The translations under genes and the position numbers were made by a program. From Sipunculus nudus (lineage: Eukaryota > Annelida > Sipuncula > Golfingiida > Sipunculidae), in contig CM049318.1 in the NCBI GenBank assembly GCA_026874595.1, forward strand, positions 39,267,956-39,331,955: 64,000 bases of DNA. The letters run 5' to 3'. This document shows, one piece after another, positions 1 through 64,000 of the stretch. Numbering within the stretch: the stretch's first letter is position 1; each line of letters begins with the position of its first letter. The notes beneath the pieces are model-generated. The model ran no database searches. It was not told the DNA's origin and saw only the letters and a list, made by a program, of their open reading frames with translations.

Positions 1-66
1 ATTAATTTGTCAAATAATTAATTATCAGAAGGATCAGTTATTAATGGGCGTTACCTGTCCTCTGAG

Positions 67-680
67 CTGTTCATATAATCAGGGTATCATGGTATTATAA
101 AGGTGTAGTATTCTTGTATTTAGCATAGACAGGAGACAGTCTTGTCCCTTTGACTGTTCAGTTAACAAAGGTATCACTGTATTGTAAATTTATAGAATTC
201 CTGTTTAGCAAATGCTGGAGCTAGACTTTTACTCAAAAAGTGTATATATAGTGAAGATATAACTGTATAATAATGGTATATGGAATTCCTGTGTTAAGCA
301 ATGGCTGGAGCTAGTCTCGTCCTCAAGGCTGTTCATTTAGTTGGGATATAACTATTACAGAGGTATAGAGCGCCTTGTGTTTATCAAAGGCTAGAGCCAG
401 TCTTGTCCCTGAATCCAAGAACTGTTCATATAATAAAGATATTACTGTCTTATACAGGTATGGAATTACTGTGTTTAGCAAAGGCTGGAGCCAGTCTTGT
501 TAGAACTGTTCATATAACCTGTATTATAAAGGTATTGAATCCCTTTGTTTTGCAAATCCTGGAGCCAATCTTGTTCCCGGAACTGTTCATATAGTCAAGG
601 TATAAAAGTATTATAAAAGACTGGAGCCAGTCATATAATTCCTGTGTTTAGCACGGGCTGGAGCCAGTCTTGGCCAAATT
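67..680. repeat. Degenerate tandem array, ~77-93 bp unit, about 7 copies
   Basis: Seven successive units open with CTGTTCATATA or a close variant, at about 67, 154, 241, 329, 422, 506 and 583. Each runs through a TATTATAAAGGTAT-like middle to a GGCTGGAGCCAGTCTTGT-like end. Unit lengths are about 87, 87, 88, 93, 84, 77 and 98 bp, so the array is old and indel-rich. The short open frame at 403-594 lies inside the array and is not a gene. The array may begin before the window. Confidence 0.85.
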
Positions 681-2404
681 GAAATAATCCATTAAGACCC
701 AGCTGGTATGTTGTGATACTGTTGATCATAGTGGACAGCCATACAGATATCATCTCACTAATACAAACACTCTGTCTACACAGCCAATAGTCTCACTGTG
801 TCATGTTTGGTTTCAGGTCCATTTCCCCAGAGATGAATCACCAGGGGAATATTTGTTTAGCAAACAATGCATGGAATGTTGGTCTAATTAAAGGAACAAT
901 GGTTTATGAATGGTCAGATATTATCCTTCACAACATTACAACTTTAAATATAATATCAAAAGCTTGTATTTTTTAATTGCTTCCATCTAGACAATTTCAG
1001 AGTGTATTTCATGGGTGTCACTTAAATTTAATAAAAATTAAATTATCCAGACCTTAAGTTTATTGTTGATAATGATCAAATGACTTTAGTTTAAGGATGA
1101 TTACAACAAAATTTAAAATTCATTGTCAATGCATCAAAGTCTGTACTCATCTACCAGATAGTCTGAGTGATCATGAGTACTTAACTGAAAAGCTATCCAA
1201 TATAGACAGTGATAATTCTTAAGATATAATTCTAATTATTATTAAGTGTATGTTGGTTGTCTGCTCTACTCCTGAGTTAACAGGGATTCCCATAAGGGGT
1301 GATCCGACTTTTTCTGTGTGTTATTGTTCTCTAACACTGTGCAGTGGACCAGCATGGCTATTCATACACCTGTCTATATTAAGTGTATGTGTTTAATTGT
1401 ATAAATATACAAATGAATAAATGTATATTTATCTTATTAAAATAAATATGTCTAAATATGTGTGTATAAACTTATCATCATGTATCAGTATGATATTTTC
1501 TTCATGTTAAATGCTTCAATTTTGTCTTGAACAAAAGTTTTAGGTTGGTTTAAACATATTTATTTAACCAGGATTACAAAAATATCTGTAAGGCTAATGC
1601 AAATGTTTTCCCGGGAAACATATATACAAACAAGGAGGTTAAATGAACACAGAAGGGTTTCAGGTTTCAAACAGATTATTGATGCAGTTAGTGTACTTAT
1701 TTAGAAGATCATCTATGAGCATCAAGGGACTGTTATAGGTAGCTAGGGGAGAGATAGTTCCTGAGTCGGCCATCTTTACTATCTCTCATTATCCAGCTTA
1801 AACACAAATCCTAGTCTGGCTGGCTTTGTCTGGGCCCAGTGTTTGTACTACTTTATTATAATCAAACACAGGGGCACAGTGCACCAGACAGATGGTTTAG
1901 GATACTACTGGTAATGACTGCATCCTGCTCATATCAGCACACAGTCTGTAGCTGATACAGTACTGCAGATTAAGGGTACGCAGTCAGACAAAGCATGGTT
2001 TAAGGATTTTTATCATCTTTTAACTATAGCATTGTTCTCATATATAAATTTATATGAATTATAAACTAATCATTTTTGACATCTCGTTTATCTTAAGATA
2101 TATTTTGTAACTGATAGAACAGGGACAGACAGAGTTCAGTTGTTTAGATACTGTACTTTGAAACTGCATGGGTGTTCATGTTTAAAATCTGCCACTGTCT
2201 GAACAGTGATGCAGATAAATTATACTATGACAGACAAAGAGAGGACTGACTTTGCATCATTCAGTTGTGTTGTTATCTGAAAACTTGATGTGGAGATATC
2301 ATAAAGTAAATACCTGGTTGTAGTGTAGATTAACAGCCACCCACATACACAGAAACCCCTGCATTATCAATTCACCATTGTACTAATTCACATCATATTT
2401 GCCC
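681..2404. other. Non-coding stretch with no recognisable feature
   Basis: AT-rich sequence with stops in all frames. I see no splice-flanked open segment, no inverted-repeat termini and no tandem array. It could be intergenic or intronic. Confidence 0.5.
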
Positions 2405-3041
2405 CTTCCAGGAGGGTAGGCATTCATCCCAGTTATGCTGCATGTCCCCTTTTATGGATGTAGTGCGTGTGCGGTGCAGATACATATGCAGTATTTTGTG
2501 TGTGTTTTCCCATTAGATACGTTTGTCAGTGGGTTTTAGGTCTCTCACTCTCTTTCACCTCTTCAAAACTGCACGTTTATGCATTCCTTTCCATACCCGC
2601 AGCAACATGGTCCCGCTGGAAAAAAGGTATCCTTTTCCACACAACACTCCGCACCAAACAAATGGACTTAGTCCTTCTCTTTTCCATATGAGCTATTTAA
2701 GATGGTTCAACATTCATATCCACATCCATATTGCATTAGTGGACACGTAGCTTATTAATTAAGTGTGTTTGTGTGTGTGTATTCACAACATAACTCATAC
2801 AATCCTGAACAAAATTTCATGATATTTTCAGGCCATTTTGGGAATGGGCCCAATATACACTTGACCAGATTTCTGTGTGGATCTGGCTCATGATCCTGAT
2901 TCAAGAACATCATCAAGGAATATTCATAATTGTACAATCACTTATGCATGAATGAGCCTGGGAACATACGGGTTTAATAAGTAAATGCAAGCAGGGGTTG
3001 GGGAGTGGTAATCAATAGGTGGAGGCTTGCATTCCTCAGAA
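2405..3041 (+). repeat. Dispersed repeat family A, copy 1, interrupted by ~320 bp
   Basis: The head at 2405-2437 (CCAGGAGGGTAGGCATTC) matches the head of the family A copies at 14,467 and, reversed, 33,360. The body resumes at about 2762 with a GTGTGTTTGTGTG run, then ACAACATAACTCAT, TTTCTGTGTGGATCTGGC and a GGAGGCTTGCATTCCTC end. About 320 bp at 2440-2760 have no counterpart in the other copies and look like an insertion. The three overlapping short ORFs here are repeat-derived. Confidence 0.7.
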
Positions 3042-4029
3042 GTCTAAATGTTTGTCTCTTTTTAGCCATTTGTGATTAAAGTGGCATGTTACCAGCATTC
3101 CTTTTGCCAAACATAGAAGGATTTGCATAATAAATATATTTATTTATATTTAATAAATATATAATATAATATATATATTTATTAGGGTTTTAAATATATC
3201 AGATGCGCATTCTTGTTTTTATGTAAGGATATATTTTTCACTTGACGGAAACATTTATCTTGTTGTCAGATAACAAAGATGCAATCTATGGAGTCTGAAT
3301 AACCTTCTTGATGAATAGAAAGGAGAATTTATAAAACCTGAAACAGCTCATAAGGAAGTAAACTGTAGAGTCCCAGGGTAATATGATGGAGGCCATGCGT
3401 TATTTTTAGCGAGAGCAGTGGTTTTTCTGTAATATCAATCCTCCAGGGATTTGTGGGTTTTGAAATTCTCGTAAAGCATCATGCTTCACGTGGAACAATA
3501 GCCACTCCTGTTTCATGACAGCTGAGTGGTTTTTGATTCCTCGTGGCTTGGCACAGTACCATCTGACGGGATCACTTTATAGCAGTATATCTGACATTCT
3601 TTATGTTTATACATTTTCTTGATATAATTAAGGTCTTTTTGTGACTATGGCCACACAGAAAAGATGAATAGTTCTATAAGACTTTGGAACCCTAAAAATA
3701 TGAAGTGATAGTATAGGTATGGCTCTTTATCCGTTGTCTGTCCAGTCATCTGGTCATCCATTAGCAGGGCACAAATCACAACTGCCTGTAACTAAAAATC
3801 TAGGGAGGTCCATTAAAAAATCTCCTTGGAAAGCTGAAATTAGGTCACTGCGACTTTTATCCTCCAAGCTATGGGGCTTGTAAGTACCCCCCAGAATAAT
3901 CAACAATTTGATACAAAACCTCCAATATCTTGATAATTAATGCATGGATTGTCATGAATCTTGCCTTGAATATTGACCATGACTAGTTTTGTCAGGGCTG
4001 ATGAAGAAAAACCTTTGCTAAAACAGTCT
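3042..4029. other. Non-coding stretch
   Basis: Nothing gene-like is visible. A dense A/T block made of TAAATATAT-type words sits at about 3125-3190. Confidence 0.45.
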
Positions 4030-4330
4030 AAATGGCCGAAACAGCAAGCATAAAATTGCTTTCCGTTTCGAAACACTGTCGTTCACAAGATTGGGTTCGG
4101 CTCTCGAATGGCATGGCTGGGTCTCCGCTCCTAGGATTGGTAGGCTGTGTATGCTGTGGCTTTCCTGCAAGGTCACTGGTCTGGGATGTACGGTGGCGGT
4201 CTCTCGCGGCTCCCTGCTTGGCTTGGTGTGGCATTGCATCTGTTGGCTCAGAGAACATGCTTAGGGAGCGCGCAGGGCTGAGGTCTTGACCACAGCAACC
4301 TTTAGTTGCTCGATGAGCAAAAACCTCTTC
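4030..4330. promoter_or_regulatory. Isolated CpG-dense block
   Basis: Between 4030 and 4290 there are more than a dozen CpGs (for example TTCCGTTTCG, TCTCGCGGCTCC, GAGCGCGCAG) in an otherwise CpG-poor neighbourhood. ORFs of 73-85 codons are open on both strands because GC-rich sequence has few stops, and none has a recognisable motif. The block ends in a small inverted repeat (AGCAACCTTTAGTTGCT) followed by GATGAGCAAAAACCTC. A similar GATGAGCAAAAAC phrase occurs inside the MITE copy at about 30,783, so part of this may be a repeat end instead of a regulatory island. Confidence 0.3.
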
Positions 4331-4379
4331 TCACTCATTTAAAAAGGATTATGGCTGCATTTTAAGCCAAGCTTTTCAT

Positions 4380-5000
4380 CCCAAACTTTCCATCTTGCAC
4401 ATTAAGCTGACTTGCAAGTATGGGGAGAGCATAAATGAATTTGGGGTCACAAGGTCAAAGATCAAGGTCACAGGGGCCAGCTGTTCACAAATTAGTTTCC
4501 AGTTGATAACTCCAGTTTAGTTAGACATATTTGTTTCAAACTTAACTTATATATGGTTCACCAATAAAGTAAGAACCCTGTTGATTTTAGGGTCCAAAGG
4601 TCAAAGTTGATTTATTAATAACCCACAAGTAAGAAACATTTTGATATTTAGGGTCCAGAGGTCAAAGGTGAAGGTCACAGGAGCCACATCTTTAAAATGA
4701 TTGTGGATGCACTTTAAATCAAATCTTTCACACATAGCTTACTTGCCCAAAGTTGAAGAAATCTTTAGATTTTTAGGTTACCCTTGTCAGAAGTCAAGGT
4801 CACTGGGACCCTTTTTTTAAAGATTGTTACAATAATTTAAATGCTTCAAATTCAAGGATAATAAATTCTCAGATTTTTGGTCACAAGGTTATTGGTTAAG
4901 ATCACAGGTCCATCATTCTGAAAAATTTCTTTAAAAATATCCTTAAGGACAAATACAGCTGAGCGTTGAGACCCCTAGATCCTTAGTTTAATTTATAATT
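4380..5000 (+). repeat. AGGTCA-rich degenerate repeat, family C, copy 1
   Basis: Several degenerate units of roughly 100-160 bp carry AAGGTCAAAGATCAAGGTCA-type phrases (for example 4448-4475, 4595-4610 and 4650-4680). The copy ends at about 4960-4985 with CAGCTGAGCGTTGAGACCCC. The same terminal phrase closes the copy near 12,110-12,140 and occurs alone near 20,990-21,015. This repeat style is common in molluscan genomes, and I know of no coding function for it. Confidence 0.65.
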
Positions 5001-5629
5001 TGGGGGCAAAATATGCTATATTCAAGCAGCTTTCAGCAAAAATGTGTAACAAATCTTGAAATGCTACATTTGAACAACGGAAAAGTTTATCACTTTTCAA
5101 AACATCTGTATGAATAAATTTTTTTGCATTATTATAATAAAAATAATGATTCTCTAGAGTGACTTAGACCAGTTTGTCAAACTTGCAACTGGAATATCAT
5201 GGATATAGGCCCCTGTTAAAAAGAGTTCCATAAAAATCAGCAGCGGAATATTAGAACATTTTTCCCATGCTGCCTTACTCAGTTGAATGTGAGATTTTAC
5301 TGTGTATCATACAGTATGGGTTTATAGCTTTGCTTGATGAGACTGTTTGCCCTTGTTGGTTTTGTGTGCATGAGGCTGGTTGGTTTTCTTTTTGAATTAT
5401 TGATATAAATGAGCAGCATATGGACCTTTAAAAGGGATACTTTTATTTAGATTTGGTGTTTGTTATGTTATTTTCCTCACCACTCCCTCAGTAAATATTG
5501 AAAAACATAATGTTTTTGTACATTTGACCAAATTGTTTTGTAGAAGTGATTGTGGCCAATTTTTCAGTTTTATTGTCTCATTTCTGAGAGGACAGTTACC
5601 ATGGCAACTATTAATGGTAGGAATTGGTT
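5001..5629. other. Non-coding stretch
   Basis: No supported gene. The 70-codon minus-strand frame at 5463-5675 has no splice context or motif and runs into the adjacent repeat. Confidence 0.4.
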
Positions 5630-6425
5630 GTAAAATAGGGTTTGATGATTTAATTAAAGAAAAAAGAAAGAACAACAGATGATCAATTTTTAATCAGTTA
5701 TTTTATGTACCTACTGTATTAAAATGAAATCAGCTTTTACGAATCATGCCAAAAATTTGACAAAGTCAATTCAGTATGACTGAAAGGTCAAGGTCATTGC
5801 CTGGTTGTTGACACTTGGTCACTATACAAGGTTCAGTTTTAATGCTATTCATTATAACTTTGTGTTTTGTCATTCTTATATCTCTTTTTATATACACTGG
5901 TCATATGATGGGAGTATTATAATATACCCACCGTTGTCTGTTAACTTTTAGTGTCGCCGCGATTACTTACCAGGGCTGTGACAGATTTTCACAAAACTCA
6001 CCATAACTACTTACCACCAGATTATGTCACCTGAGTTGGATTATGGGCAACATCCATGCATATTTATAAGGTCACTGGTCAGGAGACTGCTTTGTGGTGT
6101 TGCCACGATAACTTATGTAGAATATGAAGGTTTGTGATAAAACTCATCAGAAATGTTAATCAATAAAATATCTCACCTAAGTTTGATCTCCAGCAAAATC
6201 CATGCATATTTAATGAGGTCAGAGTTCACCACACTTTGGAGGCACATTGGTGACTTACCAAAAGTCCTATAGATTTTAATGAAACTCATTATACATATTT
6301 ACCAATAGAGTTTTTCACCTGAATTACCTTCTTATCAAAATTGACACACATTTAATGAGGTCAGAGGTCACCAAATACATTACAGATGTATTATGCATTT
6401 TGAGGTGTTCTTGTTTCAGATTATG
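5620..6425 (+). repeat. Dispersed repeat family B, longest copy
   Basis: The first third (to about 5,890) aligns by eye with 26,330-26,660; both have GGTAGGAATTGGTTG-like, CTGAAAGGTCAAGGT and TTGTTGA(C/T)ACTT phrases. The remainder aligns with 24,020-24,345, with TGATGAAACTCA-like, CATGCATATTTAATGAGGTCAGAG and TCACCTGAATTA phrases. This copy therefore joins the two partial copies into one longer consensus. Internal units with GAGGTCAGAGGTCACC recur roughly every 120-180 bp. Confidence 0.65.
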
Positions 6426-6656
6426 AAAATTATGTGGATATATAACTTCATTTCATGTCCACACAAGTTGTGATCAGTTATAAAAAAATGCAACAAATTT
6501 AATAAATTATGAAAGAAAACAACCAAATTTCAGTATTTATAATCAGTTAACTGGCCCACCACAATCAACAATACAAGAATGATTTTACCCTTTTATCATT
6601 TGATATTTGCAGATCAGCAGAGAGCATCTTTTAAAATTGCCACATTACCTTTAATA

Positions 6657-6720
6657 GTAATTCATATGGAAATATATATGATATATATTTATATATATAT
6701 ATATGATATATATATATATA

Positions 6721-6771
<51 letters not shown>

Positions 6772-6780
6772 AATATGTAT
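6657..6780. repeat. (TA)n / (ATATGAT)n microsatellite
   Basis: Almost uninterrupted alternating A and T, with ATGATATATAT interruptions at 6,680-6,725. It creates artefactual YIYIYI-type ORFs on both strands. Confidence 0.95.
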
Positions 6781-7195
6781 ATGGGAAGAAAAATAATTTC
6801 TGTTTTTGTGTGGGAAAATGGTAAATTCTTTATTTCATGGGAAGAAAGAGAATTTCTTGTCCTTGAAGGAATGGCAATTTCTGTCTGTACAGGAAACAAT
6901 AATAAATTATGTCTACTTTGGAAATATGATAAATTCTGCATGTCATTGGAAGAAAGATAATTTCTTTTTGTCATAGAAAGAATGAGAGTTTCTGTTTGTC
7001 TTGGAAAGAAAGATTATTTCCATATGTTCTGTTTTTCTGTGAAATAATGATAATTTCTGTTTGTCTTGCAAAAAAAAAAGAGAGAATTTCTTTATGTCTC
7101 AGGAAGAAGGAGCATTTCTATTGTTCCTGGGAAGAATTGTAATTTTTAATGGTCAGTGGAGGAATAAGAATTCCTGTTTGTCCTGTGAAATTTCT
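6780..7195. repeat. Degenerate ~30-35 bp tandem array
   Basis: About a dozen divergent units follow the pattern GGAAGAAAGATAATTTCTG then TTTGTC, for example at 6,781, 6,839, 6,950, 7,000 and 7,090. It adjoins the TA microsatellite. The spacing drifts with indels, so this is an old minisatellite. The 61-codon frame at 6775-6960 is array sequence. Confidence 0.7.
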
Positions 7196-7669
7196 GGATC
7201 AAATTTGGCTCAAAATAAAGATTTTGAAAAATAACAATAATTGGTATTTTTGTTAAATTATGTGTGGAAAGGAGCCAGTTACACAGAATTATTTGATTTA
7301 TAATTATATACAAATGCCTCTCTGATAACCAAGTGCTGGTGGCTGTAGACAATACATAATCTACCTTGCTGATTTTATCTAAAGCAGCATCACATGACAG
7401 CCCAGAGAGTCTGTACAGAAAGAGAAGCTCGTGGGCAAAACAGGAAGCTAGCATGATATTTGTGAGCATGTGACAAACTGGGTGTGTGTTAACTGCATAC
7501 ATGATTTTAAAGCTGATATGACAGGGTTTGTCCTACAGTAAGGGTATATAAACTGTATATGTGGTGATAAACTGATACCGGGTTCCTCCTCAGTGTCAGG
7601 AAGCTAGGTTATGGTTATTAATACTGGCCCACTGACAGATAGACTGTTATGTTTTGCTTTCTGTATGTT

Positions 7670-7700
<31 letters not shown>

Positions 7701-8414
7701 ACCAAATAGAGAAGATGAGAGAAAGAGCCAGTTTCAATCTGCATTTCTCACATGAATGCTTTTAAATGATATATTTTGGAATAAGTTGCTATATGAGTGA
7801 AAATTATTTCTGCATTTGTGTTATGTTTTATACAGGACAAGTATAAAAAAAATTGATATCTCTAAACAGATGATACTGTGAAAGTTGAAAACTCCTGGGA
7901 TATGCAGATGAAACAGATAATGAAAAAGCTCTGCCAGTTTGTAAAATGTTCAGCTGATTCTTTCCGTCAGTGCATGGTGAATCAGTCCAAGACATCTTTA
8001 AGTCAGATGGGATTACTGATATAGAAACAATATCACCAGTACACAGATGCCTGCAAATTAGATTTCTTCCCTTATGGAATTAGCTGAGCCACTATGGTGG
8101 CAGGAATATTAAGCCAGTCCCCTCAACACTAGTATTGAAATTTAGAACACCAGGGCTAGACATTAACTGTTGCCTGCTTGCCTTGGGGCAAGGAAAAGTC
8201 TAAATAGTTGGTTCCAAGTTGCCTGACTATAGGCAAGTGGATTCAGTGTAGATCCTTTTATCTTGAATATCCTGATGTTGTTTATCAAATAATAAAGGAA
8301 ATAAATTACAAAAATATTGTTCAGTTGCTATAATTAGCTAATAAACTTGCAAAATAATCATACGGACATGGTACATGACTCTGGTGGCTATTTTGTTCAT
8401 GCATGGCATTCATG
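7196..8414. other. Non-coding stretch with a TG/GA microsatellite
   Basis: A (TG)n run followed by (AG)n lies at about 7,668-7,702. A 118-codon minus-strand frame (7146-7502) has no recognisable domain, no splice context and AT-rich composition like the flanks. I see nothing else. Confidence 0.45.
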
Positions 8415-8674
8415 GCTGTGGTGTTCCCAGCTGTGGTGTTCCCTGCAGTGGTGTTCATGCCCGTGGTGTTTATGCCTGTGGTGTTTATGGCCATAGTGTT
8501 TATGGCCATAGTATTCACAGATGAAGTGTTCCTGGCCATGGTGTTTATGGCTATGGTGTTTATGGCCATGGTGTTTTTATGGCCATGGTTTTTATGGCCT
8601 TGATGTTTATGGCTGTGGTGTACACGGCTGTGGTGTTCGTGGCTGTGGAGATCATGACTGTTGTGTTCATGGCC
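8415..8674. repeat. 15-bp minisatellite, ~17 units
   Basis: Tandem units follow the pattern GCTGTGGTGTTCATG with drift; one unit near 8,570 carries a 2-bp insertion. Since 15 is a multiple of 3, frames stay open on both strands, giving pentapeptide-repeat ORFs: a VVF-containing repeat on plus and an INT-containing repeat on minus. No start context, splice signals or flanking coding sequence support translation. Confidence 0.92.
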
Positions 8675-9641
8675 AAATTTTATTGATTTTGGAAGGACTT
8701 GTACACTTTTGGTGTGGCAAGTAAAGTAAAATTGCCTGATGGGGTGAGTACTTTCAAAAGTTAATGCAGTACCTCTATACCTTTTTAAATGTTTTATATT
8801 TTTCTTACTCTTATCAAATACTCTTTTATATTTTCCTGCTCAAATCAGGATTTTTACTCATATTTTATTGTATTGTGAGAGCAGTGGATATGCACAGTTA
8901 TTGTTTCATTATAGTGTTATTTTATGGATTTAAATCTTGCTGTAACCTCACTAATGATTACAGTACTGAGGACTCCTGTGCTGTATAACTCTCAACAAAA
9001 TTCCAAATATTGTTTCGGAATAAACTCAATTATAAGCATCACCAATCCCAGAATGTACTCTAGCTGTACAGTTCAGCACTGCATGAATCATACTTTTTTA
9101 ATTTCTATGCATAAAAAATTTCTTTTTATATTTTTTACTTCCATGAACTTCAGAGAGGCAGTATTGCTAAGATCATGCCCTGAAGACAGGTCAAATTACT
9201 TGACTTATGTCAGACAGGCTGGATGACTGGAGACAGTGTGAGGGGATGTCAGGGATAACTGCTGTTACCATGGGATTGGTCACATGACCTGTATTTTGTC
9301 AAGACCAATTTAGGATGACCCATTAATGTTTCGTTGTGTCAGCACATTGAGCACTTCATATGTACAGGAAATAAAAGAGAAAGTTTGTGATACTCTCATG
9401 TGTATTTTATCTATCATCTGTGATATTTTATTAATGTGGTTTTGTAACATTGGAGCAGATAAATAAGTGCCATGGATCACTGATAGGAAGTGCTTGTTTT
9501 ATGATATTTATTTTGTTGATGTATTTCTTGATGTATTGTAATTCTTGATGTATCTGTGCTTTTCAGGTGTGTTCCATAGAATTTGAAAGTGCACTTAATG
9601 GTTTTATAACTGAAAGAAACACAGATATAACAAAAAAAATC
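8675..9641. other. Non-coding stretch
   Basis: The frames of up to 100 codons at 8764-9226 overlap each other in AT-rich sequence and have no motif. I see no repeat family boundary here. Confidence 0.4.
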
Positions 9642-9920
9642 AAAAGTATGGTTGTCAGGCACTCCCCATATCAATTTTATCCCCCAACATAAAACATTTT
9701 TATTTTGATTTTTACCTTTAAGAAGATAAAATAATACAATTTTGATAAGATTTTGTTATGTAGTGCTCTTACCTGTTTAGCAAAAAAAAAAATCTGTTAT
9801 TTTCATGCTTTTCCCTGATCATATGACATTTTTATCAAAACAGACAAAAAAGGTCAAAAATAAAGTATTGCCCATCTGCAGTGATTTCTGAGAACCATAC
9901 CTTTTTATTTTTTGGCCTAA
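9642..9920 (+). mobile_element. MITE-1 copy 1 (~280 bp, terminal inverted repeats)
   Basis: The left end AAAAGTATGGTTGTCAGGCAC and the right end GAGAACCATACCTTTTTATT are inverted copies of each other. The interior has GTCTGTTTAGCAAAA-like, TTTTCCCTGATCATATGACA and a CCCCC patch, shared with the copies at 22.4, 30.6 and 45.5 kb. It has no coding capacity, as expected of a non-autonomous DNA transposon. The right end extends to TTTTGGCCTAA. I could not define a target-site duplication. Confidence 0.8.
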
Positions 9921-10081
9921 GGACAGATTTTTAGAACTGATTGCTTGACAGTGGACTATACCAGTTGCCAGTAGGAGGATTATCTTCCAAATTACTGAAA
10001 GTTTTTAAAACTTTTTCTGTACTATTAAAAGTGTTTATTATAACAGTGCTATAAAAGTATGAGTTAAAATATTAAGTGGAG

Positions 10082-10155
10082 GCAGAGTGGTTAAATGTTG
10101 GATTATCATAGAGTGGAGGTCCCCTGGACAGAGTCTTAGTGGAGTCTCCAGGAGA
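10082..10155 (+). repeat. tRNA-like SINE relic
   Basis: GCAGAGTGGTTAAATGTTGG resembles the D-arm/A-box side of a tRNA. No convincing B box (GGTTCRANTCC) follows at the right distance, so this is at best a decayed SINE head. Confidence 0.3.
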
Positions 10156-10291
10156 AGTTAAAGAGTGTTAAATTATAGGTAGATGTAGGCAATAATATAA
10201 AAATAGATGTAGAGCAATATTAACTCTAATGCATTTCAGTATTTATAATAATACATTATGGATATTTTTCTTCACAGTATGTAAGTTAATT

Positions 10292-10440
10292 TTGACCTGG
10301 AATGTCAAGTGGTAACACACTGGGCTCTATATGCTGGTGACCTGTGTTTGATTCCCTGCATGGTCTGTCCAGTGTATGTATGTGTGTGTTTGTGTGCCAC
10401 AGTGTGTGTGTGTGTGTGTGTGGGTGGGGGGGATGGAGGT
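10292..10440 (+). repeat. tRNA-derived SINE fragment with (GT)n tail
   Basis: AAGTGGTAACACACTGGGC (about 10,305-10,323) has the form of an A box, and GTGTTTGATTCCC (about 10,344-10,356) has the form of a B box. Their spacing of about 30 bp fits a tRNA-like RNA polymerase III promoter. A TGTGTGTG microsatellite from about 10,375 to 10,430 follows. The pairing needed for a working tRNA is not preserved, so I call a SINE head and not a tRNA gene. Confidence 0.5.
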
Positions 10441-11805
10441 CTCAAGTTTATTCCGCCTCTGGAGACTACACAGTGCCATCATCTGAGCCATGAAGTGTCT
10501 CACATTAATTATCTTAACAAATTACAAAATCTGTGTAAAATAAATAAGTTCAGTGTTTAAAAATCCCCCATTTTAAAGAATTCTATTGCATAGTTTTGTG
10601 TAAGAACTGATGTAAGTATTATGTGATTCTAAGTTCTCAGTATAGTAGCTGATATATATATATACTTATATAGACTGTTTGAGGTGTGCTGCCAGTGATG
10701 CAGACAGCTGTTATGTTTACTCTTGCTCCTGGATAGACTGCATCAGCTTATGGATGGAGTAAATAGGATCAGAGCAAATAGAGGATTATACAGTGGCTAA
10801 GAATAATGTGCCAGGAATAAGCCAGAGACCACATCCTGGCTATTTACTATTCATGAACCAAGCCCTGGGGGTCAGGAGAGGTCACCAGGGCTGCTGCCTC
10901 AAAACCACCCAGGTCTCAGAAGGCAGTTTAGCTTCCGAAGCCAATTACCAAGATGGGGCAGAGGTTTTGGTTGGTACATCACCCACGTGCCCCTCTAGGT
11001 GTGGGGATGATGTTATTCTCCTGCAGGAGACACCTTACATACCAGCACGATTACTTCATAAATATTTTCTCACCTGGCCAGGTGATTTATACGTAAGGAT
11101 ATATGTTTGTAAGAGCAAAAATATACAAAAGGTGATGTCAGGTGGTGTAGGCTTATTTGTGTATTATGTTCCAATCAAGAATTTCTTGAATGATATATGG
11201 AACCATATTATACCTTTTCCTAAAATTATTGTACTTCCAACAAGGAGCTTATGTTTTCACCTATGTGTTTGTCTTTTTGTTGATTTGTTTGTTTGTTTAC
11301 CTAAAAACTATTGCAAAGGTCGAAATAAACTTTTTGGAGGTGCTGGATATGGGTCAGTTAAATAACCATTTAAAATACTGTTCATAGCTGGATAAAGAGG
11401 CAGATGTAGTTTATTTGTTTTGACTTTGGGGATGTATACTCTCCACTCAGAGCTATTCAAGTTCCCATCAGTGATGGAGGGAAGTATCTTTGAGCACCCG
11501 TGGAAAGAATCATGAATTTATTCCTTCTGACAGTCAGCCATGAGACCAGCTGGTAGCTCCAAACCTGAACCTCCCCCCCCCCCCTTCCAAAGTAGCATGG
11601 AACAGTCATATAATTTTCCATTTTACAATTAACTTTATCCTCTCCTTTGTGTGTTGCTCATCAGCCGTGAATTATGTCAAATGAGTAAAATTGGCATGGA
11701 GCCAAAAGAAAATTATTATTTATTTCTTTCACTAAATGCATCATTAACCTTAATTGCTAGTAGTTTCTGGCTTTGAAATTTCACTGCTGCCATTTTATAT
11801 AAAAC
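10441..11805. other. Non-coding stretch holding the longest ORF of the window
   Basis: The 190-codon plus frame at 10793-11365 is the longest open frame. Its first ~95 codons are fairly GC-rich and hydrophilic, while the rest is low-complexity (FVDLFVCL-like, from TTTGTTTGTTTG). I recognise no family, and neither a TATA element nor convincing splice signals frame it. A (C)n tract lies at about 11,573-11,584. Confidence 0.35.
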
Positions 11806-12145
11806 TAGGGACCCCTGGGTCTGGAGCTTTAACATATGGGTCCTGTGATCAGTCTGAAGCCAACCTGTCTACCAAACTGGAGTAATCATCCATAAACTGT
11901 GAATAGATTGGCCCTCTGACTTTTACCTTAGACATAGTGACCCCAAAATCACAAGAAAACTTTCCCTGTTGGCAGGTGCACCAATATATAAATATCTATA
12001 TATGATTCATCAATAATGTAAGAACCCTTTGATTTTGGGGTAATGAGGTCAAAGGTCAAGATGATATTTTGAAAAAGCTCATAAACATATCCTTATAGAC
12101 AAATTCAGCTGAGTGTCAAGACCCATGGGTCCCTAATTTATATAT
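11806..12145 (+). repeat. AGGTCA-rich repeat, family C, copy 2
   Basis: It starts near AACTAGGGACCCCTGGGTCT and contains GAGGTCAAAGGTCAAGATGA (about 12,045). It ends CAGCTGAGTGTCAAGACCC with ATGGGTCCCTAATTTATA, matching the terminal phrase of the 4.4-5.0 kb copy. Confidence 0.6.
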
Positions 12146-12371
12146 TATTTTCAGCCACTCTCTTGGAGATGGTTATTTTTAGAGTCATCAGACATTTATT
12201 TCAAAACTATTTGAGACTGTAAGATGTACTGTTACACAAAAGTGCCTTCTGTTATTTTGTGCAAAGTTTTAATGTGATGCCCATGGTCACTCATACACCT
12301 ACATTTATAAACAGTCTTCAGGACTCATGAGCTGTTGCTTCTCAATTTAGGTTTTCATTCATGCAGCTTGC

Positions 12372-12605
12372 TTAAGGGGACCTATTCACATACCATATAT
12401 GTTAAATATACATGAAATATAGTGTTTTCTCCTTAAAATATTATGGTATCCCCCACCATTTTGAGAATTGATGAATTGAAATTTTGGTGTATCCATATTA
12501 TAACTGACATACTGTGGCTAATATATATGTTTTGGAAATGGCCATTTTGATCTTGAACTATCATGAATGGTGCCAAGTCCTAAGGGGGTTCTTTTACCAT
12601 ATTTT
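12372..12605 (+). repeat. Dispersed repeat family D, copy 1
   Basis: The phrase CCTATTCACATACCA, then TTAAATATACATGAAATA, then AGTGTTTTCTCCTTAAAATA recurs at 63,341-63,420 with a few substitutions. The end of this copy is uncertain; AAGTCCTAAGGGGG near 12,575 may mark it. Confidence 0.55.
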
Positions 12606-13445
12606 CAAATAAATCTTGAGAATTTTAACATTAATTTGTAAAGGTGCCATTGCAGCACAATTTATCAGAAACTACACGTATTGTTCATCACAGCAAAAAA
12701 AGGAATTCCCTGAGGAAACTTTAGGAAAACCTGGATGGCACAAGGTGGAAGTGGAAATTAAGGTTATCCTTATGGTACTGGTATTCATTATTATAATTCA
12801 GAGTTTCCTCAAGAAATTCTAGGTAATTACTTGCCGTAATAAATTTCCTGTGCTACAAATGACAATGTGTGTATAGATAAGCTTCATAGAAACAAGATGC
12901 CCGTGGGTAATCATGTAAATCAAGGATGCATCTTATTTCGTTGTTATTGTCTTTATCAATACTGGTAAAGCATGATTAAATGATAGGGGACTTGTGTATT
13001 TCATGTAGCTGTGGGCTGTTAGTAAAACCATAATCGGCTCAAACATGGATATTTATGTCACAGTTACAAGGGTTTGAAAGTTGGTATAAAAAGGTTACAG
13101 ACCAGCTTGACTTAGTGCTTAATACCTTTCCTTCAGAATTCTACCTTAAACGAACCTCTTCCTGTTAAGCAGTGTGGGATTGCTGGGACTATTTGTTTCA
13201 ACTGTCAAACTTTAAAATCGAAATTTGTTTCTTTTCAAGAAAACCCCTTCTGTTTAGATGTCACTTACATATGCATACAAAATATTACCACAAAAACATC
13301 CATGTTTATGTTATTTGCCTGGGAACAGTTCTTATCAAATGCATAAGAATGGACTAAATTGCCCTCATCATTACATTCATACCTGCTCAGCTGGTGTATT
13401 TTGAAGCCCAGTGCATTATGGGCAGCAGCTTTTGAATCCCACTAT
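12606..13445. other. Non-coding stretch
   Basis: No supported features. The small frames at 12616-12822 and 13172-13357 have no splice context or recognisable motif. Confidence 0.4.
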
Positions 13446-13660
13446 TAAAGGGACATAATCAGGAGCAAAATTATCCCTATGCTTTCACACTATCAGTTTA
13501 GTTTTGCTTTATATAAAAGTTTCCTAGCAAAAAACATCCCACCACATAGTCTCAGTACCTCACATACGGCTATTTAATGGCTTGTTATGGCTCTGCATGT
13601 TTGTAAAAGTCCATGTGTATCTGAAAACCATGATAAGGCCACATGACACATTTAATAGAA
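13446..13660 (+). repeat. Dispersed repeat family E, copy 1
   Basis: It starts AAAGGGACATAATCAGGAGC and shares TTCCTAGCAAAA, AGTCTCAGTACCTC, CTTGTTATGGCTCTGC and ATAAGGCCA-like phrases, in the same order, with 34,829-35,032. The same family occurs in reverse at about 17,300-17,470. Confidence 0.75.
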
Positions 13661-14466
13661 GAGACAGAACAAATACATTTTTATTCATGAACCTAATAAA
13701 TATATGTGTATTTCACCATGATTAACCATGTTATGGTTAAGCATGGCACAGAATGATTGGTGCTGACATCTGCTGGCCATTTTAGGGACTATAAGTCATT
13801 GAGCAAAAACAGGCTGTGGATATCAAACTTTTAATCCTTTCAACAAATTGCCTTGACAGACATTTACAGAATCTTTTAAAAGGTCTTTGTTATGGAAGAA
13901 TTTTTCCAAGGTTTTCTCTTTATTATCATGTTAAAAGACTTTACTAAATTCACTTTTCACTATAATTTTCTTGGGATGCATGTTGAAAATTAACAACATT
14001 GTTCTATAAATTTTAATATCAGTGGCAAAAAGAAAGCTGCATATAAAGTATCAGGGGTAGATCTTATAAAATTGTGGGAAGCAAAAACTTACAGTGAAAC
14101 ATCATGTAAACAAACAATATATTAATATTTGAGAAAACCGTCAATTTATTCATAACATGTTAACTGAAGTACTGTAATGGTTTTTAACCATGGGTAAAAT
14201 AAATGTATAACAAACAGATGCAACACACAGTACCATTATTTATTTTTGTGTGATGAATTTCTCTAAAGGAATGTAACCATCAAAATTGAGGTTCGCGACA
14301 TCATATCACAATGTCACCAGGACAAGATGGAGAAGACTTCCATATGTTTTAAAATAAAGATTGTTCTCTTTTTGAACTTTCATGCCCATGTTCATTGTAG
14401 TGGCTTACCATGTTACAATAATAATCGGCAGACCATTCACCATCCCTCTACAAACTTATTTCCTCT
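13661..14466. other. Non-coding stretch
   Basis: AT-rich with no supported gene, array or element ends. Confidence 0.4.
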
Positions 14467-14780
14467 ACCAGGAGGTTATATTTTCATCCCTGTTTGTGTG
14501 TGGGTTTGTGGTTGTGTTTGTGTGTGTGTTTGTGTGTGTATTTGATTGTTTACAACATAACTCATGCAATCATGAACGGAATCTCATGAGATTTTACATA
14601 AAGAATTTGCCAATAAAGAATCAATTAGATTTCTGTGTGGATCTGGCACATGATTTGGATTCAGGAATGTCATTAAGGAATATTCACAAATGTAAAATTA
14701 CTAAGGGCTAAATGCAAACATGGTTTTCGGATCATGCCACAATAGGGACCCCCGACATGATAGAGGCCTGCATTCCTTCA
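14467..14780 (+). repeat. Dispersed repeat family A, copy 2 (uninterrupted)
   Basis: It has the head ACCAGGAGGTTATATTTTCA, then a GTGTGTTTGTGTG run and ACAACATAACTCATGCAATC. It continues with TTTCTGTGTGGATCTGGCAC and ends GAGGCCTGCATTCCTTC. The same order of blocks occurs at 2.4-3.0 kb (split) and in reverse at 33.0-33.4 kb. The ORF at 14382-14711 is repeat sequence. Confidence 0.75.
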
Positions 14781-15359
14781 GTATAAATATTTAGATGTAC
14801 CACAAACACCTGATTGAGGAATTAAATATCTACATAGAAAAAACTTTCTGTCTTTTAAGTCATATAATACATACCCAAGTCCTGTCAAGGGCTGAAATGG
14901 TTACAAAATTTTGGACTTGAATACATAATAGCCATTACCAAAACACACTTGAGTGCTTGTTAACATGGTGATACTGCACAATGATATATCTCAAAAGCCA
15001 AACTTCTCAAATGAGATTTCTGACAGTTTATTTCTTTATATATTGTGTAATCTTGTATGATCCCTCATATCATCCCTCTACATGTGGTACAGGCAGCTTT
15101 GCCAAGTAGTAACTGAAACCGTCAGCAGATGGCAGCAGTGACTGGAAGCAGAAGGAAACCTTGGTCACTGTGGGTGATGCTTGGTATTAACTACATTTGA
15201 AGTATAAATAACGAGCTGATAGACCCGGTATACCAGGCTTATTACCAGGGTTGGGAGATTTATTAACTGAGATGTGAAATGTTGGCTCATTTTTTTTATT
15301 CTAAAAGTTAACAGAAAATATAGGTTTTCAGTGGGAAACTGTCTCTATAAGATATGTAT
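14781..15359. other. Non-coding stretch upstream of the CpG island
   Basis: No repeats or coding segments recognised. It is the presumed upstream flank of the promoter-like region that follows. Confidence 0.35.
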
Positions 15360-15513
15360 AAACATTTTGGCACGACTGGAGAATAACTCGCGCACCTCTC
15401 TGAGGCACAACACTTCTGTGAACAGAAAATGTTTCTAGGTACAGCTGCTTGTATCTTAATTTTGCCACTTACTTTTAAATTACATGAATCCTTAACATCA
15501 TACCGTCCGTCTG

Positions 15514-15519
15514 TATAAA
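15514..15519 (+). promoter_or_regulatory. Possible TATA box
   Basis: TATAAA in the context CTGTATAAACTC lies about 270 bp upstream of the candidate start codon at 15,783. It would place transcription initiation near 15,540-15,550. The motif is common by chance in AT-rich DNA, but this one sits in the CpG-dense block. Confidence 0.25.
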
Positions 15520-15782
15520 CTCATTACCTGGTGGAGACAGTGCGTGAGTGATCCTGCAGTCGCTCCAATATTTTTAACATTTATTTTGTGGTTCTGTCCT
15601 CGTGGCAAGAAATTTATAGCCCGGTATGTTTACCTTGGTGACCTGGCCAGTGATGGTGTTGACATTGCGAACCGGAATGGGACGCGGGGGCATTTAGGTT
15701 TTCGATGATATTTGACTGGATTTTATCGGTGGACGTACAAAGATTATAGGTTGATGTGAGGAACACATGAAAGACTTATTAA

Positions 15783-15839
15783 ATGTACGTTGCAAGGAAA
15801 CTGTTCCTGAAGAAAGAAACAGAAATATGCATACCTGAC
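15783..15839 (+). CDS. Candidate first coding exon of an unrecognised gene
   Basis: From the ATG at 15,783, 19 codons run to GAC and then a GTAAGT donor at 15,840, so the exon would end in phase 0. An in-frame TAA lies directly before the ATG (15,780-15,782), which fits a 5' leader. Phase 0 matches the entry phase of the exon at 45,060, giving an intron of about 29.2 kb. The peptide begins MYVARKLF, is basic, and has no motif I recognise. An ATG at 15,767 opens an overlapping 23-codon uORF in another frame, stopping just before the donor. The start context is weak (T at -3), so the exon may instead be untranslated, with translation starting at 45,144. Confidence 0.35.
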
Positions 15840-16267
15840 GTAAGTAGCAGAAGCGGACCCAACGGGACTCCATGCAGAGGGTCTGTATTCATTTTCAACC
15901 GCCGCATTTTTTTTTCATCGTATTTGACAAATTTTGAGGCCTGAAACCCCCGACACCACCCCAGCCCTGTTCCTGAAATTGGGACCTTGAATTAGGTTTT
16001 GTCATCAATCCTCCTGGGTTGAACTCGCCATTTCATAAAGCAAGAAACATGTGTTTTTCTCTTTTACTGACCACGCACGTGGGTCAAATCCCTCATTGAA
16101 AGCAAGCGTTATTCATATGAACAATAGTTCTTAGTGTTAGAGGTTAAGTGACCACGATGCATGCATTCTGGTGATTGCCGAAGGCAGTTCGGCTGTGCTC
16201 AGTAAAAAAAAAAGGAAAAACCACTCAAAATTAAATGTATATTAGAAATTATTTATTTTTATATCGC

Positions 16268-16561
16268 CTATGTCACGGTGGGGATAATAACCTTTACAAT
16301 GATGTATGGCACAATATTGTACACAGCGCGGTTATAGAGAACACTGCGAACAAACGTGAACCGAATTCCTTTTATAAGTATTAGATGTCCACTCTTGGAT
16401 TCAGGTCTAGCAATATTGACCAGTATTTGCTGCATGTTCCACCAGTGGTTATTTATCATGCATTTCTGACAGAGGCCAAATTTACCGATGAACCACACAG
16501 ATAAGCCTGGTATTAAATTACATACACCACTAATTACAAAATCTACAGTGAGCCTTGACAT
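16268..16561 (-). CDS. Unrecognised 97-codon minus-strand ORF at the island edge
   Basis: An ATG-to-TAG frame of 97 codons, read leftwards from 16,561, partly overlaps the CpG-dense block. The predicted protein starts MSRLTVDFVISG and has hydrophobic stretches around residues 7-27 and near the C-terminus, with two Cys and two Trp in the middle (C..C, NHWW). AATAAA on the minus strand lies within about 15 bp past the stop, which could be a poly(A) signal or chance in AT-rich DNA. No family is recognised. It could be a small gene divergent to the plus-strand transcript, a decayed exon, or a chance ORF. Confidence 0.22.
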   Translation of the reverse strand: MSRLTVDFVISGVCNLIPGLSVWFIGKFGLCQKCMINNHWWNMQQILVNIARPESKSGHLILIKGIRFTFVRSVLYNRAVYNIVPYIIVKVIIPTVT

Positions 16562-17299
16562 GTGGTCTGGTTCTCTTCTCGCATGTTGATATTATCTGTA
16601 GCTTAGCTAGTGCCTGGATGACTAGTTTGAATACTTGTTTGATGTCAGTCTTAATTTTTGAAAAATTTATTTTTTTTATTATTTTGCCATAAATCCTCTC
16701 CTATCTTGATATATTATTCTTGATAACATATTTATCCTGTTTAAAATATGTATGAAATCTTATTGAAATAAAGCACAATGTATGACACATGCTTGTGCTT
16801 TAGAACTGGTCAGGTATCTTGCAGATCTTACCTACATAATTGTGTAAAATAAAACCTTTTAGAAGTGACTACCAGTATAGCACAGAATGGTCATATTATT
16901 ATTATTATATTTATCAATATAAGGTATTTGTGGTAATATTTTCCTTGCATTTCACATTAAATCTCTAAAATTAAAAAAAATTATCATGCTTGGTATTAGT
17001 GTATGAAGATTGCATGGTTCAGATCCCGGTCAGAGCCATCCGTAATCATATTGATGCAGCATGACAGCATAGTATCCTTCAAGAGACCTAATCACGTACA
17101 AGCATTTCTCTTGGAAATAAATGGTATTTGCCAAAATCAAATACTGAAAACATTGGCCTACTCCTGTACACAAGTGTTAAAAAAGTGGACAGGGCCTGAT
17201 CACTGGCACCAACTAAACACAGTGGGAATGGCACCTGCGTTTTCAAATTTTCTTTTCAGTTTTACAACCGTTGTTTCAATGTGTATGTTCAAAAATGCA
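16562..17299. other. Non-coding stretch
   Basis: AT-rich, with an (ATT)n-like patch at about 16,897-16,912. GGTTCAGATCCCGGTC at about 17,018 resembles a tRNA B box, but I could not pair it with an A box. The 129-codon frame at 17003-17392 runs into the family E repeat and is not supported. Confidence 0.4.
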
Positions 17300-17470
17300 A
17301 AATTGATCATGATCACACAGCCTTGTCATGGAAAACAGACACATGTGGACCATGTTTACTCACATGCAGAACCATACAAGGAGAGGTACTGAGACCATGT
17401 GCTGGGACAGTTTTGCTGAGGAAACTTTTCTATAAAGCAAAACTGAACTGATAGTGTGAAAGAATAGGCA
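17300..17470 (-). repeat. Dispersed repeat family E, copy 2 (reverse)
   Basis: Read on the minus strand it gives the family E block order: AGTTCAGTTTTGC, then TTTCCTCAGCAAAA-like, GTCTCAGTACCTC and GTGGACCATG-like phrases. It is slightly more divergent than the copies at 13.4 and 34.8 kb. Confidence 0.6.
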
Positions 17471-17877
17471 GAATATTTGTAATGTATGACATGTATTGAG
17501 TGCACTGAACACTGCTGCCCCTAATTGGCAGCCTGGAAACCTATTTCAGAATAAAGACCCACAATGCATCAGTCTCTCAACAAATATGGCTTCTTGTTGT
17601 TAGACATCACATGGTGTCAGAAGTGGGATTCCACCTGATCATGTCACTTTAAAGCCACCTAATCACCTGCCTTAACTGTAGAATATATGTGACTTGAAGC
17701 TTACTCAACATATTTATTAATGAACTTCAGGTAATTCCCAAGGTCCTTAATAATGTTCACATAATGTCTCTGTGATGTATGCATGAGCTTGTTTACCGTC
17801 AAGCTGTCAGTAAACACGGTACGTGCACCCATGTTGACAAACAGAAGAACCACAAACCTGAAGGTGGTTGGTTGCAT
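17471..17877. other. Non-coding stretch
   Basis: No supported feature. Confidence 0.35.
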
Positions 17878-19245
17878 TTTTAGCTCAGCTGACTATAAGA
17901 CATCTGAGCTATAGTCGTGGTCCATTGTCCGTCGTCCGTCCGTCTGTCGGGCCGTCCGTCCGGATGTCCGTCCGGATGTCTGTCCGTAAGACTGGCACTT
18001 TTCGACACCGTTGGACCTACGAATCTGAAATTCAGCATACAGTTAGATGTCCCCCAAAATCTCCTACCATGCCGAAAATTGGGTCAATTAGATTTCGTTC
18101 CTTCGAGATATTAGGGAAAAACCTCAATTTTTTATTAGAAATCTTTTTTCACACTTCAGGACTGCCTAATATCAAAACCACTCATCTGGTTTTCTTCATA
18201 TTTACCATAAATATTCCTCTATATAGTTCCTATGTACATGCCAGATATTAAGTCAGTATTATATATTTTAAAAAAGTTATGGGCCCAAACATAATGGACT
18301 TTGTAAAAAAATCAGGAAGATATTTGGTCACTTAAGACCAAAAGTGTTAAAGGTAGGGACTTTTTACCAGTAATACAACTTTAATTAATCAAAATTTAAT
18401 TGTATACCAAAAATTAGATCAAAATCTGTTAGATTTTTTTAAATATTGGCAAAAATATAAAATTGGTACCTTTTGCCCAACTTTGGCCACGGCATGTTTT
18501 TTTCTTGTAAGTACTGTGGATTTAATTTTCACAGCATGTATACATAAGGATTTAATCTGTTTAATTCTGAAATTTGAAAATAAAAGCTGCAAAATTAGGC
18601 TAGTTATTGAATTTTTTTGGAGGCTCTTGTTGTATTCCCTTACATTGTCAAGCAGTCCACTTTGATGACTGTAGGTCATTCAGTGCACATCTCTATGCTC
18701 CCCAGGCTGTTGGCATAATTTTAGAAGTCCCCAAAATCTCCTACCATACCGAAAATTGGGTCATTAGGACTTCGTTCCTTCGAGATATTAAGGAAAAAAA
18801 ACTCTGTTTTCCATAAAAAAAGCCATTGTTACACTTCAAGGCTGCCTAATATCAAAACCACTGATCTGTTTTTGATCGTATTTAGTATTCACATTCTTTC
18901 ATACATTCTCTATGAACATACCAAAAATTAGGTCAGTATTGGGTATTATTTTGAAGTTATGGGCCAAAAAATAATGCATTTTTTTTTAAAATCAGGAAAT
19001 ATATTTACTCACCTAACATGAGAATTGCTGAACCTAGAGACTTTTTTCAGGAATATAACTTTTTTTAATCAAGATTCAATTGTTTACCCAAAATTAGATC
19101 TGAATTTTGCAAATTTTTCAAGTTATTAGCATAAATAAAAAATCAATACCTTAAATTTTGTCCAACTTTGGCACTGTTGATTTATTTTTCACAGCATATA
19201 TACATAAGGATTTAATCTTTTAAAATCTGAAATTTCAAAGAAATT
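17878..19245 (+). repeat. Dispersed element family F: headed copy plus tandem second unit
   Basis: The head TTTTAGCTCAGCTGACTATA (17,878) is followed by CATCTGAGCTATAGTCG and a CCGTCCGTCC run. The body carries TCCCCCAAAATCTCCTACC, CCGAAAATTGGGTCA and TTCGTTCCTTCGAGATATTA. A second body unit without the head begins at about 18,723, a period near 678 bp, and repeats the same phrases through ACATAAGGATTTAATCT (about 19,200). A third copy with a head starts at 63,422. The ORFs over this region are repeat sequence. Confidence 0.8.
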
Positions 19246-20980
19246 GATTGGAAAGAATAGCTTTTATTCATGTTTTCATACACCATGTCAAGTGTTGTTT
19301 ACATCTAGCCCACCTAGTAGTACAGCCTTCACTTGCATTATGTAACCCACCCCAGGCAGCTTGCCTTGGGTCAGCTTGGCCACTACCAGCAGGCTTCCCC
19401 TCTGCCCTGCACTCTCCCCCCCCCCCAGATGGTGCATAAACTAGATAATGTTATTATTGTCTGTATTTGATTCATTCTTATTCTAGGCTGTGCTACATTT
19501 TAGATTTTGTATTGTACCACCAGGGTTACAATGATTAAAGTGTACATTTAATTGTGTCCACAAAGTGGTGTATTGCTATGAAAGTGTGGATGTTCATCAG
19601 ATAAGTAAAAAGTAAGTAAGAGTAAAAACTTCACTAGGTGTGAAATTGACTATTAATTCCAGTAATAAATTAAAACTGGGATAGTCATAAGCACAATGAT
19701 ATTGTTTGTCCCTCATTCAACCAACAGTGTGTATACTTTATTTGAAAAGATGTTTTATTTTATCAAATTTACTTTTATTTTATTTTGGTGAATAAAATTA
19801 AGCATGTACTGAAAACTCCAATGTGCAAAACCTTTTAATAGTGATTCAAGGAATATTCTTGTAGATGCCATGTTGTGGCATTATGTTCTTTTAAATTCAG
19901 TTTAAACATTTATGATTTAAAAATAATAAAATATATGTGTATGCATAATATGACCCAATATGAGCTACACTCTGGATATATGATGATTGCAACTTTTGCA
20001 ACAATTCTAATATTTTAACTTATATTTTCAGGTTTTTTTATTAAAAATTTATAAAACCTGTGAATAAAAAAAAATGATTCAGATAAAAACTTCTTAATGG
20101 AAAAAGTGGATATGCTTAAAAAAATAGGATTATATATAAACTTAAATGCATTATTCCCTTGAAAGTGAAATAAAGGTATTAGTCCATTCTGTCCACTTGC
20201 CTGTCCATCTGTAAATTTTCATATGCATCACAGTATCTCAAAACTTTTACTGTTTTTCTTCATGACAGTCTTGTCAGAGTATTAGTTTGCAATCATATAT
20301 TTAGAACTTTACTATAACCAAGTAGGAGGGCCCCTTTCCTCTTAGCTTTTCATATTCTTATATAAATGGAAAACATTACAATAGAATATTTCTACATCCA
20401 CCTTCGTGCTGCCCTCACTTTTCCCTTCTCCGAACCCCATCCCAAAGTCAGCCTCAGTAAGCAAGAACAAGATGAATCAGATATATTCATACTTTAATAT
20501 TTTGTATTACTATTCGTCCATAGGTACCTATGTACATGCTAGAAATTATGTCAATATTGTGTAATATGTAGACATAGTGGGCATCACAATAATGTACCTT
20601 GTCAAGACTAAAGAGATATTGTGTCATACAGTCACAAATTCATAGTTAATCATAACATCATATCTGTCAAATTGAAAGCTTGCAGACTACCATACACTTT
20701 AGATCCTTCAACAAATAGCCTTATCATCATTCTACTACTGCTTATTACTGCTGTCATTGCATTCATTTTTGCTCAAATATATCACAATTTTCAACCCCTC
20801 CTAAATAAATAAAAAATAAACCACTATATTTGACTCTATTAATCCATCAGTCAGGTTATTTCATTTATCATTTTCTCACATATTACATTACATTCCTTTA
20901 TAATAGCCCAACATGTCCATGATATTCATAAGCTTTATGGACTCGATATAGTGTCACAGTGGAGGAACATTTATAGTCCA
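19246..20980. other. Non-coding stretch
   Basis: AT-rich with a short (C)n tract near 19,418-19,428. No coding segment, SINE or element ends recognised. Confidence 0.4.
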
Positions 20981-20984
20981 ATCA

Positions 20985-21025
20985 CGATCAGCTGAGCGCC
21001 GTGACCCGTGGGTCCCTTGTTTCAA
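20985..21025 (+). repeat. Isolated terminal phrase of family C
   Basis: CAGCTGAGCGCCGTGACCCG, followed by a TGGGTCCCTTGTTT phrase, matches the terminal phrases of the AGGTCA-rich copies at 4.97 and 12.12 kb. Little of the body is recognisable upstream. Confidence 0.45.
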
Positions 21026-22352
21026 AACGGGTCGATCATTATCCAAAATTGCAAAATGCCATTTGCAAAACTGTGGTTCCTCTGATTTGTGGCCATATGT
21101 CTTAAAATTAATAACCTGTGTACCTTGGAATTGGCTTATTCTAGTCTATATTTATTAATAGTTCAAATAATTATAGTTATTTAAAAGACAGCAGATATCA
21201 GAATAATCCCCTCTGACCTTATGATTTTTCTCAGTGGTCCATGGTCAGGAGTAATAATTGACAAATAGACTCCAGAACTTTGACAAGGACAATATCTTAC
21301 ATGGATAGACTCTCTGTGACAAATCTGTTGAGGTGTATGCAACAGAAATATTTATAAACATGAAGTAGTCAGAGACCACAAATCTCCACCAGGATGATCC
21401 TCATCAAACATATCTGTCATAGTTCAACAACCCCACGGTATATCCAAGGTCACCTGCACAGCAAAACCACCCCCTCCCCCTAATACTGATGAATGGCTTT
21501 ACTTTTAATGATTCATCCATGTATCTATGGGATAGAATCATTTGAATGGGATGAAATACATTATGGTGATTCAGACTACCTTCAAAAATTAAGTTAAATT
21601 TATTTTTATTTGTGTGTTGTCCAAACCCTCAATTAAATTGAACAAAAATCTGTCCAGAACTCTTTGTGTAAAATTGCACACAGACAAACCAAATAACCAA
21701 GTGTCAAACAATAAAAGAAGTCCATGGTTTGATATATTTTAGCTGTTCTACCAGTGGGTGCCAATGGAAATTATACTCTTAAACACAAATTGACACTAAA
21801 GCTCATGAGGGAGCAAAGGCCTAATATGAGGTAACAAAAACCAACATTTATATTTTCCAAACCTTCTGTTTCTTCTGAATCTATTGGCCAAGTGATATGG
21901 CCCCTATCATGGGTTAGCAGTCTCAATTTGACAATCATTGTTTTAGGATATTTATGACATTCAACAACCAATCAACAGCTTGTAAATGTAGTTGTTTGAG
22001 CATGTGACCAGTGAACTTCATTTTGGTTGAGTTGTTGTAAAAAATATACTGTTTTCTCATATTGATTTAAATGAATAACAAAAATATACTGTAAGATATG
22101 ATTTTGGTTTCATTCTAGTTAATTAGGCCTATGGCTCATTCCTTCATTGCAACTTACTTATGGATCTGATCTGTAAGTTAACGAAAAGATTAACATTTTC
22201 AATAGGCACCTCACTGTGGAACAGATTATAGTGATATATTCTATTGAACCGAGATGAGTGTTATAGTCAAGCTACATGATGAGTATGATACTGTATCTTC
22301 AGGCCTTATAGATTTTATATTCCTGCATATGAACTAATAAGACAGATAACCA
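21026..22352. other. Non-coding stretch
   Basis: No supported features; AT-rich sequence with scattered short frames. Confidence 0.4.
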
Positions 22353-22666
22353 TAAGGCCAAATAAAATAAAAGGTATGGTTTGCAGGTACTGCTTGTGTC
22401 AATTTTAACCCCCCCCCCCCCCCCACAGATCAAAAACTTAATTTTTATTTTCATATTTCAAGAAAATAAAATAATGCAATTTCGATAAGATTTGCTATGT
22501 TATGTAGTGCTTCTTCCTGTTTAGCCATAAAAGTCTGTTTTTTATGCTTTTCCCTGATCATAAGACATTTTTATCGAAACATACAAAAAAGGTCCAAAAT
22601 AAAATATTGCTTACCCACACCAATTTCTGAAAAAGGGTGCCTGAGAACCATCCTTTCTTTTGCCTA
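22353..22666 (+). mobile_element. MITE-1 copy 2
   Basis: The left end TAAGGCCAAATAAAATAAAA then GGTATGG mirrors the right end GTGCCTGAGAACCAT then CCTTTCTTTTGCCTAA. The inverted termini thus extend about 40 bp and include a TTAGGC-like tip. The interior (GTTTAGCCATAAAAGTCTG, CCCTGATCATAAGACA) matches the other copies. A (C)18 tract lies at about 22,410-22,427, where copy 3 has a (G)n tract on the opposite strand. No coding capacity. Confidence 0.82.
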
Positions 22667-23254
22667 ACAACCACTCATTAAATATTGAGGAGGATTCCCA
22701 GGTGCTTTCATCAGTATCACTGATTATACACCATTCCACCAACCTGTGTCCACCTAATTTTTAGGGATAATTTTCATGAAAGTTTATAGTTTTTAGTTAT
22801 TTCCTGAAAAGCTGCATATGGATGGCCTAATATTGTAATCAAGAATTTTACAATAAATCTCCAGTTGTTGTTTCAGAACTTTCTTTGACTGTCTGCAGTG
22901 ATATAATTAATCAGATGTCTCCCTGCATGAGTAACCATCTTTGTTTCAGCTGGTTGTATTTGTTAGTCTGTTTACAAGACATCATCAAATCAGCAGCTTT
23001 CAATTGAAGTTTTTTTGCATGTTACCAATGATTTTTACTGCCAATGACAGTGCCATAAACGGATTTGATATGTTGTGAAATGCAGATTGATTTCTCATAT
23101 TTTACATAATAAAGTTTCTTAAATACTGTGTAAGGAAGGTGTTTATTTAATTACCTTGTTTATAATTAGGCCCATTAATCTTCGTATATACATTAACATT
23201 TTTTCCCTTGATAATGTAACTAATAAAAATTTTCATAGCAAAAATCAGCCAGAC
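22667..23254. other. Non-coding stretch
   Basis: No supported feature. Confidence 0.35.
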
Positions 23255-23352
23255 ATGAAGAGATGGAATTGACTATAGTAGTGGATACTATGGTGGGATT
23301 TGAGCCCAGGACCTTCACCTCTGAAGTCCAGTGCTTTATGATCCCACTACCA
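23255..23352 (-). repeat. tRNA-derived SINE head (reverse)
   Basis: On the minus strand, GTGGGATCATAAAGCACTGG (from about 23,347) resembles an A box, and GGGCTCAAATCCC (about 23,293-23,305) is a good B box at near-tRNA spacing, separated by an anticodon-arm-like segment. The acceptor-stem pairing of a working tRNA is not evident, so I call a SINE or tRNA relic. Confidence 0.5.
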
Positions 23353-24019
23353 GACATCCATTACATTCCCAGATTTATATTGATGAGTCAGAGCTGCTGA
23401 AAACATGATCAAATAGGTCACCATTTCATTGAGTGACCTGACCTCTGTTAAATCCAGTGTTAGGCTGGTACAATTAGATACAGGCGTGTCCTGTCTGTCC
23501 ACTTATTAACATTGTATGAGCCATTATGGCAATGATCAGGGTAGTAGGTCCCCACGGGACGGCCATGCCTGGATCCCCAGGGCTGTGTGTAATATCCTTC
23601 CCCCCAATGACTGAGAGTGGAAGATCCCCAGTTACACAGGGTGGACTCACTCTGGGGTCAGGTATCCACCATATTGTTGATTAACAGTGGATTGATTACA
23701 TCAGATCATAAATGAAGGGCTTATGTCATTATTCAGGGGTCAATGAAAAGTTCATCTGATCACATATAGTGCTCCTCTTTCATTCTCTACTCCAACACTG
23801 TGATGTTGTCACGTTTACAGTTCAAGGGTGTATCACTTCACTGGGATCAACTCTGTCAGTTCTAGTTGGTCTGTCATCTGTGTGATAGTCAACATTGTAC
23901 AAATTACCCCAGGAGAAGCAAAATTATTAAACTGAATCCATACCCAGATGAGGATGTAATATTGCACTACATCACCTGGTCCACTTAATCACAGGAAAAC
24001 TTAAAATTTATTGCTGTGA

Positions 24020-24345
24020 TATAGCTCACCAGGAGTATGATGGATTTTGATGAAACTCAACAGAAATATTAACCAGTATAAAATCTCACCTAAATTTGAT
24101 TCCTGTTAAAATCATTGCATACCTAATTTTTGCATATTTGATAAGGTCAGAGGTCACCTGACTGTGGCGGAACCATGATGACTTACCAAAAATCTGATGG
24201 ATATCTATAAAAATCATTATAGATATTTACCAATACCATTAGAGTTTCTCACCTGAATTAAATTCTTGGCAAAACCAACACATATTTAATTAGGTCAGAG
24301 GTCATTAGACATACCATGGGCATATTATGCACCCCTGCAGTTATC
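24020..24345 (+). repeat. Dispersed repeat family B, partial copy
   Basis: It shares with 6,000-6,400 the ordered phrases GATGAAACTCA, TCTCACCTAA, TTTGAT(C/T)CC, AAGGTCAGAGGTCACC, GACTTACCAAAA, ATATTTACCAATA and CACCTGAATTA. Confidence 0.72.
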
Positions 24346-25299
24346 TTGTTGTATAGATGTCAGTCTACTAATTACTATGTTTCAGCACTTTATTCAGCCT
24401 TCTTACACACGAACAAAGGGAACACACTTCTCATTCTGTACAAATATTGGTTTACAGCTGTGATTGTTATTTCTAAAAATACATCTGTTACTTGTTAAAC
24501 GTCACTGTTCTGTTTTTCATAAAAAGCATCTTGTTAAATATAAACATGATTTTGATATAAATGAGCATTTGTAGCTTTGTTTAAAAGTCATAGTTTTTAA
24601 GAAAAAAAAATTGGGACAAGTAAATTTTTCCTCCTATGTTTGCTGATAAATGAGGCCTTGGGAAGCTAGATAAGAGTTAGGAATTCAGGCTTTAAACTAA
24701 CTGATAGGAGAAACTTAGTGAAATTTTATCTCAGCCAGTTTGACAAGAAGTTGAAACAAGTTGTCTCCTGAGTGTCATCAAGTATTTGTACAACTAGACC
24801 TGTCACCAGATAACACAGAGAGAGGACCTCCCAGAAGGAAGGTCATGTGACATGGTTGTTCCAACATATGTTGATAACCAAGGCAACAAAGGGAGTTTTT
24901 TGATGCGTAAACGGCCAATTTAACAGGGTGGGAATTCACAGCAGCTGAGAGATGCTCTGGGTAGAGTAGTTCTTTTTGGGTGTCCTCTTAGGTTTGGAGA
25001 TCTATCAGTCTGGGCCAGTCCCATTCCATTAGTCCTACGTCTCCCTCAGAGACTGCAGCTTATTGTAGCATCACAGCATCAGCCTCCTGCTGCAGGGATT
25101 GAAAGCAGAGCTGCATGGAACCCCTAGCTGTGATTCAAAGATGAATCATTCCATAAAAATGATTACAGGTATCAGAAAACAAGAAATTCTGTTGAACAGA
25201 ATTGTGTATATATTAACTGAGTTGCCACATACCTATTATTATGGTGGACTCCAGGCAAGCATTTTTCACATGTTAGTTTAATATAAATAATAAGTTCCC
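24346..25299. other. Non-coding stretch
   Basis: No splice-framed exon or array recognised. Confidence 0.35.
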
Positions 25300-25645
25300 A
25301 GTATAAGGTCAGGGGCCTGGACAGCTGAGAGGTAAAATGCCTGGCCTTCTCCACTGACAATTAACCTGGGTAATCCCAGGTGCTGCCATGAGAATGGGTT
25401 GTAGTGGCCCCTCCAAGGTTGATGGTTCTCTCTGGGTTCTCCGGCTTCCTCCACCTCTCTTACTACGATCTACAACTCTATCAGTGTCTTCTACTTTTGC
25501 CTTAAATATCTATCTGTAAAAAACAACTCAATCTGTCAAACTTTGTCATTGCTGAGGGAGCCAGTTTTCCGGAGTGGAATTTCCGGAGACCTGTGACTGG
25601 CTCGAGTGCCGACTTCACTTTCAGTAAGTAAGTCAGTCAGTATAA
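25300..25645 (+). repeat. SINE-like element with the molluscan-type body
   Basis: GCTGAGAGGTAAAATGCC resembles an A box and CTGGGTAATCCCAGG a degraded B box. The body has GGGTTCTCCGGCTTCCTCC (about 25,433-25,452), a phrase I associate with abundant molluscan SINEs. A short GTAAGTAAGTCAGTCAGT tail near 25,624 fits a tandem SINE tail. Confidence 0.5.
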
Positions 25646-26329
25646 GGTCAACACATACTGTGGTCATTATCCTTCAGTTAATTCAGGGCAGTTATAATTA
25701 ATGTGAATGCTTTTAGTTCACTGAAGGGTGGTCGTATCAGACTGGTGGTCTTTCAGACAGGTTACACTGTAAATAAAAAAAAAACATGCCCACATAGAAA
25801 TGCTAGCCCAAGATTTGTAGATCCTTTGTTATTTCAAACACTGCTCTAGTGGCTTCAGCCTGTCCTAGGATCATTAGATAACTCCAGCATTCCTTCCCTC
25901 CTTGCTGTCATCCAGGACTGCTGTATCAGTGCTTCTGCAGCCAGTCCATCCTATCAGTCTCCTGTGCTGGAAGTGCTGGCTTATCACATTGTTTCTGTAT
26001 AAGAAAAGTACAGCAGCTGTCCTGAAGTTAAGGAGTTGTAGGCTTGGCAACTGGCCAATGTTAAAGAGAACCGCCTGATATATTAGAGCTGACCGTCGTA
26101 CTGACCATATATACCAGAGGAGACAGAGTATGAGCCTCAGAGTATGAAACAATCAGCAGCTTGGGAAGATGAAGGTACATTTATATATATATTTTTATAT
26201 GTGTTATACCTGTGATGTAATTAAGGCTCTCGCTGTAGGTCATCACTCGTACAGGATGCAAGGTTAACTGGCACTACCCATAAAGAGTGTTGTGCCAGTT
26301 GATTGATTATATTGATGACAGGTCATCTT
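25646..26329. other. Non-coding stretch
   Basis: The 92-codon minus frame at 25874-26152 has no recognisable domain and no clear acceptor or donor pair. I see nothing else. Confidence 0.35.
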
Positions 26330-26660
26330 TCTTCATAATTGTTAAATCTGGTTGTATTTCATTTTTGGTAGAAATTGATTGTAAAATTCTATTTGAAGAG
26401 TGAAAGATAAAAAACGTCCAGTCATTGATTATTAAACGATCATTTCATGTACCATCTATACTACCCAGAAACCTGCTTTATAAAATTATATGTAAGATAC
26501 TGACCAAGTAAATTCAGATAATATCTACATCATGCTGAAAGGTCAAGGTAGCTGTTGTTGATACTTAGTTGTAGCACAATGTTGTGTTTAAATGCTGTTT
26601 GCTATTTTGTGCCCCCTCTTTCTTATATGTCTGACACAATTAGAGTATTTTATCTTGAAA
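26330..26660 (+). repeat. Dispersed repeat family B, 5' partial copy
   Basis: TTTTGGTAGAAATTGATTG through GCTGAAAGGTCAAGGTAGC and GTTGTTGATACTTAG align with 5,615-5,880. The 3' two thirds of the family are absent. Confidence 0.6.
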
Positions 26661-26897
26661 ATATGACTTCCTTAGATATACATACATAATCATTTGTGAT
26701 CAATTCTGCAATTTGATCAATTTGATCAAAGACAATTGCTAGTCAACAGCAAATCCCTTGAACTGAAGGCTAATAAATGTTATCTTATCTTATCTTAAAT
26801 GTTATCTTATCTTATTAATTATGAAAAAAATGACCAGTCATCTATATAATTGTATCCGCCAAAACAGAGTTTTGCGGATACTATGTTTTCAGCTGCA

Positions 26898-26925
26898 CGC
26901 CGCCGCCGCCGCGGAGGCGGCGGCG
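26898..26925. repeat. GC-only hairpin (CCG/CGG triplets)
   Basis: A run of CGCCGCCGCC pairs with GGCGGCGGCG across a short loop, giving a perfect 10-bp G/C stem just inside the left end of the Helitron-like element. It is the most GC-rich spot in the window. Confidence 0.85.
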
Positions 26926-27090
26926 TAGGTTTCCCAAGAACTCCTCCGTAACCGCTGGGCGGAATTTTACGAAACCCGGGATTATGTTCGGGTCACATGT
27001 GAACTGCTGCGCCCCGATTTTGTTTTGACCTCTGACCTTTCCTCTGCGCTCTGCCTCCGTTTGTGCGTCTGTTTCCACACATAAACCCAC

Positions 27091-28300
27091 ATATCTCGGG
27101 AACCGTTTGACGGATCAGGAAAATTTTTTTGCACAAATGTAGCGCTTTGAGAGCTTTATAACATATACAAAAAATGGTGGCGCCACCTGCAACTATGTTT
27201 GCACAGTGTCCATCTGTTCGTCTGCCTTGGGTTAAAATCACTCATATCTCTGCAGTGACTTGACTAATTCACCTGAAATTTGGCATGCGTATACATCCTG
27301 GATAGCTTTTCTGATTTTGTGACAGGTGGCACCACCTACATTCACGTTTACGCTGCAGACATCCAAGCTCATATCTCGGGAACCGTTTGACCGATCAGGA
27401 AAATTTTTTTGCACAAATGTAGCCCTTGGAAAGCTTTATAACATACACAAAAAATGGTGGCGCCACCTGCAACCATGTTTGCACAGTGTCCATCTGTTTG
27501 TCTGCCTTGGGTTAAAATCACTCATATCTCTGCAGTGACTTGACTAATTCACCTGAAATTTGGCATGCGTATACATCCTGGATAGCTTTTCTGATTTTGT
27601 GACAGGTGGCGCCACCTACATTCACGTTTACGCTGCAGACATCCAAGCTCATATCTTGGGAACCGTTTCACCTATCAGGAAAATTTTTTTGCACAAATGT
27701 AGCCCTTGGAGAGCTTTATAACATACACAAAAAATGGTGGCGCCACCTGCAACCATGTTTGCACAGTGTCCATCTGTTTGTCTGCCTTGGGTTAAAATCA
27801 CTCATATCTCTGCAGTGACTTGACTAATTCACCTGAAATTCGGCATGCGTATACATCCTGGATAGCTTTTCTGATTTTATGACAGGTGGCGCCACCTACA
27901 TTCACGTTTACGCTGCAGACATCCAAGCTCATATCTCGGGAACCGTTTGACTGATCAGGAAAATTTTTTTGCACAAATGTAGCCCTTGGAGAGCTTTATA
28001 ACATACGCAAAACTGGTGGCGCCACCTACAGCCATTTTTGCACAGCTCCTGTCTGTTTGTCTGCCATGGGATAAAATCACTCATATCTCAGCAGTGGTTT
28101 GACATATCTGGCTAAAATTTTGCAGGTTTGTACATCCATGACAGCTCTCTTGATTTTATGACAGGTGGAGCCACCTGCATTCTAGTTTATGCAGCAGACA
28201 TCCAAGCTCATATCTTGGGAACCGTTTGACCGATTGGGCCAAAGTTTTGCATGTGTATAGTTCTCACATAGCTCTTTATCATACGCAAAACTGGTGCCGT
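27091..28300 (+). repeat. 280-bp higher-order tandem array (dimer of ~140-bp monomers)
   Basis: The marker ATATCTCGGGAACCGTTT starts at 27,091, 27,371, 27,651, 27,931 and (diverged) 28,210, so the period is 280, 280, 280 and 279 bp. Each unit holds two related halves. One has ATATCTCGGGAACCGTTTGA then GCACAAATGTAG; the other has ATATCTCTGCAGTGACTTGA then GGCATGCGTATACATCC. Both lead into GGTGGCGCCACC. The palindrome lies at 27,176, 27,325 (one change), 27,456, 27,605, 27,736, 27,885, 28,015 and 28,164 (one change), with alternating spacings of 149 and 131 or 130 bp. The middle units are nearly identical and the last is diverged. The ORFs at 27,326-27,538 and 27,606-27,818 are one array unit read twice. 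Confidence 0.93.
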
Positions 28301-28610
28301 CACCTGCAACCATTTTTGCTCAGCGTCCATCTGATTGTCTGCCACGGGCTTAAATCACTCATATACATGTAGTTGTTTGACTTATCTGCCTTAAATATTG
28401 CATATGTATACAACTGGGACGGCTTTCTGGATTTTGTGGTGGGGGGGGGGAGGGGGGCAACCTTCATACACAATTTGGCTGCAGACATCCATGCTAATAT
28501 GCAATACTTCACTCTATTTCCCCTTGCCACTTAATCCATGCCTCACTTCACCCGTTCCACTCTGATTTAGGCGGATACACGTAGTCGCTTGTCGACTACC
28601 CGTATTCTAG

Positions 28611-30078
28611 TTAATCAATTGGCACCCCACTTATTTCTATATAATTGATTTTAAACAAATTTGCAAAACATGTGATGAAGTTACGTATGGGACAACTGCT
28701 TTAAGTCTGTCAGAAACATAAGGAAAATAAAATGGGACCCAAAGTGGCAACACCTCTTGATGAACATGGTGACAGACTGACAGTTCTCAAACCATAACAA
28801 TATTATTAATGAAGTCTGTGCATGGTTAATGGTAATTGAAGATTGTGATATATGAGAGTTTGTCAGTGCTGTCAAAATGGCAGTGGGTCTTATAAACCCT
28901 TACTGAAAAACAGCATGCACTGTAAAATACAGTACATACTGAAAACCTGCTGAAACCATCATGAGATGCACATACCATGCTGTGCAGGATATGAAAATTA
29001 TATTGAAAATGTAACACTTAACAAGACAACAGAACAATATTTATATATATTTATATATATGAATATGTTTATATATGTGTGTGTTTTATGGTTCAGAGAT
29101 ATACCATTGGTCAAATGGAAAATATTGAAGTTTATCAAGCTTCCAGTGCTCAAGTTAGTTGTATCTGTGCAGGTTCTCTGACTTTTTAGAAAGTCTAAAA
29201 TCTAAAATATCATTGAAAAGGGCAGTTAATCAAATCCATCAAATGTGTACAAGAGACTGATGATCAATATTTCTCTTTTTAAAGTGGGACATGCTGAAAA
29301 ATATTTTACTTATAGTTATTTCTCAAAGATGGATGCCAGCACCCAGTGGCACAGTTAAATGATTATGATACCTTTAAGTGCTATAAAAATTGAAAATGAA
29401 ATATAAATAAAAAAAATTATGTATAAAGAGCCTTCTATAATTGTTAAGTGTTAAGACCACCCCTGTGGATGCCTTGTTTTTTATACTTTGTACATGTATG
29501 TCTTGCCTTTGACAAAAGTACAATGCACCTTAGACACTGTGTGAAAGAGACAAATTGTTGTATCAGTTTGTCTTAGTTTATGTCACTGATGAAAGAACTT
29601 GGAACAGATGTTTCATGACCTTTGCTTGGATGGGTGGGATTAGTTTATCATTCTGCCTATAGATGGCAGCAGCTTTTGACAAATTTGGTTCACAAACTTA
29701 GTTCATTGATCTGCTATCACAACCAAAAGGTTATATAAAATGTTTTCCATTTACAGTTTTCACTGATTAAATTTATATGATTGATTATACATGAAAATAC
29801 ACACATTCACACACACACTCTGCACATTCACACAAATTTAACTTATATATTTAACTTCACAATATATATTAACAGCGCCATGATGCAGCCTTCACAAAAT
29901 ATTAAATACAATGTCCAAAATTCCTGTAGATTTACTGGAATATTGAAAATGACCCCCTTTAGCACACACTGGATATTCAAGACCAAAAACAGGCATTACT
30001 TTGGCATGGCCACAGAAGAGTTGTGTAACAATGGTTTAAAGGCACCATCAGTTATAATATTGAATTCTGAGTAAAGAT
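28611..30078. other. Non-coding stretch
   Basis: TTCTATATAATTGAT at 28,636-28,650 repeats the first bases of the Helitron-like element (26,841). It may be a leftover end or a target duplicate. No supported genes. Confidence 0.35.
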
Positions 30079-30515
30079 GATATTCCATATATGCATATGC
30101 ATATGCATATTGCAATACATTTGCTTATATACAGCATGGAATTGAATGTTTTATATTCTCTTACAGTGATTCCATATATACATATACAGTATGTATGCAT
30201 GTATACTTATGTGTATGCAGCACATTTTGATCCCTCACTGTAGCAATTAAAAAGGCATATACACATGGTTAACGGACGGGGAAATACGGACGGTGAAATT
30301 CCACAATTTCAACACTCAGTGATTGGGTATTCCTCTGGCAGATTATTTCTCTCCTTTTGCAGTACTTTGCTGTATCCTTAGTTTTGTTACATAATGTACT
30401 GCATATGCATATGTATTAATGGAATCACAGGCATCAGTTTTGTAGCTGCCTTTGCGTAAGTACCACATAAGCATACACATTGCATACAGGTATATATACA
30501 TATGGAATGCTAGCT
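30079..30515. repeat. Nested inverted-repeat structure, possible MITE pair
   Basis: The inner pair is CAGTGATTCCATATATACAT (30,166-30,185) against TATTAATGGAATCACAG (about 30,414-30,430, inverted). The outer pair is ATATTCCATATATGCATAT (about 30,081) against ATACATATGGAATGCTAG (about 30,497-30,514, inverted). Both arms are rich in ATGCAT words, so some matching could be low-complexity. No coding capacity, and no target duplication found. Confidence 0.4.
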
Positions 30516-30549
30516 TATGGGTGATGTATGGTCACTAAGTGTGCTTGCT

Positions 30550-30832
30550 GAGGTATGGTTCTCAGGCACTTTTTTTCAGAATCAGTGTGGATGGGTTATT
30601 TTTACATTTGTTTGTATGTTTCAGTAAAAATGTCATGTGATTATGAAAAAGCATGATAATAACAGAAATTTTTGCTTACTTGATTTATATTATCTTGAAA
30701 GATGAAAATCAAATTAAAAATTTTTGATGTGGGGGGGGGGGGTTAAAATTGATGCAGGAGGTGTGGGACCTGTAGCTGCTGGATGAGCAAAAACATCTTC
30801 AGTCAGTCAGGTGCCTGAGAACCATACCTTTT
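30550..30832 (-). mobile_element. MITE-1 copy 3 (reverse)
   Basis: The ends AGGTATGGTTCTCAGGCAC and GTGCCTGAGAACCATACCTT are perfect inverted copies over about 19 bp. Inside, read on the minus strand, the poly-C patch (here G14 at 30,730), TCATATGACA-like and GTTTCTGA phrases match the other copies. Near the right end it carries GCTGCTGGATGAGCAAAAAC, absent from copies 1 and 2. This is the best-preserved pair of ends in the window. Confidence 0.85.
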
Positions 30833-31329
30833 ATTTTTAGCATACTGGATAATCACCATCCAACATATCAGTAAAATTGATAACAGGAATGATAAAACAA
30901 GGTAAACTAATGACACCAAGCTGTACATGTGTAGATGTGACAAGAGGTAGGTATTGACACAAGATAAAAGATGAGGTCTCAGAGAGAATGCACATCTACC
31001 TAGAGATCACTGGATCTAGCACAAGGTGCTGAGAAAACATACATGAAAGGAAGCTGTAGTAAAAACAAACAATACTCCACAGGTGGTACAGGTACACAGC
31101 CCCATCCTCCCTGTAACACCTGATACAGAGGCTGAGAGGTGGGGAGATGAAAGGATGTACAAGCAGTGAGCTTTATTTTTTTTGTTATGTGTCAGATGTA
31201 CAGTCACTGACTGTTCATAACAAAGGCCAGCACTTACTTTTACTACTACCACCATAAAGCAAGAGTTTTCATGAATTTGGTGATTCAGGTTTCTATTTTT
31301 ATAAGTATATAAAGTAGGTCATCCTGGTT

Positions 31330-31480
31330 TCTGTGGTCTATGGTAGAGCACAGGAGTCAAAGCTGGGAGGTCTTGAGTTCAAATCTGAGCCTAGGAGCGG
31401 TGAGATTTTCACGGTCAGCCCCAACCCAGGTTGTACGCTCTGCAGGCTTAATGGGAAGGCTCTACTCATTAATTAAGCTA
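31330..31480 (+). repeat. tRNA-derived SINE
   Basis: GTGGTCTATGGTAGAGCAC (31,333-31,351) is a good A box, and TTGAGTTCAAATCTGAGCC (31,373-31,391) contains a clear B box at tRNA-like spacing. A GAGGAGCGGTGAGATTTTCA-like body follows. The 67-codon frame over it is SINE sequence. Confidence 0.6.
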
Positions 31481-31554
31481 TCAATTAAGGACACTGGTGA
31501 GGTTTGGGTAAATGCCTTTAATAGAGGGGTGACAATATTGTAGAGGTTATATAG

Positions 31555-31660
31555 AGATCTAGGAATCTATGACAATTAAGACTGCTGCAGGTGTCTATAA
31601 TAGAGAAGTGTCTGTATTAAGGGGGTGCCGTAAAAGGGAGGTTTAACTGTATATGTAATG
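31555..31660 (+). repeat. Fragment of an ancient 'AAACCTC'-type repeat
   Basis: GTGTCTATAATAGAGAAGTG, then GTCTGTATTAAGGGG and GGGAGGTTTAACTGTATA follow a pattern seen in many invertebrate genomes (interval words ending GGTTTTACTGTA). Related but diverged stretches lie at 44,790-44,850, 47,665-47,830 and 50,190-50,280. Confidence 0.4.
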
Positions 31661-32084
31661 GAAAAATCTCAGACCTGAAAGGTGTCCTGATATTAGTGAA
31701 AGCTAGATATATGGAACAGATAGGGATTTCTAAATATGACACTCTGTGACAGCTTTAGTTTAGCCTATAGGTAGACATATATGGAGTAGGGAGATATTTT
31801 TTCCTATTGATGTTTGGAGAGAATTGGATAAAAAGTAAAATTGGAGAATTACCAAATTTACCATCAATGATTTTTGTTATTAAGTATGAGATAAATAAAG
31901 TAATGAATAGAGTAAGAGGAGGCAATGACAGATTAAAACAAAGTCCTCTTCTATAATCATTGTTTATATGAACTCCTGCCTGTGCATATGCGCTTTGTGC
32001 AGGCAGGAAAGGGTTGGGATATACTGACACTGGAGCTTTTTTATGCTGGGCAGATATGAGGAGGGAGAGCTTATGATCAGTCCA

Positions 32085-32427
32085 TCAGACACACGTGGGG
32101 GACGGCCTGGCTGTGGCTCCAGCGAGAGCTCAGCTCATCCCATGTCCTCACGCACGCATCCTCACTGATCTGTAGTGGCGGAGCATCTCTCACACAGGGA
32201 GTGTATTTCATGGCAGGACTGTGTGTTAGGTGAAAGACAGCGTGTGTACATGAGTGTTTAACGAGGCTGCTAGTTGTAAACACAGGGAGCCCTACTGGGT
32301 CCGGTGGTCACTCAGGTGTGATGTGGATGGTGTTTTTATAGGGATCTATCTACCTGACCCACTGAGGTACCTTACGGAGTATACATACACACACGTGCGA
32401 GCATGAGTCCATGGAAACATACAAGGG
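32085..32427 (+). promoter_or_regulatory. CpG-dense block ending at a splice donor; possible alternative first exon
   Basis: CpGs cluster here (CCAGCGAGAG, CTCACGCACGCATC, AGTGGCGGAGC, GGTCCGGTGG, CACGTGCGAGC) with two CACGTG E-box words. A strong GTGAGT donor follows at 32,428. No ATG before the donor is both open and in phase with the exon at 45,060. If spliced there, it would be a 5' untranslated exon, with translation starting at the ATG at 45,144, which has A at -3 and G at +4. Alternatively it is an intronic enhancer or chance. Confidence 0.33.
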
Positions 32428-33031
32428 GTGAGTAATGCCTACTAGGAATTGTCTTTTGTTTACATTAAATGGCCCGGGGAGTCTTTGTCTTTAGGCTCTT
32501 ATGAAATTTTCCCTTTTCCAATTCCATTTTCTGTAATGAATTAGCTGATCTGAACAGTGACCACTGGTGGGTCATTTGATGTGTGTTCTGTATGCAGGTG
32601 GTCAGTATGATGGTCAGTACACTAAGCACCTGAGGAAATGTAACAGGCCCCTCCCCCATGTATTTTATCTTTAATATGATATATTCCAGGTTAATTGGTA
32701 TATTTTAGAAAAATAGGTCTTGTTAGTTACAATATTGGATAAATTTGTGATTCCTCTGTAAACAGTTTTTCAGTGTTGTGGTCTTTTAAACTCTTGAAGG
32801 TGTATGCGCTGACATTGTACAGGTGGTTAGCCTTACATAACTGATAACTATAAACATACTTTAGAATGGGAAATAGATTGTCATTGTGTGATAAAGTGAA
32901 TGGAATTTTGCTAACTAATGCCAAAATCTACAGACCTGAGGTCCTGCTGATGTTTGAAGCTTCTATTAAACTCATGGACTGTGGTACAGGAATTCATTTA
33001 AACTAGTAACAAGCTAGAAATCTGCATTCCA

Positions 33032-33360
33032 AGAAATGCAAGCCTCCGCCATGTGGAGGGGGTAGGGGAGAAAGGGGACCCTTTTGTTGGATGCTACCAA
33101 AACCTGTTTCACATTCACTTATTCAGCCAAATTCCCAGTTTCATTTGTGCATATATGACTCTACATTTTGGATATTCCTTGATGATGTTCCTAAATTTGA
33201 ATCATGTACCAGATCCACACCAAAATCCAAACACTTCTTCACTGGCCCATTCCAGAAATGAGCTGAAAATTTCTTGTGATTTCATTTATGATTTTTATGA
33301 GTTATGTTGTGAACAAACACAGACACAAACAGGGATGAACGCATACCCTCCTGACAGAGG
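33032..33360 (-). repeat. Dispersed repeat family A, copy 3 (reverse)
   Basis: Read on the minus strand it has the head CCTCTGTCAGGAGGGTATGC, the GTTTGTGTCTGTGTTTG run, ACAACATAACTCATAAAAA, TGTGGATCTGGTACATGATT and finally GGAGGCTTGCATTTC. The 126-codon ORF at 33053-33433 is repeat-derived. Confidence 0.75.
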
Positions 33361-34294
33361 CAATGAATATTCTGAATTATACATAACCACACTAGGTAGT
33401 TTTGTGCTTTTCTGTGTGCCGGTGTATTGTTAATAGGGGTTTACAAAGATATGCCTGGTCAACCTCTGTACAGGTGACAGACCCACTGCCATTGACATCA
33501 TGACCTCATGACAAAATATTCCTATTTTTCCATTTATTCCATCCTCTGAATAGCCACCAGTAACCGTGTCAATAAGTATTGTACATCATATGTATGCAGG
33601 TGTTCATTGTGATGGTCAGTTCGTTACCACACCTGGGTTACGGAGCCTGTGCACCATCCAGGTGACACTCCCCCCAATGACAAAGGCTCCTACCAACTGT
33701 AGACTTGTGCTCATCCTCTTTAAATTAATACATTATCAATCTGTGCCCCTTGTAATATTTGTTGCATACATCATATATATATATATATTTATATATTTAT
33801 TTGAAAATGTAAAATCTTCATATATCATCTTCATATAAATTATAATGAAATCAAAATGCATTTGGAGCACCTACAAGAACAATGAAGGAAAGATTTTTTG
33901 TGTCCAACAATTTTAGTCCCATTTTCAGTAATTAAAGATAGTGTCAGACTATTTAAAGTAGATTACATATTTATTCATATTACATTCAGTCATATGTGTC
34001 TTGTCAGTGGTATAAATTCAAATAAATACCTGTTTAATTGTATACTTTATTATAAATTATATTCTACTTTCGACCTTGCTTAAGGGTTTTTGTGTGGAAT
34101 GGTAGAATTTTGACCAGCAAGCAGCCAGTGTGTATGTCTGTATCAGTTACTTGATATATTAATCATCATTCCATATTACACAAGTGGTGTGAAAACACAG
34201 AGATTAGTGAATTTGCTGTCTGTATGGTTTTGTATACAGAATTTACACTGTGTCAGCTATGTGTCAGTGTTTACATGTATTGTGCTTGGGATAC

Positions 34295-34480
34295 GCATGA
34301 TGATAATAATAATAATATTAATAATACTGTTAATTATAATAATAATAATAATAATAATTAATAATAATTATAAGAATACTGTTAATTTAGGAAACACTGG
34401 CTTTTATATTTTCATTTGTGAATAATAATAAATAATAATAATAATGAAAATAATTATAATAATAATAATAAAAATAACAA
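34295..34480. repeat. (ATA/TAA)n microsatellite region
   Basis: Imperfect TAATAATAA runs broken by AATACTGTTAAT. A conserved-looking AGAATACTGTTAATTTAGG insert separates two runs. It explains the isoleucine- and asparagine-rich ORF. Confidence 0.92.
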
Positions 34481-34828
34481 CAACAACCATAATTTTTATT
34501 ATAACATATTACTCTCTCACCTTCACATGTTTGTTTCCAGCTGATTACACCACAGATTATGAAACAAAGATGTTTGTTTATAATTTTGATAAAAATGATA
34601 TATTGTAATAATATAAATACTTATAATAATAATTGATTTTACAGTGGAAAAAGAGTAAAGAAGTGCTGTGGCAGTGGTACAGACTATTATAATTAACAGA
34701 TCTTTTCCACATTCTGAAGTATAATTTGCAGCTATGCAATAATTATAAAACAGTTTAATATCTAATATGTGTATTATTGTTTGATATTCATACATAAAGA
34801 CATAACATATAAAAAGTTAATTCCCTTT

Positions 34829-35032
34829 TAAAGGACATAATAAGGAGCAATATTATTACACACTATCAGTTCAGTTTTGCTATATACAAAAGTTTCCTAG
34901 CAAAACCATCCCAGCATACAGTCTCAGTACCTCGCATATGGCTGTTTAACACCTTGTTATGGCTCTGCGTGTTGATAAACATAGTCCACATATGTCTGTT
35001 TACCTTAACAAGGCCAAGTGACCAGGGGTCAG
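34829..35032 (+). repeat. Dispersed repeat family E, copy 3
   Basis: It matches 13,446-13,660 in block order: AAAGGACATAATAAGGAGC, CACTATCAGTTCAGTTTTGC, TTCCTAGCAAAA, AGTCTCAGTACCTCGCATA, CTTGTTATGGCTCTGC and AACAAGGCCAAGTGAC. Confidence 0.75.
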
Positions 35033-37640
35033 ATTGTGAGCTGCAACACGCAGTGTTTAAGCCAGAGGGAACAAGTCAGTCAGGGCATCTCCTGATTGAA
35101 ATGTGTTGCACCTCTGCGATGCACAAGGCCCCACGCGCTGTGTTCATGTTGACACTTGTGATTGCACCCATTCAACTGTTTTTAACACTCATTCACAGGT
35201 AAGCAAACAGTTTCAAGGCAATAGTTTGGCAGGTACAAATTTATTTTAAAGAGAAGAATTAAGCTATATTTTGTGTTAATTCAACATGCTTTACAGGTGA
35301 TTATAGGCCCCTTCAACCATTGTTTCTCCTGGTGTGATTAGTGTATCACACAGGTACAGCCTTGCAATGGGTACAATACATCATAAAATCTGCATGTTAT
35401 TAATTTGTATACACACATATACTGCTGCAAATAAGAGGTTCCACTCTGGGACAGGTTCTGTGAAGTATTAACATGCATTAAATCCTCCAGCACTCCATGA
35501 CCTCAGACCCATGAAATCTGTCTTGCTAACTAACATTAATGCAGACCAGGACAGAACAATTAAATAAGTGTGAATATGTGGAAACTTTGCCAAGTTTCGC
35601 AACTTTTTAATTTTTTGTATCCCTGCTGAGGAGGTGTCAAATAAATGGCATTAAAAATTGTGCGTTTCATTGTTTGTTTGTCTGTATTATTACATTAATC
35701 AGAATGTGATAATTATGAAAAGTAATAATTTTATTTCTATGTTGATTGTAACAATGGTTGTTCCTGGTAATAGAATGAATAAAATTTTCTGTTTTTGTTG
35801 AGTTCTTGGCAGCATTGAATCCATTGATTCAAGGACGGATGAGCGAGTTTGGGCCTTATGGATATATTATATTATTTTATTTGGTGCATTCAATAAGAGA
35901 ACACTAGTGTCAGATTGTGTTGTTGCCAGGCATGGCTACTGCATGTATAAATGAACTGGAAGAATCACACTGATGTCAAAAACTGAAAATGCTAGTATGA
36001 CCATGCAATGTATCATAAATAAAGAAAAAATCAGCTGGTTATTGTGGGCTGTTTATTTGGCAGCTATTATATTCAAGTCTTAAAATATTTTATTGGAATC
36101 TGAAAAAAAGTATGAAAATGAGGCTTCACATTTAAATTCTTTTTGTAATTCGAGCGATTATGCTGGGCTTAACCATGTTGAAGATGACATCAGGGCCCTT
36201 GTGACTTCTCAGGAAAAATGGCAGAGTCTGTTTGTATTGATGCCTGTCTTGAAGTTGTTCTTGGCTGTTCATTTTGTGGACTCAAGGGTATAATGTTAAG
36301 ACTTTTGTTCAAAACAAATGCACCAAATGTTGGTGCTTTGTTCTCCTGCTGCCCCCTGGTGCTTGGTTCTTGCATTTGCTTGGGCCTGCTTAAATCCCTT
36401 TCTGTTTGGCAGATGTAACAGTCAGATGCTCAAAATTTCATATACAGGTATTATTTATAAGTTTCTCCTTATTACAAAGCCTATTATTTGTCAACCAATT
36501 ACTGTCATATTGCTGATAACTTTGGTGAAAGACATCTCAGGACTTTTACCAAAACTGAGCCTGATTGACCATGTATATTTACATTTGCCTCATTGTTTTG
36601 CTTCAGGGGAGGCACATGAGCTCTACTTACCAACCTCAGATTTAAATAAAAGATCACCAAGAAGAGTGACTGAAGAGTTAAATATATGTGACCATATAGA
36701 ATTCATAATAACTGTGAAGTAACTGTTTGGTAATTGTGGAGACAAGGTGCTTAAAATAGGTAATTTAAAAACATGATTTATAGTCTATATAAAACATGTT
36801 GAATCCTGTAAATGATAAAGGCAGTGATAAGGAGAGATGTTATCACATGTTTATCACATGGCTTAAGAGTTTTTTGATTCCTATCAGTTATTATTGTTGC
36901 ATCTCCCTCAGGAACATCAACCAATCACTAACAGTATGTGCTGTGTTGATGCATTAACTCATCAAATATACTCCACAAGATGAAATACAACCAATAAATT
37001 CCAGGAAATGTTGCCTAGGAAACATATATCTTGGAAAATTTTTCAGAATATTCGCTCGAGGCACCAATATTTCATCTTTGGTAATTTTTCTGTTCCTGTG
37101 CTGCATCTTAATACATCTTCTTGCTATTTTGCTGGGTACTGGATGAAGATTGGGCTGGGTGGCCTTGAGATAATGTGTTATTTTTAAACCGTCTAGATTT
37201 CCAATTTTCCTCACATGGGGCTGCAAATAATTGAAAAGGGATAACCCGTTGCTATGGCATTGCAGAGAATCTCTTACCTCCAGTGTAAAATCTGCAGTTA
37301 TATTCTTGGAGGTTTTGAACCAGGCATCTGGGCAGCTTTTGAACTTCCTTTATATGTCATCATCATTTGCTGTCATGTGCCATCATATGTATTTACCAGT
37401 GATACAAATTTTAAAATGAATGCTGAATAAGTCACATCTGCAATTTACTTCAATTACCTGTTGATTAGTTGTGGACTTGAACACCTGAAATTTGAAATTT
37501 ATCATGACAGCATAAAAGATGTAAATTTATTTGTAACAGAGATATAGTTATATTAATAACACTACCTGTGCCTCTGTTGCTACTACTACAACTTATACTA
37601 ATTATTATTATCAGTAGTGGAAGTAATAGTAGTAACAGTA
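35033..37640. other. Long non-coding stretch (intron in the proposed gene model)
   Basis: No convincing exon. Frames at 36,093-36,722 on plus and 36,954-37,226 on minus are longer than average for this AT content but lack motifs and proper splice pairs. A candidate acceptor TTCTCAG at 36,211 with a downstream CTCAAGGGTATAA is weak. Confidence 0.35.
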
Positions 37641-37642
37641 AT

Positions 37643-37648
37643 TAAAAC

Positions 37649-37704
<56 letters not shown>

Positions 37705-37710
37705 TAATAT
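37643..37710. repeat. (AAT)n microsatellite
   Basis: About 20 uninterrupted AAT/ATA triplets. Confidence 0.95.
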
Positions 37711-38837
37711 TGTACTTATATAGGGTTCATTCAGTAATATTGTAATCTAAAATGTTGTATGTGTTATTAATTTATCAGACCAATAAATGTTGGATTATTC
37801 AGATCTGCCAGATGTTCAGTTGAACTATGGAATGTTTAATTAACTTTTTTTGTATCTTTGAGAAATAACAAATTAATTTTCAGATAAAACAGGTATGGAG
37901 ATATGACTTGCCCTGCCTTACCAACTTTGAGATATTTTATGTCAATTATGAAACGTCAATAATGATTTTTTGTACCTCTATTACTGTACATAACACAACC
38001 ATTAAACTGTAGTTATACAAACAAACTCTTTATAACTTGACATTTATACATGTAGTTTGAATATAATTATAAATGCAGCGTTGGTAACTTTCATGACTGA
38101 TGCAGTTTTAAATGCCGTCAGGTCTCTGTAATGAATGAAAATTTCAGTGGTTTGGAAATATTTACCCACAAAACAGTTTACATATTGCAATAACTGCAGT
38201 ACTTTTTGTGTACAAACTGCTTGTACCAGTCAGGGGAGCTTTCAGGTAGTATCATTACTAAGCCTTGTAGATCCCAATCCTTGTGTTGCTTCATGCAGTA
38301 TTAAAGCTATGGTTGTCCAGCTTAGGATAAATTGTCCAGCGGGATTCTTTGAAGTTGTTAGACACCAAGGCCCACGAGCTACTGTGTGGTTTTGATCTCT
38401 GTCATATATTGTTAAGAGTACAGCAATATCAGACAAATGGGAAATGTTGCTTTAGTGGGATGTTATAGGTTGATGTGGGGTTACACCCCTTGGGGCTCAT
38501 ATCTGCATCTTTTATTGACCTCTTATAGAGTAATTCATGTCACTGATTCATAGATCATTGATATATGAAAGGACAGATACAGGAGTGAGCCTTGTTTCAG
38601 AGTCTTTATATTAGCACAGTAACAATTAACTGTGCTTATATACTCTACTCATATAATATGTAATACATACACAGACATTTACAGTTCTGTCTCTAATGCT
38701 TTAGGTCAGTTGTTGATTTTTTGTTCTGAGCATCCCACCAATGCTTATATGGACTAACTTCAGTACCCGTGGTGGAAGAGTGCTCATATAAAGATAAAGA
38801 GATGTCTGAATGGAAACTTTTTTCAGCCTCATACTTG

Positions 38838-38855
38838 TACACACACACACACACA

Positions 38856-38888
<33 letters not shown>
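38838..38888. repeat. (CA)n/(TA)n microsatellite, left of the element
   Basis: CACACACA followed by an alternating TA run reaching the element's left end. Confidence 0.9.
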
Positions 38889-38891
<3 letters not shown>

Positions 38892-40880
38892 AAGGCCCAG
38901 ATTGCGATCTGGACGGATCTTAGATCTGTCCAGCCCAAATTGCGATCGCAGTTCAGGCCGGCCCAAACTGCGATCGCAATCCAGGCTGGCCAGATCTTAG
39001 ATCTGTCCAGCCTATATTGCGATCGCAGTTTAGTCCGGCCAGGATTGCGATCTTGTCTTTCTTGCTTCAGGATCGCAATCTGGACTGGACAGATCTAAGA
39101 TCTGTCCAGTCAAGATTGCGATCCTAAACTTGACCAGCCCATATTGCGATCCAAGTGTTTCAGCTTGTTAATTTATAGTTATTTTAAAATTTAAAAAAGT
39201 AAAATATGTCAAAATTTTAAAATTTTAATTAGACAAGTACTGATTAAATATGTCAATATGTTTCACTAATAATATTAAAACTCGTGGCTGTATCAGCTGT
39301 CACAAGACTATGTAAATAATCAAAATCTGTATTGCTGGTTCCTCAATTTATGTTAATAAAATTAAACTTGCCCATCTCTAGTTTTCTCCTTGTACAATTT
39401 TATAGGGTGTTCTTATGCTTGAGTTATTTTTTATTCTTAAAATGGTTTCTTTTAAATTTTTTACATTTTTCTAAATAAAAATTTTTAAATATGATAAAAA
39501 ATCAGATCTTAGACAAGTTCTTGTTAAGATTTCTCTAATGTTGATAATTGTCATAAGACCTTTGCTATGTCTAGTGCTTAGATTGCTGTGAAAGTAGTCC
39601 AAAGTGAATATAATAGTTTTATGTTTAAATATAAATTAAAGCCATAAAACCAGGTACTTATGATCATTATGATCATACTTATGATCAATTTGTGAAATTT
39701 GTAAATTCTGGATTCTCAAGAACTTTGTTTTGCTGAAACTGAATAAATACCAGACATGATAAGAATACTTTGCAAAAATATTTGAATGCCAATATGAAAA
39801 TATGTACTCCATAATTTCATGCATAAAAATAGGAATACAGGTATAAATGAAAGTATTTGAATACAAATGCAAATACTTTCAAAATGTAATCATGAATGTA
39901 TTCATGAATATATTCTATAATATTATTTTAATAATCATTTATTTCAATTATATTATTAAAAGATCTTTTCATATGATGCTGTTATTATTTTTAATTTAAA
40001 TTATATTTGACACAATATTTATTAATTTATAATAAATAGTTATATTATTTAAGTTTTATTCTTGGGTAGGAATAACCAGTATTTATTAAATAAAAGTTCT
40101 CATTTGTAAAAATCAGAATTACCATGACTGATAATGGACAGGTTTTTTTCAAATAATTCTACTGCAATGTAGATAAAGTTATATGGCCAAGTCAAAACCT
40201 ATGTGAAAACAGCACACCATTCCAACTGTATATAATATAAATGACATCAATCCTCTTCCCTGTCTCCAAGGATATTATCATAATCTTACATAACTTGAGT
40301 TAAACACCATCAGCTCATAATGCAGCTTATATTACCACACAAAACCTGCACTTGCTACCTCCTCTTTCAAATCATATTTTGTGAGCATATAAAACCCCTG
40401 GTTACCTTGTTACCTTTTTTCAACAACCATGCAATACTAAATGAGTTGGTGAAACATCCCATGTTTCACTCCTGTGATTGTAAAAGCATGGATCACAATA
40501 TAAGGAGTGAAAATTGCCTTTCTGTATTATAATTGTATTTATTATGGGAAAATGGTACAATGCAATACCAAATGAGTTGGTAAAACAACCAATGTTTCAC
40601 TCCTGTGATTGTAAAAGCATGGATCGCAATATGGGCTGGTCAAGTTTAGGATCGCAATCTCGGCTGGACTGATCTTAGATCTGTCCAGACCAGATTGCAA
40701 TCCTGAAGCAAGAAAGAAGGATCGCAGTCTGGGCCGGACTAAACTGCAATCGCAATCTAGGCTGGACAGATCTAAGATCTGGCCAGCCTGGATTGCGATC
40801 GCAGTTTGGGCCGGCCTGAACTGCGATCGCAATTTGGGCTGGACAGATCTAAGATCCGTCCAGATCGCGATCTGGGCCTT

Positions 40881-40883
<3 letters not shown>
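38889..40883. mobile_element. 1,995-bp element with 264-bp terminal inverted repeats, inserted in a TA microsatellite
   Basis: The left arm (38,889-39,152) and right arm (40,620-40,883) are near-identical inverted copies beginning GTCAAGGCCCAGAT. Alternating TA dinucleotides abut both outer ends, which fits insertion at TA (a TA duplication cannot be distinguished from the microsatellite). Each arm is built from self-complementary words: AGATCTTAGATCT-type cores in CTGG..CCAG frames and TTGCGATCGCAGTT. The AT-rich interior of about 1.47 kb has no transposase frame, so the element is non-autonomous. The interior holds a ~131-bp-spaced duplication of GTTTCACTCCTGTGATTGTA (about 40,459 and 40,590). 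A Tc1/mariner-like origin is possible from TA targeting only. Confidence 0.9.

Positions 40884-40931
<48 letters not shown>
40884..40931. repeat. (TA)n microsatellite, right of the element
   Basis: Pure alternating AT from the element's right end to about 40,930; it reads as the other half of the left-hand microsatellite. Confidence 0.93.
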
Positions 40932-40932
<1 letters not shown>

Positions 40933-41099
40933 CTGTACTTTTTTTAATAGCTGTATTAAATGTTAATATTGTTAGGAAGAATATAGTAATAAAGTATGAT
41001 TTATAGCAAGAATTCTGTTTTTCAGTGGATGGAGAATTGCTGACTTATAGGCAGTGCCACATTGCCAGTTGTATAAAGTAAACTCAAAAGAATACCAGA

Positions 41100-42140
41100 T
41101 CCTAGTGTAATGTACTTAGGTTTGTTATTCTTGTAAGGTGATACTATAAAGTTAGAAGCAGTGACCTGTATCTGTAAACAATTAGTCCCTAAACCAACAC
41201 ACATGAACATGTGTCAGACTGTTTGTATATAGAAATCACATGAACTGTTTAGGGCTGTACAAAACACGAAAAGCAGGGTTATTGATATATTGAAATTTGT
41301 GGATAAATGGTTTTTAAATAAAGGATAAGTTAATTAATATTTTAAAATTCAACTTGGTTCTTGTGCTGATGCAATAATAATATTATTTTTTACTTAATAA
41401 TTAGTTGATATGCATGGTTGGTCTTTGGGTAATGATTGTCTTCTAAAATTATAAATAAAACAAAAATAAATATTAAAAATTATATTACAAAAAATAGTTT
41501 CATGTCTGATGGTATAGTCAATATGTTATTAAATACAAAAAGATATATATGATATGTGTATTTACTTGTAACTAAACAATCTATTAATATGTAAAATAGG
41601 TAAAATACATATTTGATAATGTAATAATGTAATACCCAGGTAGTATTTTATTCTATTAATTTCAAATGTAAACATTTATTTAATGTTCAATTATATATAT
41701 ATATATATCAAATGCTTTATGAAAATGGTATTACAAATTCTATATTAATTATATAAATTCTATTTATCCTCAGAAATATACAATTATTCAATGTTAAAAT
41801 AATATATATCAAATGCTTTATGAAAATGTTATACCATAGCTGGAAATTTACTTTTTAACTTTTAAATGCATGCATCAGTGGTAACTTAATATTCACTTAA
41901 TGTAGTAAAGAAAACCTAAGTGACAGGGGGTTGTAGGGTAATGTGCTTAGCAGTGCTATTACTGTAAGCCAAATTCACACTGTAATACATAGTGACCAAC
42001 ATCTGCAAACACTAGTCCTAATCCAAGGACACTTGTACACTTGGCTGATCTTGTATGTCAGGGGCAGATCCTGGAGGGGTTTATGGGGTGTACCTCCACC
42101 GTTTAAGCTGCCAATTTTATATTAGGGTTCCACAACCTTA
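41100..42140. repeat. Diverged local duplications in AT-rich intron
   Basis: TGTAATGTACTTAGG..GTGACCTGTATCTGTAAACA..TAGTCC (41,105-41,190) is echoed at 41,938-42,020 (GGTAATGTGCTTAGC..GTGACCAACATCTGCAAACA..TAGTCC). TCACATGAACTGTTTAGGGC (41,236) recurs at about 42,853. Separately, ATATATATCAAATGCTTTATGAAAATG is present twice about 105 bp apart (near 41,700 and 41,805). Confidence 0.5.
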
Positions 42141-42784
42141 AAAATTCATGTATTTTGAAATGTGTAAATTCAGTATTTTGGAAGTCATAATATTTTGGGG
42201 ATTTTTCAAAAACTCATGAAAGAGTCATGTAATTTTATCTTCAGGGTGTCTAAAAAATGTCTCGCATCCATGTTCTCTTTCTGTTGGTCAGTAATTAATG
42301 ATTTAAGGGACTTTGACAGCCTTACTTTGCATAGAAATAAATACACAAGGTCATGGGATGATGACGTTCAGGAATTTTTTTCAGGGCATGAAAATGTCAT
42401 GAAAATCTGATCTTTTGGAACTGCAGGAACACTGTTTAAAACACTTTGTAATTCAAAAGTATCTCTGAGTTGTGGATTGCAGGAGATTAAACTTACTTAA
42501 AAATGTGCCTTACTAATGTGACACCAGAACCACCATTATGTCCTAGTGTAAATATTAATTTTGCTTAACATAAATCGTGTTAAACACAGATCCTACTAAA
42601 TTATTGTTTTACTTATTTATGAAAACAAACTAGTGTTTAAATGATACCAGTAATGAATGTGAATGGCTAAAGCATCATACCAGCTTAATGAATTGTTATT
42701 TTTTAAAATGTAAAGTTAAACATGTAAGTAGCATTTTCTTTTGTGCAGTATGCCTTCTGTTTCTCCTAGTGAACTTTCAAACAC

Positions 42785-42826
42785 CCTGAACCTCCCCCCC
42801 CCCCCCCCCCCCCACACACACACAAA
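42785..42826. repeat. Poly-C tract followed by (CA)n
   Basis: About 20 consecutive C, then ACACACACACA. Poly-C/poly-G tracts of 11-20 bp also occur near 11,573, 22,410, 28,438 and 30,730. Confidence 0.9.
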
Positions 42827-43115
42827 CCTAGTTCCACCCCTGTGTATACTGATATCACATGAACTGTTTAAGGCTGTTTTGCTGTCAGCACTGAAACAAG
42901 ATGATGCTGTTTGGGATTTGCAAGGCACAGAAGGAGAAGATCTTTATCGTGTAGTTCTTGTGACATTGTTTATAACCCTCTGGATCTGGGGAGGAAAGCC
43001 TCGGGCTGCATGTAAAAAAGGGGGAGCTTGAGTGATGGCAGCACTCCAGCAGGGGTCAGTGTTCTGAGTGAAGTCACTGATGCAGCATGGGAACAGATCT
43101 TTAACTGGGCTGACT

Positions 43116-43450
43116 GAATGTCATATGAGCTACAATGATCAAATCAAACTGTGCCCTTTAGCTTGGGATTTTCGTCTCAGTTAAAGCTATAGATTTTTTG
43201 CAGCCGTACAGTTTTAGGTAAGATCTCCTGAAAAACTGTAAAACAGATTGCTGTGATTTCTTAATGTTACTTTCCAAATGAATGTCATCTGAGCTACAAA
43301 GGTCAGTCATGCTCTGCCCCAGTTTGTTTGTGGCTCTCCAGATTTAAAGCTGGCATTTTAGTCTCAGTTAAAGCCAGAGATTTCAAGTTTGACAGCCAGA
43401 AAGCTGAAGGTAAGATCTCTTAAAAATTGTAAAGAAGTTTGTTGTGATTT
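43116..43450 (+). repeat. Two-unit tandem duplication, period 164 bp
   Basis: GAATGTCATATGAGCTACAA starts at 43,116 and its variant GAATGTCATCTGAGCTACAA at 43,280. Both units continue with TTAGTCTCAGTTAAAGC-like and GGTAAGATCTC phrases and then AAAAATTGTAAA-like ends. They have diverged by point changes and small indels. Confidence 0.75.
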
Positions 43451-45059
43451 CAGTGTGTGTTATTCATACTTTACTAGCAGTTGGTCCAAGGCTTATAGCT
43501 GAGATCTTTTTCAGTTAAACATAACATCTCTTGGGAAAGACATGATCTCAACTTAATCCAAGTAATTGTGACTTTAATTATTCTACCAGGAAAGTTTAGA
43601 GGAGGGTATGTTTCTTCTGATTTCAAGAAACAATGAAGGGTTTAACTTCTGAAAGACAAATGGATATGTCTGTTTAGACATTCTCTTTTACATAAAATTA
43701 TAAATAAAAAAAGATGTTGGTCATGATTTATATATAAACATATGCTACTGGACATTCTGACATTTGAAAAAAGTTAGTATCATTTTAATACATGATTTAT
43801 TCAGTAATGGTTAAAAGTGTACATTAATTATAACTTTTGGGAGTAGAAACACCTTGTGTAGGTGTGTGATGTATGCAGCATATTATAGGGTACTGGTATC
43901 TAATGAGGGTGCACTTAGATGAACCACCAGTCACCAGCTGTTTTTATCGTTTCAGTAATAATTCAGCAAGCAGTATGTATAATCCATTGTCTGCTATACT
44001 ATCAGGCTATTTTTAGAAATTAATTTACTTTGGAATTAGTGGTAATGTACTTTTAGTGTACTGACTAATTAATATTGCAAGCCCGTAAAATGGTAATTTT
44101 ATTATACTAATAATTAGATTAATTACTGCCTAATTTTAAACTATAACTTTAATGTCTTGATATTTGGCCAGAGTATTGGGCGCAGGGCATTAATTAAGTG
44201 ATGTCATAGTTTATTTTGATACTGGTTCTAGGTGATTCACTGTTAAGTCATTTGTTATATATATTTATATTTATAATTAGCTATAATTAAGCAGATGGTG
44301 AAGACACATCATAATTAATTTTATATCATTACATATAAAAATAAATATATATGGCAAATTGTATCATTTTTTATTTTGACGGGGTATAATATTTATTGAT
44401 AATATAAATGATATTCATATAGTGATAGTAATTAAAATGTAAAAGATATAAATTGTTTATTTAATATATACTTAAACTACAACATATACATTAAATGAGG
44501 TATTTCTTGTGCTACATTTGCAAATACCTATATAATAATTGCAGATAAGCTAATTAAGCCAGAATAAATTCAGTTAATAAAGGGGAAAGACAGCTCAGAA
44601 AAGTGGCTGCTTGCATGGGTAGGAAATGGATCAAAAAAGGCATTTTCAGATAGGCATTACAGAACACTTAAGTACACGTACATAGAGAGGACAATTGTCC
44701 AATAAAGGTCTGAGTAAGAGCTGAAAGGTTACAATATTTTGATTATTTGTATAACCACTGACATTGGTTTTGATAGTTTCATTGTCAGACTACAAGGTTT
44801 TTGCTTTATCAGTGCTCGGATTATCAGGGTCTGACTGTATATATGTTACCTCATTGACCTTTAAGGTTTGACTCCATAATACTCTAAACACCAACTATCA
44901 ACTTGACTGTAAATTAAAGTTGATATTTAACTTTCAGTTCATGGATTTTAAACAATGATTTTTCATTCTTTTCAGCTATATTTGCACCTCTTATGCATTA
45001 TATATGAATAACTAGAAGCATCAATCTTGTAAAATTATATTTCCTTTTTGTTTTTTCAG
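43451..45059. other. Intron-like AT-rich stretch before the exon
   Basis: 44,200-44,560 is extremely AT-rich. No further exon was recognised. TATTTCCTTTTTGTTTTTTCAG at its right edge is a strong acceptor tract. Confidence 0.4.
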
Positions 45060-45156
45060 GAAAAGGTGCCTGAGGTGAAGCGGAGGTCAAAAAGAGTGAC
45101 CTTGACCCCTAAGGTTGCATTGGAACGATTCAGGTCATCAATCATGGCTGGAGGAG
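45060..45156 (+). CDS. Internal coding exon of an unrecognised gene (97 bp, phase 0 to 1)
   Basis: A TTTCCTTTTTGTTTTTTCAG acceptor precedes the exon and GAG|GTAATT ends it. Only one frame is open: 32 codons plus one base. The other two hit TGA within the first 20 bases. Composition is clearly more GC-rich than the surrounding intron. The segment is strongly basic at first (KRRSKR, residues 7-12, a nuclear-localisation-like or kinase-site cluster), then VTLTPKVALERFRSSI, then MAGG. No family is recognised. The internal ATG at 45,144 has good context (A at -3, G at +4) and could start a shorter product. Caution: AGGTCA..TGACCT words resemble the AGGTCA-rich repeats of the window, so repeat origin is not excluded. 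Confidence 0.55.
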
Positions 45157-45439
45157 GTAATTAGTTCTTTGTATATGCATAATTTAAGGTCAAAGTTCAC
45201 ACAAAGGAACATTCACTTTTTGATGGTTGTGGATCCACGACTTAAGTGGCTCACCATGCATTTGTCACACATATATATGATGGTACAAAGATGCTTGTAA
45301 TGTTTTCTCTGCAAACACAGAAATATACAAGAATTAGAGGGCTGCTGAAAAGAGTTCTCAAACATTTGTGATTAAGTAATTCTAAGCCTTGACTCAGGTT
45401 CTTGGGGAGGCAATTATATAATAAACTAAAAATCAACTG

Positions 45440-47258
45440 TTAGGCCAAAAATAAATAAAAGGTATGGTTCTCAAGCACCGCTTGTGTCAGTTTTAACCCC
45501 CTGCATCAAACATTTTTATTTTGATTTTCATTTTTCAAGAAGATAATACAATTTTGATCAGATATCCTTTGTTATATAGTGCCTTTGCCTGTTTAGCAAA
45601 ACAATTCTGTTATTTTCTTGCTCTTTCCTGATCATATGACATTTTTATTAAAACATACAAAAAAGGGTAAAATAAAATATAGGCTGCCGCACTGGTTTCT
45701 GAAAACAAGAGACCCAGGGGTCTAATGTTCACTCTGTGAATTACTGTGCAAGGTGGCAGGTGATTAAAAAAATGGCGAATGTGAAAATACCATTCATTCC
45801 TTTGCAAGTAGATACTGTCCTATTGCACAAGGTAGGTGGCGCCACCTGTCTGGATTATGAGAAACTTTCCAAGATGGATGCACATGCCAAATTTCAGACC
45901 AATACCATGACCAACTCCTGAGATATTAGTAATTTTTTACCCAAAGCAAATGTATGAATAGATGCAATGGGAAAACGATTGCAGAAAGCACCACCAATCT
46001 TAAGTACAAGATGGAAGAGTCCAATATCTATGGATATGCACAATTTCAGCTCAATACATTGAACCACTCCTGAGATTTGGGCTGTTATCTAAAAGACACC
46101 AAGGTTTGTACTGCAAAGAAAGGTCACCCATCATTGTTACCTACAACTACATAGAAAAGGGTACAAGTATGACAGTTTCGGAAAGATCAGTCCAAGGGTC
46201 TCAGAGGAGACTCTGTTTTGGTGGATTATAACAAAGAAATACTTAATGACATATCTTGGAAAAAGCAGAAAAGACCATTACAGCCTGTAGAAAGTAGGTC
46301 AAAACGGGTGGCGCCACCTGCAGGTCGAAATCATTTAGCAGTCAAATGATCAATAGTCCTGTGAAATTTGAAACTGAAGGCTGCAGCAGGTCCTAAATTA
46401 TTTGGTGACAGACAACACATCATGTATGGAAACACATCAAGTTGTTGAATTTATACTCAAATTATTCCCCTTCCTCTAAGGAACTGTTGACTATGATATG
46501 AAGGCCAAAATATTATTACTTTATGACTTATCTTGGAAGAAGTGGAAAAGACCATTACGTCCAGCAGAAAGTAGGTTAACACAGGTGGCGCCACCTGGAG
46601 GTGAAAATCATATAGCAGTCACATGATCAATATTCCTGTGAAAACTGAAACTGAAGGCTGCAGCAGTTCCTAAGATACTTGGAAACAGACTAGACATCAT
46701 GTATAGAAACACATCAAGTTGTCAAATTTTGCAATTGACACAATTTGAAGTTCCGTAGAGATGCCATCTTGAAAATGACTTGACTGAATTCATACTCAAA
46801 TTATTCCTCTTCCTCTAAGAAATTGTTGACTATGATATGAAGGCCAAACTGTTATTACTTTATGACTTATCTCAGAAGACGTGGAAAAGACCATTTCATC
46901 CCGCAAAAAGTAGGTCAACACAGGTGGTGCCACCTGGAGGTCAAAATCATTTAGCAGTCAAATGATCAATATTCCTGTGAAATTTGAAACTGAAGGCTGC
47001 AGCAGTTCCTTAAATATTTGGTAACAGACTAGACATCATGTATAGAAACACATCAAGTTGTCAAATTTTGCGATCGACACAATTCAGTAATTCTGCAAAG
47101 TTTCATGAAGGTAGCTGCTGTGGCTGTTAAGATATTTGGTAACAGACGGTGGACAGTGGACGGCGGATGCTGCGCCATGGCATAAGTTCACAGAGTGAAC
47201 TAAAAAGTGCCTGGGAACCATACCTTTACAAGAAATTGGTAATTTTTTTGGCTTTATT
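45440..47258 (+). mobile_element. MITE-1 copy 4, split by an internal ~1.5-kb element
   Basis: The left half (TTAGGCCAAAAATAAATAAA, GGTATGGTTCTCAAGCACC, through TTTCTGAAAA at about 45,706) is ordinary MITE-1 sequence. The matching right terminus GTGCCTGGGAACCATACCTT is found only at 47,207-47,226. The sequence between belongs to another element. Either that element inserted in the MITE, or this is a longer family member from which short copies derived by deletion. Confidence 0.75.
45707..47206 (-). mobile_element. Element nested in MITE-1, with inverted tips and a tandem core
   Basis: Near the left edge is ATGTTCACTCTGTGAATTAC and at the right edge GTTCACAGAGTGAAC, an inverted pair; on the minus strand this reads GTTCACTCTGTGAACTTATG and then GCCATGGCGCAGC. 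The core consists of tandem units bearing GGTGGCGCCACC at 45,835, 46,307 and 46,584 and a one-change version at 46,923 (spacings 277 and 339 for the last three). In reverse, its units align with the ~140-bp monomer of the 27-kb array (TGAAATTTGGCATG, CATCTTGGAAAG). No coding capacity seen. Confidence 0.7.
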
Positions 47259-50200
47259 GCCATAATTTTGACAATCAACCTGGGACATCCAGGTTTTAGT
47301 ATGTACACAGAATGGCAACCTTCATGGGCAGATTTAGAAAACTAGGAGTAATGAACCTGTCAGAGTTTTGATTAGGTTGGGGTGCGACACAAAAGACTCC
47401 AGGGACAGCATCCAGACAAGATTGAATATGTCTGCAAGAGAGTTTGTTGGCAAGGGGATGAGGACATTTTATATCATCTCAAAAGATGGATGAGAGGGTC
47501 ATGGATGATTTGCCCAACATTTTCATGAAGTAAATATACTAAACTTGTACTTATACTTACTTACACTTATATTTCTCACATACTTGAATTTTCATAAATC
47601 TAATTGTTACCTCTTAATTGTAATGAGTTCTTAATTTTAGTGTTTACTGAAAGGGATCCTAGAGAAATATAGTGAAACCTTGAAATTATGACTAGGAACG
47701 GGACCTTGATAAAGTGGTTCTGTTATAAAGAGGGAAAAAGAATCAGGACCATGAAAAGTGGTTATTATTTTGAGGTGGTCACTAAACGTGGATGGTCATT
47801 AGGCAAGGTTTAAATTTACTGTATGACAAAGAAGCTGTGGACTGGGGTACAGGATAGAGTACATGTATGTAATACTAATACTACTGTACAGAACATCCAA
47901 TTTACCATACAGATGTGATCACATGATACCAACATTTAGAGCATGCTTTGTTCTTGGGGACCCCTAGCAGAGAAGGAGGTTGTCTTTCTGTTGAACATCT
48001 GTAGCTGCTGTTTTGTAAGCTCAGACCTGCAACAAAAAGGGTACTATCTTGTTTCTACTAACTTCTCATTTGTAGGAACGTTTTTCTGCGATGCAGCTTT
48101 TATTGCACTGGGATGTGATCTTGTATTTGCTTCAGTCCAGATCATGTGCTCATGCTTGGTGCTCCTAGAGTTTGCTAACTCCAGCTGTTCAGGAAAATTC
48201 AAGAAATAGTCAGACAGCTGTAAATGTGCACCAGGCTAAAGTCTGGAGTGCTTGGTTTAATATATACATGTAATGTTTACATATTTCATTGTTATTGTGC
48301 AAATGTAATCAGGATATAACTGATTGGAAATATAAAAGTTTGCTTAATAAAACTAGAAACTTGCACTCAGAGAGAGCAGAACTCCGCCAAGGCAGCTCAT
48401 TAACCCCATATGGCATTGTCAGAAATGCAGCATTTTTCCTTAAAAAATTCCTGGTTCCATATGGTGATCCAGATCACCCCCAAAATTTAATCAATTGTTC
48501 CTTGTATTATTGCTAAGCTATCTTGAAAATTTCATCACAAAACGTTAAAATAATTTGAGTACTATTGTTGCTATCAGATAGACAAACGAAAATACAGCTG
48601 ACAAACCAAACCAGCAAAAACATAACCCTATGGCACTTGGCAGTGGTATTTATGTATCAAAGATACATAAAAACTGTTGTCAGGAATCTGAAATTAAAAC
48701 ATGTTTGATGATTGTGAGGAGTAAAGCAAATAATGATCAAATATTGATAGATTATTCCAAGTACCTGCAGTGGCTAGTCATCTCTCTTTATCAACATTTG
48801 AAGGACTGGTCACCATTCTACAAACACTGACACACTTTTATAATTTGTAAATCACGGGCCTTACTCCAGTGTGCATTTGTAGATCATAAGTAATATCATA
48901 AGTAAATCACTTATGATGACTTATCATGTAAAGATTAATTAATTATGGGGTTATGTTATTTGGAACTTTTATCTTATATACTCATCTAGAAGTCATGCTC
49001 TAGTATGTATATATAAAGCTGTTGTGAGTTCTTTCCTTATTATTTTCTTCTCCCAAATATGGCTGCTGTGCATGTGCACACAAAATTGTAATCAATTAAA
49101 TAAAAATGTAACATGTTTAATGGATTATTAAGAAAAACATTCCTTCAACAATATAATTAATTAATCAGTAGAATAGTATGATGATTAAGATTCAAGTCTT
49201 TTGGTAATTATGTTCAAATTCGGACAATAAATATTTTAAGATCTTAAACTTCAAACCATTACAATTCTCCAGTACAAATAGCTTTCCAGGACAAAATTAA
49301 ATGTGTCTGTTTATGGATACACTCATCAAAGACTTGTGAAAGCTTATTTGATGTTTTTTAATAAATGATTAAATGTTTACACTGTGTGATTCACAAAGAA
49401 GAGATAAACCCTTTACACTTGCAGTTACAATAAAAATGATATTTGCATTAAAAATGGTCTGTTGTGGCCTATCCTGGTGATGTGGGAAACAATTCACCTT
49501 AATTACAGCTTCTACGAGCAGTTATTGCTACTTGAGATATGTCTGCCTAATCTCCCATAAATAGCCCTTCCCTAATTTACCTGTAGAAGTAATTAGATTT
49601 TGGAAACTGATTACAGCCAGGTAAATTTGATAAAGGGAGAGGAGCTATTAAAGAAATTAAGCAGGTGTAAGCCAGTTTCATCACAGCTAGTTTTTCAAAG
49701 TGGTATTCTGACAGACCGTGCACCTGTCAGACAGTTTTAGTGTGTTTGAAAAAGAGAACCCCCCAAAGAGCACTTGTTGTCCCCCTCCATAGATGGCTGC
49801 AGCTAGCATGACTCAACAAAACAAAACAAATGAATTAGTTCCTACAATCTGTCACTCATTAAGGCCATGCAACTAGAGTCAATGCACATACAACTTTGTG
49901 TGATGTGGTCTGCTACCCAGCAGACATTCACAAACCAGCTGCCTAATTTTATAGTATGCTTGGGGATTTGTTTGTGCAGATAAGTGCAGCATTAATTTAT
50001 TCTTTCATGCTACCTGACTGTAAAATGTATAGAATCAGTGGCCATATCATGTCATAGTATACTTGGAATTTGTTTATGTTTTCAGTAGCATATTACCAGT
50101 AGTATAAAAAGAACATCTTTAAAATGGGATAGGTATTTTGGGGAGACTTAGGTGATACAAAATATTGGTAATTTTTTATTAAAATTGATATATATAGTAA

Positions 50201-51949
50201 AACCCCATTAACACAATCACCTCTGGGAATATGGAAAGTGCTTTGGTTGGGGAGGCAGTCATGTTAGGCATTTATAAGCAAATGTACTATACTTGCCTCA
50301 TCTTGAACAAAAATAGGACAGATATGGATTGTTTTCAATATACCAGTTCCACTAAATATACCAACTGCTTACTCTAAGTGTTGAGCTGTGTGATTGATTT
50401 TTTTAAATTATAATCAGTTACATTGGTTATTTTTGTGTGATAGATTACACATCATTATGCTAATTTAAGAAGTTATACTATCTGGAAAAAAATTACTAGT
50501 AATTTATTTTTTTTCAGAAATATATGGAAGATTGGGCATTAGGTTAATATGAACCTTCATGCTTCTCATGCAAGGGTTATACACTACAGTCATCCAAGAC
50601 ATCCTTTTGTGTAACTGCTGCTTTCTGTGGCAAGGGTTCTCTGGGCAGGAACACCAGGGTGTGCACAGGGCACAGAATTGTAATCAGACCACTGAGTGTG
50701 CATTGTGCATCCTACCAAAAATTTAAACATATAGCACCTGCTCTCGTTGATCCAATAACACCCATTCAGGCACTCCTAGTATAATCAAACCATGGAGTAT
50801 CAAGTTTGGTTTGTCAGAATTAGATTTCAGAACCATAAGTACTGTGGAACAAAAGCATACAGTGCAAAATCAAGTAACAGATTTATATTCATACTCATGA
50901 TTATCCTGATCATACTTAGATAAGAGATTAGTTATAAGATAAAAAAAACTATGATAAGAGATATGTTATAAGATAAAAAAAAATGTATATGCTTCATAGA
51001 CTGTGTATATAAGTTTTCACAAAGAAAGATAGAACTTTAGGTCAACAATTGCTATAAAATTAAGTCAAGGTCAAAAATACATATCAGTTACAAATCTTTC
51101 CACTGAGAATAAATTTCTTTGACCAAAGGTCAGTTATGAATCTTAGTTGAACAGAAGATCTAGCACAAACAGATAAAGAATAGCAACAAAAATCTCATTG
51201 ATAGTTTTGCTAACAGTGGCACTTACAGAAGTCCCCCTAAACAAATTACTAAAATCCACCCATTACCTATATCCCAATGGGGGAGGGGTAACTTACCTTT
51301 ACTGGTACCTCACTAATTCTACATTACTTATATTTCCTCAGAACCTTTCCATGGCCTCTAGTTAAGGATATCTCTAGTATTATGTTGGTAATACCAGTAT
51401 AAAATTACTTGTAAGGTTTGTATAGCCATCGGCAACCTTGTATAACAGGACTATGACAATCCTCCAGCTCCCAATCCCCCTCTGCCTATACTAAGGTGAG
51501 CTATGGACCATCTTTTTGTCTGTCACCCCAGGAATACGTCCAAGCTAACAATAAAACTGCTTCTGGTACATTGTGGTATAGGATTTCAATTTGTGATCTG
51601 TTTGAAAGGAACATTATAGCAAAAATAAAACCTCTTTCAATATGAGGCTCCATTGTCAAAGGCCAGACAAAATAAATAAGGTTATAGATATGATAAATAA
51701 ATAATATATCTTGTATGTTACCCTAAAATCAAAGATTGCTGTTATAAATGATACCGGGTCTTTCAAGTTATTTCGTTTTACTGGTAATTAAGAATTTATA
51801 CTCATTCAATGTTCCCTTGGGTCCTCTTGTGTTATTGTTATTCTGTGCACATATTATTTAACATGATTAGTTTATATTACAATGGATATACATTGCGTAT
51901 GTTATTTCATGGTGGGATTGTGGAAATGGAAACCTTGCAAAATACTGAA
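47259..51949. other. Long intron-like stretch with old repeat fragments
   Basis: 47,665-47,830 (GTGAAACCTTGAAATTATGA, GTGGTTATTATTTTGAGGTG) and 50,190-50,280 (AGTAAAACCCCATTAACACA) look like decayed copies of the AAACCTC-type family. A ~27-bp direct repeat (GATAAGAGATATGTTATAAG) lies at about 50,930-50,985. No exon was recognised; the frames at 47,943-48,830 have no motif. Confidence 0.4.
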
Positions 51950-52761
51950 GCAGCATTTCCATGTGAGCGTATATGCATATAAGCAAGGTTTTGATGTGCG
52001 CGTATATGCGTGAAAAATCGCTCATATCATTTTGTAACTGGGGTGCTTTGATGTGTCCGTCAGCGTATATGCATATGTGCGTATATGTATGAAAATTGCC
52101 ACATGAGCGATTTTCACGCATATATAGGGTCTGCGTGAACTCAGGGATTCAGGGTAAAATGAAGTCATTTCAACATCTTTTTTTGGATTGCCTGCTTGAT
52201 CCCCACACTCCGGAGGCAGCGAAAATTTTGCACTTCTAAAGAAGCTACTGATTTTCCCGCTGCCTGCTTTGACTGTTTATGATAAATATAAACACCAGGT
52301 GGTGCACATGGGCCTTTCTGCTGAAAAAACTGCTGATGTGACTAGCAGCCAACCTAATGCAAGTCAACATACACCTAATGCAAGTCAACATACACTCAAC
52401 AGGAAACCACGTTTGAGGCCATTCTCTCTGAGCCTGTGCCCTGTTCAAACGGTCGCTGCAGAGATGAGCTGTCACTCAAAACGAAATGAACAACATAGGC
52501 TTCCTGTATTCCGTGCTTGGCTGGTAAACTGTTTTGTCTTCCAGCACAGGGTCTCATCTGATTGGACCAAAATACAGTGCTCCCCTCTGGTGTAGAGATT
52601 CAGGATACAAGGTCAAAACAAACAGCGTTTACGATATAGGTATTTAGCCTATGGGTAATGTGCTGTGTAAAAAGCGTACTTGATCTAGTACTGCTACTGT
52701 ACAAATAAATACTTTTGCCAGTTCAAGCATATACGCATATACGCGCACATGGAAACGCTGC
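51950..52761. mobile_element. 812-bp non-autonomous element with 35-bp inverted ends
   Basis: The left end (51,950-51,984) starts GCAGCATTTCCATGTGAGCG. The inverted right end (52,727-52,761) starts GCAGCGTTTCCATGTGCGCG. Both continue into TATATGC..TATA..GC with only a few mismatches. A second, internal inverted pair built on GCGTGAAAAATCGCTCAT lies at 52,007-52,027 and 52,101-52,121. A 21-bp direct duplication (AATGCAAGTCAACATACACC) lies at about 52,357-52,398. CAG..GTTTCC tips recall hAT-type ends, but I see no 8-bp target duplication. The 108-codon ORF at 52269-52595 lies inside and has no transposase motif. Confidence 0.75.
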
Positions 52762-54185
52762 TTTAAAAAGAGAAAACCACTTTTTTTAACCACTTGAATA
52801 TGAAGTAAACCACAGTATGCAGAATACATTTTAAAGTTGCCCAGTTTCCTAACTTTCAAAAAAGAATTGATGTGATTTCTGGCATCTTCCCAATTCCTGT
52901 ACATATCAATGATATAAGGGTAATTTTGGTTGTGAAAAGTTCATACAAGGCCTATGTGAAGGATGTATGGACTTGTTTGTCAATAACATATTTGTAAACA
53001 CAGCAATGTTGACAAATGAGAAAACATGTAACCTAAGGTGGAAGGTTGCATATATGCAGAGGTAGAAAGGTCACTTGTTGCAAAATGCCATTTGCAAAGC
53101 TCTAGCTGGCTTATCTGACTTGCTGCCAGATGCCCTTGTTGAATTTGTCTTGATAATTTTTGCTGGCCCCCACTTATTATAAACATGTTGATATGAGCAG
53201 CCTTTATGGGGTGTTATCCATGTTTTCTGGCCTATTTTTAAAAAGTTCCAAGGGATTACCTTTAGTTTATAAAGGTCAGATAGGTGATTAGACCCCTTTA
53301 ATTTAAACTTAATCTCAGTAGCAGTAGGATTATGGAATAAACCAATCAATTTCAAGTTTTGTGTATTGTTGCACTCTTATTGTTGTATACAGACACTGCA
53401 TGACACCAGCAGGATTGACATTATTTAAAGGAAAAAAGTTTCCATTATAGTGATACCTTTGTTTATCATAGAATAGCTAATGAGGAGTAGACACTTTGAA
53501 TGTTTCTGAGCCATTTCTCTTTGTCTGCCTGTATTGATACAGTATTAACCTGATTGACTCCATCTGCTCTCATGGGAAATTATACTTAATTGTAGTTCAA
53601 ATGGCAGATAGATTATTGATAGATGTCACTGTAATCCAGTGCTTGATGAATGCTTTTAGAAGGAAACACTTATCGATACAAAGGGCTGCCACACCAGCTA
53701 CTGAATAATGAATACCATGGTTGCCATGGTGATTCCACACAATTAAAACCAATTTAAGTTCCATATAACATAATCATCAAATCATTTTTGAAGTAGACAG
53801 ACAACCATATGAAAACCCTGCAATTCTAATTATTCTATAAAGCCGGAACATTATGGCTTTTATTTGCTATTAAGAGATTCCCATGTAATGAGTGAGTATT
53901 TATGTAACAAACTGTGATTTTTCAGCGTTATGATTTGGGAGAATTTAAAAACATATTTGAGGATTCATGATACGGAATAATATAAGATATTGCCATTCGG
54001 AAGTTAGCATTTGTAGTGCTTAAGATATAATGTGATACAATATTGAAAGTTTATTTGCAGATTTGATTTTGTGGGGATATTCTTGTCTTGATACCTGAAG
54101 GGATATTGAGGGATACTTTAGGTTTGGTAGATGAGGATACAATTGACATAATGTATTCTATAAGATCAGTTTATCTGAGTGCTTG
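52762..54185. other. Intron-like non-coding stretch
   Basis: The two overlapping minus-strand frames near 52,980-53,355 have no recognisable domains. No other feature. Confidence 0.35.
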
Positions 54186-54189
54186 GGAA

Positions 54190-54400
54190 GTTTACATAAC
54201 ACCTGGTGGAGAAGTGTTATGTTTTTCCCCTTGATTCATTTGTTTGTCTGTTAGCAATTTCATGTAAAAAGATATGAACAGATCTTGATAAAATGATATG
54301 GAAGGTTAAGTTAGCCACCTAAGAAACAATTAATTAAACTGTGGAGGTAATCTGGATCACAAAATATGTTATTAGTTTAAAGGATTCAATACCAATGTGA
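54190..54400 (+). repeat. Possible distant relative of repeat family A
   Basis: ACACCTGGTGGAGAAGTGTT, a TTCATTTGTTTGTCTGTTAG run, GATCTTGATAAAATGATATG and GGAGGTAATCTGGATCA follow the general order of family A (head, GT-rich run, aspartate-codon-like GAT phrases, GGATCTGG). Similarity is weak. Confidence 0.3.
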
Positions 54401-54734
54401 AATTCAACAATATCTTTGTCCTGGCACTTGGCATATAGCTTGGCCATTTGTATGAAAAGGCCTTGTCCGAAACATCCGTCGGCCATATGGGACCACCCTA
54501 GCTTTGATCAAACCATGGAGTTTGGTGAACCATGACATTGTGTAACACACAGCAAAGTTTGATTAGGATCTGGGTGGAGGTATATGTAGCCACAGACTAC
54601 ATTTCTAATTTAATAATCATAATAAATGTTTTATATTAAAATAGCTTCAGTGATGTGGTTGGTCCCAGAAATTCTGATGGAATTTCTGAGAATAGTATGT
54701 AGAGTCATTCTGGAGACAGTGCAGATGATCTACT

Positions 54735-54850
54735 TCACCTAGTGCTGTGTGGTATTTTTGGATATTGATGTATATTCTGGGCATAATATTTTGAGGCAGT
54801 CTAGGTTATTCTAGGTCAGGTATACTGCATGGTATTTTTGGATATTCTAA
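54735..54850 (+). repeat. Short local tandem duplication
   Basis: TGGTATTTTTGGATATTCTA at about 54,831 repeats TGGTATTTTTGGATATTGAT at about 54,751, with TCTAGGTTATTCTAGGT between. Confidence 0.6.
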
Positions 54851-57143
54851 GCTATTCTGAGTGTTTAGCTGAACCCTGCTGGGTGCCACACACCGTGCTT
54901 GACTTAGCCAATTAGTGAGCTGATTGACAGGGCTGCAACTTTGTCAATGACAGGGGTAGGTAGAGGTTTACAGTGCTGTGTGACTGCTGGAGGCTATCAG
55001 GAGCAGTGCATACACATACATCAACCTGTCTACACCTGGATGTTTTAATAGAACCTTGCTGAGTGACTTATGTGCGTAAGTGTAAGTGCCTGAGTATAGA
55101 CTATGCAATTGAGATACTTGGTTGTATATACACTGTATTATGTTTGTCTGCAGGTAATCTGCTTTGCTGTCACCTGATGTTTAGGATCCTTAATTAAAAC
55201 TCATTCATAAGACATCAGTATTTATGTGGCCCTTCCAGTAGTGGAAGACATATAGCATTTGGTTTGTTGTTGGCTGTGTCATTTCTTGTTAACGTGATAA
55301 CTTTTGAACCACTCAATTTTTTCAAGAGATTTGAATTGTCTCTACCAATAGTTTGGACAAGTTCAAAAACCTTGACCCTCAAATCAGCCAAAATAAAAAA
55401 TTTGTGTGAACACTATAACTTATGAAGTAGCTGGTCCTTATTTTTTGCTAAAATTTTGGGATATGAGGCCCATATGAAGGGGACGTATTTGTATGTTTTT
55501 TTGTCACAAAAAAAAACTCATTCTAGTTAGCAAGGAAAAATGCAGAATTTATAAATTGTAGATTGGGGTAGGAATTAGGGTATATTGGATTGTTTATGTA
55601 TTGATTAATGTAGAATTGCAGATTGAGTATTACAATTATTGATGGCTCTGCTAGAAATTGATACCATTAAGTTGGTATAATCTTCATAAATCGTATCAAA
55701 GAAAGAACAATTTACAAGTTATATTGTAGCGTGTGTTGTGTATCAGGGCTTCCAGTAATGAAATGACGCAGAGGGGTGAAATGCATATTGCAATATTTAA
55801 TGTGTATCAGTTTATTAGTTATACAAGCTATATTACATAAGAAGCCATTTGCTTCATCCTATATATTTTCCTCCATCAAACTTTCATAGGCAGGTGTTTC
55901 AGGAAACTTCAGGCAAGTATTCACTTGTATGTCATATATTTTACAGTAATGGATAGATGCAAAAAAATGAATGTAGTTGATTGGTGAGCGGGAACTTATT
56001 GGCCATTGTGACTAACTGATTGAGCAGGTTGATTGAAAAAGCGGGCTGACTGATAAAATAAATGAGTTGATAAATGGCAAGGTTTAGTTAAACACCTGTG
56101 CTACCTGCTCCATGTATATGGACGGGTTACCGGGGCAGCCTGTGTAGTTACCTGGAGCTTGGTACAGATTTCTCTCATGTACCAGTATATTCATGGTTAC
56201 TTCAGCTTTTTTCTCAGATGTGTTACCTTGCATTCAGTATAGGCCACACCTTAGAGGTATTTTACTGTGGTTGCCTTTTTTTCTTAAGGGTTCCAAATTC
56301 ACAATTTTTGTGAAAGTGAAATTATCTCTAAAATTATACCTTCGTGAATAAGATGCCTTATCTATGTAGGTAAATGAATATTTGTAAACTGGCCTCATTT
56401 CTAATATAGCTTCTTTGTATGTTATAATGGCGACCAAACCTGTATGTTTAAACTTAAAGGTCGAAAGGCAAGAATTGATGTTATAAATAGTAACATAAAT
56501 GTTATCAAAGATTTACATTAATAATAATATCAAATATTACATATTATCTGCCTGTATAGGGGATAAGAATTTCCACTTTTTCTTATGGATCCTTGTCAAA
56601 TTGTTAAGATTTAGTGAACTTGTTGAATGATGTACGTAATGATCAATGGATGTATACTATATGTAGATTACTGAATGGGGTATAATTGAACCCTCATGAT
56701 ACAATGAAAACATGAAAATTGTGAAAAATTTGACTCCCAAATATGAAGCCAACCACAATATTCTCATTAAGTGTGTGTCTTGTTTCAATGATACAGCTTT
56801 GTCCACTTAATTAATAGTATCCAACAATTAACTGTGAAATACACAGTAATTTAATGGAGTACTTTGCACTTGTGACAGCAATCTTGTCTTGATCTTGATC
56901 TCCTAAATTTGGGCGGCACTCCCTTTGCTACCTGTCTTAGTGGTACTACAGTTCTCCAAAAATTGTCAGCATCAGTTGTATAGTGCTTTCTTTCATTTTA
57001 TATTGTGATTAATTTGTGTGTCATTACCGTGATTTAAAAAAAATGATATCATTCCAACCATAGTTAACACCAAAAAACATTGATATTCTTAAACCCATGT
57101 ATGTGCTATTAAAAAATATACATAGAAAAGCTAAATATTTGTT
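54851..57143. other. Intron-like non-coding stretch
   Basis: No supported exon, array or element ends. Confidence 0.35.
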
Positions 57144-57146
57144 AAA

Positions 57147-57148
<2 letters not shown>

Positions 57149-57181
<33 letters not shown>
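57149..57181. repeat. (TA)n microsatellite
   Basis: About 16 alternating AT dinucleotides. Confidence 0.93.
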
Positions 57182-57183
<2 letters not shown>

Positions 57184-57827
57184 GGTCCTCTCAGATGTTC
57201 AGTTGATCATGGGAATGTTCACTTCACTTAGTTGTTTATCAGATAAACAAATGTTGTTTGAACATGGTGGGTATGTACACAGGCTCCTCCTGTTGATGTG
57301 TTATTTGTTGTTGGTCTGTATATACAGCAGGAAAACAGGAAGCCACCCACATATATTTAAATATCACTCTCAGTTGTCATTTCAATGCATCTGCTGGTCC
57401 ATTGTTCAACCAGCGAGGAACGGCACTCGTGGTAGAGGTGTTATGCCACCGTCAGTCAGAAAAAAATATGGTTCACAATATTTGTTAGAATTTTATTTAT
57501 TTCCCAATATTTTTCTAACTCTGCTGACAAATGATGCTCTGTGGTTACCATGACAACTGCTTCTGTATCCTTGTATAGGTTATATGCTTCAGTGAATATC
57601 ATAGAACTTGGTTATTTGTCAGTTGCATAGTGCTATACTGAATGAAGGCAGTTTTAGCTTTCCATGATCATTATTTATATAAAGTGTCCGGATATTGACA
57701 CCTATTGTCTTCATTAAAATGGATGGACATAATGTTTGATGGATTTACCTGTAAAATGAGGGATGCTTCTGAACCTGATGGCTACAGTTGTCAACATTGT
57801 ACCTTTAACTATTTAATTTTCTTTCAG

Positions 57828-58010
57828 GGAACGGGACAGACAGGTGTAGGGCAGAAGCCCAAATAGGCAAGCCCGTAGGGACAAAACTTATTGGGACAAA
57901 ATAGAACAAAATAGAACAAAATCACACTTATCTCCCGTATCATTACTATTGTATCTATATATGTAAGTGAGATGTTAGAAACATAAAATAAAACTATTAA
58001 TATTATTCCA
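57828..58010 (+). CDS. Possible terminal exon with stop and poly(A) signal
   Basis: TTAATTTTCTTTCAG gives a usable acceptor at 57,827. Entered at phase 1, the phase left by the 45,060 exon, it reads 24 codons after the split codon and stops at TAG 57,902-57,904. AATAAA follows at 57,987-57,992, so cleavage near 58,010 is plausible. The coding part is therefore about 57,828-57,904 and the rest would be 3' UTR. Entered at phase 0 it stops after 12 codons. The coding stretch is short and unconserved-looking, and other exons could lie between, so the link is weak. A (GGGACAAAA)-type duplication at 57,878-57,902 is present. Confidence 0.25.
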
Positions 58011-60655
58011 GTACATCAGCTGCTGAAAATACACCGTGAGACAATTATCTTCTTGCTGATCATTAATTTTTCCAAATAAAAAACTGAAGAAGATCCTATT
58101 ATTCCTTACAATTATAAGGGAGAATTGTATACAAATTCTTACAGATCAAACTCCATAGTTATAAAAAAAATATAAATTAATTGAGATAATCTAATGTTTT
58201 GTTATTATCTAAACAAAATAGTATTATGATTGCATGGTTGACCATGTTGATATATGTCTGACTTGACCAGAATCCAGCAGAAATTCTTGTTTTAAATGTG
58301 CCCATTTCATGAAATGCGCAGTTGTTTTGCCCATTTCATTAACTGGGCAGACCAGTTGCCCTTTTATGAAATGTGCAATTTCACACATTGGGCCTAACAT
58401 ATATATGTAAGAATTATTACAATCCTTTTTTTCTGCTTAATGATATGGTTTGTTTATTGCTATATCAAGAAGATACTTATCAGTTACAAGTATGCTTTTA
58501 TCACCCAAATATTGACCAGACATGATATGCCCTATGCTCACCTACCACACAACTACATACCACTTTCAGACGCAAAATGGTTTAAAAAAAGTTTCAGCAG
58601 TGCGGATTAATCAAATCAGATTTGATCTGTATTGTGCATTCACACACTTGCACTGTGGGGTCGTGATTGACTGCCTTTCACTGCATGGAAACACCCAAAA
58701 TAAAGAATTCGGTAAATACCAGATACTTCAGAACTAGGTCCAAACTGTTCTAAAATATTCACATATGGCCCTTTAGTGGAGTGGATAATTCAGTTCACAC
58801 TTGAAACGGCTTGAAACCAAATCCTTAGCTGGATTCAAAATGCTTTGGCCAAAATGGATCAAAAACCCTTTGGACTCAATGTGGACATGCACTCAATTTG
58901 TATTCAAAAGAATATTTGTATTTGCCATTTATGGAATGGGTTACTTTTACCCCTTGGAGAATTAGGCAGCAGTTATTGACCTCTTGGATGGGATAGGGAG
59001 CATTTAACCACCACCATCACACAAGGCTCCCACCCTTTTAGAATCCTCTTATCTTGTAATGTGGATACATTCAGGACAGGGAGGAATCAGTGATGCTGTT
59101 AGGATGCTGTGTTACATACAGCAGACATCACACCAGCAAAGCTCATGTTAGCACACTCTATAATACTGTCAATGACAGTGTGTGGTTTGTGTTACACCAC
59201 ACTTGGGGCCAGTGTTTATAACCCCTCCTTCCATCATCTAAATGTAAACATCAACAAGGAAGCATTGTTTTTATTGATATGATGAGGGGTTCCTACAGTT
59301 TGTCATGATTGACTGTAAACATATTTAAGCTCAAAATCCATTTTTTGTTTTTCCTCTATCATGTTTCCCTCTACCTTAAAATTTTTCAATAAAAAATTTA
59401 AGATTTCATTATTCAACAAAAAAGACACACAGTAGAAGAAAAAGAAACTATGGGTTTTGAGATATTGTCATGTGGTTTAATATTATTCCACTAAAAGTTG
59501 CTTGATGTATAAAATAGATCCCAGTGTTAAAATATCAGTGAAAATGAATGGAAAGTAAAAAAAAAATGTCAGAAAGAACACTGCCAGTATACCAGTTTTA
59601 AAGTAATATATACTTTATGGGGTCTATTATGATTTTAAAACAACTTTTTTACTGAATTTACTGAATGTCAGTTTTGCTACCTTAAACTTTTTGTTATGCT
59701 TTTAAGACAATATTTATACTTTTTTGTGCTATCCTTCAATTACACAGTTGAGCACTCAAATACTTATTTTACTGTTAGATTAATTTATAAACCATCATAC
59801 AGCAGGTGTCATAGCTTCTCTGCTTCAGAGCATATATACTAACATTTTTAAAAATATTTTTTTGCACATATATAGATTCTTTGGTTAGCAAAGTCCTTGG
59901 AACAGAGACATAAATTTTCCTGATGGTGTGATATTATAATATGTGCCAGACATCAAAGATTGTAGTTTACAAAGTACAGAAACATCTAAAGTTCATAGAA
60001 TGTTTGCTTCCATAATTAACACCCACATATATGCTGATACAATAACAATACTGATGTAGTTATTTATATAAAAGAAACACCCATATCTACTTCCCAGAAG
60101 TGCTTAGGATTCAACCTAAACACGGACACCCATGAATTGACAAGCAAAATGGATTACTCCCCAACATGTGGGAGACCAGTAATTCCTCATCAGGCCCACA
60201 CAGGGGTAGCTATATTTGGGCGTGTCTTCACTTTGATGGCCACGCTAGCACTTTTGCCAGATCCTTTACCAACTTAGGAAGTATCATGGTCTTTATATGG
60301 CAGACATCTGAGAGTGATTCAGTTGCGTGCTGTTTGAACCCTGGGGTCATTTACAAAGACTATGGGTCAGAGGGCTACCTTGTTGTTCATTCCCTGCTTG
60401 TATGATGGCTAATTAATTCCTGCTACATTTTACTGGGCTGCTCAGACAATAGAGCAATGTTGACAGGAGGAACATCAACAAGGGAATAGATAACAGTCAT
60501 AGATCTGCAGAAAGTACTTACTGTCTTCACTACATATTTCTTTTTAGGATAGGAACGTTTTCTGTCGATTATCCAGATTTTATGTCATTGGACACTATGT
60601 ATGCACATGGTTAATAAGTATGTCACAAGACACTGGATTCCAGGATAAAATGACA
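58011..60655. other. Non-coding stretch, probably intergenic
   Basis: No supported feature. The 79-codon frame at 60166-60405 lies in mildly GC-richer sequence but has no motif, acceptor or donor I trust. Confidence 0.35.
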
Positions 60656-60659
60656 TGGG

Positions 60660-60950
60660 AATCAGTACTTGGATACAATGTCACAGACATTGTCACAGGA
60701 AACCTTGCACGTATAGATAAAATATGATAGGACACAATTTTGCACATGTTGATGAAATGTCACAGTACACTCTGCACCAAGACAAAATGTCACAAGACAC
60801 GTTGTCACAGGACACTCTGCAACTAGACAAAATGTCACAAGACACATTATCACAGGACACTCTGCAACCAGACAAAATGTCACAAGACACATTGTCACAG
60901 TACACAATGCACCAAACAGAATGTCACAAGACACATTACATTATAACATG
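60660..60950. repeat. 45-bp minisatellite made of 15-bp subunits
   Basis: ACAAAATGTCACAAGACAC starts at about 60,783, 60,828 and 60,873, giving an exact 45-bp period. Each unit holds three 15-bp subunits (TGTCACAAGACACAT, TGTCACAGGACACTC, TGCAACCAGACAAAA). Degenerate ATGTCACA-bearing units extend on both sides, to about 60,660 and to about 61,130. Because 45 and 15 are multiples of 3, frames of 70-110 codons stay open on both strands (SQDTL-type repeat on plus, CDILS-type on minus). No splice or promoter evidence supports translation. Confidence 0.88.
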
Positions 60951-61904
60951 TCATTTCGAAATGAAACACCTAGAAATCATACCAGAGAACACAGTGTTCA
61001 AAGTAACATTGGTAGACTGCGACTTTATAATTTTCACAAAAGATTATGTCATGTGACATTATATGTGTCATATTTTGAGTATGACATTATCTCCTGTGAA
61101 ATTATATCATGGAACATGATATCTGGGTTCTGTGATATTATTATGTTACACAAGGTATCATACTTCCAGGAAAATATATCCGTATATCAATAACACAGGA
61201 CTCTGATACCATATGCAGGTGACCAGGCCAGGCCTGACTTAAGGCATATCAGTCATCATCAGTGCCATCTAGGAGATGATAAATAACTAACATATGACTC
61301 GGAAATTCTCAGCAGCATCTGGGTCAAAATGAGTGTGGGTTGTAGGGAAGGGTGTAGGTATGTGACGGTTGTATCCTCAACATCTGGGTACTCCCAGGAT
61401 TTGTTTATACAACATGACTAAGATTTAAGTAGCTGTGGTCAGGAGAGACCCTGCTCAAGGCCAGCGTGCTGTGACTGAGTGTAACAGTACTGTCTTCTCA
61501 TTCTACCAACAGCTGGCAGACCCAGTTTTGCAGGAAAGATGGACCACAGACAGTGCTGAATTGGTAGGCTGCCAGCTGTGTACTCTACATCTAGCTTTAT
61601 GAACGGCTTTCATGGGATTTAGGGACAGGGCTCAGTGGTTTATAAGTCTCCACTAAGGGACCAGAAGAACCAAAACGCAACCAAAATCTTAGGAAAGGCA
61701 AAAATAGTGCAAAGATAAAACAAGAGTTAAAGTCCCCTTCATTTGTGTAAAGTCAACTAAATCTTAAAGATTGAATTTGAGGCACAGTCACCAAACTCAC
61801 ACCATTGATGCATCTTTTGAAGGGCAATTTATTTAGAATATGGATGACATATTTCTCAAGGTCACAGAAGAAGTCTTTCAAAGCTGACATTAGCACAATA
61901 ACTA

Positions 61905-62375
61905 AAAAAATCATCACTGTCATGACCATCATATTCCCCATCTCTCATCCTCATCACTATTATCATCAGCAACATCATCATCCTAATCACTATTGAAACA
62001 AACATAATTTTAACCATTATGGTCATGATTATCATATCACCAAAGATCACTACCTCTGATCACTACGACCGTCGTGATCACTACCACCGCTGTGACCACT
62101 ACCACCACAGTGATCACTATATAGCTTCCACCGCTGTTATCACTACTACCACCATGATCACTACCACCACCGTGATCACTACCACCACTGCCATCATCAT
62201 CATGATATTTATAGTCAACTCCATTGACTTTGCAATCATCATCATCAACCTCATCATGAGCAGCATTATGATCATCTTGATACTTAAGATCTCTCATCAT
62301 CATCTTCATCCTCCTCCTCCTCCTCCTCACCATCCTCCTGTTCTTCATCATCATCATCATCATCTTTTTAGTCAT
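61905..62375. repeat. (ATC/CAC)n cryptic triplet tract with a GATCACTACCACC motif array
   Basis: 61,915-62,040 and 62,215-62,370 are CAT/ATC/CTC triplet-rich. Between them (62,041-62,200) GTGATCACTACCACC-like units recur every 15-18 bp, with TGATCA palindromes. The 127-129-codon ORFs on both strands are low-complexity (T-, H- and I-rich on plus; V-, D-, G- and M-rich on minus) and I do not call them genes. Confidence 0.85.
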
Positions 62376-62689
62376 CACATGGTATACACCATCTCCTGTG
62401 AGAATTAATCCACTCATCACCGCATGGTGAATTTTACATCGATAATTACATGAAAGATTACAAATCTCTTTGAAGTACAGCCAACATTAATAATGGGCGC
62501 ATTCAACCAAGGAAGGTTGTGACATGGATTTCCTACATTAATACACCCCCTACCTAATGACCTGGGTCTAAAATGTGTTCAGCAGGCCTCTACACAGACA
62601 AGCTGTGAGGTTTATTAGCAACTTGTTTTGCTAGCCACAATTTGCAGGATTTAATCATGCAGATCTGTGATTATGACTACAGACAGGTC

Positions 62690-62935
62690 CCTTTCTAATG
62701 AACAGTGACAACATGCTGGTCCCTGCGTGATGAACGTCCCCCTGGAGAGAGCGACGTAATCAATCAGAACAAGTCATTTCCTTTAGTTTAACGTCCTGTT
62801 CATGGTTACTTTATAATGGTGAAAATCGCAGCGTCACCACTCATCGCCTGACAGTGTGTCATGGGTGCAGGTTTTCTGATTGTAAACACTTATAAAAACG
62901 AGCGATTGCTCAAGAGAAATGATCGCAATATATAA
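62690..62935. promoter_or_regulatory. CpG-enriched unique segment
   Basis: CpGs cluster (CCTGCGTGATGAACGTCC, GAGAGCGACGTAATCAATC, AAATCGCAGCGTCACC, CATCGCCTGAC, AACGAGCGATTG) in sequence that matches no repeat in the window. GACGTAATCAATCAG includes a CRE-half-like and a homeobox/PBX-like word. It may be a regulatory element or a nearby promoter; no donor or ORF supports an exon. Confidence 0.28.
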
Positions 62936-63340
62936 TTGACCTGACAAATCTGAGGTGGTTAAGTAGTTTATGGTGCATTCACTGTTGCATATTTTTAATC
63001 TGTCATTCTTTAATAAACGTTTTCTTGATGACGAAGAATGAACATCCACGGTTGTGTGCTAGAACTAATGCTTGTAGATTTATATTTCACGTACACAGGA
63101 TTTTATGGACTGGTGTAATGTTAATACACAGATGTTTCCTCTCCGTTATAAAATCATTGGCATCTGTTCTGGCAACAACAACTTTGCACAGTCAGTCAGA
63201 ATGTAATTCATAATACACACAGGGCATGTGTATTTGTGTTACAGTTGTTCCTTGTGTATTCATACCTTGTTACACCCACATTTTTCATAAAATAGGGAAC
63301 ATATTATTTTCTCCTTTAGTCATATACAAGGTATAACATT

Positions 63341-63421
63341 AAAGGACTTATTCACATACCAGGTTTGTTTAATATACATGCAATACAGTGTTTTCTCCTT
63401 AAAATATCATGGTTTCTGCCA
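63341..63421 (+). repeat. Dispersed repeat family D, copy 2, interrupted
   Basis: AAAGGACTTATTCACATACC to AGTGTTTTCTCCTTAAAATA matches 12,375-12,445. It is cut off after about 80 bp where family F begins. Confidence 0.65.
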
Positions 63422-64000
63422 TTTTTAGCTCAGCTGACTATAAGTCATCTGAGCAATATTCGTGGTCCATTGTCCATCGTCCGTCCATCTGTCCGTCCGT
63501 CCGTCCATAGATGTGGCACATTTTGAAACTGTAAGACCTAGGAATCCAAAATTCAGCATAATGTTAGATGTCCCCAAGTTCTCCTACCAAGCCGAAAACT
63601 GGGTCTTTGCGACTTTGTTCCTTTGAGAAATTAAGGAAAAACCTCAATTTTTTATTAAAAAACTATTTTTACACTTCAGGACTGCCTAATTTCAAAACCA
63701 CTCATCTGTTTTTCCTCATATTTACCATAAATAATCCTCTATATATTTCCTATGTACATGCCAGAAAGTAGGTCTGTATTATATAATTTAAAGAAGTTAT
63801 GGGCCCAGACATAATGCATTTTGTAAATAATCAAGAAAGAAATTTGATCACTTAACACAAAACTTGTTAAAGCTAAGCACTTTTTTCCAGTTATATTACT
63901 TTTATTAATCAAAAATAAATTGTACACCCAAAATTAAATCAAAATCTTTTAAATTTTTTAAAATATCAGCAAAAATAAAAAAATGGTACCTTAAATTTTG
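63422..64000 (+). repeat. Dispersed element family F, copy 3, runs off the window
   Basis: The head TTTTAGCTCAGCTGACTATA and CATCTGAGCAATATTCG lead into a CCGTCCGTCCGTCC run. The body has CTCCTACCAAGCCGAAAACT and TTGTTCCTTTGAGAAATTA, collinear with 17,878-18,470. The 3' end lies beyond the window. Confidence 0.8.

Follow-up and report, generated by a model that had tools for sequence, protein, structure and literature searches.

Organization of the element and its arms

The window analyzed here is the 64,000-nucleotide stretch C13:39267956-39331955 of the 1.43-Gb, 153-contig genome of Sipunculus nudus. Comparison with copies elsewhere in this genome places an element at exactly 38888-40884 of the window, with TGTCAAGG at its start and CCTTGACA at its end. 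Its inverted arms (38889-39153 versus 40620-40883) align over 265 columns at 95.1% identity, and the copy comparison revealed that each true end lies 1 base outside the limits of this alignment (38889/40883). As bounded by the copies, the left arm or terminal inverted repeat (38888-39153, forward strand) starts with TGTCAAGGCCCAGAT, and the right arm (40619-40884, reverse strand) ends with CCTTGACA; the inverted arms proposed in the first-pass annotation are thereby confirmed, with both ends shifted outward by a base. The element is flanked by two copies of the 4-bp target duplication TATA. The left copy (38884-38887) sits inside a TA run and is placed by analogy with relatives, i.e., from unfilled sites and 34 flank pairs (see below), and the size of the right copy (40885-40888) comes from the same unfilled sites of relatives and flank pairs.

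Between the arms lies an AT-rich interior (39154-40618) with a GC content of 26%, versus 51% in the arm. In agreement with the earlier description of an AT-rich interior without a transposase, an ORF scan of this region detected none with a length of at least 85 aa; an Rfam scan of the window gave no match at the gathering threshold. Two parts of the interior, 39563-40042 (reverse strand, ~80%) and 40176-40395 (reverse strand, ~78%), resemble the ~730 bp at the start of a dispersed 2.6-kb repeat. Copies of this repeat that are 92-94% alike are also found inside other elements of the A type, to which the window element belongs, and of the related B type (L010, L037, L038, L039, and L041). By this likeness and these nested copies, the interior is, at least in part, repeat DNA of another kind, and the stretch at 39563-40042 is probably an older related repeat within the element. 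The 2.6-kb repeat itself starts with ACAAGGGACCTATGGGTCACG, ends with a hairpin followed by CTAA, and is perhaps Helitron-like; parts or copies of it, which often lie within A- or B-type elements, also occupy 17881-19276 and 63426-64000 of the window. Closer to the right end of the element is a 76-bp direct repeat (40426-40501 and 40557-40632, both on the forward strand and 92% identical), the second copy of which extends into the right arm. A ~339-bp tandem repeat at 46240-47084 of the window bears no relation to the element.

The arms are indeed built of palindromes, as had been claimed from the first reading: palindromic words cover 56% of the left and 41% of the right arm, as against a median of 7% (95th percentile, 25%; maximum, 33%) in 154 other 265-bp pieces of the window. 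A denser background of 205 250-bp pieces has a median of 7%, a 95th percentile of 26%, and one maximum of 52%; the coverage of the outer 250 bp of the left arm is 59%. The first-pass annotation proposed that such arms could form cruciforms; as single-stranded DNA, the left arm folds strongly, at -86.8 kcal/mol versus -34.4 (sd 4.0) for shuffled versions (z -13.2, with 0/200 as low). From the tip inward, the left arm displays a first dyad at 38898-38911, centered at element position 17.5 (CAGATTGCGATCTG); a second at 38909-38933 (element positions 22-46, center 34); a third at 38934-38957 (element positions 47-70, center 58.5); a further one at 38983-39013, centered at position 111 (AGGCTGGCCAGATCTTAGATCTGTCCAGCCT); and a long inner palindrome at 39066-39128 with 31-bp arms and 2 mismatches. 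The second and third dyads keep their positions in other subfamilies, where their letters covary.

Copies in the genome and history of the arms

An arm search of the genome returned 793 candidates, and the best 40 of these, which were scored, were all full or nearly full arms. The exact tip of the subfamily, TGTCAAGGCCCAGATYGCGATCTGGAC, has 367 matches in the genome (181+186), and the wider superfamily tip pattern, TATATGTCANNNNNNAGATNNNNATC, has 1,629 (821+808); the reversed-pattern controls gave 0 and 0+1, respectively. By these searches the element is plainly multicopy, and among the matches listed, all superfamily tips lie on the large contigs C1-C17. The 20 loci that we fetched had the best-scoring arms among the 40 scored. 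Fourteen of them, together with the window copy, constitute a set of 15 near-complete copies with a length of 1.95-2.02 kb and a divergence of 0.5-2.2% from their own majority sequence; L010, L012, L019, L023, L025, and L026, which are nested, rearranged, or missing one end, fall outside this set. The earlier reading of a mobile element whose inverted arms are built of palindromes is correct, and the inverted layout recurs at independent loci. Palindromic DNA is difficult to sequence and assemble, and an inverted duplication could in principle be an assembly artifact; given the identical layout at 15 near-complete loci with differing flanks and the existence of unfilled relatives of the insertion sites, the chance of this is negligible.

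The close match between the arms had originally been attributed to either recent activity or gene conversion, and only the first of these survives comparison of the copies. The divergence of 0.5-2.2%, which is partly a product of the selection of best-scoring arms, shows that the closest copies were recently active; as the copies examined were the closest ones, the family as a whole may be older. Across the 15 copies, left arms are 98.1% identical to each other, as are right arms (98.1%), and left-right identity is 94.3%, with 12 differences between left and right arms present as the majority state. We accordingly reject recent gene conversion between the arms as the source of their likeness, since these left-right differences are common to the copies. 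Only 1 of the 12 differences lies in the outer ~127 bp of the arm, the other 11 being in the inner ~138 bp (Fisher p = 0.006), and on this account the outer half may be the constrained part.

The target site and its duplication

We compiled 34 flank pairs, 31 from the A subfamily and one each from three other subfamilies. The rows include L010, L012, and L078/L079 and exclude L024 (mutated left tip), L019, L023, L025, and L026 (one end), as well as L044, L061, L074, and L075. L076-L081 were selected by a pattern requiring TATA in the flank; the other 31 rows were not, and 15 of these 31 were selected by the exact tip. Immediately left of TGTC, 32 of the 34 pairs have TATA and 2 have CATA; immediately right of GACA, 29 have TATA, 2 have CATA, 2 have TATG, and 1 has TATT. 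All 34 carry a purine (A/G) at position -5 and a pyrimidine (T/C) at position +5. We recorded this pattern, RTATA|...|TATAY, before comparing it with the published Ginger2 target. Among all 367 exact tips, 19 adjoin VVTA, comprising 16 CATA, 3 AATA, and no GATA. One of the rows, the C-type element L078/L079 (C1:32932646-32935055), has flanks that are inverted copies of each other and evidently represents an inverted duplication of one junction rather than an independent insertion pair.

The two flanks are identical over 4 bp in 29/34 pairs and not identical in the remaining 5; over 2 bp, they are identical in 32/34. At the 19 sites with short tracts, they are identical at 4 bp in 16 cases, at 5 bp in none, at 6 bp in 4, and at 8 or 9 bp in none, which excludes longer duplications; the four 6-bp identities are of a kind that TA runs alone can give. 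The first-pass annotation had both ends abutting TA microsatellite. This holds for the window copy and does not extend to the family, for 21/34 target sites have a TA run of at most 10 bp and only 9/34 have one of 20 bp or more. The flank pairs and unfilled sites reveal RTATAY as the target, with 4 bp duplicated, rather than simply TA or (TA)n.

Unfilled relatives of three insertions bear directly on the size of the duplication. The clearest is L062/L063, which is inserted in a repeat: among the matches listed, the best fit to unfilled copies is obtained at three places when exactly 4 bp are taken out. A 4-bp join scores 131 bits against L016 (3 bp, 124; 5 bp, 123), 126 bits against the window near 18.5 kb (3 bp, 120; 5 bp, 118), and 70.7 bits against L041 (3 bp, 64.4; 5 bp, 62.6). 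In L042/L043, CATA is duplicated, and a 2-bp duplication does not fit. Among the matches listed, its 4-bp join with window positions 3939-3942 is of equal length and scores 153 bits (5 bp, 156), and a 5-bp join also has a slight advantage in both comparisons with L009 and at one of two places in L020. Positions 3939-3942 of the window are related to the target of the A-type copy at C1:28663906 and are unfilled. The third, L027, lies within a 280-bp satellite unit reading GGATGTATACGC and has one extra TA; among the matches listed, L033, L037, and L041 favor a join of 6 bp, and the window, L020, and L031 give about equal scores for 4 and 6 bp. A genome pattern search for an empty palindromic target gave 0 matches. 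There is, then, one clean unfilled insertion (L062/L063) with a 4-bp duplication and two compatible with it (L042/L043 and L027), and we conclude from flank identity and the one clean unfilled site that the target is a 4-bp TATA duplicated within RTATAY.

The 280-bp satellite forms an array at 27090-28500 of the window (CATATCTCGGGAACCG...), with related units in L020, L027, L031, L033, L037, and L041. The unit contains GGATGTATACGC or a close variant of it, where elements of the A (L027), C (L078), and G (L033) types have inserted.

Foldback elements with modular arms include the sea urchin TU element and the FB and Galileo elements of Drosophila. Compared by description only, these and FARE1 of Arabidopsis, which is cited as Mutator-like in PMC4486113, are like the present element in having long arms of internal repeats and little coding capacity. 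Closer in appearance are the plant MITEs that target (TA)n, namely, MuTAnT, Ac-mMITE, and the Micron and TAFT elements cited in PMC4486113, all with frequent (TA)n flanks; MuTAnT also has long modular foldback arms (PMC4486113). A Mutator-type, microsatellite-targeting MITE like MuTAnT of Medicago or Ac-mMITE of pineapple would share with the present element the long modular foldback arms and the many (TA)n insertions described for these elements (PMC4486113 and PMC8449440). However, they are plant elements with Mutator affinity and reported duplications of 9/10 bp (PMC4486113 and PMC8449440), whereas here none of the 19 short-tract sites shows identity over 8 or 9 bp, and TA runs are no longer than 10 bp at 21/34 sites; we regard such an assignment as next to impossible. 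A Tc1/mariner-type MITE, for which the reported duplication is a 2-bp TA (PMC10045372), would account for the 2-bp identity of 32/34 flank pairs, but the clean unfilled site of L062/L063 requires 4 bp and the CATA duplication of L042/L043 cannot be reconciled with 2 bp, making this origin very improbable. We rejected three further groups on their published descriptions: Ginger1, with CCGG/CCGT targets (PMC2836005) where the duplication here is TATA; ISL2EU, with an AT duplication in A|AT|T (PMC4482050) as against the 4-bp TATA; and IS3EU/GingerRoot, with a 6-bp duplication (PMC10045372), as only 4/19 short-tract sites are identical at 6 bp and the ends here are TG..CA.

Probable affinity with Ginger2/Tdd transposons

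The first-pass annotation had recognized no named family; we found that Ginger2/Tdd fits by its ends, 4-bp duplication, and RTATAY target. These are Gypsy-integrase-like DNA transposons for which TGTNR termini, 4-bp duplications (5 bp in TDD-4/5), and an RTATAY target are described (PMC2836005). In the present family, TGTCA...TGACA is found at both ends of the 15 near-complete copies, except for the mutated left tip of L024; copies chosen by pattern carry these letters by selection. The shared features are thus the TGTNR ends, the 4-bp duplication, RTATAY, and long inverted arms. The arm length of 265 bp is above the range given for animal Ginger2 elements (~50-180 bp) and inside that of TDD-4/5 (260-297 bp) (PMC2836005). 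The element differs from Ginger2/Tdd in being non-coding and in having arms made of covarying dyads: the available text of the Ginger2 paper carries no mention of palindrom-, subterminal, or microsatellite (PMC2836005), and among titles and abstract openings in the openly accessible literature we found none describing such arms in Ginger2. It also differs in abundance, with 367 exact subfamily and 1,629 superfamily tips versus at most ">50" copies in the table of Bao, Kapitonov and Jurka 2010 (PMC2836005). That source lists a Ginger2 member from the snail Littorina saxatilis, and in molluscs Ginger elements are reported as less represented, with 98 identified (PMC10294476).

The Ginger2 transposase is described as an H2C2 zinc finger joined to a DDE core, with no GPY/F or YPYY (PMC2836005). 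The longer relative with a DDE transposase between the same arms that had been anticipated was not found in the eight long A- or B-type loci that we read. ORF lists of the long A-type tip pairs L037, L038, L040, L082, and L083 (the last two examined for ORFs only) and of the long B-type pairs L039 and L041 contained no transposase ORF, and a scan for HHCC+DDE spacing, the only one applied to the long A-type locus L010, gave none there. The 2.6-kb repeat has inserted in L010, L037, L038, L039, and L041, and tandem repeats are present in L037, L040, and L041. Over 335 kb, the HHCC+DDE spacing scan returned 7 matches, each broken by 5-26 stops, and no intact transposase. Genome searches for the rve and H2C2 domains (best 150 of 4,779 and of 6,033 candidates, respectively) were crowded by apparent Gypsy integrases in long Gypsy-type ORFs; three rve pieces that we read were Gypsy-like in appearance, and on C1 below 60.3 Mb no rve match among those listed was seen by eye within 8 kb of a listed tip. 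The best rve matches lie on C106, C110, C118, C128, and C135 (97-105 bits versus 74 for the next); these contigs look like bacterial contaminants with IS-type transposases.

We consider a non-autonomous Ginger2-type family moved in trans to be the best explanation, with a probability of about 0.8; as the defining transposase was not found, we use the label "non-autonomous, Ginger2-like." In favor of a different or undescribed DDE superfamily (an integrase-like one such as IS481EU or IS3EU/GingerRoot, or an unrelated one) that shares TGT...ACA ends, the 4-bp duplication, and the TATA target, no transposase was seen here, and IS481EU is described as having TG..CA-type ends and, in some families, 4-bp duplications (PMC10045372). 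Nevertheless, IS481EU is reported from parabasalids and also makes duplications of ~15 and ~25 bp, IS3EU/GingerRoot usually has a 6-bp duplication and mostly TA..TA ends (PMC10045372), Ginger1 targets CCGG/CCGT (PMC2836005), and among the groups compared by description RTATAY is given for Ginger2 only. We therefore judge this alternative unlikely. Under the Ginger2-type explanation, a Gypsy-integrase-like transposase encoded at another place in the genome would bind the arms, cut at the TGT/ACA ends, and join the cut ends to target strands 4 bp apart.

Ginger2 elements are relatives of the integrases of LTR retrotransposons and retroviruses and their published copy numbers per host are low. 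An animal family of this type that is large, young, and non-coding would supply hundreds of recent insertions for measuring the choice of RTATAY, and its covarying dyads would offer a direct way into how an integrase-like transposase recognizes long ends and how this changes over time.

Sister subfamilies and the covariation of arm dyads

Other elements have TGTCA and AGAT....ATC in their tips, as the window element does, and differ from it elsewhere. We coined the labels A (the window element), B, C, D, D2, E, F, F2, and G for these subfamilies. A pattern with AGGT behind TGTCA matches 36 tips of G-type and other elements, its two close pairs being ~0.97 kb apart, and the pattern TGTCAC matches 173 tips of D and E types, with two pairs 2.9 and 3.1 kb apart among the matches listed (C7:51233610-51236528 and C4:52914474-52917580), spacings close to the length published for small Ginger2 elements.

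The dyads at positions 22-46 and 47-70 recur with different letters in 15 tips of the A, B, C, D, D2, F, and G subfamilies. This set comprises the window tip and 14 of 80 tip rows, all free of indels over their first 75 bp. It leaves out A and B tips that are near-duplicates; L034, L036, L084, L091, L092, and L093, which carry indels or have poor dyads; and F2 (L013), which does not match the tip pattern. Strict pairing within a sequence is 83% (22-46) and 67% (47-70), as against 54% and 44% when the halves are taken from different subfamilies, and by strict pairing the centers of both dyads are the best among those scanned. In the alignment of the 15 tips, 18/24 pairs have changes on both sides. 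The covariation score, which counts G-T as a pair, is 0.577, versus 0.255 +/- 0.023 for shuffles (0/500 reach it), which ignore relatedness, and at most 0.149 for slid partners, which keep relatedness but over which the tested structure is favored by having been read off the tested sequences.

Some of the centers recur among seven longer arms, one per subfamily: center 34 in 6/7 (not in E), 58.5 in 5/7 (C at 60.5), 17.5 in 3/7, 72.5 in 3/7 (D at 72.0), and 86.5 in 3/7 (C at 88.5), with further centers at 121.5, 135.5, and 149.5 in B; 123.5, 137.5, and 151.5 in C; and 135.5 in A. Real arms have 3-15 dyad centers each, versus an average of 0.2-1.0 after shuffling. Inward of ~58 the centers follow 14-bp steps, the two outermost steps being 16.5 and 24.5 bp, and this spacing resembles that of ~14-bp half-sites whose orientation alternates. 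Some relatives fit the dyad model poorly: E (L034) has no dyad at center 34 and a palindrome coverage of 0.25, and F2 (L013) has a coverage of 0.11, both within the background range.

The most unusual aspect of the family is that dyad symmetry is kept at fixed positions while the letters covary between subfamilies. With moderate confidence, we interpret the dyads as putative binding sites of a dimeric protein, either the transposase or a partner, such that each subfamily would have its own site, selection for binding would keep the symmetry, and the letters would change together with the binding protein. A comparable arrangement is seen in En/Spm, a member of the CACTA superfamily with a 3-bp duplication, where a transposon protein binds the subterminal TNPA sites, which are short motifs arranged as inverted pairs; the likeness is in working only, and no relation is claimed.

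A mutation process, i.e., quasi-palindrome correction by template switching in hairpins, could instead have created and maintained the palindromes. It would likewise keep the dyads while the letters change, and the very strong folding of the arm as a single strand (z -13.2) speaks for it. In the 15 young copies, however, 39 stem changes are one-sided and none is a compensating double change, which argues against fast but not slow correction; this count used the dyad positions of the left arm for the right arm as well, although the two are of unequal length by one base, and a change within overlapping dyads may have been counted twice. The constancy of dyad centers across subfamilies also speaks against such a process, albeit compatible with slow correction, and we hold it to be somewhat unlikely as the source of the symmetry. 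As a tentative proposal, which we place slightly short of even, the subfamilies could be Ginger2-like lineages with different end codes, each altered coordinately over the arm and together with its own transposase, with the symmetry under selection. If so, they would represent a natural series of orthogonal transposon-end specificities in one animal genome.

Very short A-type derivatives that consist of arm pieces also occur: L074 (C1:33277835-33278067), made of arm pieces only, has 233 bp between its tips, and L075 (C3:9345102-9345245) has 144 bp.
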